Positions 1 to 38,209 of a stretch of DNA of 38,209 nt are shown here, one piece after another; the stretch's first letter is position 1, and the number at the start of each line of letters is the position of its first letter. The notes below the pieces were generated by a model. The model searched no databases. It was not told the origin of the DNA and saw only the letters and a list, made by a program, of their open reading frames with translations. Source of the DNA: a bacterium (GTDB lineage: Bacteria > Zixibacteria > MSB-5A5 > GN15 > FEB-12); assembly GCA_030605565.1 (NCBI GenBank), contig JAUWIB010000071.1, forward strand, positions 1 to 38,209, written 5' to 3'. The position numbers and the translations under genes are program-made.

Positions 1-1
1 G

Positions 2-1342
2 CGGCAGGTGGTGTTGGTTAACGCCGACGGCTTAGTGATAGCGCACTCCGATGACATTCGCAATATCCGCAGACCGTACCAGCGACCGGAGCAGGTCGTC
101 GATGTCGTCGTGGGGCAACCGTATCGATATTTCGGAGATGGTCTTAAGCTAAGCTACCTGGTACAGCCGATTGAATGGGGCAGCCGCCGGCTGGGTAGCA
201 CGCACATCATCTACTCGACCGAGCCGATCAGCGAACCGCTGCGACAGGCTCGCTATCGCGTGATTCAACTCACACTTATGCTGTTGTTGTTTGGAGCTCT
301 GGGAGTCTACATGTTATCGAATTATTTCGTGCGGCCGATTGTACAGATCACTCGGCGGGTACGTCGGTTCACCTCCGGCGACCTGGAGTCGGAACTGCCG
401 CTGGAGGGAGCCGAGGAGTTCTTTGAGATATCCCGGGCTTTTAACGAGATGATGACCCGTTTGCGTCAGGACCGTGAAAACATCGTGGCCCGCGAGAAAA
501 TGGCTAAGGAAATCGAACTTGCTTCCCAGATTCAGCAAACGCTGATGCCCCGGCGTCTACCGGATGTTCCGGGTCTCGAACTGGACGCCTTCTACCGGGC
601 CGCATCCATTGTCGGCGGTGATCTCTACGACGTATTCGAGATTGCACCGGGACGCTACTGTCTGGTGGTAGCCGACGTGTCAGGTAAGGGAGTCCCGGCG
701 TCGCTGGTGATGTCGATGTTGCGCACGGTGATTCAGATCAGTTCCGTCGGCGCCACCTCCGCCGCCGACACTCTGGTTCGGGTCAATGATTACCTCTGCA
801 ATAATATGCCGGCCGGCATGTTCATCACTGTCATGCTGGTCATTTACGATACAGCCCTGGGCCAAATGGATATCGTTTCGGCGGGGCATAATCCGATGTT
901 GTATTACAGCGCCAACAGCGGGCGGATGAATCGCATTAACCCCGGCGGCATGCCGCTGGGGCTTCCGGTGTCGCTGGACGGCAGCTTTGAGGATCACCTT
1001 GAACAGGTCAGCATCAAACTGGAAGACGGCGACGGTTTCTTCATTTACACCGACGGCCTCACCGAGGCCGCCGACCCGCATGGCCGCCAGTTCGGCCTGG
1101 ACCGACTGGCCGAACTCCTGAGCAATCGGTTCAGCCTCGCTGCCCGACCTGAACTCAACAGCTTGAGTGAGGAGGTCGTTGGTGAGATCGATGATTTCGC
1201 GGGGTTCACAAAACAGGCCGATGATATCACGTTCATAATCGCGCGCGCCGTACCAATCGCAACCGCTGCAATAATGGGACGGCACGATACGTCGGAGTTG
1301 ATCTCAGTGGACGATCCCACCGATCGCGGCGGGCGACTCTGA
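2..1342 (+). CDS. HAMP-PP2C (SpoIIE/RsbU-type) serine phosphatase, 5' end cut by window
   Basis: The frame is open from the first bases of the window, so the N-terminus is missing. What remains is the end of an extracytoplasmic sensor region (about residues 1-85), one membrane helix (about 88-106, starting IQLTLMLLLFG), a HAMP domain (FVRPIVQITRR to FNEMMTRLRQ), a short coiled coil, and a complete PP2C/SpoIIE phosphatase domain (about 190-430). Metal-site and family motifs are visible: GGDLYDVF, VADVSGKG, GHNPMLYY and YTDGLTEA. In the RsbU/SpoIIE family this domain dephosphorylates a STAS anti-anti-sigma protein, and such a gene follows 94 bases downstream, so a partner-switching pair is likely. 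The cognate anti-sigma kinase (RsbW-like) is not in the window. The domain call is secure; the target is inferred from the neighbour. Confidence 0.93.
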   Translation, partial: RQVVLVNADGLVIAHSDDIRNIRRPYQRPEQVVDVVVGQPYRYFGDGLKLSYLVQPIEWGSRRLGSTHIIYSTEPISEPLRQARYRVIQLTLMLLLFGALGVYMLSNYFVRPIVQITRRVRRFTSGDLESELPLEGAEEFFEISRAFNEMMTRLRQDRENIVAREKMAKEIELASQIQQTLMPRRLPDVPGLELDAFYRAASIVGGDLYDVFEIAPGRYCLVVADVSGKGVPASLVMSMLRTVIQISSVGATSAADTLVRVNDYLCNNMPAGMFITVMLVIYDTALGQMDIVSAGHNPMLYYSANSGRMNRINPGGMPLGLPVSLDGSFEDHLEQVSIKLEDGDGFFIYTDGLTEAADPHGRQFGLDRLAELLSNRFSLAARPELNSLSEEVVGEIDDFAGFTKQADDITFIIARAVPIATAAIMGRHDTSELISVDDPTDRGGRL

Positions 1343-1436
1343 GCCGAACAGCAGGACATTTTTTGCTTGCTCTGAAAGGTTTTTCGACGTTGATTTCGGT
1401 TGATTGATGACATTTTCTTGAGATGAATGGACGGTC

Positions 1437-1826
1437 ATGGAAGGTATTGCGATATCATTATCCGAAGGAAGTCGGAACGACGCCTCGGAAGTACGTGTCG
1501 ACGGCGTGATAGATACGGCCACCGCTACTCAATTGGAAGAGGTGTTCGATTCGCTGCTCAAACGGGGACGCTACCGAATCGTGGTCGACCTGGCCGGGGT
1601 GGACTACGTATCGTCAGCCGGCTGGGGGATATTCATCTCCAATATTCGTGACGTTCGGGCCAATGACGGCGATATCAAACTGGCCAATATGATTCCGAAC
1701 GTTTACGAGATCTACGACTTGCTCGAATTCGACAACGTCCTCCGCGCTTACGAGTCGGTGGAGGATGCTCGGGCTGATTTCGGCGAACTGCCCGGAATCG
1801 AGGCAAAAAAAAAAGCGCCGCTTTGA
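1437..1826 (+). CDS. STAS-domain anti-sigma factor antagonist (RsbV/SpoIIAA-like)
   Basis: This 129-residue protein is a single STAS domain with the core beta-strand pattern and the motif VDYVSSAGWG (residues 55-64). By comparison with SpoIIAA (DSSG), Ser60 is the expected phosphorylation site. When unphosphorylated, such proteins bind an anti-sigma kinase and free its sigma factor or another partner. Its position directly after a SpoIIE-type phosphatase gene suggests that enzyme is its activator. The C-terminus is extended by a short lysine-rich tail (EAKKKAPL) encoded by a run of about 10 adenines, a possible slippage site near the end of the gene. Identification is firm; the downstream target is unknown, with the nearby diguanylate cyclase and polysaccharide operon as candidates. 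Confidence 0.92.
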   Translation: MEGIAISLSEGSRNDASEVRVDGVIDTATATQLEEVFDSLLKRGRYRIVVDLAGVDYVSSAGWGIFISNIRDVRANDGDIKLANMIPNVYEIYDLLEFDNVLRAYESVEDARADFGELPGIEAKKKAPL

Positions 1827-1918
1827 CGCGTGTGACTCTTGATGACCAGTTCGTTGCAGGTAATCGACCACAGCGCCATCAGGTAGAAGTTGAGAATCAA
1901 TTCCATGGGGGAGGGGAC

Positions 1919-2116
1919 TTGGAAAGCGAGGTGCTTTCAATGATATGCGAGGACCCCTTCGCATCGATTCGGGAGATGACCCGTGAGTTGCAGAGTCAAC
2001 CGTTCTTTAGCAATGTCGGCTGGTGGCGTGTGTTCGGCATTCTCAGGAGAAACCGCCTTCTTAAACGACGTTCGCGATTCAGGTTCGTGCGGGCTCGAAG
2101 TCGAGACCGTTATTGA
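1919..2116 (+). CDS. small basic helix-turn-helix-like protein, unrecognised
   Basis: I do not recognise this family. The frame is open back to a TTG at 1823 overlapping the stop of the STAS gene. I prefer the TTG at 1919 because GGAGG (1910-1914) sits 4 bases before it and because the patterned sequence starts there. The resulting 65 residues are predicted helical: an acidic first helix (LESEVLSMI), a REMTREL helix, then WWRVFGILRRNRLLKRR and a very basic tail. The WWRVFGILRRNRLL segment looks like the recognition part of a winged or homeodomain-like HTH, as in integrase N-termini. It could be a small DNA-binding regulator acting on the palindromic promoter immediately downstream. That role is inference only. 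Confidence 0.5.
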   Translation: MESEVLSMICEDPFASIREMTRELQSQPFFSNVGWWRVFGILRRNRLLKRRSRFRFVRARSRDRY

Positions 2117-2144
2117 TTGACATATAGACTGCACCGTCTATATT
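2117..2144 (+). promoter_or_regulatory. sigma-70-type promoter with embedded palindromic operator
   Basis: TTGACA (2117-2122) and TATATT (2139-2144) are separated by 16 bases, close to the sigma-70 consensus. Exactly between and overlapping them lies a perfect inverted repeat ATATAGAC-N6-GTCTATAT (2122-2129 and 2136-2143). A start site near 2151 would give a leader of about 15 bases before the diguanylate cyclase ATG at 2166. The palindrome's placement is the usual one for a repressor site. Because it is followed by TTT it could alternatively form a weak hairpin terminator for the upstream genes. Confidence 0.6.
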
Positions 2145-2165
2145 TATCGGTAAGAGCACTTTGTC

Positions 2166-3788
2166 ATGATGACCGAGCACACTCTCATATTCATTCTGGC
2201 CTGTTTGGTCGTGCTGCTGACGCTGGTGCTGATCCGGCGCATCAGTGATGACCGCAAACGGCTGGCCGTATTACGGCGGCTGGACCTTGAGGAGTTCGCT
2301 GCTCTGTTGCAGGCCAACAGCCGTGACGGCGTGATAGGACAGGTGGCGGCCAAAGTATCGGACTTGCTCAAGCAATCGTTCGGCTGTGAACAGATTCTCT
2401 TTTTGAGAAAAAAACGAGGTCGGTTAAGGTACAATTTCAGCCACGGTCTTGCCAAGGTCGAGCGGCGCGATTTCCGATTGCCCCATACCAAGGATCTCGG
2501 CGATTGCCTGCGAGCCGATTACCTGCCGCGATGCCTCTTTCATCTCAAGACGGTCCTGCCGGCCGACGCCTATGCAACATTGGTGGAACTGGGTTTCGAT
2601 ACCTTCTTCCCAATCTACTGGCGGGAGAATCTGTACGGTGTTTACTTCATACGCAGCACTCTTTCAACGCGCGAGCACTCGTTCATGTCACTAGTGGCGA
2701 GCCTGGCCCAATCCTTGTCCGCGGCTTATCATGTCAAGTGGCATGAGTCGCGCAACGAGGACTTACGGAAGAAACTATCGACCGCCGAAACTGAAGCGCG
2801 CCGACTCCAGTCGCCGGGTTGGAGTGCTATGATGAAACTGGTCCGTCACCGCAAGCCGGAAACAATCGTCATGCAGATTGTTGAGACCCTCGTCTCCGAA
2901 CTTCAACTGGAACGCGCGGCGTGTATTCATCGGTGGAACGACGACGCATTGCGCGTTGTGACGAAGGGAACCAGCGGGGCTATCGCCTTGCCTGAGACAT
3001 TGGTGTTGGACAGCTTGATATCTAAACTCGGTGACAAAAAACACAGGCGTTTGAGCGATCTGAGGTTCACCGACGAGTCGTTGAATAAAGCCGTAAAAGC
3101 TCTGATCGATGGCGGGCTTGATTATGTCACCACCTGTTCGTTAGCTCCGCAACGCGAGGGAGTCCTGGCCTGGAGTGGTGGGGGAGATCCCTTAATCGTG
3201 TGTGATCATCTCGACTCGCTGCGCGATCACATCGGTAACCTTATCGACAATGCCGAGTCCTTCGAACGTATCGAGGAGTTGTCTTACACCGACAATCTGA
3301 CCGGTCTGGCTAATCAGCGGTATTTTCTGCGTCGTTTCGACGAGGAGATTTCCCGCGCCCAGCGGTACGGACGCAAACTGGCCTTCATTCTGTTCGACCT
3401 CGATGAACTCAAGGCAACCAATGACACTTATGGCCACCTGGCCGGTGACGCTATTCTAAGACAACTCGGCGAGATTCTTCGCAACAGTATTCGCTCCATC
3501 GACGTGGTGGCCAGGTATGGGGGAGATGAGTTTTGCGTCATTATGCCGGAGGCGGATCAGGAGACCTGTCGACGCTTCATGAAGCGTCTGCAGAATGCGA
3601 TTTCTCGGAACAGATTTCAGATCGAAAACGCCGACGAGCCGCTCAGATGCACGGTGTCGTTGGGCGGCGCCATATTCCCCGATCATGGCGATGACTCCAG
3701 GCAAATGATCCACGCTGCCGATATGGCGCTCCTGAAAGCCAAAGAGAGCGGTCGCAACAAGTCGCTGGTCTACAAGGATGTTCCGTAG
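2166..3788 (+). CDS. membrane-anchored diguanylate cyclase (GGDEF), with GAF-like sensor region
   Basis: The 540-residue protein starts with one N-terminal membrane helix (about residues 6-24). It continues with a cytoplasmic region that looks like two divergent GAF-type modules (about 45-180 and 225-360), and ends with a full GGDEF domain (about 370-535). The active-site motif is an intact GGDEF at residues 452-456 (RYGGDEF). An RSID at 443-446 fits the RxxD inhibitory site five residues upstream, so the enzyme should be active and product-inhibited. It would make cyclic di-GMP from two GTP. No EAL or HD-GYP domain is attached. It lies just before a polysaccharide export operon, where c-di-GMP commonly acts as activator. 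A weak purine stretch (GGTAAGAG) precedes the ATG; a second ATG follows directly. Confidence 0.93.
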   Translation: MMTEHTLIFILACLVVLLTLVLIRRISDDRKRLAVLRRLDLEEFAALLQANSRDGVIGQVAAKVSDLLKQSFGCEQILFLRKKRGRLRYNFSHGLAKVERRDFRLPHTKDLGDCLRADYLPRCLFHLKTVLPADAYATLVELGFDTFFPIYWRENLYGVYFIRSTLSTREHSFMSLVASLAQSLSAAYHVKWHESRNEDLRKKLSTAETEARRLQSPGWSAMMKLVRHRKPETIVMQIVETLVSELQLERAACIHRWNDDALRVVTKGTSGAIALPETLVLDSLISKLGDKKHRRLSDLRFTDESLNKAVKALIDGGLDYVTTCSLAPQREGVLAWSGGGDPLIVCDHLDSLRDHIGNLIDNAESFERIEELSYTDNLTGLANQRYFLRRFDEEISRAQRYGRKLAFILFDLDELKATNDTYGHLAGDAILRQLGEILRNSIRSIDVVARYGGDEFCVIMPEADQETCRRFMKRLQNAISRNRFQIENADEPLRCTVSLGGAIFPDHGDDSRQMIHAADMALLKAKESGRNKSLVYKDVP

Positions 3789-3853
3789 CAGCGGGTAACT
3801 ACCGCAACTTCCCGACTGCATTTTTAATGCTTTACAGCCGAGGGGGTGAATGC

Positions 3854-3870
3854 TTACGTTACTAACGTAA
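3854..3870. promoter_or_regulatory. perfect palindrome upstream of the polysaccharide operon, putative operator
   Basis: TTACGTTA-C-TAACGTAA is a perfect 8-base inverted repeat around one central base in the 121-base gap between the diguanylate cyclase and the export gene. A TATAAG (3893-3898) downstream could be a -10 element without a recognisable -35. That would place the palindrome centre at roughly -43, a position typical of an activator site. The binding protein is unknown; the promoter assignment is inference. Confidence 0.45.
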
Positions 3871-3939
3871 ATGGGAAATATGCCGATTTTACTATAAGTT
3901 GTTCAAAGGATGGAACTTATCAAGAAGCGTGCAGGTCTA

Positions 3940-4902
3940 ATGAACAGGATGATTCTACTCGCAGGCATGGCGCTGCTTCTATGCAGTGCTACTGCAGCCG
4001 CGGCCGAGGAATACCGAATCGGTCCGGAAGATATGCTGCAGGTCAAGTTTTGGCAGGACCCGGCGTTGAACACCACCGTTCGGGTGACACAGGACGGCAA
4101 GATATCTGTGGATATTGTCGGGGAGATTGTAGCGGCGGGTAAGACAATCCAGGATTTGCAGACTGAGATTGTCAGACGGATGTCACGCCTGAACAACCGC
4201 ATCTCTCAATGCGTGGTGCAGGTGACGGAGTACAACTATCAACATGTGTTCGTCTATGGTCAGGTAAACGATCCGGGTAAGAAGACGTTTGAGGAGATAC
4301 CTGATCTGCTGACGATTCTGAATGAGGCCGGCTGGATTACCGAACTCGGTGATCTCAGTCGGGTGAACATCATTCGCGGCGGCGACAGGGCCGGTCAGGT
4401 TGAAGTTGTAGACGTGGCGGCAGCGATGGCGGCCGGTGTGGTCGCGAACCTGCCGAAGCTGAACCGCCAGGATGCGATTGACGTACCCGCTTCACCGGTA
4501 GGGATTGCGCCGCCGGATATCGGCCGGATGGCTACCCGGAAAAACGTCGTCTATGTGATGGGTGCTGTCCACACTCCCGGGCCGATTCGCTACCAGGATG
4601 ATCTTGATGTCATGGAGGCGATGGCGTTAGCCGGTGGGCATACCGACATGGCCGATCTCAAGCACACCAAGCTCATCAGCAAAGACGGCTACTACGGCCA
4701 GACTATGTTAGTTGATCTCGAAAAATACGCTCTGACCGGTACGCCGGCGCGTCATATTATGCGCAAGGAAGATGTCTGCGTCGTGCCGTTTCGGAAACAG
4801 AGCTTCATGAGCCGTAACCTGGGTACTTTCGTCACCATTCTCGGCGCCGCGACTTCAGCCTTGCTGTTGTATGAGAACCTGAAACCAGCGGATGAAGAGT
4901 AG
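3940..4902 (+). CDS. polysaccharide export protein, Wza/SLBB type
   Basis: This is an exported protein of 320 residues. After the signal peptide (MNRMILLAGMALLL..., likely cut in the Ala-rich ATAAAA stretch) comes the typical Poly_export domain opening EYRIGPEDMLQVKFW and then two SLBB-type segments (about HVFVYGQVNDPGKKTF and NVVYVMGAVHTPGPIRY). A hydrophobic helix near the C-terminus (FVTILGAATSALLLYE) could be the outer-membrane-spanning helix seen in Wza. There is no lipobox cysteine, unlike E. coli Wza. The frame is open to an ATG at 3910, but that ATG directly abuts its only AAAGG. The ATG at 3940 has a weak AGG four bases upstream and gives a compact signal peptide. It begins an operon for export of a capsule or exopolysaccharide. 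Confidence 0.92.
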   Translation: MNRMILLAGMALLLCSATAAAAEEYRIGPEDMLQVKFWQDPALNTTVRVTQDGKISVDIVGEIVAAGKTIQDLQTEIVRRMSRLNNRISQCVVQVTEYNYQHVFVYGQVNDPGKKTFEEIPDLLTILNEAGWITELGDLSRVNIIRGGDRAGQVEVVDVAAAMAAGVVANLPKLNRQDAIDVPASPVGIAPPDIGRMATRKNVVYVMGAVHTPGPIRYQDDLDVMEAMALAGGHTDMADLKHTKLISKDGYYGQTMLVDLEKYALTGTPARHIMRKEDVCVVPFRKQSFMSRNLGTFVTILGAATSALLLYENLKPADEE

Positions 4903-4919
4903 CGTTCATCGATAAGTAT

Positions 4920-6419
4920 ATGGAGCACAAGGAAGAAAAAAGTGTCGACATCAGGGAGATTCTGGCTGTCGTTCTGAAGCGCAAGTGGCTGATAGTCATT
5001 CCCCTGATCCTGGCCACGGTGGCTGGGTATGGCACTTCATTCCTTCTGACTCCCATGTATAGCTCCTCGACTATCATCTGGATTGATCGACCATACAATG
5101 TCTCCCGCGAGCTAATCAGTATCATCGGCCGTGAAGCCAACCCGCGCATGAGCAGTGACGATCGCCGGAGACAGTTGCAGTCGCTGCAAAACGAGATCAC
5201 ATCGCAGGCCTATCTGTATCAGTTGATTCGTGATCTCAAGTTAGACGTTAATGTCGCGATTAGTCGTCAGGCCGCACAGATGCGTGAGGACAACCCCCTT
5301 CAAAGTCTGGAGCAGTTGAAGTTTCACCTGCTCCTGGAACGCCTGCGTGATCAGATAAGTGTGGCTTTTGTGGGCGCCGATCAGATCAAGATCACGGTTG
5401 AGTCTACCGATCCGGTTGAGGCGAAGAACATGGTGACACGCCTGACTCAAATTCTGGAGCAGGAGAAATCACGCTACGAACTGGAGAAAATTCTCGACAA
5501 TCAGTCCTTTGCTGATTTACAGTTGGAACGCACCGAGTGGGAATACCAGCAGGCTTTGGATTCGTTGACCGCCGCCCAGTCGCGTCTAACTCAGATGCAA
5601 TTGCCGGACAACATATCTTCGCAGGAAAACAGGCGCGAGAGACTCTCGGACATTGAGCGCACCCAGTTGGAAATCGCCAACGATTCCAGCGGACTGCTCA
5701 CTCTGAGGGGCCAACTGGAAAGCTTCGATCTGGCCGCGACCCGGCTTAGGTACACCGACAGCCTGGTTGAGTTGCGCACCGAAATCGACGGGCAGATAGC
5801 AACACTCGCCGGTATGATGGCAAAGTACGCCTGGAACGAGCAGAAAGTTATCGCCGTCAACATCAGAATGAACGACGCTGTGCGCTTCCTTGAACGTGAA
5901 CTGAACCGGACCGTCGATGAACAGTTTGCTTCATATCCGGACAATCAGCGTGACATACTGAGACGATATTTCGTGGTGCGCGAAAACCTCGATATTCTGA
6001 ACTCCAAGCGGGCTCAGTTGCAGCTTTCGTATGACGAAATCACGGAAACGCTCAGTAGCATACCTCGATTGCAGGCGGAGATCAGCGAACTGGAGCGCAT
6101 GGCAGCCGATGCGCGACGATACCGCGATGCCTTCCGCTCCGAGGAAACAACCGTAGAAATTCTCTCGGAGAGAGCCAAGGATCGCACCAAGTACAAAATC
6201 GTTGAACCGGCCCGGGTGCCGTTGGCGCCGTTTTGGCCCGATAAGAATAAAATACTGGTGATGGGGTTCCTGCTGGGGTTGGTCATCGGCGGGGGCGCGG
6301 TGTTCCTGGCCGAGGTTTTGGATAAGTCATTCAAGCGGACCGAAGATGTCGAGATGTTACTCGGAATACCGGTGCTGGCCGCCATCCCTAAGATAGATAA
6401 ACTACCTCGTATACGGTGA
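4920..6419 (+). CDS. polysaccharide chain-length determinant (Wzz/PCP family)
   Basis: The 499-residue inner-membrane protein has the PCP layout. TM1 is near residues 23-42 (IVIPLILATVAGYGTSFLL) and a long coiled-coil-rich periplasmic domain fills most of the protein. The proline-rich pre-TM2 segment is VEPARVPLAPFWPDKN, TM2 is near 440-465 (ILVMGFLLGLVIGGGAVF), and a cytoplasmic tail EVLDKSFKRTEDVEMLLGIP follows. The tail resembles the membrane partner of bacterial tyrosine kinases, but the kinase domain is a separate gene two positions downstream. It would control polymer length and couple to the Wza-like export protein 17 bases upstream. The stop TGA overlaps the next gene's start. Confidence 0.92.
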   Translation: MEHKEEKSVDIREILAVVLKRKWLIVIPLILATVAGYGTSFLLTPMYSSSTIIWIDRPYNVSRELISIIGREANPRMSSDDRRRQLQSLQNEITSQAYLYQLIRDLKLDVNVAISRQAAQMREDNPLQSLEQLKFHLLLERLRDQISVAFVGADQIKITVESTDPVEAKNMVTRLTQILEQEKSRYELEKILDNQSFADLQLERTEWEYQQALDSLTAAQSRLTQMQLPDNISSQENRRERLSDIERTQLEIANDSSGLLTLRGQLESFDLAATRLRYTDSLVELRTEIDGQIATLAGMMAKYAWNEQKVIAVNIRMNDAVRFLERELNRTVDEQFASYPDNQRDILRRYFVVRENLDILNSKRAQLQLSYDEITETLSSIPRLQAEISELERMAADARRYRDAFRSEETTVEILSERAKDRTKYKIVEPARVPLAPFWPDKNKILVMGFLLGLVIGGGAVFLAEVLDKSFKRTEDVEMLLGIPVLAAIPKIDKLPRIR

Positions 6420-7546
6420 GGCGTATGGAAACGTATCGATTGAAGAGCAAGTTGGTCGAGAACAACAAAGAGTACATCATCCAAACTTCCAGTGATTCCG
6501 ACCCCTGTCGCGTTTCGACGACGGTTTACGTCGATGGGCAGCCTGTGGAGTTAGTCCAGAGTCCGCATCCTGCGGAAGTGAGTTCCGAGGAACTGCTTTC
6601 GCTGGTGAAGATCAAGCACGGGGAGATGAAGAAAGAGATCGAGACGCTCCTGGAAGCGTATCGTACAATCTCAACCGAAGGGGACGCTCGGAAGCTGTAT
6701 CATCTGGGAATGGCGTTCTTCTACAAGAAGCTGTATGATGAGGCCGGCGCCTTGTTCGAGAAGGCTGTCCGATACGATTCGCAGATGCATCAGGCGTACA
6801 ACCAGCTTGGCATGACCTGTCTTGCGCTGGGGCAGGTCCCCGAAGCCGTGCAGGCAGCCGAGGCCGCCGTCAAGGCGCGTCCGGGGTTCGCCGACTATCG
6901 CAACAATCTGGGCGAGGCACTGTTGGCCGGGCGGTCATTCAAGCGGGCCGTGATCGAGTTGGAGGAGGCGATCAGGATCAACCTTTATTACGCCGACGCC
7001 TACTTCAATCTGGGCCTGGCTCTGCTTCAGAATGCCCTTAGTGGTGAAGACACCAGCCTCTTTGAGAGCATACTCACCAAGTCGACTGATTATTTCAAGA
7101 GAGCCGCCTTGATACAGCCGGAGTACGACTGTGATACGTATCGTCAGGGCATGCAGGCGATAGCGAAATCGCAACTCCAACGGGCCAACGATCTGTTTAT
7201 GAGCGTTCAGCGACAGAACAAGGAACAACATCGTCGGGAATTCACCACCTTCTATATGCGCTTCGTGATGTATCCGGAGTGGGTATCGGAACAAGCTATC
7301 GCCGAGCGCATCGCCTTCCTGCAAGCCGAGATCGATAAGAACCCGTCCTACGTTGACCTATATTCGGAACTGGGACGCTGTTATTTCGAACAGGCGCGTC
7401 TTCAATGGCGAAAGGGTGTGGAACAGTACCAGCGCGTGGTCGACATGAATCCTTCGTTAGGTAAGGTTGCCGGGGATTTGAGTGAGGCTGCCAAACAGTA
7501 CGAAGCCATTTGCGGCATCCTCAGCCAAATTGCGCAAAGGTCATAA
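6416..7546 (+). CDS. TPR-repeat protein of the polysaccharide operon
   Basis: This 376-residue protein has no signal peptide or membrane helix. An N-terminal beta-rich segment (about 1-65, RLKSKLVENNKEYIIQT...) is followed by a linker helix and several tetratricopeptide repeats (about 95-230 and 295-360). Typical units are KLYDEAGALFEKAVRYD and EAVQAAEAAVKARP. The start GTG at 6416 overlaps the stop of the Wzz-like gene; an in-frame ATG at 6425 behind GAGG is the alternative. Lying between the chain-length protein and the tyrosine kinase, it may act as a cytoplasmic scaffold linking them. TPR proteins are common in XrtA-type exopolysaccharide loci, but this exact role is inference. Confidence 0.85.
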   Translation: MRRMETYRLKSKLVENNKEYIIQTSSDSDPCRVSTTVYVDGQPVELVQSPHPAEVSSEELLSLVKIKHGEMKKEIETLLEAYRTISTEGDARKLYHLGMAFFYKKLYDEAGALFEKAVRYDSQMHQAYNQLGMTCLALGQVPEAVQAAEAAVKARPGFADYRNNLGEALLAGRSFKRAVIELEEAIRINLYYADAYFNLGLALLQNALSGEDTSLFESILTKSTDYFKRAALIQPEYDCDTYRQGMQAIAKSQLQRANDLFMSVQRQNKEQHRREFTTFYMRFVMYPEWVSEQAIAERIAFLQAEIDKNPSYVDLYSELGRCYFEQARLQWRKGVEQYQRVVDMNPSLGKVAGDLSEAAKQYEAICGILSQIAQRS

Positions 7547-7548
7547 GT

Positions 7549-8355
7549 GTGAAACCGAAGCGACTCTCAGTCATTGACAACTTCCGCCTGGAGGCGCCGT
7601 TTGCCACCGAGTTCCGTCGGCTCCTGCACCGAGTACAACAGATGGAACGGTCGGCGGAGTTGAAGTCGATTCTGATCAGTTCTTCAATGTTGTCCGAGGG
7701 CAAGTCGACCGTATGTGCCTACCTTGGCATTACGGCAGCTATGCACAAAGGGATGAAAACGCTGATCCTCGATTGTGATCTCAGGCGACCGACTATGCAC
7801 AAACTGTTTATTCTGGGACGCAAGCACGGAATGACGGAGATTCTGCAGGAGGGTTTCAGCCCGCGTGACGCCATCAAGAAGACCGCCATTGATAAACTCG
7901 ATATTATAACCTGCGGTGATTACCATTCGGAACCAACCGAATTGTTCGATGTTGATGCCATTGCAACGCTGGTCGATGACATGAAATTCTACTACGATCT
8001 TATTTTGATCGATGCCGCGCCGGCCCTGCCGGTTTCGGATCCAATGCTTCTGGCTCCCAAAATGGATGGTGTCTTACTGGTGGTTAAGGCCGGCAGTACG
8101 CAACGGGAGCTTGTTGAGCGGGCCGTTGAAATCATTGATCCTAATCGAGAGCGCATTCTCGGCGTCGTGCTTAACAACATGAATAACACCCTGCCGTATT
8201 ATCACGACTATCGCTACTACGGCTACGAATACCGCACCCGCAAGTCGCAGGCGAACATCGCCGCCCGGGCTCGTGACCGTCGCGGAAAGAAGAACAGCCG
8301 CCATCGGAATGACCCCGATTCTCAGGGGGACACATATCGTTCACACTCCCGTTAG
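7549..8355 (+). CDS. BY-type tyrosine kinase (CpsD/CapB-like)
   Basis: The 268-residue cytoplasmic P-loop enzyme is of the bacterial tyrosine kinase family. Walker A is SSSMLSEGKST (about residues 45-55), the second Walker (A') motif is ILDCDLRRP (about 73-81), and Walker B is LILIDAAP. The C-terminal tail holds a tyrosine cluster (YYHDYRYYGYEYR), the usual site of trans-autophosphorylation that controls polymerisation through the Wzz partner. I chose GTG 7549, with AAAGG eight bases upstream and two bases after the previous stop. A TTG at 7510 would add 13 residues inside the TPR gene. The kinase domain is separate from the membrane activator, as in Gram-positive CpsC/CpsD pairs. After the tyrosine cluster comes a basic tail rich in Arg, Lys and Ser. 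Confidence 0.92.
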   Translation: MKPKRLSVIDNFRLEAPFATEFRRLLHRVQQMERSAELKSILISSSMLSEGKSTVCAYLGITAAMHKGMKTLILDCDLRRPTMHKLFILGRKHGMTEILQEGFSPRDAIKKTAIDKLDIITCGDYHSEPTELFDVDAIATLVDDMKFYYDLILIDAAPALPVSDPMLLAPKMDGVLLVVKAGSTQRELVERAVEIIDPNRERILGVVLNNMNNTLPYYHDYRYYGYEYRTRKSQANIAARARDRRGKKNSRHRNDPDSQGDTYRSHSR

Positions 8356-8367
8356 ACAGGTGCAGAG

Positions 8368-9234
8368 ATGGACTCCGAAGTTAATCTCCTGACCGTGGAT
8401 CTGGAGGAGTGGTTTGTTGTCGAGGCGTTGAGCGAACGCTATAATCGCGACCAATGGCCGGAGATGCCGTCTACCCTGGTGAAGAATAGTCTTCGCCTTC
8501 TGGAGTTGTTCCGGCGTCATGACGTCCGCGCCACTTTCTTTGTCCTTGGTTACTGCGCGGAAATGTATCCCGACCTGATCGCTCAGATTCATGCTAACGG
8601 CCACGAAATCGCATGTCACAGCTACTTTCATCGCCGCGTCGATCAGCTTGATCCCCAGGAGTTTCGTCTCGACACGCGGCGGGCCGTGAACGCTATTGTC
8701 AAGGCGTGTGGAGACAGGCCGATTGGTTATCGAGCGCCCAGTTGGTCGATCAACGACAGCGTGCCGTGGGCTTTCGAGATTCTGTCCGAACTCGGATTTG
8801 AATATGATAGTTCCATTTTCCCAATCAAACACGACCTCTACGGTATGCCCAGGGGTCCCCGGGAGATGTTCCGTATGAAGTTCGACCAGGGACGTTTCTT
8901 GTATGAGATTCCGGCCTCGACTTATCGGCTGCTCTGGTGGAATCTGCCGATTGCCGGCGGTGGTTACTTGCGCCACTGCCCCTACTGGTACTCACGATAT
9001 ATTATTCGCCGTCTGAACCGGCACGGCCGACCTGCCGTGGTCTATATTCACCCCTGGGAAATCGATCCTGAACCGCCACCGGTGGCGGGCTTGTCGGCCG
9101 TTCAGAGGTTGCGCACCTATGGTTCAACCGCAACATTGGTCATGAAACTGGAAAAGCTCCTCAGCGATTTCCGTTTTACGACCATACAGCACTACATCCA
9201 AAAGCAGCGGCAACGCAAGATCGGTTTCCGCTGA
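8368..9234 (+). CDS. polysaccharide deacetylase (NodB fold, XrtA/PEP-CTERM locus type)
   Basis: The 288-residue protein opens with TVDLEEWF, the variant motif 1 of the deacetylase subfamily associated with XrtA/PEP-CTERM exopolysaccharide loci. It continues with ATFFVLG, GHEIACHSYFHR (metal-binding His motif), GYRAPSWSI and YDSSIFPIKHDLYG, then HPWEIDPEPP near the C-terminus. NodB-fold enzymes remove N- or O-acetyl groups from sugars with a divalent metal. There is no signal peptide, so it may act on the cytoplasmic side or on lipid-linked precursors. It is 12 bases after the tyrosine kinase and is the last gene of the operon. Glycosyltransferases, polymerase and exosortase are not in this window. 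Confidence 0.9.
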   Translation: MDSEVNLLTVDLEEWFVVEALSERYNRDQWPEMPSTLVKNSLRLLELFRRHDVRATFFVLGYCAEMYPDLIAQIHANGHEIACHSYFHRRVDQLDPQEFRLDTRRAVNAIVKACGDRPIGYRAPSWSINDSVPWAFEILSELGFEYDSSIFPIKHDLYGMPRGPREMFRMKFDQGRFLYEIPASTYRLLWWNLPIAGGGYLRHCPYWYSRYIIRRLNRHGRPAVVYIHPWEIDPEPPPVAGLSAVQRLRTYGSTATLVMKLEKLLSDFRFTTIQHYIQKQRQRKIGFR

Positions 9235-9399
9235 GGGACCATCGTCGGTCCGGCATCCTTCCCCGCACGCGTGATGTCTATCCCGACTCTTCGCCCCATG
9301 CTCCAGGTGCAACTTTTTAGATTATTTCCTTGACTATCAATGTATAAGAGTAAAACTTAGTAAGACTTGACGGCTTGTGAAGATAGAAGGAGAGCATTG

Positions 9400-10107
9400 A
9401 TGAAACGACTAGTGGTAATTCTCCTGGCATTCCTGGTGACGATACCGGTGGTTTCGGCCCGGCGCAAGAAAGCGAAAGCCGGCAAGGTTACCGACAACGT
9501 CTTTGTCGATGTTAAGTACGGCTTTCAGATCGACCTGCCCGAAGACTGGAAATACAAGGTCGGTTATGAAAAGAGCCACTTCAGGCTGTTCCTGATACAA
9601 AAGAACTATGAGGTGCCGCACGATTACCAGGATGCCCCGGACTACACTAAGATACCGCGTATGGTTGTATGGGTTGACACCACCACCCTGGGAGCCGCCG
9701 CCTTTATCGACTCTTTGGTAAGTAAGACTTACAAGTCCGATCAGAAGAAGGATATTCTGAAGGAGTTCGAACTGCTAAACGAAAGCTCTGTTGGTTCCGG
9801 GACATACCGTGATCCCCTGGTTCCCAAGGGGCGTAAGACGATTAGGGTAGGGGACAGCAAAGGGCTCCGTTGGGCGGGCAAGTGCAGCTATATGAAGGAA
9901 GTGGCGCTGTCGGCAGCTTCGACCGGCGCTGGCAAACGTGTCCGTGGCGCCTACGAAGGTACGGTAACGGCCATCAAAAAAGACAACACTATTCTGGTTT
10001 TCCACCTGATGTGCGAATCCCTGTACTACAAGGGGATTGATGCCTTTCTGACACAAATGGTCAACAGCATTAAGTGGACAGGATCGGAAGAAGAGAGCAA
10101 GATCTGA
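9400..10107 (+). CDS. exported protein of unknown function
   Basis: I recognise no close family. The 235-residue product has a clear signal peptide (MKRLVVILLAFLVTIPVVSA). The mature protein begins with a lysine-rich stretch and then FVDVKYGFQIDLPEDWKYKV, a pattern seen at the start of PsbP/DUF1795-like domains in which a beta-sheet sandwich packs on helices. There is no lipobox. AAGGAG lies six to seven bases before the ATG at 9400, which fixes the start. A possible but poorly spaced promoter (TTGACT at 9330, TAAAAC at 9351) precedes it. It stands alone between the polysaccharide operon and the lapA operon. Confidence 0.75.
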   Translation: MKRLVVILLAFLVTIPVVSARRKKAKAGKVTDNVFVDVKYGFQIDLPEDWKYKVGYEKSHFRLFLIQKNYEVPHDYQDAPDYTKIPRMVVWVDTTTLGAAAFIDSLVSKTYKSDQKKDILKEFELLNESSVGSGTYRDPLVPKGRKTIRVGDSKGLRWAGKCSYMKEVALSAASTGAGKRVRGAYEGTVTAIKKDNTILVFHLMCESLYYKGIDAFLTQMVNSIKWTGSEEESKI

Positions 10108-10209
10108 GTTGCCAGACGGTCGGTTCCCAAGACGATTTTTGAATGAGTGCCGACCAGCGGCTTGGTTTCGTGAGATGATAGTAGAAGGGGAGGTCAATTT
10201 GGAGGTTCT

Positions 10210-10575
10210 ATGTGGGCTGTGCGGGCGATACTGATTGTCGCATTGATCCTGTGCGTAGTTGCGTTTGCATATTACAATTCTGATTTGCAGCAGAACGTTC
10301 GGGTCAATCTGATCTGGGTCCAGTATGTCGATGTGCCGCTTATCACAGTGGTCTTCTGGTCGTTCGTACCGGGTGTGCTGGTATCGCTGTTTCTGTTCAT
10401 GTCGGTATTCATCAAACAGTCGGTGCAATTGCGGGCGACTCGCCGGCGGATTAAAGCTCTGGAGGGCGAAGTGACAGCCTTGCGCAACCGACCTATTGAA
10501 GAATCGGCCGACTTGGTGGCTTCAGGGGAATCCAAGCCACCTGCCGACAAGCCGTTATTCAGCGACAATGAGTAA
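10210..10575 (+). CDS. lapA: LapA-domain (DUF1049) inner-membrane protein
   Basis: The 121-residue protein has two membrane helices (about residues 3-22 and 46-72) and a cytoplasmic coiled-coil segment (LRATRRRIKALEGEVTALRNR). This is the layout of the LapA/YciS family. In E. coli LapA pairs with LapB to set LPS assembly and LpxC turnover. A strong GGAGG precedes the ATG. The next gene encodes a LapB-like TPR protein 15 bases on, supporting the assignment. The hydrophilic tail is longer and more acidic than in the E. coli protein. Confidence 0.85.
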   Translation: MWAVRAILIVALILCVVAFAYYNSDLQQNVRVNLIWVQYVDVPLITVVFWSFVPGVLVSLFLFMSVFIKQSVQLRATRRRIKALEGEVTALRNRPIEESADLVASGESKPPADKPLFSDNE

Positions 10576-10590
10576 CGTATCGGGGATGTT

Positions 10591-11709
10591 ATGGTAGAGT
10601 ACGTACTTGTATTCGTTGTTCTGATGATCGCATCGGTAGCGCTGTATGCGATCTACGAACGCTACTTCCGTCCGACCAGCCGGACGTCGTCCGACCAACT
10701 CTATGTCGAAGCTCTTCAGAATCTTCTTGACGGTCGGGCGGAGACTGCTTTCACCAAGTTACGTCAGGTTGTGGCTGAAGACTCTGCAAACATCGATGCC
10801 TACCTTCGCCTGGGACAAATCCTCCGTGAACATAAGCGACCTGACCGGGCGCTGCAGGTTCACAAAGACCTCACTTTGCGCGGCGGACTGAACCGAGATC
10901 AGAAGCAGGCGATCCTGAAGCAGCTGACCAGGGACTACGCCGCCCTGGGCAACGATGAGATGACCCAGGCGGCTCTGAAAGAACTGATTGCCCTGAGTCC
11001 TGATGACAGGTATGGGTATGACCGACTGCTTGAGGTTCAGAAGAGGCAGCGCCGGTGGGACGATGCTTACGAAACCGCCGGCCGTATTCTGAGGATAGAG
11101 TCCAACAAATCAAAGACTCCGCTGGCCGTCTTCAAGTATCAACAAGGGCTTCAGTTGTTCAAGAAGAAGGAGCATCACAAGGCTCGGGTCCTTTTCAAGG
11201 AAGCGCTGGGGCTTGATCCATCGTTCGCACCCGCCTACCTGGCCATCGGCGATTCTTACGTTGAAGAGCAACGTTACGAGGACGCTGTCAATTTCTGGAA
11301 TAAACTGATCGAGGCTGTTCCGGCCGAAAGCTATCGTGCCATCGAGCGGCTCAAGAAGGCACTATTCGATCTGGGGCGTTACGGTGACATCGCCCAGATT
11401 TGTGAGGATATCCTCAGACATTCACCCAGAGATTTGCAGGCCCGACTTTCGCTCGCTGAGTTCCACGAGAAGAAGGGCGAACTGGATCTGGCCGAGGAGA
11501 TACTAACTCAGATCGTTGAGGAAGAGCCGGAGAATCTCGAACCGATCCTCGAACTGATCCGCATCCATGTGGACAAAGGTGACCAGAAGAAGCTTGAGAA
11601 GTTCATGAAGCGCCTGGCGCTACGGCGAGAGAAACTCAGGATCGATGCTGATGTGTCCGCCGCGGATTCGACCCGTGCGGTTATCGCGGTTAAGACTGAT
11701 TCGGCTTGA
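10591..11709 (+). CDS. lapB: LapB/YciM-like membrane TPR protein lacking the rubredoxin domain
   Basis: The 372-residue protein has an N-terminal membrane anchor (EYVLVFVVLMIASVALYAIYE) followed by about nine TPR-like helical hairpins (residues 35-340), for example KARVLFKEALGLDPSFAPAYLAIGDSY. This is the E. coli LapB arrangement. LapB normally ends in a rubredoxin-like zinc ribbon with two Cys pairs that contacts the TPRs. Here the C-terminus (after RREKLRIDAD) is a short tail without cysteines, so that module is absent. Its place next to lapA supports a role in envelope lipid or LPS assembly control. Whether it regulates LpxC with FtsH, as in E. coli, is uncertain without the metal domain. 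Confidence 0.8.
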   Translation: MVEYVLVFVVLMIASVALYAIYERYFRPTSRTSSDQLYVEALQNLLDGRAETAFTKLRQVVAEDSANIDAYLRLGQILREHKRPDRALQVHKDLTLRGGLNRDQKQAILKQLTRDYAALGNDEMTQAALKELIALSPDDRYGYDRLLEVQKRQRRWDDAYETAGRILRIESNKSKTPLAVFKYQQGLQLFKKKEHHKARVLFKEALGLDPSFAPAYLAIGDSYVEEQRYEDAVNFWNKLIEAVPAESYRAIERLKKALFDLGRYGDIAQICEDILRHSPRDLQARLSLAEFHEKKGELDLAEEILTQIVEEEPENLEPILELIRIHVDKGDQKKLEKFMKRLALRREKLRIDADVSAADSTRAVIAVKTDSA

Positions 11710-11717
11710 ATCATCCG

Positions 11718-12716
11718 ATGAAGAAGATTTCGTTTCTGACAATTTGCCTGATGGCTATACTGGTCGGTTCCGGTCGGACAACGGACATCTATTCACTGAT
11801 CGTCGACGGGGACATTAAACAGGCGGCCGACTCGCTCTCCAGCGTCTCCAGTGCATCCACGCGAGACGGCGATTTGCTGTTCTACGCCGGGCTTTTGGAA
11901 ACAGATGGAGCCAAGTCGATAAAACTGATGCAAGCGGCGCTTCAGGTTTCGGTATCGCCGCTCCATCGAGAGCAAATCTACTACCGGTTAGCCCAGTACC
12001 ATTTCCTGAACCGTGACCTGAAGAATCTCGGTCTGATCGTTACCGAGTATCTGTCGCGATGGGAATCCGGGCGGTACCGTGACGAGATGTTACGTTACTC
12101 GATCATGGTGGATGACATTTCATCCAATTACGAGTCGGCTTTGCGGCAGGTTGACCGCTATCTTCTATCGTACGCCGACGGCAGCCGCGGCCAGTGGGGT
12201 CAGGTCGATAAGGCCAGAGTGATGCTGCGCTACGGTAAGAAGATCGGCGCCGACAAGGTTCTCCGCAAGCTGTCGCACAGCAAATCCGGAGTCGGCGTTC
12301 CACCCGCTCTTTACCTGCTGGCTCTGACCGCTATCGCGGAGGGGAACACCGATAACGCCGTGTTCTACTACTCCCTGATGCGTGAAAGTTACCCTTCCGC
12401 GGTCGGTGTTGATGCTCTTCTGGATCGCATGGCCGATCTGTCATCGGGTGACAAAATCGATCGTACGGCCGATAAACTGACCGGCACTTTCTACTCCGTC
12501 CAGTTGGGCGTCTACTCGTCAAAGGAAAACGCAGAAAAGATGAGTGCCCGGTTTACGAAGTATGGTCAGAAGCTGGATCAGTTGAGAAAGAAGATATCCG
12601 ACAAGAACTACCACGTCGTCTACATCGGTCGCTTCCCTGACTATCTGTCGGCCTCCCGGTTCAAGGATAAACTGGAGGCCGAGCACAACCAGAGTTTTCT
12701 TGTTGTTGCTCGATGA
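11718..12716 (+). CDS. exported SPOR-domain protein
   Basis: This 332-residue protein has a signal peptide (MKKISFLTICLMAILVGSG) and a helical TPR-like middle (about 25-235). The C-terminal SPOR domain (about 255-332: TFYSVQLGVYSSKENAEKM ... YHVVYIGRFPDYLSASRF) is of the type that binds denuded peptidoglycan strands, often at the division septum. I prefer ATG 11718. A TTG at 11706 overlapping the lapB stop would add four residues and has no better ribosome site. The stop overlaps the mutS start by four bases, so an envelope protein is translationally coupled to a repair gene. Confidence 0.85.
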   Translation: MKKISFLTICLMAILVGSGRTTDIYSLIVDGDIKQAADSLSSVSSASTRDGDLLFYAGLLETDGAKSIKLMQAALQVSVSPLHREQIYYRLAQYHFLNRDLKNLGLIVTEYLSRWESGRYRDEMLRYSIMVDDISSNYESALRQVDRYLLSYADGSRGQWGQVDKARVMLRYGKKIGADKVLRKLSHSKSGVGVPPALYLLALTAIAEGNTDNAVFYYSLMRESYPSAVGVDALLDRMADLSSGDKIDRTADKLTGTFYSVQLGVYSSKENAEKMSARFTKYGQKLDQLRKKISDKNYHVVYIGRFPDYLSASRFKDKLEAEHNQSFLVVAR

Positions 12717-15319
12717 GTAAGTCGTCCTCAGGCAACTCTATGACTCCTTTGATGCGACAGTACCATACCATCAAGGAGCAGCACCCCGACAAAATTCTGT
12801 TCTTTCGCATGGGTGATTTCTATGAGATGTTTGGCGACGATGCCATCAAGGCTGCACCCATCCTGTCGATTGCTCTGACCTCACGCTCCCACGGCGAGAG
12901 TGAGCGTATCCCTCTGGCCGGTGTGCCGTACCATGCTGCGGACAAATACCTGGCCCGTCTTTTGGCTGCCGGAGAGAAGGTGGTGGTGGTGGAGCAGGTC
13001 GAGGATCCCAAGGAGGCCAGGGGCATCGTGAAACGCGAGATCGTGGAGATTCTTACGCCCGGCACGGCTACGGTCGAAGCAGTCGATGGCTCCGAGTCGC
13101 CGCCCACTCTGGCGGCTGTTTGTCCGGATGGAAAGGTTAACATGGGGTTGGCGGCCCTCGATCTAACGACCGGATCATTTGTCGTTGACGAGGGACCGGT
13201 CGATGACATCGTAGAGCGCTTAAAAGTACTCGCGCCGGCCGAACTGCTCTGTCCGGCCGATCTGGAACCGAGCGAACTGGCCAAGCGGCTGGATTTGGTC
13301 GATGGCGTCGCCCGGATCACTTCTTTCGGTGAGTGGAATTTCGATGTTGCTTCCGCTCGCAGAGATCTTAACCAGCATTTTGGTACCGCTACTCTCGAGG
13401 GTTTTGGTGTCTCAGGCAGTCGTCGGGCTATCGGCGCCGCCGGCGCCATTTTCAGATACCTGCGCGAGAACCATCGTGACCGGCTGGCACACATCACCCG
13501 GCTGACCCGTTTTGATAACAACGAGCATATGCACCTGGATTATTCCAGTGTGCGCAACCTGGAGTTGATACGCAGCATCGCCACCGCCGGTGAGGAACAC
13601 TCACTCTTTGCCGTCATCAATCACACCCTGACCCTGCCGGGCGCGCGGCGTCTTCGCAGTAGTTTACTGCAACCGTTCAAGAATAAGACAACGATCGAGC
13701 GGCGTCTCTCCGGTGTGTCGGAACTGGTCCGCAACCACGAGCTTCGTGGCAGTATCCAGAAGTTGAGCAAGGGTCTGCCGGATTTGGAGAAGCTGGCCGG
13801 TCGACTCGGCATCGGCAAACTGAACCCTCGACAAGCCGCCTCGGTTAAGGATGGACTGGTAACGGCGCGGCAGTTGAAGGAGTTGCTGGGGGATGTCGCC
13901 AGTCCGCTGCTGACTCAGATTGCCGGATCGCTGCCCGACAACAACGATATTATATCCATGCTCGACGATGCTCTGGCCGACGAACCACCGCCGGTTACGA
14001 ACAAAGGTGACATCTTCAAGCGAGGCTACTCGCAAGAGTTGGATGCGTTGAACGACTCGATCCACGATGCCCGTGTTTATATAGCATCTCTCCAGAAGCA
14101 AGAACGACAACGCACCGGGATAGCTACCCTCAAGGTCGGCTTCAATAAAGTGTTCGGGTACTACCTGGAAATCACCAGGGCTAATATCGACGCGGTACCG
14201 TCGGAGTATATTCGCAAGCAGACCCTGGTCAATGCCGAACGCTATATCACGCCGGAGCTGAAGGAGAAAGAGGGGCTGATCCTGTCGGCTGAGGAGAAGA
14301 TATTCCGCCTGGAGGAACAGCTCTATCTGGAACTGATGGACCGCTTGGGAAATCGCATCGGTGACATCATCAGTACCGCAGACCTTCTGGCCGAACTCGA
14401 TCTTGTCTCATCATTAGCTGAGTTGGCCGTCACCAAAAATTATTGTCGTCCGGAGATTTTTGACGACTGCCGTCTCGTAATCAGTAACGGTCGTCACCCG
14501 GTCATCGAGGCGGTGCTTGAACCCGGAGCCTTCGTGGCCAACGATGCCATGATGACAACCGACGACGAGCGGATTCATATTCTGACCGGTCCCAATATGT
14601 CCGGCAAGTCGACCTTCCTGCGGCAGATCGGTCTGATCGTGATTCTGGCCCAAATCGGATCGTTCGTGCCGGCCGATAGCGCCGAGATCGGACTGGTCGA
14701 CCGTGTCTTTACGCGCGTCGGGGCGCTGGACAACCTGGCCCGCGGACAATCGACGTTTCTGGTTGAGATGGTGGAGACGTCCAACATCATGCACAACGCT
14801 ACCGAACGTTCGCTGATTCTGCTGGATGAAGTAGGCCGCGGCACTTCTACATTCGATGGGTTGTCGGTAGCCTGGGCGGTGGTTGAGTTTATCAATGAAA
14901 AAATCGGAGCGCGAACGATCTTCGCCACCCACTACCACGAATTGACTTCGATGGCTTCCCTCTATCCGACGGTGCGGAACTATCAGGTGGCGGTCAGGAA
15001 ATGGGAAGACCGAGTCGTGTTTCTGCATCAGATTATCAAGGGTGGATGCGATGACTCGTACGGCATAGAAGTAGCGAAGTTAGCCGGGTTGCCGAAATCG
15101 TCGATCGCGCGCGCCCGGCAGGTGCTACGACTGCTTGAGTCCGGCAAGTTCAACCAAAGCGAACTGGGGGCCGGTCTGTACAAAGAACGAGTGCAACCCA
15201 GTCTGTTTGATCCTCAGCCGTCGAAAGTAGAGAAGCTGCTGGCCGAGATCGATCCCGACAAAGTTACACCCATGGAAGCGCTGGAGATTCTGAATCGACT
15301 CAAGGAGGAACTCGAGTGA
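12713..15319 (+). CDS. mutS: DNA mismatch repair protein MutS
   Basis: The 868-residue protein is a full-length MutS1. The mismatch-reading Phe-x-Glu motif is at Phe36-Glu38 (GDFYEMF). Connector, lever and clamp domains fill the middle. The ATPase domain carries Walker A GPNMSGKST (626-634), DEVGRGTSTFDG (Walker B and D-loop) and TIFATHYHE, followed by the HTH dimerisation region. It recognises mispairs and small loops and recruits MutL. The start ATG overlaps the SPOR gene stop (ATGA), and the stop overlaps the mutL GTG by four bases. No truncation or odd residue was seen. Confidence 0.98.
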   Translation: MSKSSSGNSMTPLMRQYHTIKEQHPDKILFFRMGDFYEMFGDDAIKAAPILSIALTSRSHGESERIPLAGVPYHAADKYLARLLAAGEKVVVVEQVEDPKEARGIVKREIVEILTPGTATVEAVDGSESPPTLAAVCPDGKVNMGLAALDLTTGSFVVDEGPVDDIVERLKVLAPAELLCPADLEPSELAKRLDLVDGVARITSFGEWNFDVASARRDLNQHFGTATLEGFGVSGSRRAIGAAGAIFRYLRENHRDRLAHITRLTRFDNNEHMHLDYSSVRNLELIRSIATAGEEHSLFAVINHTLTLPGARRLRSSLLQPFKNKTTIERRLSGVSELVRNHELRGSIQKLSKGLPDLEKLAGRLGIGKLNPRQAASVKDGLVTARQLKELLGDVASPLLTQIAGSLPDNNDIISMLDDALADEPPPVTNKGDIFKRGYSQELDALNDSIHDARVYIASLQKQERQRTGIATLKVGFNKVFGYYLEITRANIDAVPSEYIRKQTLVNAERYITPELKEKEGLILSAEEKIFRLEEQLYLELMDRLGNRIGDIISTADLLAELDLVSSLAELAVTKNYCRPEIFDDCRLVISNGRHPVIEAVLEPGAFVANDAMMTTDDERIHILTGPNMSGKSTFLRQIGLIVILAQIGSFVPADSAEIGLVDRVFTRVGALDNLARGQSTFLVEMVETSNIMHNATERSLILLDEVGRGTSTFDGLSVAWAVVEFINEKIGARTIFATHYHELTSMASLYPTVRNYQVAVRKWEDRVVFLHQIIKGGCDDSYGIEVAKLAGLPKSSIARARQVLRLLESGKFNQSELGAGLYKERVQPSLFDPQPSKVEKLLAEIDPDKVTPMEALEILNRLKEELE

Positions 15320-17172
15320 ACGACGCCTCGAACGAAACCAGACGCCAACGTTGGATCCGTCCGTTGCCGGAACGCGTCGTTAACAAGATCGCGGCCGGTG
15401 AAGTGATCGAGCGTCCCTCGGCGGTCGTGAAAGAACTGGTTGAGAACTCACTTGACGCCGGCGCCGACCGGATTGACATCGTTGTCGAGAAATCGGGAGT
15501 CAAGCTGATAAGGATCGTCGACAACGGATGCGGCATTCCTGAAGAGCAAATAGAGATTGCCTTCGGTCGTCATGCCACCAGCAAGATTTCCGCTTTCGAT
15601 GATTTGGAGACGCTTGGGTCTTATGGGTTTCGCGGAGAGGCATTGCCCTCGATAGCTTCGGTGTCGCGTTTGCGAATGGTTTCCCGCCCGGCGGCTCAGG
15701 CGGCCGGCACCGAGATCATTTACGAAGGGGGTGTGCTGCAATCGTGTCAGCCGATGGCGGCCGCGGTCGGGACCGTCGTTGAAACAGCGGATCTTTTTTA
15801 CAATACTCCGGCGCGACGCAAATTCCTCAAGACCGAAACGACCGAAGCAAGGCACATCTCTCGTCTGGCTACCGCCCTGGCTGTTGGACGACCCGAGGTG
15901 GGCTTCTCTCTGAAGATGAACGGTCGGGTTGTGTTCAACCTGCCGACGGGGCAGAGCCTGGCGGAACGTGTCGGCGCGCTGCTCGGCGGCGGACGCAAGT
16001 TCCTGTCGTTCGCCTTTGAGGGTGGTTTGGTAACTGTTGAGGGATGTATCGGAGCGCCTGATGTGGTGCAGAACAATCGCAACGGACAGTATCTGTTCAT
16101 CAATGGTCGATACGTTTTTGCGCCTATGTTGTCGCACGCTTTTGTCGCGGGTTATGGTGAGCTCATTGTCCCCGGTGGCTTTCCGATAGGTGCGTTGCTG
16201 TTGAGCATCGAGCCGACGGAGATAGATGTCAACGTCCATCCTTCCAAGACCGAAATCAAGCTGTCGCGCGACCGTGAGGTCCATGATGCCGTGGTGGCAG
16301 CGATTCGCGATGCCCTCAGGCAGGATGGTGTGATTCCGGAACTCAGTTCCGGCGCAACGGTGCGACCGGAATCGGGCAGTCGTCATGGCAGCATCAATGA
16401 CCGGAGTGGGTCGCATGTCATCGCGGGCATCGGCAGTTCGCCACCGGCTACCAAGGAATTTCTGGCCGAACTGTATCAATCAAGCAAACTCGATAACTCC
16501 GGGCCGGCGGAGCCGAATCCGGTGGCCGTCGACACGGAAACGGGGGAGATTCTCGAAAAGCCGGAGAGCACGGTATCATCGGAAACCGAACACGGACCCT
16601 CCGTTGGCTTTCGGTTGGTGGGTCGGTTCTCAGATCTTTACTTGCTCATACAGGCGGGTGATGATCTCTATATTGTCGATCAACACACCGCCCATGAACG
16701 CGTGCTCTACGAAGAAATTCTGCGCCAGATCGAAGCCAACAGCGCCTCGGCGCAGACTCTGTTATTCCCCGTGCAGTTAGAACTCAGCCCCGAGCAGTTG
16801 TCCCTGTTCGAGTCCGCCACCGTTATTTTCCAGCGCTCCGGGTTTATTGTGGCGCCCTTCGGCGGACGGATGGTGAACATCGAAGCGGTTCCGGCGATTG
16901 GTCGCGCCCGGTCACCGGAGAAAATGTTGCGCCATGTACTCGACGATATCCTGGCTCTGCGCAAGAGTGGGCACGATATGAAAAAGGCGATGGCTCAGTC
17001 GATTGCCTGTCGCTCGGCGGTGATGGCCGGTGATCGCCTCAGCGACGAGGAAGCTCGGCGCCTTTTGGAAAGGCTGTTGCGGTGTGATGATCGTTACTCC
17101 TGTCCCCACGGCCGTCCGACTTTCATCAGAATAAGCCGAGAAGATCTGGACCGGCGGTTCGGTCGTGGCTGA
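15316..17172 (+). CDS. mutL: DNA mismatch repair protein MutL (endonuclease type)
   Basis: The 618-residue protein has an N-terminal GHKL ATPase with NKIAAGEVIERPSAVVKEL, DNGCGI and GFRGEAL, a low-complexity linker (about 350-420), and a C-terminal dimerisation domain. The latter keeps the metal-dependent nicking-endonuclease signature DQH-T-AHE-RVLY-E (from Asp455; a Thr replaces the usual Ala of DQHA). It also keeps ACRSAV and the CPHGRP motif (596-601). This indicates the MutH-independent pathway in which MutL itself nicks the strand. The start is GTG inside the mutS stop, with GGAGGAAC upstream in the mutS end. It overlaps miaA by eight bases. Confidence 0.97.
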   Translation: MNDASNETRRQRWIRPLPERVVNKIAAGEVIERPSAVVKELVENSLDAGADRIDIVVEKSGVKLIRIVDNGCGIPEEQIEIAFGRHATSKISAFDDLETLGSYGFRGEALPSIASVSRLRMVSRPAAQAAGTEIIYEGGVLQSCQPMAAAVGTVVETADLFYNTPARRKFLKTETTEARHISRLATALAVGRPEVGFSLKMNGRVVFNLPTGQSLAERVGALLGGGRKFLSFAFEGGLVTVEGCIGAPDVVQNNRNGQYLFINGRYVFAPMLSHAFVAGYGELIVPGGFPIGALLLSIEPTEIDVNVHPSKTEIKLSRDREVHDAVVAAIRDALRQDGVIPELSSGATVRPESGSRHGSINDRSGSHVIAGIGSSPPATKEFLAELYQSSKLDNSGPAEPNPVAVDTETGEILEKPESTVSSETEHGPSVGFRLVGRFSDLYLLIQAGDDLYIVDQHTAHERVLYEEILRQIEANSASAQTLLFPVQLELSPEQLSLFESATVIFQRSGFIVAPFGGRMVNIEAVPAIGRARSPEKMLRHVLDDILALRKSGHDMKKAMAQSIACRSAVMAGDRLSDEEARRLLERLLRCDDRYSCPHGRPTFIRISREDLDRRFGRG

Positions 17173-18094
17173 GTCGCCGGCGATTCCCATCATCTGCGGA
17201 CCGACCGGCTCCGGCAAGACCGGGGTGGCCGTGGAGTTGGCCGCGAGGTTCCCAATCGAAGTGGTCTCGGCGGACTCACGCCAGATCATCAAACACCTCG
17301 ATATCGGGACAGCCAAACCGACCCCGGAGGAAGGCAACAAAGTTAGGTTTCATCTCGTCGATCTTATTGAACCGGGCGAAGTGTACAGCGCCTACCGTTT
17401 TGTCGACGATGCCTGCACAGCGTTGGCTGATATTATAGGGCGAGATCGCATCCCGGTTCTGGTCGGCGGAACCGGCATGTACCTTCGGGCGTTGACCGAT
17501 GGCGTGGTTGAGATCGACAATGAGGACACAGCTATCCGCGAGCAGCTTGAGGACGAAATGAGCCGGACCGGACCGCAGGCTATGTACGATCAGTTGGCGC
17601 GGGTTGATCCGACCGAAGCAGCCCGTCTCCACCCGAACAATCAGGTTCGCGTGATTCGGGCTCTGGAGATTTACCGGCTGACCGGCCGGCCCAAGTCAGA
17701 GCTTCTGGCCGAGGCGACCCACCGCAAGGGGAACTACAGTTTTGAGTACCTGTGCCTTTTGCCTGACCGGCAGGAGTTGTATGTTGCTATCGACCGGCGA
17801 GTGGATCAGATGATGGCTGCGGGGTGGCCGGCTGAACTGGAAAGACTGGTTGATGCCGGTCTGGGGGAGGCAATCAGACAGGCACGGGTGATCGGCTACG
17901 GTGAACTGCTGCGGTTCATGGATGGTGAGTTAACTTTCGAGGCAGCGGTGGACCTAATCAAGCAGAACAGTCGCCGTTATGCCAAGCGGCAATACACCTG
18001 GTTTCGCAACCAGACTTCGGGGCGTTTCTTCAGCAGCAGAGGGGAGCTGACCTCGGTCTTGGCGGATCAGTTTTTGGCGGAACGGGGCAAATAA
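17165..18094 (+). CDS. miaA: tRNA dimethylallyltransferase MiaA
   Basis: The 309-residue enzyme is the usual length for the family. It has P-loop GPTGSGKT (12-19), the SADSRQI substrate motif (35-41), DIGTAKPT, VGGTGMYLRAL and the C-terminal RRYAKRQYTWFRNQ tRNA-binding segment. It transfers a dimethylallyl group to the N6 of A37 in tRNAs reading UNN codons, the first step toward ms2i6A. The GTG start overlaps the mutL stop by eight bases, continuing the mutS-mutL-miaA coupling, an order also common elsewhere. It is the last gene of the operon that starts with lapA. Confidence 0.97.
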   Translation: MAESPAIPIICGPTGSGKTGVAVELAARFPIEVVSADSRQIIKHLDIGTAKPTPEEGNKVRFHLVDLIEPGEVYSAYRFVDDACTALADIIGRDRIPVLVGGTGMYLRALTDGVVEIDNEDTAIREQLEDEMSRTGPQAMYDQLARVDPTEAARLHPNNQVRVIRALEIYRLTGRPKSELLAEATHRKGNYSFEYLCLLPDRQELYVAIDRRVDQMMAAGWPAELERLVDAGLGEAIRQARVIGYGELLRFMDGELTFEAAVDLIKQNSRRYAKRQYTWFRNQTSGRFFSSRGELTSVLADQFLAERGK

Positions 18095-18120
18095 AACTTG
18101 CTTCGGTATACGCGCTGAAC

Positions 18121-18149
18121 GTTAGTTAACGGACTAACCGCCTTTAGGT
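18121..18149 (+). promoter_or_regulatory. overlapping small inverted repeats between miaA and the transglycosylase gene
   Basis: GTTAGT-TAACGG-ACTAAC (18121-18138) is a perfect 6-base stem. AACC-GCCTTTA-GGTT (18136-18150) overlaps its right arm, so two mutually exclusive hairpins are possible in the 100-base gap. No T-run follows. It may be a weak transcript end or a regulatory leader; no function is demonstrated. Confidence 0.3.
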
Positions 18150-18194
18150 TAAGTGTGCCAGTTGGAATACCGATAACCTGAAAAGGTGTATTGA

Positions 18195-20438
18195 ATGAAG
18201 GAACAAAGGAAACTTATTTTGATCAGAAACTCGAAAAGACTCTGTTGGGTATGGGGTAGTCTCGTCATTATCATGTCACTTCTTGCTTTGGGTTGCGGCG
18301 GCCGAAGCAGTATGTCCCAGCCCGGCCTTCATGCTGAGACCGAGCGGCAGAATCAACAGGCCGATACGACGGCTTCCTCTTCAGAGGGGGACCGGAACTC
18401 TCAGCAGCCTTTGCTATATGGTTCCAACCGATCCATTGAAAAGGCTGCCCGCACCAATGAGCAGGATCCTAATGAGATTCCTTTATTCGATAGTCCGAGC
18501 ATCAATCAAGATCAGTTCCTGTCCAGCGGCCATGCTGATGTTGACGATTCAGCCTCAGCCGTCGACGACGATATCTGGCGCAAGTTCGAGTTGGCCGAGG
18601 AGTATCACCTGATGGGGGTGATGGCTAACCGCGAGGCCGCGTGGGAGGAGGCTCAGTACTATTTCGAGAAGGGGTTCAAGATACTGGCCAAGCTTGATAT
18701 TGAGGCCGACTCCGTGATGACTCCGGAGGCATTCAAGTACACCCAGATGCTGGACGATTTCGTGGCTGACTATCGGGTGACGTTGCGATCCCTGGGTCGA
18801 CTGGAGCCGGATGTATCCTCCAGCGTGATCATCGAGCGATTCGGCGACCTGGCTCGGAATCTGGATGCCGACACCATTCGAGTATACAAGACCGAGAGAG
18901 CAGGGGTGACCTACGACTTGCCGGTAGTAATGAACGACCGAGTCAAGAGTTCGATCATCTATTTCCAGACGGTGGCGAAAGATGCCTTCACGAAATATCT
19001 GGTGCGTTCCAAACGATACACGCCTATGATGAGCCGCATTCTGGCCGAGTACGGTTTGCCGCAGGACTTGATCTACTTGTCGTTGGTTGAGTCGGGGTAC
19101 AATCCGAACGCTTATTCGTGGGCGCGGGCCATGGGATTGTGGCAGTTTATCGCATCCACCGGACGGATGTACGGAATGAACCGGAATTGGTGGATGGATG
19201 ACAGAAAGGATCCGATCAAGTCGACACATGCGGCTTGTCGCTTTCTCAAAGACCTCTACAAAGAGTTCGGCCACTGGGAGTTGGCTATGGCGGCCTACAA
19301 CGGCGGCCCCGGGCGGGTCAGAGGAACGATCAAGAAACAGAAGACCAACGACTTCTGGAAAATGAAGCTCAAGCGACAGACTATGGACTACGTGCCCTTG
19401 ATTTACGCTGCGGCTATAATTGCCAAGAATCCTGAGAAGTACGGCTTCACCGATATCGTGCATGAGCCGGAGGTAGTCTGGGACGAAGTGGAGATCGGTC
19501 GTTGCCTGGAGTTGTCAACGGTGGCCAGGGAACTTGGCTGCTCAGTAACTGAATTGAAACGTCTGAATCCGGAACTGCTGCGAAAGTACACGCCGCCCAA
19601 ACTGAAACGGTACAAACTGAAGATCCCGGTCGGCAGCAAACGCAAGTTTCTGGCTGCCTATGACCAAATGCCCTCGCCCAAAGAAACAAGCTGGGTTCGT
19701 CACAAGATCAGACGAGGCCAGACAGTGTCGACCATCGCCGCTAAGTACGGCGTCTCCCAGTACGCGATTTTGGAAGCCAACAATCTCAGTCGTCGTTCCA
19801 CGATTTACGCCGGCAAGGAGATCATCGTGCCGGTACCGCTCGACAGCAAACGTCGTGGCGAATCAGCTCCGAAGTACACTGACTACGAGGCCAGGAATTC
19901 GGTTTATTCGGTTCGCCGCGGTGACACTATGTGGGATATCGCGCGCGCCTTCGGCACCACCGTCGATGCACTCAGGCGCATCAACTACATCCAGCGCGGG
20001 TCACGTATTTATGTCGGCCAGAAGCTGAAGATTCCGTCATCGGCTCGGCGGTCGCCCGGCAAGAGCAGCGACAAGAGTTCCTCAGCTTACGCTGCGACCA
20101 CACCGTCGAATCAGAAGTCTTCGGGGTCGGTTAAGAATTACAAGGTACGTGCCGGCGATACAATCTGGGATATCGCGCGAAAATACGGCACCACCACGGC
20201 CAAGGTTCGCAGCCTCAACGGCCTGGGTCGTTCCAGCCGTATTTATCCGGGTCAGATCCTCAAGATCTCCGATGGTAGCGCCGGGAACTACGTCGTCCAC
20301 AAGGTCAGGCGTGGGGAGACTCTTAGCCGTATCGCTCAGAAGTATCGCACCAACATGTCCCGCATAATTTCGGCCAATGATATCGACGATCCCGACGAAC
20401 TCAGCGTCGGGACCAGGTTGAAAATATACGTAAAGTAA
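18195..20438 (+). CDS. MltD-like lytic transglycosylase lipoprotein with LysM repeats
   Basis: The 747-residue protein has a lipoprotein signal with lipobox ALGC (Cys34). A Ser/Gln-rich linker (about 40-120) and a helical region (about 125-270) come next. The family-1 SLT domain (about 285-400) carries the catalytic Glu299 in SLVESGYN, then AMGLWQFIASTGR and AAYNGGPGR. The C-terminal half has four LysM modules (about 505-550, 575-620, 650-695 and 700-747). Each has a pattern such as RRGDTMWDIARAFGTT, and a weaker LysM-like segment (about 440-480) precedes them. It would cleave peptidoglycan to 1,6-anhydro-muropeptides at the outer-membrane side. AAAAGG lies 9 bases before the ATG. The repeat number is higher than in E. 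coli MltD (two). Confidence 0.93.
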   Translation: MKEQRKLILIRNSKRLCWVWGSLVIIMSLLALGCGGRSSMSQPGLHAETERQNQQADTTASSSEGDRNSQQPLLYGSNRSIEKAARTNEQDPNEIPLFDSPSINQDQFLSSGHADVDDSASAVDDDIWRKFELAEEYHLMGVMANREAAWEEAQYYFEKGFKILAKLDIEADSVMTPEAFKYTQMLDDFVADYRVTLRSLGRLEPDVSSSVIIERFGDLARNLDADTIRVYKTERAGVTYDLPVVMNDRVKSSIIYFQTVAKDAFTKYLVRSKRYTPMMSRILAEYGLPQDLIYLSLVESGYNPNAYSWARAMGLWQFIASTGRMYGMNRNWWMDDRKDPIKSTHAACRFLKDLYKEFGHWELAMAAYNGGPGRVRGTIKKQKTNDFWKMKLKRQTMDYVPLIYAAAIIAKNPEKYGFTDIVHEPEVVWDEVEIGRCLELSTVARELGCSVTELKRLNPELLRKYTPPKLKRYKLKIPVGSKRKFLAAYDQMPSPKETSWVRHKIRRGQTVSTIAAKYGVSQYAILEANNLSRRSTIYAGKEIIVPVPLDSKRRGESAPKYTDYEARNSVYSVRRGDTMWDIARAFGTTVDALRRINYIQRGSRIYVGQKLKIPSSARRSPGKSSDKSSSAYAATTPSNQKSSGSVKNYKVRAGDTIWDIARKYGTTTAKVRSLNGLGRSSRIYPGQILKISDGSAGNYVVHKVRRGETLSRIAQKYRTNMSRIISANDIDDPDELSVGTRLKIYVK

Positions 20439-20448
20439 TAGGAGTACC

Positions 20449-21351
20449 ATGGCACGCAAAAGGGATGTAATCATTGCGGTCATAATCGGATTCTCGTTCC
20501 TGGTTGCAATGGGTTTGCTGGGACTAATGTTCGTCGGCCTGATATCGGGTGACCGCGATTTCGCGTTCGCCGGTCTGGGTGGCGATATCGGCGTGGTTGA
20601 GATTTTCGGAGTCATCGATGAGAACTCCGGCCGCAAATGGATCCGGCAAATTGATCGTTGGGCCGAAAAAGGATCAATCGAAGCAATCGTGATTCATATC
20701 AACTCCGGCGGCGGCGGGGTAGCTATCTCGCAGGAAATCTATGATGCCATTCGTCGCGCCAGGGAGGAGAAGCCGGTGGTAGCGGCGTTGGCCTCGGTGG
20801 CGGCTTCGGGCGGGTACTATATCGCCTGCGGCGCCGATCGAGTGATCGCCAACCCGGGCACCCTGACCGGGTCTATTGGGGTGATTGTCAGTTTTCATAC
20901 TGCGCGTGATCTCCTCGACAAAATTGGCATTGGCACTGAGACGGTTAAGTCCGGTGAGTTGAAGGATGTCTTTACCTACTCGCGACCGATGAGCAAAAGT
21001 GAAGAGTTGATGCTCAGGACAGTGGTAATGGACACTTACGAGCAGTTTATCGAAGTGATCGCCGAAGGCCGAGGTATGGAAAAAGACGATGTCTACGCCT
21101 TTGCTGATGGTTCCGTTTTCACTGGTCTTCAGGCCTATGACTACGGTCTGATCGACACTATCGGTGGGCTGAAAGAAGCGGTCGATTTGGCCGCGGATTT
21201 GGCCGGATTGGTGGGTGAGCCGGAAGTGGTTCGACCATATGAGCGCAAGGACGTCTCGCTGTTTGACCTTTTGGGCAATGTGCTGGGACAGGTCAGTAGG
21301 GTAGTGGAAAACGACCTTTCCGGCCCCCAACTGATGTATCTGTATAAATGA
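20449..21351 (+). CDS. sppA: signal peptide peptidase SppA (short, 36K-type)
   Basis: The 300-residue inner-membrane serine protease has one N-terminal membrane helix (about 7-31) and a single ClpP-like domain. Motifs are HINSGGGG, then Ser120 in VAASGGYY as the likely nucleophile, and Lys172 in KSGELKD as the general base. The spacing of 52 residues matches Bacillus SppA (Ser147/Lys199). It degrades leftover signal peptides and other membrane peptides. TAGGAG precedes the ATG by six bases. It follows the transglycosylase gene by ten bases and may be co-transcribed. Confidence 0.94.
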   Translation: MARKRDVIIAVIIGFSFLVAMGLLGLMFVGLISGDRDFAFAGLGGDIGVVEIFGVIDENSGRKWIRQIDRWAEKGSIEAIVIHINSGGGGVAISQEIYDAIRRAREEKPVVAALASVAASGGYYIACGADRVIANPGTLTGSIGVIVSFHTARDLLDKIGIGTETVKSGELKDVFTYSRPMSKSEELMLRTVVMDTYEQFIEVIAEGRGMEKDDVYAFADGSVFTGLQAYDYGLIDTIGGLKEAVDLAADLAGLVGEPEVVRPYERKDVSLFDLLGNVLGQVSRVVENDLSGPQLMYLYK

Positions 21352-21542
21352 TTTGGCAAAAAAAACTACCAGAAACGAAGAAACTTATAGACAAGAGGGG
21401 ATTATTTGCTTTTCTTAGGCGTCGATGTTTCGTATCCTTGAGTGTCTCATAGGGTTATATTGAGAAGCGCAACATCAATACGGTGGATTGATAGTAATGA
21501 AACGGTTTGTATACAAGGAAAGTCTTCTTCAGGGAGGACTCA

Positions 21543-21827
21543 GTGACTAAAGCCGATCTAGTTGAGAGAGTGGCCGAGAAGACCGGCCTGACCAGGACGG
21601 ACGTTGCCGTAGTCGTCGACTCGTTCCTCGACACGGTCAAGAAGTCGCTTGAAGCCGGGCACGGAATAGAGATCCGTGGCTTCGGAACCTTCAAGGTTAA
21701 ACTGCGCAAAGCCAGGAAGGCTCGCAATCCGCGGACGGGTGAAGTTGTGCCGGTCCCGGATCGCAAAGTGCCGGTTTTCAAGCCGTCCAACGAGTTTAAG
21801 AACATGATAACCAAACAACCGATCTGA
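21543..21827 (+). CDS. HU/IHF-family DNA-binding protein
   Basis: The 94-residue protein matches the HU fold end to end: TKADLVERVAEKTGLTR, helix-two DSFLDTVKKSL, GFGTFKVK, the DNA-gripping arm KARNPRTGEVVPVPDRKVPVFKPS and the final helix. The Pro in the arm (RNPRTG) is the residue that kinks DNA in this family. I chose GTG 21543, which has GGAGG (21533-21537) five bases upstream. An upstream in-frame start at 21507 would add 12 unconserved residues. It is likely a nucleoid protein; HU versus IHF subtype cannot be settled here. Confidence 0.95.
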   Translation: MTKADLVERVAEKTGLTRTDVAVVVDSFLDTVKKSLEAGHGIEIRGFGTFKVKLRKARKARNPRTGEVVPVPDRKVPVFKPSNEFKNMITKQPI

Positions 21828-21853
21828 AGTCTTCAGGACTCTATGGAGGATTG

Positions 21854-21949
21854 ATGCCGAGCGGAAAAAAACGGAAGCGTCTAAAAATCAAAACCCATAA
21901 GCGCAAAAAGCGCCGGCGCGCCAACCGCCACAAGAAGAAGAAGATCTAA
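21854..21949 (+). CDS. 31-residue basic protein, COX24/AURKAIP1 (mS38)-like
   Basis: The reading frame starts MPSGKKRKRLKIKTHKRK and ends in KKKKI; more than half the residues are Lys or Arg. This matches the short bacterial proteins of the COX24/AURKAIP1 C-terminal family, whose relatives include the mitochondrial small-subunit ribosomal protein mS38. GGAGG (21845-21849) lies four bases before the ATG. It sits 26 bases after the HU gene, probably in the same transcript. A role as an accessory ribosomal or RNA-binding protein is by family analogy only. Its size makes it easy to miss in automated annotation. Confidence 0.8.
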   Translation: MPSGKKRKRLKIKTHKRKKRRRANRHKKKKI

Positions 21950-21988
21950 CCCAGGCGACTCAATCCTCCGTGAGTAGATGACTGTGCG

Positions 21989-22260
21989 CTCTGTGTTTCT
22001 CAGAAGCGACACAGGTGGGTTATTCTGCTGTCGTGTTCAGGGTTCGGTTGGCCTTTGGGCCGAACCGGTGAGATCAGATTATAGCTGCCCGCTGTAACGG
22101 CGGGTAGTTGTTTGCTTAGGTCTGCACGCCAAGATACTTCCTCAAGGCCGTCCCTTACTCGAACTGATGGGAGTGGTGAAGAAGTGGCTGTCTCTGCCCT
22201 TGTCACAGAAACAAGTTCCCCGCAGCAACCTTTCCAAACCTTTTGCGTAAGCCTAAGAAG
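21989..22260 (+). ncRNA. structured intergenic region, possible ncRNA or leader
   Basis: This part of the 340-base gap between the COX24-like gene and the triple-repeat gene has several pairing elements. GGTTCGG/CCGAACC (22041-22047 with 22060-22066) is a 7-base stem, and CCCGC/GCGGG (22088-22092 with 22100-22104) closes on TGTAACG. TGTTTCT (22 kb left edge, 21994-22000) can pair with AGAAACA (22207-22213) to enclose about 220 bases. CTTAGG (22115-22120) can pair with CCTAAG (22252-22257). A segment GCTGCCCGCTGTAA recalls the cobalamin riboswitch core, but other core boxes are missing. I see no coding sequence here. It could be a 5' leader of the next gene or an independent RNA. Confidence 0.3.
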
Positions 22261-22293
22261 AAGAAAGTAACTGTTTCGTGGAGGTGAATGATT

Positions 22294-23535
22294 ATGAGGC
22301 ATCTCTTGATATTTCCGATTGCCGCGGTACTGACATTGATGTTGGCGCTGGGCGCAATGGCGGACAGCAGCAGCCGCGTCTACGGCAAAATCACCACTGT
22401 CGATGATGACGTGTTTGAGGGACTGATCCGATGGGACAAGAACGAAGGAAGCTGGGTCGATGTCCTGAATGGCAACAAGGAGTTGCGACGGCATGATCGC
22501 TCGAAGAGAACAAAGTACCGTGACCGCGAGCGGTCCATAGAGTTGTTCGGCATTACTATCGCCAGGACCGGCGGGGCCAGCATCAGTTGGGGGAATGCAG
22601 CTCAGTCCGGAATGCGGTTCGGTCACCTGGCATCGCTGGAAGTGATCGATGATGACGCCGCGCTGCTTACCTTGAAATCCGGTGAGACGGTTGAACTTGA
22701 TGGTGGCTCCAGCGACATCGGTACCGGAGTGAGGGAGATCATCATCGAGGACCTCGACGAAGGGGAGATCGAGTTGGTCTGGGATGATATCGAGCGTATC
22801 GACTTCATGCAGGGCGAAGGGTCATTAGTCTCTAATCTCGGCGAACGACTATACGGGACGCTCACCACCCGTCGCGGCGATGAATACACCGGCTATGTCT
22901 GCTGGGACATTGACGAGCTTTTCACAAGAGACATCCTCGACGGCGACTTGAAGGGTCACAGGCGCAAGATCAGGTTCGGCAAGATCCAATCGATCGAACG
23001 CTACAGTTCCAGCGGCGCCACTGTCACGCTCAACAACGGCGATGAACTGCTCCTGCGCGGCACCAACGACGTCGACGATGACAACAGCGGCATCATTATC
23101 TCCGATGTAGGATTCGGTCAGGTCATCGTGTACTGGGACGAGTTTGACCGACTTGACTTTCACAAAGAACCGGAGCCGGTGAGATACGATCATTTCGACG
23201 GTGGACATCCGCTGAGGGGTACGGTTTTCACCGAGGACGGCGAGAGCTACGAGGGCACGATTCGATGGGATGACGACGAGGAGTACTCGTGGGAGTTGCT
23301 CGATGGCAATTACCGGGACGTCGAGTTCGACATTGAGTTCGGTCTGATTAAGGAGATCGCCAAGAAATCGTACCGGTCGTCCATCATAACGGTTTGGGAC
23401 GGTCGCACTTTCCGCCTGCGCGGTTCCAACGATGTCGACGAAGACAACAAAGGCATATTCATCACCATATCGGATGGTGAAGAGATCGAAGTCGATTGGG
23501 AGGATTTCGAGCGCGTCGAGTTTGTCCGTAAGTGA
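22294..23535 (+). CDS. exported acidic triple-repeat beta-rich protein, unknown function
   Basis: I recognise no named family. The 413-residue product has a signal peptide (MRHLLIFPIAAVLTLMLALG) and three copies of a module of about 105-145 residues (about 28-173, 185-290 and 306-410). Each begins like VYGKITTVDDDVFEGLIRWD, contains a glycine-Asp-rich LRGTNDVDDDNSGI or LRGSNDVDEDNKGI segment, and ends with a W-D-x-F-x-R-hydrophobic-(D/E)F motif (YWDEFDRLDF, DWEDFERVEF). The first copy is the most divergent, with an insertion. The Asp clusters could bind Ca2+. GGAGG (22280-22284) is nine bases from ATG 22294 but only three from ATG 22288, hence the start chosen. It is followed by a terminator-like hairpin. 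Confidence 0.8.
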   Translation: MRHLLIFPIAAVLTLMLALGAMADSSSRVYGKITTVDDDVFEGLIRWDKNEGSWVDVLNGNKELRRHDRSKRTKYRDRERSIELFGITIARTGGASISWGNAAQSGMRFGHLASLEVIDDDAALLTLKSGETVELDGGSSDIGTGVREIIIEDLDEGEIELVWDDIERIDFMQGEGSLVSNLGERLYGTLTTRRGDEYTGYVCWDIDELFTRDILDGDLKGHRRKIRFGKIQSIERYSSSGATVTLNNGDELLLRGTNDVDDDNSGIIISDVGFGQVIVYWDEFDRLDFHKEPEPVRYDHFDGGHPLRGTVFTEDGESYEGTIRWDDDEEYSWELLDGNYRDVEFDIEFGLIKEIAKKSYRSSIITVWDGRTFRLRGSNDVDEDNKGIFITISDGEEIEVDWEDFERVEFVRK

Positions 23536-23610
23536 GACTGATACCGGCTTGAAACAAACGGGTGCATGGTTGTCTTACCGCATATTCTGTGAACTGAACC
23601 AACCCAGAAG

Positions 23611-23634
23611 GCCGCCTCACCCAGGCGGTCTTTG
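23611..23634 (+). terminator. rho-independent-type terminator after the triple-repeat gene
   Basis: CCGCC (23612-23616) and GGCGG (23624-23628) form a GC stem, extended by a G-T pair, around a 7-base loop. It is followed by TCTTTGT. The T-run is short, so strength is uncertain. It lies 76 bases after the stop of the triple-repeat gene. Confidence 0.55.
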
Positions 23635-23748
23635 TAATGCGCAGCATGTTATCGCAGTTCCGTAAGAGTCAACTTATTCTGGACACGTCTCTTTGTCCAG
23701 GTGTCAACTCAAGTCCGTTCTGCGGCAGTTTGAAAAACCCTCGTAGCC

Positions 23749-23878
23749 GTCATTGCGAGGTCGCCGGCCACAAGTGGCTCTCAAGGGCGACCGTGGCAAT
23801 CTCAATTCGTTGTCAGACATGGCGCACGAGATTGCCGCGTTCCCAACGGCGCGAGTGCCTTCGGTCGCTCGCAATGAC
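23749..23878. repeat. 130-base nested palindromic repeat (dispersed MITE/REP-like)
   Basis: GTCATTGCGAG (23749-23759) is repeated inverted as CTCGCAATGAC (23868-23878). Inside it GGCAATCTC (23795-23803) is mirrored by GAGATTGCC (23828-23836), with smaller hairpins such as GTCGCC/GGGCGAC between. Elements beginning GTCATTGCGAG and containing GCAATCTC are familiar as interspersed palindromic repeats in many environmental bacterial genomes. It lies between two convergent genes and carries no plausible gene. Together with the terminator it fills the gap 23536-23946. Confidence 0.7.
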
Positions 23879-23946
23879 GTCAAGTGGGACTTCTTCAACA
23901 GGCCCTCAAATCCAGTACACGTGATGAACGTCGCCACGCGACCGTC

Positions 23947-26796
23947 TCATGCCGTTTCCAGCTTTCTGTCCAACTCTTTTCTCACGGCAACAGCCAGGAC
24001 CTTGAGAGACAGTGGTTTTCTCACAAAAGCCCCGGCGCCCATTTCGAGGGCTATCTCGACCCGATCACTCTCTGCATATCCTGAAACGATAATCGCTTTC
24101 TGCGTGGGATTGATTTCCAGTATCCTTCTATATGTCTCCGTACCGTCAATCCCCGGCTCCATCACCATATCCAGGATCAACAGATCCTGCGGGGTTTCGT
24201 TGAGGAACTCCAAAGCCCTCTCGCCGCTCTCAACGGCGCCGGCGTGATAACCGAGTTTCTCGAGCATCCTCAAGGCGACATCCCTCTGAATCTCATCGTC
24301 ATCCACAACGAGAATGCGCTCAGAACCTCCGACAATATCCTTTTCTGCCGGGGTTGTTTCCGTGACTTCACGTGTGATCGGGAAAAACATGTAGAACGAT
24401 GTCCCTTCGCCGATCGTAGTCTCCAGATCAATGTGCCCGCCATGGTCTTCAACCACAGCATTGACGATACTCAGACCCAGACCCGTACCCCTTCCTTTGT
24501 CCATCACTTTGGTTGTGAAGAAGGGATCAAATATCTTAGGCAGGACACGGTCAGGAATACCACAACCGGTATCGGAGACGGTGAGCAGGACATATTCACC
24601 TCTGGGGACACGTCCGAACCGGATAGAAGTCGTATCGGCGTAAAAGTTTTCGGTTTTGATGGTCAGGCGTCCGACATTCTTCATGGCATCCATGGCGTTG
24701 CCGACAAGGTTGGAGATTATCCTGTGGATTTGCGAGGCCCCCCCTTTCATATTCATGAGGTCCTCACTGAGTTTCGTGTCTATTACCAGGGTCTCAGGAG
24801 TCGGTTGTTTCTGGTTTATCACTTCCCGGATGACTTCATTCAGGTTCATCGGCGCCAGGTCATAATGGCCTCGTCTGCTCAGAGTGAGAAGCTGCTGATT
24901 AACATCAGCCATCCGCAGGGCAACTCTTTCCATGTCATTTAACAATTCCACGGCTGAATGATTCTCATCAAGTTCATTTCTTATGAACTCAGGATAGGCG
25001 ACCAACGGGCTTAACAGGTTGTTAAAGTCGTGGGCTATCTGGCCGGCAATCCGGCCGGCTGTTTCCAGCCGACGAGCACGGGAAACGTACTCCTGAAGCC
25101 GCTGGGCTTCCGTGACATCCCTGAATACCAGAATGACACCTATGATATTGCCGGACTGGTTGCGGATGGGCGCCCCGCTGTCGGAGAGCAGTCTTTCTGT
25201 TCCATCCTTCGCAATAAGCACGGTGTGGTTGGCCAGACCCACAATCGCACCTGACAGCATGACTTTCTCAAACGGGTTTTCACAGAATTTGCGGGTTTTC
25301 TCGTTGATAATCCTGAATACTTCGGTGAGTGGCCGACCTACTGCTTCCTTTGAGTCCCATCCGGTCAGCTCCCCGGCTACCCTGTTGAGCATGGTTATGG
25401 TGCCATTGATATCGGTGGTTATCACGGCATCGCCTATGGAGCGGAGGGTCACATCAAGGCGTTCCCTTTCAGCCGCCAGCGCCTCCTCCGCCTGTTTGCG
25501 CTCTTCTTCAAGCTCGATGCTGTGGAGGGCAAACGCGATATCTCCTGTGACCTCCAGAAACAAAGCCTGATCGTCATGGCTCTCGACCAAATCAAAAGGG
25601 GTTGCAATCGCCATAAAGCCGTAAGTCCTTTGGTCGTGTACCAGTTGACAACTCATGATATCCTGAACATCACATTGACCAAGGAGAGAGCAACTGTGAC
25701 ATTCATCAGCCTGGTTGCGCAATATCACAACCCCGGGTTGCTCCTCTGCTTCCCGGCAGCACTGGGGCAGTTCCCCCCGCTTGAGTTGTGCCACCATTGG
25801 TGAAAACGCCTCACCGAAGCCAGCCTCAGCGCACCCGTCATATTGCCCTGTTTTGTCCCTGAGTGTAATCCACGCTGTGCTGTAACCGCGCGCTTCGATA
25901 AGATCCTCACACGCCTGCTTAATCAGCTTATCACGGTCTTTTTCCCTTGTTATGAGTTGGTTAACGTTGCGGATGGCGCCAAGCACGGAGTTAAGGTGTT
26001 CTATTTTTGCTTTTGCCTTGTTGTTCTCGGTGATTTTGAGTTGAAGTTGCTCGTTTGCCCTGACTAGTTCGATGGTGCGCTCTTCAACTCGTTGTTCCAA
26101 CTCGTCGTGTGCTTTTTGCAGCGCCTCCTGCGCCCGCTTGCGCTCAGTGGTGTATCTCACAAAGAGCCTGTCCACTACCAATCCAATAACCAGGACCAAA
26201 AGTGTAATTATAAGGCTCAGTATTACCGTAAAGTTAATGTTGGCATCGTGGCTGTCGCCAACTCTGATACCAGCCGCCGATAGTGTATCAAGATGTGCTG
26301 AGGTGCATTCATCAAGCATGTCTCTAAGAGGATAGAACAGGGGGGGGCCAAACTCCTGTCTGATTTTCTCAAACAATTCATCGTTTCCAACGCCCCGGTC
26401 CTTCGCCTCAATGATTTCAGCACTTACAGCTATGAGCTTGTGCGACAAGTCGACTATCGCTTCGGCAACTCGCAGCTTTTCCGGACCAAGACCGTGCTGG
26501 AGTTCCAAATGATCTGTTGCGCCTTTTTCCAGCGCCGCCCAGTTTTCCCGTATCCACTCTTTTATTGTTTTGTTGCCTCTTTCAACATTGCCCCTTATAA
26601 TATATGTTAATGTCCACATTTTTATCTCGGTGGCATCGCATTTCATCTGGGTCATCGCGATGGCATCGGGAACAACATCGATCTCCATTTCGTGGAACAC
26701 CTCACGCACTTCCATATTGTTCAGCACGGTGATCACACAGATTGCCCATAGCAGCAGAACCACTGCCAGGAACCCCAAATTCTGTTTACATCTCAT
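23947..26796 (-). CDS. hybrid sensor histidine kinase (sensor-GAF-PAS-HisKA-HATPase-REC)
   Basis: The 949-residue membrane protein has TM1 (about 8-26), a helical periplasmic domain (about 30-185), TM2 (about 189-212) and a coiled coil (215-265). A GAF-like domain (about 270-430) follows, with a cysteine cluster (Cys346, 347, 366, 369, 375 and 383; DECHSCSLLGQC). The PAS domain is about 445-565. HisKA has the phospho-acceptor His589 in QIAHDFNNLLSP, the HATPase has the N-box NLVGNAMDA plus SDTGCGIPD and GRGTGLGLS, and the receiver has Asp876 (LLILDMVMEPG) and Lys927. All catalytic residues are present. AAAGGAAG is seven bases before the ATG. No output regulator lies beside it, so the cognate partner is unknown. 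The gene faces the triple-repeat gene convergently. Confidence 0.93.
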   Translation of the reverse strand: MRCKQNLGFLAVVLLLWAICVITVLNNMEVREVFHEMEIDVVPDAIAMTQMKCDATEIKMWTLTYIIRGNVERGNKTIKEWIRENWAALEKGATDHLELQHGLGPEKLRVAEAIVDLSHKLIAVSAEIIEAKDRGVGNDELFEKIRQEFGPPLFYPLRDMLDECTSAHLDTLSAAGIRVGDSHDANINFTVILSLIITLLVLVIGLVVDRLFVRYTTERKRAQEALQKAHDELEQRVEERTIELVRANEQLQLKITENNKAKAKIEHLNSVLGAIRNVNQLITREKDRDKLIKQACEDLIEARGYSTAWITLRDKTGQYDGCAEAGFGEAFSPMVAQLKRGELPQCCREAEEQPGVVILRNQADECHSCSLLGQCDVQDIMSCQLVHDQRTYGFMAIATPFDLVESHDDQALFLEVTGDIAFALHSIELEEERKQAEEALAAERERLDVTLRSIGDAVITTDINGTITMLNRVAGELTGWDSKEAVGRPLTEVFRIINEKTRKFCENPFEKVMLSGAIVGLANHTVLIAKDGTERLLSDSGAPIRNQSGNIIGVILVFRDVTEAQRLQEYVSRARRLETAGRIAGQIAHDFNNLLSPLVAYPEFIRNELDENHSAVELLNDMERVALRMADVNQQLLTLSRRGHYDLAPMNLNEVIREVINQKQPTPETLVIDTKLSEDLMNMKGGASQIHRIISNLVGNAMDAMKNVGRLTIKTENFYADTTSIRFGRVPRGEYVLLTVSDTGCGIPDRVLPKIFDPFFTTKVMDKGRGTGLGLSIVNAVVEDHGGHIDLETTIGEGTSFYMFFPITREVTETTPAEKDIVGGSERILVVDDDEIQRDVALRMLEKLGYHAGAVESGERALEFLNETPQDLLILDMVMEPGIDGTETYRRILEINPTQKAIIVSGYAESDRVEIALEMGAGAFVRKPLSLKVLAVAVRKELDRKLETA

Positions 26797-27004
26797 CGTA
26801 TAGCTTCCTTTACTTTCCCGATATCTGTCTTCTCTATCTGATTATCTATCTACGTTCGGCAACGGCATATCGCCGGTCTGAGTGAAAAACGTCCGCATTA
26901 TCGCACCTGACCTACTGGAAGCGATGCGATCCAGGCATATAACAAAGCCTTACTACGCCAGTATCGCAAGCTCAAAAAACCACAGAAATTCCGTCACAGC
27001 ACAC

Positions 27005-27028
27005 AAAAAACCCCGCTTCGCAGCGGGG
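27005..27028 (-). terminator. strong rho-independent terminator, minus strand
   Basis: Read on the minus strand, CCCCGC-TGCGAA-GCGGGG (27028 down to 27011) is followed by TTTTTT (27010-27005). It would stop leftward transcription coming from the IS30 relic before it reaches the histidine kinase gene. On the plus strand the T-run is absent. Confidence 0.75.
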
Positions 27029-27059
27029 CTTATCGTTGATCTACTTTGCCTGTTGGAGC

Positions 27060-27146
27060 CTACTGCAAGTCGGCCTGCTCGGCGGCGCGTAATCGGGCAA
27101 TCTCGCACCGCTCTTCAATGCCGATCTGTGTGTATTCCTGTCCCAT
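27060..27146 (-). pseudogene. IS30-family transposase N-terminal relic
   Basis: The 28-residue frame MGQEYTQIGIEERCEIARLR... ends at a TAG. It matches the typical N-terminus of IS30-family transposases (a YTQ-hydrophobic-EER-hydrophobic-I pattern leading into the HTH). The rest of the transposase, including the DDE domain, is absent, so this is a decayed fragment. Upstream on the minus strand, TTGACAAACGAAGTGCAACA resembles IS30-type terminal inverted repeat sequence. The remaining 26797-27423 interval holds only this relic, the terminator, a hairpin and no other gene that I can see. Confidence 0.6.
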
Positions 27147-27203
27147 AACAACATCTTAGTCGGGTGTTGCACTTCGTTTGTCAAGTTAGGGCATCCATCT
27201 TTT

Positions 27204-27224
27204 CCGCGTATTCGTAGTACGCGG
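27204..27224. repeat. perfect 7-base inverted repeat upstream of the kinase gene
   Basis: CCGCGTA-TTCGTAG-TACGCGG forms a GC-rich hairpin 200 bases before the kinase start and 58 bases outside the IS30 relic. There is no T-run. It could be an operator, a hairpin in the kinase leader or part of the old insertion. I see no other evidence for any of these. Confidence 0.4.
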
Positions 27225-27423
27225 CTCCTTCAACTAAAGGTTCTGCAATAACTGTTGTGACCGTCCGTGTTAGAACCCGGAGGTGAGCCTAATTGAACTA
27301 GAACCCAAAATACTCCAAGCGACTGTCTCCCTTTTGAAGTTGCTTGAGAGAAGTTGAGATTCTATCTTGATTTCATTCAAGAGAGTGGTTACAAGGTAGC
27401 CAACGAAGAGAGGTTTCGTTCCC

Positions 27424-28770
27424 ATGGCCGCAGATGACTCGCACGATGATAGAACACGTTCTTTCACCGTCCTGAGCGCAGGCACCAACATAGGTATCTA
27501 CCGGATCATCGAGAAGATCGGCGTTGGTGGTATGGGTGAGGTCTATCTGGCGGAAGACACGAGGATGAAACGCAAAGTGGCGCTGAAGTTCCTGCCGGCT
27601 CACCTGTGTCAGGACGATGACTCGAGGGCACGTTTCTACCGTGAGGCTGAGGCTACCACCAAGCTGAATCATCCTAACATCGTGACGATCTTCGGAGTTT
27701 CCGAGCACGAGGGGCGGCCTTGTTTCGCGATGGAACTAGTGACCGGCCAAACACTGGGCAGTTTGGCAAAAGCGGAACATCTCGACTTCGAGAGGATAAT
27801 CGATCTCACTCTACAAATCTGCGAAGGTCTCGCCGCAGCCCACGAGTCAGGAGTCATTCATCGGGACATCAAACCGGCAAACATCGTTGTCGACGAGAAG
27901 AACAGACTGCGCCTGCTCGATTTCGGATTGGCGGCTGCCAAGGGCACCGAGCAGCTTACCAGAACCGGCTCCACCATGGGGACGGTGCAGTACATGTCGC
28001 CCGAGCAAGTTCAGGGCAAGGGGCTTGACCACCGTTCCGACTTGTTTTCTCTGGGCGTCGTCGTCTATGGGATGATTACCGGTCGAACGCCTTTCGGCCG
28101 CGACAACGAAGCTGCTACCCTGAATGCGATCCTCCATGACGAGCCCGAGCCGCCGGCTCGCTACAAAGCCGACGTCCCCGATGAGTTACAGCGCATGGTT
28201 TCCAAGCTCCTGGAGAAAGACCCGTCAATGCGTTACCAATCTGCCCAGGGCATCATGAGTGACCTCAAGCGGATGGTCTCTCGGTCTCAGGTTTCGGTGA
28301 TGAGTCAAGGGGTCGTTCAGAGAAGACGGGGGCCGGTTTGGTTTGTCGCGGGGACTGGGCTGGTGCTGGTGGTTGCTTTGTTGTATTTGTTCATGCAGTG
28401 GATGCAGGTAACCACCACTGGCGGCAGAAAGATGCTGGCGGTTCTGCCGTTTGAGAACCTGGGGCTGGCTGAGGACGAGTATTTCGCTGATGGTATCACA
28501 GAGGAGATCCTTGTCAACCTGTCGCAACTTTCCGGGCTGGGTGTTATTTCTCGGTCCAGTACAAACAAGTACAAGGGCAGCGACAAGAGTCTGAAGCAGA
28601 TTGGAAAAGAACTCGGGGTCGACTACATTCTCATGGGCACTATACGCTGGGACAAGTCCGGCAAAGAAGAACGCCTGCGGATCAATCCAAGGCTGATACA
28701 AGTCTCTACCGACGTCGATCTCTGGGCGGATCGCTATACGGTCGTTCTCAATGACATCTTTGCCGTCTAG
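27424..28770 (+). CDS. Ser/Thr protein kinase, N-terminal part of a gene split by TAG
   Basis: The 448-residue frame contains a complete Hanks-type kinase domain (about 26-285): G-loop GVGGMGEV, Lys55 (VALKF), HRDIKPAN with Asp148, DFG 166-168, and GTVQYMSPEQ. A membrane helix follows (about 304-326). Next is a periplasmic segment of the FlgO/TolB-amino-terminal-like type (MLAVLPFENLGLAEDEYFADGITEE) that in related kinases is joined to TPR repeats. The frame ends DIFAV-TAG (28768-28770) and continues in the same frame as ASVARKVAEALDI, the expected continuation with a single codon (probably CAG) lost to TAG. The kinase half should still be functional. AGAGG lies 11 bases before the ATG. Confidence 0.88.
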   Translation: MAADDSHDDRTRSFTVLSAGTNIGIYRIIEKIGVGGMGEVYLAEDTRMKRKVALKFLPAHLCQDDDSRARFYREAEATTKLNHPNIVTIFGVSEHEGRPCFAMELVTGQTLGSLAKAEHLDFERIIDLTLQICEGLAAAHESGVIHRDIKPANIVVDEKNRLRLLDFGLAAAKGTEQLTRTGSTMGTVQYMSPEQVQGKGLDHRSDLFSLGVVVYGMITGRTPFGRDNEAATLNAILHDEPEPPARYKADVPDELQRMVSKLLEKDPSMRYQSAQGIMSDLKRMVSRSQVSVMSQGVVQRRRGPVWFVAGTGLVLVVALLYLFMQWMQVTTTGGRKMLAVLPFENLGLAEDEYFADGITEEILVNLSQLSGLGVISRSSTNKYKGSDKSLKQIGKELGVDYILMGTIRWDKSGKEERLRINPRLIQVSTDVDLWADRYTVVLNDIFAV

Positions 28771-28776
28771 GCAAGC

Positions 28777-30123
28777 GTGGCTCGCAAGGTAGCTGAGGCG
28801 CTCGACATTAGATTACCTGTAACCGAACAGGAAGCCGTGGCTCGGCAACCAACAGATGACTCTGAAGCATACGACTACTACTTGCGCGGCAATCAGTACT
28901 ATGACGTTACCCACGACGGTCTGCGAAACGCCGAAGCAATGTATAGGTCGGCTATCGAAGTTGAACCGGGTTTCGCCCTTGCATACGCGAAGTTGGGTAT
29001 GGTTCACACGCAGATGTATTGGTACTACTATGACCGATCGCTCGAACGGTTATCGGCGGCCAGGGAGGCGGTGGATAGATCCATAGAGTTTGCTCCAGAC
29101 CTTGCCGAAGCTCACTTTGCTCTGGGATGGTTCTATTATCATGGTGACAGGAACTATGAAGAAGCTTTGAAGCAGTTTGCATTAGTGGCCCGGAAGCAGC
29201 CGGGCAACGCCGACGCTCTCTATGCCACCGCCCAAGTGCAGCGACGACAGGGTAGATGGTCTTCGGCCGTAGACAACTTTAGACAGGTTGTGCTGGCCGA
29301 TCCACGCAGTGCCTGGCGAACGTCGGAGTTTGCAGGGACTCTGGTCAGCCTGCGAGAATACGCCGAGGCTGAGAAGCTCTTCGACAGGGCCATCAGCCTT
29401 GCTCCGGACCTCAAATTCGCCTTTTTCCAGAAGGCTCTCATGTGCCTGGTACGGGACGGTCATACAGAGAATGCACGACAGGTGATCGCCGCCGCCCTAA
29501 GGACTAACGAACGTTGGGCCGAAATAGCCTATCTTGAGATCATACTTGACATGGTTGACAGTGACTACGATCACGCTTTGGAGTTCTTGTCCTCGGCCGG
29601 AGGGTCATCGGCTATGATCGCTACCGGAACGGCCGAATACTATCTTCAGAAAGGCGACATCTATCGCCATCAGGGTTTTGCAGGCTATCGTCACTATTAT
29701 GATTCAGCCATCGCTGTGCTTCAGGATCAAATCACATTGGGGGCCGACCAGTATCCACACTACTTGCACGTTTTCCTCGGGAAGGCTTATGCAGGTTCGG
29801 GTCAGAAAGAAGATGCTATCCGAGAGGGCTTGCTGGCCGTAGAATGCCTTCCGGTCTCTGAAGATGCCTTCGTGGGACCTGATCTTGTTGCCGTATTGGC
29901 CGAGATATATAGCCTCGTGGGAGAACATGATCTGGCCATAGATCAATTGGAGTATCTGCTGTCGATCCCGTCATGGACTTCGGCGTCGCATGTCGCCACC
30001 TGGCCGGAGAATGGCCGCCGGGCTTTGCGGCAGCGAGTACATGCTGCCCGGTCTACTTGCAGCCTTTATTTCAGAAGCACCATTTTGCGGGTTTCGGTGA
30101 TGTTTCCGGCGGTGAGACGGTAA
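28777..30123 (+). CDS. TPR part of the split kinase gene, altered C-terminus
   Basis: This frame is the in-phase continuation of the kinase gene after the TAG at 28768-28770. It opens with VARKVAEALDI, then contains TPR units of the kind that follow FlgO-like segments in such kinases (YYLRGNQYYDVTHDGLRNAEAMYRSAIEVEP, about 35-65 onward in sections, to LVGEHDLAIDQLEYLLSIPSW). A GTG at 28777 could start independent translation, but no good ribosome site is visible, so this is probably part of a nonsense-disrupted gene. The last about 45 codons (after SIPSW) do not look like the usual C-terminus and run 58 bases into the convergent C25 gene, suggesting a second lesion or rearrangement. It encodes protein-protein interaction repeats. 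Confidence 0.72.
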   Translation: MARKVAEALDIRLPVTEQEAVARQPTDDSEAYDYYLRGNQYYDVTHDGLRNAEAMYRSAIEVEPGFALAYAKLGMVHTQMYWYYYDRSLERLSAAREAVDRSIEFAPDLAEAHFALGWFYYHGDRNYEEALKQFALVARKQPGNADALYATAQVQRRQGRWSSAVDNFRQVVLADPRSAWRTSEFAGTLVSLREYAEAEKLFDRAISLAPDLKFAFFQKALMCLVRDGHTENARQVIAAALRTNERWAEIAYLEIILDMVDSDYDHALEFLSSAGGSSAMIATGTAEYYLQKGDIYRHQGFAGYRHYYDSAIAVLQDQITLGADQYPHYLHVFLGKAYAGSGQKEDAIREGLLAVECLPVSEDAFVGPDLVAVLAEIYSLVGEHDLAIDQLEYLLSIPSWTSASHVATWPENGRRALRQRVHAARSTCSLYFRSTILRVSVMFPAVRR

Positions 30124-33100
30124 AAATATACGCCGCTTGCCGCTTGCGATCCATCCCACTCAAAGGAGTGCGTACCGGCATTGAGGCGACGGCCAACCAA
30201 CTTCGTCACCCGCTGCCCCATGATGTTGAACACCTCCAGCATGACATCCGCTGCTTCTGGCAAGCTGAAACTGATCGCAGTCCTGGGGTTGCACGGGTTG
30301 GGGTAGTTCTGGTTGACGATCAAGTCGTCCTTGTTTGCCGGACCACCGTCACGATGGAGATGCGGCTGATAATACCCCACCAGCTTCAGAACAAGTTTCA
30401 CATTGTCGAGGTTAACAAGACGCGAACTGGAGAAACTGAGGTCAATCCTATTGCGCGGTCTCAGGCGATAGTAAGTGCCGCTGTTCTCCAGCAGGAATGA
30501 AACGTCTGCATGTTCGTTGTCAACTGCACCAGTCAATGGAAACTCTCCGAGCTTCGGCAGTGCCCGGGATGAGAAGAAGGCAAACTGATCAATCCGGTAA
30601 TCGCGCTCCCATGACAGTCGCACCACGAACCAATTGTGATTATCGGCCGTTATGAAGTCCGTGAAATCGACCAGCGTCGGAAGACTTGCCCTCACTCTGG
30701 GGAACACGGAGCCGATGTACTCGTGATTGCCGTCGTAATCATATAACTCAACGGTCAGTATGTTGCCGACGACAGCTTCCTCGGTGGCCTTGGGGATAAA
30801 GGGATCCTTGCCCGGCGGATCGATTATGGTACCACCGCCCGGTATGTCGCTCGCCTTGCCGGCCCCTTGACCCGGGAAGAAACTCCCCAGGTCAAATCCT
30901 GCGATCAATTCTCCCTTGACCCTCGTATCATAATACAAGTCGTCCTTGTCTCGAACCTTTTCGAGGATGTCGTAACCGTTGCCGTTGACAGCAAACAGTG
31001 GCGTGATCGGTGCACTCATGGCGACCAGATTGCCGGAACCGCTTATGGCGAGACGTTCTCGCGTTTGGAGCCCCGACACATCGTAGGCGATCAGGTGGGC
31101 TTGGTAGAGGTATGTTTCCTTTTGATAGTCTTCAGCTATGCGGAGTCTCACCTTGCCGTCGACGACATCGGGCACGTGCTCAAGCGGATACCAGTCGACC
31201 GTGATCTTCGATGGTCTATCAGCCTGTTCCGACCCGGTTAACACGACGTTTTCCAGTTGGTACTCTCCTCCCGAGAGAACATACACGAAAGGACACCCCG
31301 GCTCTTCCGGATCGCGCGTGATCAAGATGTTCTTCTGCCGGATTTCATCATGTCCACCCAAATCATATACGGTCGCCTCTATGTGAGCAAGGGCATTGTA
31401 GTCCGGTGCATGATAGGTTACCTCCCGGCCGGAGCCGCTGAAGTAACCGTAGTCAACGGACCACTCATACGACAGCGTGTCACCTCTATTGGCATCATCA
31501 TCCACGGCATCGACGGACACTGTTGTTGATGTCCCCTTCACCATTTCGTCCACCGCGTCAATCTCGGACACGTACGGCTCATAACCCCAGGTCGGCGTGA
31601 ACTTGATATCTGATAATACAAAGGCGAAGCGTCCGGTCGACTCCGGAGAAACAGCATCATATTCAACAATCAGCTTATCCAGAGTCCCCCCGTCCAGTGC
31701 TTCCAGATCGAAGAAGTACTGTTGCCACCATAGCGTATCCACCCTGCGGCGGGACGCACCTACCCGATCACCGTACTGATCGGTGATACATGTTGATGCG
31801 GTACTGTCGGACAACCAATCCTCGTTGTCCAGAATTCCGTTGACACCCACGCGCCCGATGCCGTCGGGATGATCGTATAGTCTGACCGCATACTGCATGA
31901 ATCGTGTGGAATCCGTCATCTCCAGCCCCAGATCATCATACAGCAGCCAACTCTGGTAAGCTGAATCGGATGCGTGGTAACCGTCTGTACCCGCAACGCG
32001 ATAGAGGTGTCGCCGTCCATCGAGACCAGCCACCGTAGAAAGGTAGGCGCTGTCCGATGTAATCTGGGTGTTGCTGCTGTATTCGTTGTCCTCGTAGGGC
32101 AGCGGACTACCGAATTCATAATCGAACTTGGTTTGCTGCTGGTTCGACAACCCCGGCGAGTTGAGACTCAATGACGGATCACCATATAGGGTATACTGCA
32201 TGAGTGTTTCGTGATCCGTAGGCCGGAACCAAAGCACTCCTTCATGCTTGGCCGCCGTGAACAACTCGCCGATGCTGAGGTTCGGGTACTTCCAGAGCAG
32301 ATAGTTGAAGAATCCGAGAAAGAGGTTATTATCGAATTGGATTGAGGAGCCGGACGGGCCCACATACACTATGGCCCCTCGATGCGGAGCCAGCAGGAAG
32401 TTCTCGGGCCAAATCCGATGTATGGTACTGTCCATATACTCATGGGCACTGTTGCCCAGGAAACAACTGGCCGCCAGCATGACAGAGTACTTATCATTGG
32501 CGGCCAGGTCATCGGTTGCATCGAATTTATCGCCGTCACCCAGCCCGAGAATATCCCCGAAGTTCCAGGAGTTGGCTCCCGTAGCCATGGCATAGACAAC
32601 CGCCTTGCCGCTGTCGAGTGCAGCGATGACCGCATCTTGTCGATCCTGCGCCGAGTCGTAGTCAGTATACTTCATCATTGAGGTGTCGAAGGAAGATGCC
32701 GCTGCACCAAGAAGATAAGTGAACTCGGTCACGATCTCCTCACGGGGCGGATGGTGGGTTTCCGGCCAGCCCAGGTCCTTGTCACCGCAAATGGCATAAA
32801 GATCGTTCTTCCAGTCGACCGAAGCGGTGTCACTGTAATAATATTGCAGTTTATCTACGTAAACGCGTAAATCAAACGTGTCCTTAGCCGGAATTCGTCC
32901 CAGCACCAGGTCAGGCCAGGAGTGTCGTTCATAGAATCGTCCCATATAGGCGGTATCTACAATAGTGTAATCATGGTCGTACTGGACTCGGGCGCCATAG
33001 CTGTCGTAGCGAAAGAAGGTTGGAACCAGATTTCCTTCAGACGCATCAGCGTAGCAATCATCGCACTGTGCTATATCCCCAAACCACCGAGAGGTGCCGA

Positions 33101-33389
33101 CCAACACAACGTACCTGAGATAGTGTTGATGGTATGTGTTGGCAATGATCGTCTTGACCGAATCGTTGCTGACACCATCTGTAATCGCATATGTTAACAC
33201 ATCGAAGCCACGGTCTTCTTCAAAAGATACCAGGTCATCCAGCGCCGCTCCCGACAGAGTTGAATGGTAGACGATAAGGTAACGGCCGGAACCGGCAGAT
33301 ACGCTGAGACAAAGCAAGATGCTCATAGCCAGCAGGCCGACGAATCCTCGCCGCCGTCGTTTGTTCTTTGTAGGTTTCGTATTTAACAT
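30066..33389 (-). CDS. secreted gingipain-like C25 family protein with T9SS-type sorting tail
   Basis: The 1107-residue protein has a basic N-terminus and signal peptide (about 1-34). A peptidase C25 region (about 36-410) includes VVLVGTSRW, LVLGRIPAKD, the Cys309 motif AASCFLGNS and the closing LYGDPSLSL. Beta-sandwich modules follow (about 430-1010), and the sorting domain (about 1020-1107) has QNYPNPCNPRTAISF and ends TRKMVLLK. At the position where C25 enzymes carry the catalytic GHGS, this protein reads MATGANSW, with Thr270 in place of the His. It may be a pseudo-enzyme or use another His. It is the last gene of a three-gene minus-strand operon and runs 58 bases past the end of the convergent kinase-TPR frame. 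Confidence 0.85.
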   Translation of the reverse strand: MLNTKPTKNKRRRRGFVGLLAMSILLCLSVSAGSGRYLIVYHSTLSGAALDDLVSFEEDRGFDVLTYAITDGVSNDSVKTIIANTYHQHYLRYVVLVGTSRWFGDIAQCDDCYADASEGNLVPTFFRYDSYGARVQYDHDYTIVDTAYMGRFYERHSWPDLVLGRIPAKDTFDLRVYVDKLQYYYSDTASVDWKNDLYAICGDKDLGWPETHHPPREEIVTEFTYLLGAAASSFDTSMMKYTDYDSAQDRQDAVIAALDSGKAVVYAMATGANSWNFGDILGLGDGDKFDATDDLAANDKYSVMLAASCFLGNSAHEYMDSTIHRIWPENFLLAPHRGAIVYVGPSGSSIQFDNNLFLGFFNYLLWKYPNLSIGELFTAAKHEGVLWFRPTDHETLMQYTLYGDPSLSLNSPGLSNQQQTKFDYEFGSPLPYEDNEYSSNTQITSDSAYLSTVAGLDGRRHLYRVAGTDGYHASDSAYQSWLLYDDLGLEMTDSTRFMQYAVRLYDHPDGIGRVGVNGILDNEDWLSDSTASTCITDQYGDRVGASRRRVDTLWWQQYFFDLEALDGGTLDKLIVEYDAVSPESTGRFAFVLSDIKFTPTWGYEPYVSEIDAVDEMVKGTSTTVSVDAVDDDANRGDTLSYEWSVDYGYFSGSGREVTYHAPDYNALAHIEATVYDLGGHDEIRQKNILITRDPEEPGCPFVYVLSGGEYQLENVVLTGSEQADRPSKITVDWYPLEHVPDVVDGKVRLRIAEDYQKETYLYQAHLIAYDVSGLQTRERLAISGSGNLVAMSAPITPLFAVNGNGYDILEKVRDKDDLYYDTRVKGELIAGFDLGSFFPGQGAGKASDIPGGGTIIDPPGKDPFIPKATEEAVVGNILTVELYDYDGNHEYIGSVFPRVRASLPTLVDFTDFITADNHNWFVVRLSWERDYRIDQFAFFSSRALPKLGEFPLTGAVDNEHADVSFLLENSGTYYRLRPRNRIDLSFSSSRLVNLDNVKLVLKLVGYYQPHLHRDGGPANKDDLIVNQNYPNPCNPRTAISFSLPEAADVMLEVFNIMGQRVTKLVGRRLNAGTHSFEWDGSQAASGVYFYRLTAGNITETRKMVLLK

Positions 33390-33401
33390 TTCGCCGTACC
33401 C

Positions 33402-35036
33402 TTATTTTAGGAGTACCATCTTCTTTGCTTCTTCATTATCACCGGTGCGGAGCCAATAGAAGTAGACACCGCTTGCGACGGAATTACCATTGTCGTCGCG
33501 ACCGTCCCATCTCCTAAGATATCGACCTGGTGTCAAACGACCATTGTGCAAAGTGGCAGTTTTCTCGCCTAAAACGTTATAGACTACAAGTTCAGTTTCA
33601 ACACTTCCGGGACCTGCGACGACAAAGTCGATCACGGTTGCTGAGTTGAACGGATTGGGGTAGTTCTGCGACAATCGGAAGTCCTTAGGCAACCCCGTGT
33701 ACTTGCAGACGGCGGCCACCTGCTCCTGGCCGTCCGGTCCGACCAGGATTGCTCTATAAATGTAGTCCCGGTAAACGTCTCCAGTCGAGTCTATACAGAT
33801 TAACGAACCTGTCACGCCCGGCCCTATAACCTGACCTCTCAAATCCACCACGCGAACTGTGACGGCTTCGCCCTTGGCATCAGATCTCCTTAGCTCCAAA
33901 CGCGTGGCGTTAGCCATCCACGACAGTTCATAGGCTAGACAAATGTGCTCGCCTTCCCGCTGCGCTTCAAAACGGCTTACGAACACGGCTGGTGATTCGC
34001 CGACAAATAGGAAGTACTTATCGTCCCATCCGCCGAAATCTTGTACTTCCACGGTAATGCGACCGGTGTCCGCTGCTGTGTAGTAACAGTTGACGAAATC
34101 GATGACGACATTAAGAACGAAAGAGGTAGAAGTATCGCAATCGAAGTGGTTGGCATTCAGTGCCACGCTGCATGCAACTGCTGGATCATCGCCGAAATAA
34201 CCAATGATACTATCGGCTCGCAGTTCAGCGCGGCCGATCGAATCGATTGGAATACGGTCTATTTCGTTAAGACGGATAAACAGTACAACCTTCTCAGTAC
34301 CCAGGTAGTAGTGAATGCCGTTAATGTAGCCCGTCGATTTATTGCGAAATTGAATTATCAAGTGCTCAAGATCCAACTCATCAGCCGGCACTTCAACGCT
34401 GAAAGTGAGCTTATCGAGACACGTTGATTCGAACACGTGGTTCACGTTTGTGATCGTCGGAGCATCGTCATCAATCTCAGGTATAGGGAACAGCTCCAGA
34501 GGATTCCTTCTAACTCTACTGTCGCCCCAACCAGGTGGATCTGCCCACAGGAGTTGATACCCCAGGTGCAGGTGCACATCCACATTTGGCGTAGTGCCCG
34601 CGTAGCCCACCGTATCACCCGGATAGACTCCCAGGATCCACGGATAAAGTGTGTCGACTAGAATAGAGTCGAGGTGGGCATACCGGAACTGAACACCTTC
34701 ATAAACGGCTGCAAAATAAGCTACATCTACCACATTACCGCTCCATAGGTCATAACCGGAATGTGTGACTCTACCCGTGTCGCTCGCATGGACGTACCGA
34801 CTGTCGTCGGCCCGTGCGCGAATGTCTATTCCGCCGTGCCAATCGTATTCGGTTGGCCACTGCCTTACTCCGAATGGAGATGTCAAGGTGTCGCGCTCCG
34901 TGGCCGAAGCTGAAATCGGCCACAACAACGGGTGCAACGGAGTCTGAGAGTATACTATACCGCTCAGCATGACCACCAACAGACAGACGCCCAGTGTACC
35001 CGATGGCCGCCGTAAAAACAATTGCATGCTATTCAT
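33402..35036 (-). CDS. secreted M23 (LytM-type) metallopeptidase with T9SS-type sorting tail
   Basis: The 544-residue exported protein has a signal peptide (about 1-30). An M23 domain (about 45-190) carries the zinc ligands His67 and Asp71 (DWHGGIDI) and the HLH motif (DVHLHLGYQ, His155-His157), plus YAHLDS with the conserved His121. A beta-rich middle follows, then a C-terminal sorting domain with QNYPNPFNSATVIDF ending AKKMVLLK. M23 enzymes cut peptidoglycan cross-bridges or other Gly-rich peptides. GGAGGAGG is six bases before ATG 35036; a TTG at 35042 would add two residues. The ATG overlaps the upstream gene's stop, so the two are coupled. Confidence 0.9.
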   Translation of the reverse strand: MNSMQLFLRRPSGTLGVCLLVVMLSGIVYSQTPLHPLLWPISASATERDTLTSPFGVRQWPTEYDWHGGIDIRARADDSRYVHASDTGRVTHSGYDLWSGNVVDVAYFAAVYEGVQFRYAHLDSILVDTLYPWILGVYPGDTVGYAGTTPNVDVHLHLGYQLLWADPPGWGDSRVRRNPLELFPIPEIDDDAPTITNVNHVFESTCLDKLTFSVEVPADELDLEHLIIQFRNKSTGYINGIHYYLGTEKVVLFIRLNEIDRIPIDSIGRAELRADSIIGYFGDDPAVACSVALNANHFDCDTSTSFVLNVVIDFVNCYYTAADTGRITVEVQDFGGWDDKYFLFVGESPAVFVSRFEAQREGEHICLAYELSWMANATRLELRRSDAKGEAVTVRVVDLRGQVIGPGVTGSLICIDSTGDVYRDYIYRAILVGPDGQEQVAAVCKYTGLPKDFRLSQNYPNPFNSATVIDFVVAGPGSVETELVVYNVLGEKTATLHNGRLTPGRYLRRWDGRDDNGNSVASGVYFYWLRTGDNEEAKKMVLLK

Positions 35037-36246
35037 GATCAACCTCCTCCACTAATATCCGCTTGATCTTCGCCTCCCTAGGTCGATCTTTATCAATAAA
35101 GAGGACATCCAGGGTTAGTCCATTGCTGACGCTGGGTGGCGAGACGTAACCGACTATAGTGGCACCCCCGGTAATCAGTGAGACCGGAGTGCGGTAGTTG
35201 AATACATAGGCTGCAAACACCATTCCGCCCGGAACACCGGTGAAATGATTGATCACACACAAGTCATCAAGGAAGAAAGGTGTTTTGTACAGGAACCCCA
35301 CCGGAGCATCAACAAGCACCTTCATCTTGTCGACCACTTTCACATACTCATTATCTTGATATTCGTATATCGTGAATACTACGCCTCTAGGATCATAGCA
35401 GATCACGTGTTCGGCAGCCGGTGACAGAACGAACCTGGGAGTCGCGTTAATACCCGGAATGTACTCACTTTCAATATCGCTCTTTTCGACCATCCTCACC
35501 TTCCCTGTCTCGAGGTCACACACTGCGATTTTGTGTAGGCCACTAAACGCATAGAACCTGCCATCGGAGCTCAAACTGGAGTGAAAGTAACGGGGCGGTT
35601 TGATTCCATCTACATGGTACTCCCGCAGGATTGATGTTGACGGAAAGGATAGTATACGGATATGGTTGCCGTCCTGAAATACCATTGACGTATCGTCGAT
35701 AGGAGTCAATTCCCAGTATTCCCCATCTCTTTCCAGTTCCACCAAGAGATTCCCAAGTGAATCGTACACTCTTGCGGAAGGCGCCATATCCTCATGATAC
35801 TTGGTGACCAGGTAGGCAAAGCCCGGGGAAGGTTGTAAGCTACCTCCGCACTCTATTGGACCCAATATCTTCCGTCCGGAGTAATCGTAAAAATACCAGA
35901 CCACATAGGCGTCGGCGTAGAGGCCCGCCACACCGATCACACCGCTGCTGGACTGCATATCAACAACTACGAAAGGTCCACCGTCCGGGGACTGTACTGT
36001 GAATTGTTCTTCACCACGGGGATTGATTAGCGAGAACTGATTGATAGGATAGTCACCGGTGCAGATTCCCACGTACCCATCCTTCATGTCAACGTGGGGA
36101 GAATTCCCCTGTAAAGGCAAGTCCCGGATTGTGGTACTCCCTTGCTCAATTAGGCGTGGAGCAGCCCCGGCCCAAGAAAGAGTGGCCGTTAGCCCTAGTA
36201 CCAACAAGGCAACGCCGGTAAGCTTGTATGTTCTGTGAAGTATCAT
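35029..36246 (-). CDS. exported beta-propeller-like protein of unknown function
   Basis: The 405-residue product has a signal peptide (MILHRTYKLTGVALLVLGLTATLSWA). The mature part is a series of repeating beta-strand segments such as NQFSLINPRGEEQFTV, YVVWYFYDYSGRKILG, HIRILSFPSTSILREY and KIAVCDLETGKVRMVE. These have the look of a WD40/PQQ-like propeller. GGGAGG is five bases before ATG 36246, which rejects an upstream extension to 36348. It lacks the KMVLLK-type sorting tail of its two downstream partners, so it may stay in the periplasm or be secreted another way. First gene of the operon. The family is not identified. Confidence 0.8.
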   Translation of the reverse strand: MILHRTYKLTGVALLVLGLTATLSWAGAAPRLIEQGSTTIRDLPLQGNSPHVDMKDGYVGICTGDYPINQFSLINPRGEEQFTVQSPDGGPFVVVDMQSSSGVIGVAGLYADAYVVWYFYDYSGRKILGPIECGGSLQPSPGFAYLVTKYHEDMAPSARVYDSLGNLLVELERDGEYWELTPIDDTSMVFQDGNHIRILSFPSTSILREYHVDGIKPPRYFHSSLSSDGRFYAFSGLHKIAVCDLETGKVRMVEKSDIESEYIPGINATPRFVLSPAAEHVICYDPRGVVFTIYEYQDNEYVKVVDKMKVLVDAPVGFLYKTPFFLDDLCVINHFTGVPGGMVFAAYVFNYRTPVSLITGGATIVGYVSPPSVSNGLTLDVLFIDKDRPREAKIKRILVEEVDHE

Positions 36247-36881
36247 CAGGACCTCCCTGTTATTTGTTATTCGCACTCGAAAGGGCGGCGATGGTTGTAT
36301 TCGGGAAGGCAGATCCCCTACAGCGGGAATCCCGCAGGGACTCTTCACTCCCGATTCGCCTCGATATATCGTGTAATATAGTTGTCATCTCTCGGCACTC
36401 ACTTGACCCAGCGGTCAACACATTTCGCCACGCCTCACCCGACATATATGCGATGACTGCCTTCTTATACAAGAGTATAGGCCCCATGGTCGGTTTTGTC
36501 AAGTCCAAAATAGCTGCTTGTATGGCGTGGCGTGGTTCCAGCACAAAGTGGACAAGGTGTATTGAAATCCAAAACACTGTCTGCCTGATGGCAATGGCCT
36601 TTGGGTGGTTTTGTTGCCTATGTTTCATTGTTCGTTCTTTGATTCGTTTTCTTTCTTACTGTATCTGCACGGCCCGACCGAAGTAGATATTGGCCGGGGT
36701 CACATTGTCCGTCGAGCACCAATCATTCAAAACTTGTCTGTTTGTCGTCGATGGGTGACACCTCCTGATCTTCCCCTAAATCCCGGCGTTTATATACTTG
36801 GTGAATCAAGGCCGGTGAGTTATGCTTGAGGCAAGTTGTCAGACCATTGCCCATGTATAGTGCGTACATTCGCCCCAGCCT
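36247..36881. other. 635-base divergent intergenic region with a hairpin
   Basis: The gap separates the minus-strand secreted-protein operon from the alarmone synthetase gene. It holds a hairpin CCCT-ACA-GCGGG-AAT-CCCGC-AGGG (36316-36339) and a T-rich tract (about 36600-36660). A TATAGT (36856-36861) 20 bases before the synthetase ATG may be its -10 element, with a TTGTCA at 36836 that is only 14 bases away. I see no convincing gene on either strand. Confidence 0.5.
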
Positions 36882-37985
36882 ATGGAGTTTGAACACCCGA
36901 AATCCTCTTTCGCAGATGTGGACAAAGCGGGCCGCGTTCTGAGTGGCGCTACGAGCATTGATTCGGCCGAGGAAATCTGGGCGTTGGATGTGCTAAACAA
37001 CTGGCGGGCCGCCCATAACTGGCCGTTACGTGCCATTACTGAAGCTGTCCGGCTTTACGCGACCTCTGTCAATCCGAAGGCCATAGTCCCATACCGTATA
37101 AAGCGCCTTCCTACCATCATTGACAAACTACAGAGGCTTACTGGCGGTGTCAGTTTGTCACGGATGCAGGATATTGGTGGGTGTCGAGCCATAGTCGATT
37201 CTGTTCAGGAAGTGGAAAGGATTGTGGCTCTGTGCAAAGAAAACATCCGGGACCACAAATTCGGATGGGAGAAGGCCTATATTGACGAGCCAAAGGAGGA
37301 CGGCTATCGTAGTCATCACTTGATCGTCAAGTTTCAGAGTGATGAACCTGAATATGCCAAATACAATGGCTTATTGACCGAGATTCAGGTGCGTTGGCGC
37401 TTACAGCATGCTTGGGCTACTACCGTCGAGACTGTTGATGTTTTCCAAGAGACCGCTCTCAAGGCTGGTCGCGGTCCTAAAAGTTGGCGTGAACTTTTCA
37501 AACTTATGAGTGGGGTCTTTGCCCTGAAGGAAAAGACGAATCTTGTGCCGGGCGTTCCTCACAGTCTTGACGACCTAACGGCGAAGATCAAGGCGCTGTG
37601 CTCGCGACACAAGACCGAGAACTTCCTTGAAGGTTGCCGGATGACCATAACCTCCCATGATCGGGAAGTGCAGAAACCGTATTACCAGTTAATCATATTC
37701 GACGCCAAACACATTCAAACTTGGACACTTTCCTATGAGAGGCACGAGACAGAATTGGCATTCTCTAAATTGGCTGAAGTGGAAAAAGAAGCTCCGGGGC
37801 GTGACCAATACGTTGTACTCGTGTCTATAGAGTCGTTGAATGCGTTAAGGGAGGCATACCCGAATTACTGGATTGACCTAGCATCTACTTGCATAAGTCC
37901 GCGTAACATCTCTTCAGAGTTGCCTGATGAACTTTTTCTTTTTTCCATTCAAATGGAGCGCAATCATCGTCATAGGCTCTTGTGA
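36882..37985 (+). CDS. RelA/SpoT-domain (p)ppGpp synthetase-like protein, stand-alone
   Basis: The 367-residue protein carries a single nucleotidyltransferase domain of the RelA/SpoT type (about 50-185) without an HD hydrolase, TGS or ACT domain. Expected active-site features are present: the ATP-side YRIKRLPTIIDKL (Arg72, Lys74), RMQDIGGCRAIV (Asp97), the Tyr142 stacking motif DGYRSHHLIV, and the Glu167 motif TEIQVRWRLQHAW. It matches the accessory-genome RelA/SpoT family with WRAAHNWPLRA upstream of the core. The C-terminal domain (about 230-340) is of unknown fold. No antitoxin-like partner is visible beside it. The last 34 codons overlap the convergent IS630 transposase, so its natural C-terminus may have been replaced by the insertion. 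Confidence 0.85.
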   Translation: MEFEHPKSSFADVDKAGRVLSGATSIDSAEEIWALDVLNNWRAAHNWPLRAITEAVRLYATSVNPKAIVPYRIKRLPTIIDKLQRLTGGVSLSRMQDIGGCRAIVDSVQEVERIVALCKENIRDHKFGWEKAYIDEPKEDGYRSHHLIVKFQSDEPEYAKYNGLLTEIQVRWRLQHAWATTVETVDVFQETALKAGRGPKSWRELFKLMSGVFALKEKTNLVPGVPHSLDDLTAKIKALCSRHKTENFLEGCRMTITSHDREVQKPYYQLIIFDAKHIQTWTLSYERHETELAFSKLAEVEKEAPGRDQYVVLVSIESLNALREAYPNYWIDLASTCISPRNISSELPDELFLFSIQMERNHRHRLL

Positions 37986-38209
37986 ATTTGTCGATTGTCT
38001 GCCTGACCTGTCTTGGTGATGTAAAGCTTCCGTTACGTATTACTCTTGTTGTCAGTATGCTGAACCAGATTTCTATCTGATTAAGCCAGCTTGCATTTGT
38101 CGGTGTGTAATGGAAGTGAACATTGGTATGACGCGACAGCCATGTACCCCTCTTCTTCTTATGGGTACTGAGATTGTCCAGAATCACATGTATCTCCTGG
38201 TCAGATGGG
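37885..38209 (-). CDS. IS630-family transposase, C-terminal part, cut by window end
   Basis: The frame runs off the right edge of the window. The visible 107 residues are the C-terminal half of an IS630-type DDE transposase: the second catalytic Asp in HVILDNLSTHKKK, and the third acidic residue in NASWLNQIEIWFS, followed by GSFTSPRQVRQTIDKF and PFEWKKEKVH. Its stop lies within the 3' end of the alarmone synthetase frame. The element's end must therefore be left of 37885; I could not fix its inverted repeat or TA target. Confidence 0.85.
   Translation of the reverse strand, partial: PSDQEIHVILDNLSTHKKKRGTWLSRHTNVHFHYTPTNASWLNQIEIWFSILTTRVIRNGSFTSPRQVRQTIDKFTRAYDDDCAPFEWKKEKVHQATLKRCYADLCK

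Follow-up and report, generated by a model that had tools for sequence, protein, structure and literature searches.

A Ser/Thr kinase-TPR gene in the window, the whole stretch of 38,209 nucleotides analysed here, is interrupted by an in-frame TAG and has also lost its 3' end, and we judge it to be a young pseudogene with a probability of about 0.75. According to this reading, a once intact gene of about 885 codons would have been damaged twice in this lineage. A C-to-T change would have made a TAG of Gln codon 449, which is constant in the family, and near 30013 a rearrangement or deletion would have cost the gene its last 22 codons and fused it to the 3' end of its convergent neighbour. Termination by RF1 is expected at the UAG, which would yield a 448-residue kinase with a membrane stub and without the TPR half. 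The direction and order of the lesions, the lack of function and termination in the cell are points that we infer. This is thus most likely an ordinary gene in decay. The parts of the gene are the following, with L016 standing for the closest orthologue:

27189..27423, plus strand: upstream region common to the orthologue and start of the alignable block (L016 2931-5755 corresponds to window 27189-30013, 94.4%, gapless).
27424..28770, plus strand: 5' open frame of 448 aa, closed by the TAG, with the Ser/Thr kinase domain at aa 26-275.
28768..28770, plus strand: in-frame TAG, codon 449; CAG (Gln) in the aligned orthologue.
28771..30012, plus strand: severed TPR part in the same frame, homologous to orthologue aa 450-863.
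28777..28779, plus strand: GTG, candidate restart codon, 6 bases beyond the last base of the TAG.
30013..30123, plus strand: unrelated replacement tail of 36 codons and TAA; in the orthologue, 22 different codons and the stop occupy this place.

The sequence-only reading had reported an in-frame TAG at 28768-28770, and this is indeed codon 449 of the plus-strand frame opened by the ATG at 27424, which contains only one more stop, codon 900, along 27424-30123. Both sides of the TAG are homologous, in the same frame, to the Ser/Thr kinase-TPR family. Over the 414 homologous codons that follow the TAG this frame has no stop, while the other two frames have 12 and 24, and the chance of such a stop-free run from base composition alone is around 2e-8. 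The 5' part matches PF00069 over residues 26-275 (E 9.7e-55), shows by eye a hydrophobic stretch at about aa 310-335 and ends in a putative TolB/FlgO-like region; Pfam has no family for 28420-28767. The 3' part is TPR and, being situated behind the TAG, leaves the TPR half outside any one continuous protein with the kinase. TAG had also been said to terminate other genes of the window, at 3788, 4902 and 8355, and it does: among 24 window genes picked by hand for the count, 4 end in TAG, 14 in TGA and 6 in TAA.

Comparison with relatives supports the idea that the stop replaced a Gln codon by a single change. L016 (contig JAUWMW010000133.1 of isolate CSMAG_2408, identical to G004:C107), the only close orthologue found, has CAG in this place within a single unbroken gene of 885 aa and aligns to window 27189-30013 with 94.4% DNA identity over 2,825 bases without gaps. 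Gln occupies the column of the TAG in all 79 distinct loci obtained from the contigs of relatives (best 80 of 162), and in all 64 rows of the family alignment other than the window and L016. When paralogues from the genus and from the own genome are added, Gln is found in 86 of the 96 covered loci (3 of the 99 loci do not reach the column, and some loci are the same gene fetched twice), and the other 10, all distant paralogues, have K (5), V (4) or M (1). Since the closest orthologue has CAG in what is the same gene up to 30013, and Gln is found in 79/79 loci, one change from Gln to stop accounts for the TAG, as had been proposed; it does not account for the state of the whole gene, whose 3' end is lost. 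The number of matching genes per genome of the genus ranges from 2 to 14.

The second lesion lies at 30013, where homology to the orthologue stops. The last 22 orthologue codons are missing from the window gene, and beyond this point the orthologue continues for those 22 codons to its stop, whereas the window frame continues for 36 unrelated codons to the TAA at 30121-30123, with a tail that overlaps the minus-strand gene 30066-33389 at its 3' end. The claim that the two sides of the TAG are family-continuous consequently holds up to about 30013 and fails after it. The orthologue tail with its downstream DNA (L016:5700-6607) has no match in the own genome (96% complete, 152 contigs) except at this one place. 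Repeats able to cause the junction were sought in 23500-30200, and only short imperfect ones were found. When the downstream flank was compared with the six other genomes of the genus, the kinase tail itself was matched in G004 (118 bases, 93%); all other matches are short, and most of them fall in the 3' end of the 30066-33389 gene.

This second lesion argues against the first alternative, in which codon 449 is undamaged and the TAG comes from a wrong base call or consensus in the draft. The assembly is in 152 contigs and a single base separates the TAG from the orthologue's codon, but the damage at the 3' end is not explained by a base error. Were the join at 30013 itself an artefactual chimera, the true tail should turn up somewhere else in the genome, which is 96% complete, and a search for it gave nothing. 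We therefore regard an error at codon 449 as unlikely and, because the 3' end is lost too, favour mutation among the three origins (mutation, sequencing error, readthrough) that had been suggested at the outset.

Selection on the two halves was assessed against L016. The two parts have a dN/dS of 0.196 (before the TAG) and 0.167 (after it) and the whole gene one of 0.182, with a dS of 0.16. These low values on both sides indicate that most of the divergence arose under selection, so that either the lesions are recent or one or both pieces still serve, and they argue against long decay; we read them as pointing to a recent break, with a working pair of pieces as the other possible reading. Relaxed selection in the window gene is only suggested by the profile and outgroup tests. 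At the 51 differences between the window and L016 the family-profile score is worse in the window (sum -36.8 bits, sign-permutation p 0.06; by part, 0.22 before the TAG and 0.08 after it), and near outgroups place 8 changes on the window side against 5 on that of L016 before the TAG, and 8 against 4 after it. The rarer residue of the family is held more often by L016 before the TAG (16, against 13 in the window) and more often by the window after it (14, against 8 in L016). Unusual residues of the window gene include I25 (mostly H in the family), C100 (F/Y), P465 and S792 (both mostly L).

Similar purifying selection on both halves would also be expected if the gene had been split into two working proteins, a membrane kinase of 448 aa and a TPR protein whose synthesis begins anew, by translational coupling, at GTG 28777, a codon that lies 6 bases beyond the TAG and has an AGG upstream. 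However, the context of this restart is the same in the intact orthologue save for the changed codon, which means that the GTG is not an adaptation to the break, and the TPR half has lost its own C-terminal end: the end region is incomplete, as the match to TPR_END_plus is below the cut-off and spans only profile positions 5-23 of 56. Two functional products are accordingly, in our estimation, quite improbable, more so than an error in the draft.

The remaining alternative is readthrough of the UAG to give two isoforms, whether through a suppressor tRNA, reassignment of the code or a programmed signal. RF1 is present in the own genome (prfA, 496.5 bits, above the cut-off), and none of the 36 tRNA genes found with the Rfam tRNA model has a CTA anticodon as assigned by ARAGORN, in a tRNA set that is incomplete and has no gene labelled Tyr, Asp or Ile. 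Code reassignment was rejected on these two grounds, in line with the earlier statement that the code is not generally reassigned, and the search for an amber suppressor tRNA among these genes gave none. The genome encodes SelB and a tRNA-Sec with the anticodon TCA, and its recoding machinery is therefore one for UGA; a tRNA-Sec decoding UAG, a possibility known from the literature, is thereby discarded. Structure-driven readthrough was rejected as well, since RNA around the stop (28740-28840) folds no better than shuffled sequences (z-score 0.25). Nothing in the window reaches an Rfam gathering score, and it contains no tRNA. Although the frame stays open before and after the TAG, the species can recode UGA and the tRNA set found is incomplete, readthrough is scarcely credible given this RF1, the missing CTA anticodon, the TCA anticodon of tRNA-Sec, the lack of RNA structure, the absence of any stop in the column of codon 449 in the 96 covered homologous loci, and a product that would finish in 36 unrelated residues. 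Separately, a release-factor match under the prfA cut-off at G000:C125:15999-17039 carries one in-frame TGA, and we presume that it is perhaps RF2 with its well-known frameshift site.

The surroundings of the gene present further irregularities. The 3' end of the minus-strand gene 30066-33389, at 30066-30317, has many partial DNA matches in the own genome and in those of the genus, and thus encodes a common C-terminal tail, perhaps a sorting signal. Upstream, a block with a sensor histidine-kinase gene at about 23640-27188 is unmatched in L016, where roughly 510 other bases lie between the same neighbours, and parts of this block are found at 84-94% identity on a single contig, G006:C219. Dispersed repeats flank the block at 23730-23909 and 26806-27204, with at least dozens of matches to the first and at least about 14 to the second among the matches listed for the own and genus genomes; these repeats may be mobile or recombinogenic. 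Between the window (21507-23535) and L016 the dS is very uneven among neighbouring genes, 0.013 for a 106-aa gene and 0.41 for a 415-aa gene against 0.16 for the kinase, perhaps a sign of recombination between species.

The survey of the family brought up a different kind of in-frame stop. Five of the 96 covered loci contain a stop inside the match, in every case TGA, within CHW-TGA-GP in four of them and CSP-TGA-HS in the fifth. Profiles of TGA members were then searched in 54 genomes of the family and subsequently in 132 of the phylum, and this last search gave 98 matches in 56 genomes at E 1e-20. TGA is carried by 22 of the 98, in 16 genomes (G003, G008, G010, G027, G028, G029, G031, G046, G048, G057, G064, G065, G069, G070, G091 and G098), and the 21 best matches are all TGA-bearing; L079:4773, L082:6438 and L085:4656 belong to the TGA group. 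The context is C[HF]WU[GS]P in 21 of the 22 and CSPU in the other one. No Cys was seen at the TGA position in the non-TGA members inspected, which have other residues there, for example KDAxxGP, and at E 1e-20 the genome from which the window comes is without a TGA member. One of the 22 also has a TAG: in L253 (G098:C41) it lies at a variable position, 36 codons beyond the TGA of the first gene, with homology continuing past it, and is another sporadic nonsense codon in the kinase-TPR family. The TAA, TAG and TGA flagged in G004:C355, G019:C1 and G041:C77 look like ordinary terminal stops.

Judging from these alignments, the kinase-TPR family is highly likely to hold a selenoprotein clade, with a TGA-encoded C-[HF]-W-Sec-[GS]-P motif in the last TPR region and a downstream hairpin as SECIS. 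tRNA-Sec scores above the cut-off in 43 of the 54 family genomes, including 8 of the 9 with a TGA kinase (it is absent from G031, 86% complete); since it is also found in 35 of the 45 genomes without a TGA kinase, this shows that the machinery is present and not a special link. In 15 distinct TGA genes a hairpin of 6 bp, its loop being GGUC or GGGC, lies 3' of the TGA, and in 14 of these 15 aligned genes this small conserved hairpin (GGUCAU-GGUC-AUGGCC) follows 14 bases past the first base of the TGA. All 90 of its 90 cells pair, against at most 62% in slid versions. Covariation amounts to one pair changed on both sides (2 sequences) and one changed on a single side. Among 500 shuffles, 16 equal or exceed its covariation score, and 192 do so for the numbers of changed pairs and of pair types. 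The helix was proposed on the same 15 sequences and 4 of its 6 pairs never vary, so these statistics are support rather than proof. Frozen codons are seen too, with Val encoded by GTC in 14/14 and 11/11 cases at two places. Outside these 15 genes are the second G098 gene, which has a different but foldable sequence after the TGA, and the other six. From the motif, our guess would be that the Sec kinases are redox- or metal-sensing receptor kinases.

This group is probably unrecorded. A selenoprotein inventory of 2026 (PMC13188914) comprises 119 families by its own count, and its main text contains neither "tetratricopeptide" nor "TPR" and uses "kinase" for PSTK only; the group was not found in it. 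The consulted text of the deep-Sep paper (PMC12013277) and of a review (PMC9312934) gives the same picture for these words, and among the papers listed for selenoproteins together with Zixibacteria, new families, TPR and kinase, or LCP-89, a set that most subscription papers fall outside, none describes such a protein by title or abstract. Searches of NCBIfam with two full-length TGA proteins returned kinase and TPR models, with no selenoprotein model among the best 25 of 36 and the best 25 of 31 matches, and a 246-aa C-terminal piece gave 3 matches, none of them to a selenoprotein model.

Placed beside known systems, the TAG itself is of little weight, as it shows a large kinase family in the course of losing one of its copies. 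The window copy shares with the L016 gene its kinase domain, its frame and the identity already described, but has TAG for CAG and lacks the last 22 codons. Bacterial pseudogenes arising by nonsense mutation are a known phenomenon, and the window gene resembles them in combining a premature stop and 3' truncation in one copy with an intact copy in a relative; it differs in that its sequence is still well kept on both sides, which suggests that it is young. It also carries a warning: when an in-frame stop appears in a draft genome, the far end of the gene should be inspected as well. With UGA-decoding selenoproteins the likeness lies in its relatives of the kinase family, whose conserved in-frame stop is very probably decoded; their TGA, however, sits at CxxU near the C-terminus with a hairpin, whereas the window gene reads EDAFVGP there and has its TAG elsewhere. 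It is this different stop, TGA, conserved at one position over many genera beside CxxU and a hairpin, that would, if the assignment is true, place selenocysteine within the TPR half of bacterial signalling kinases.
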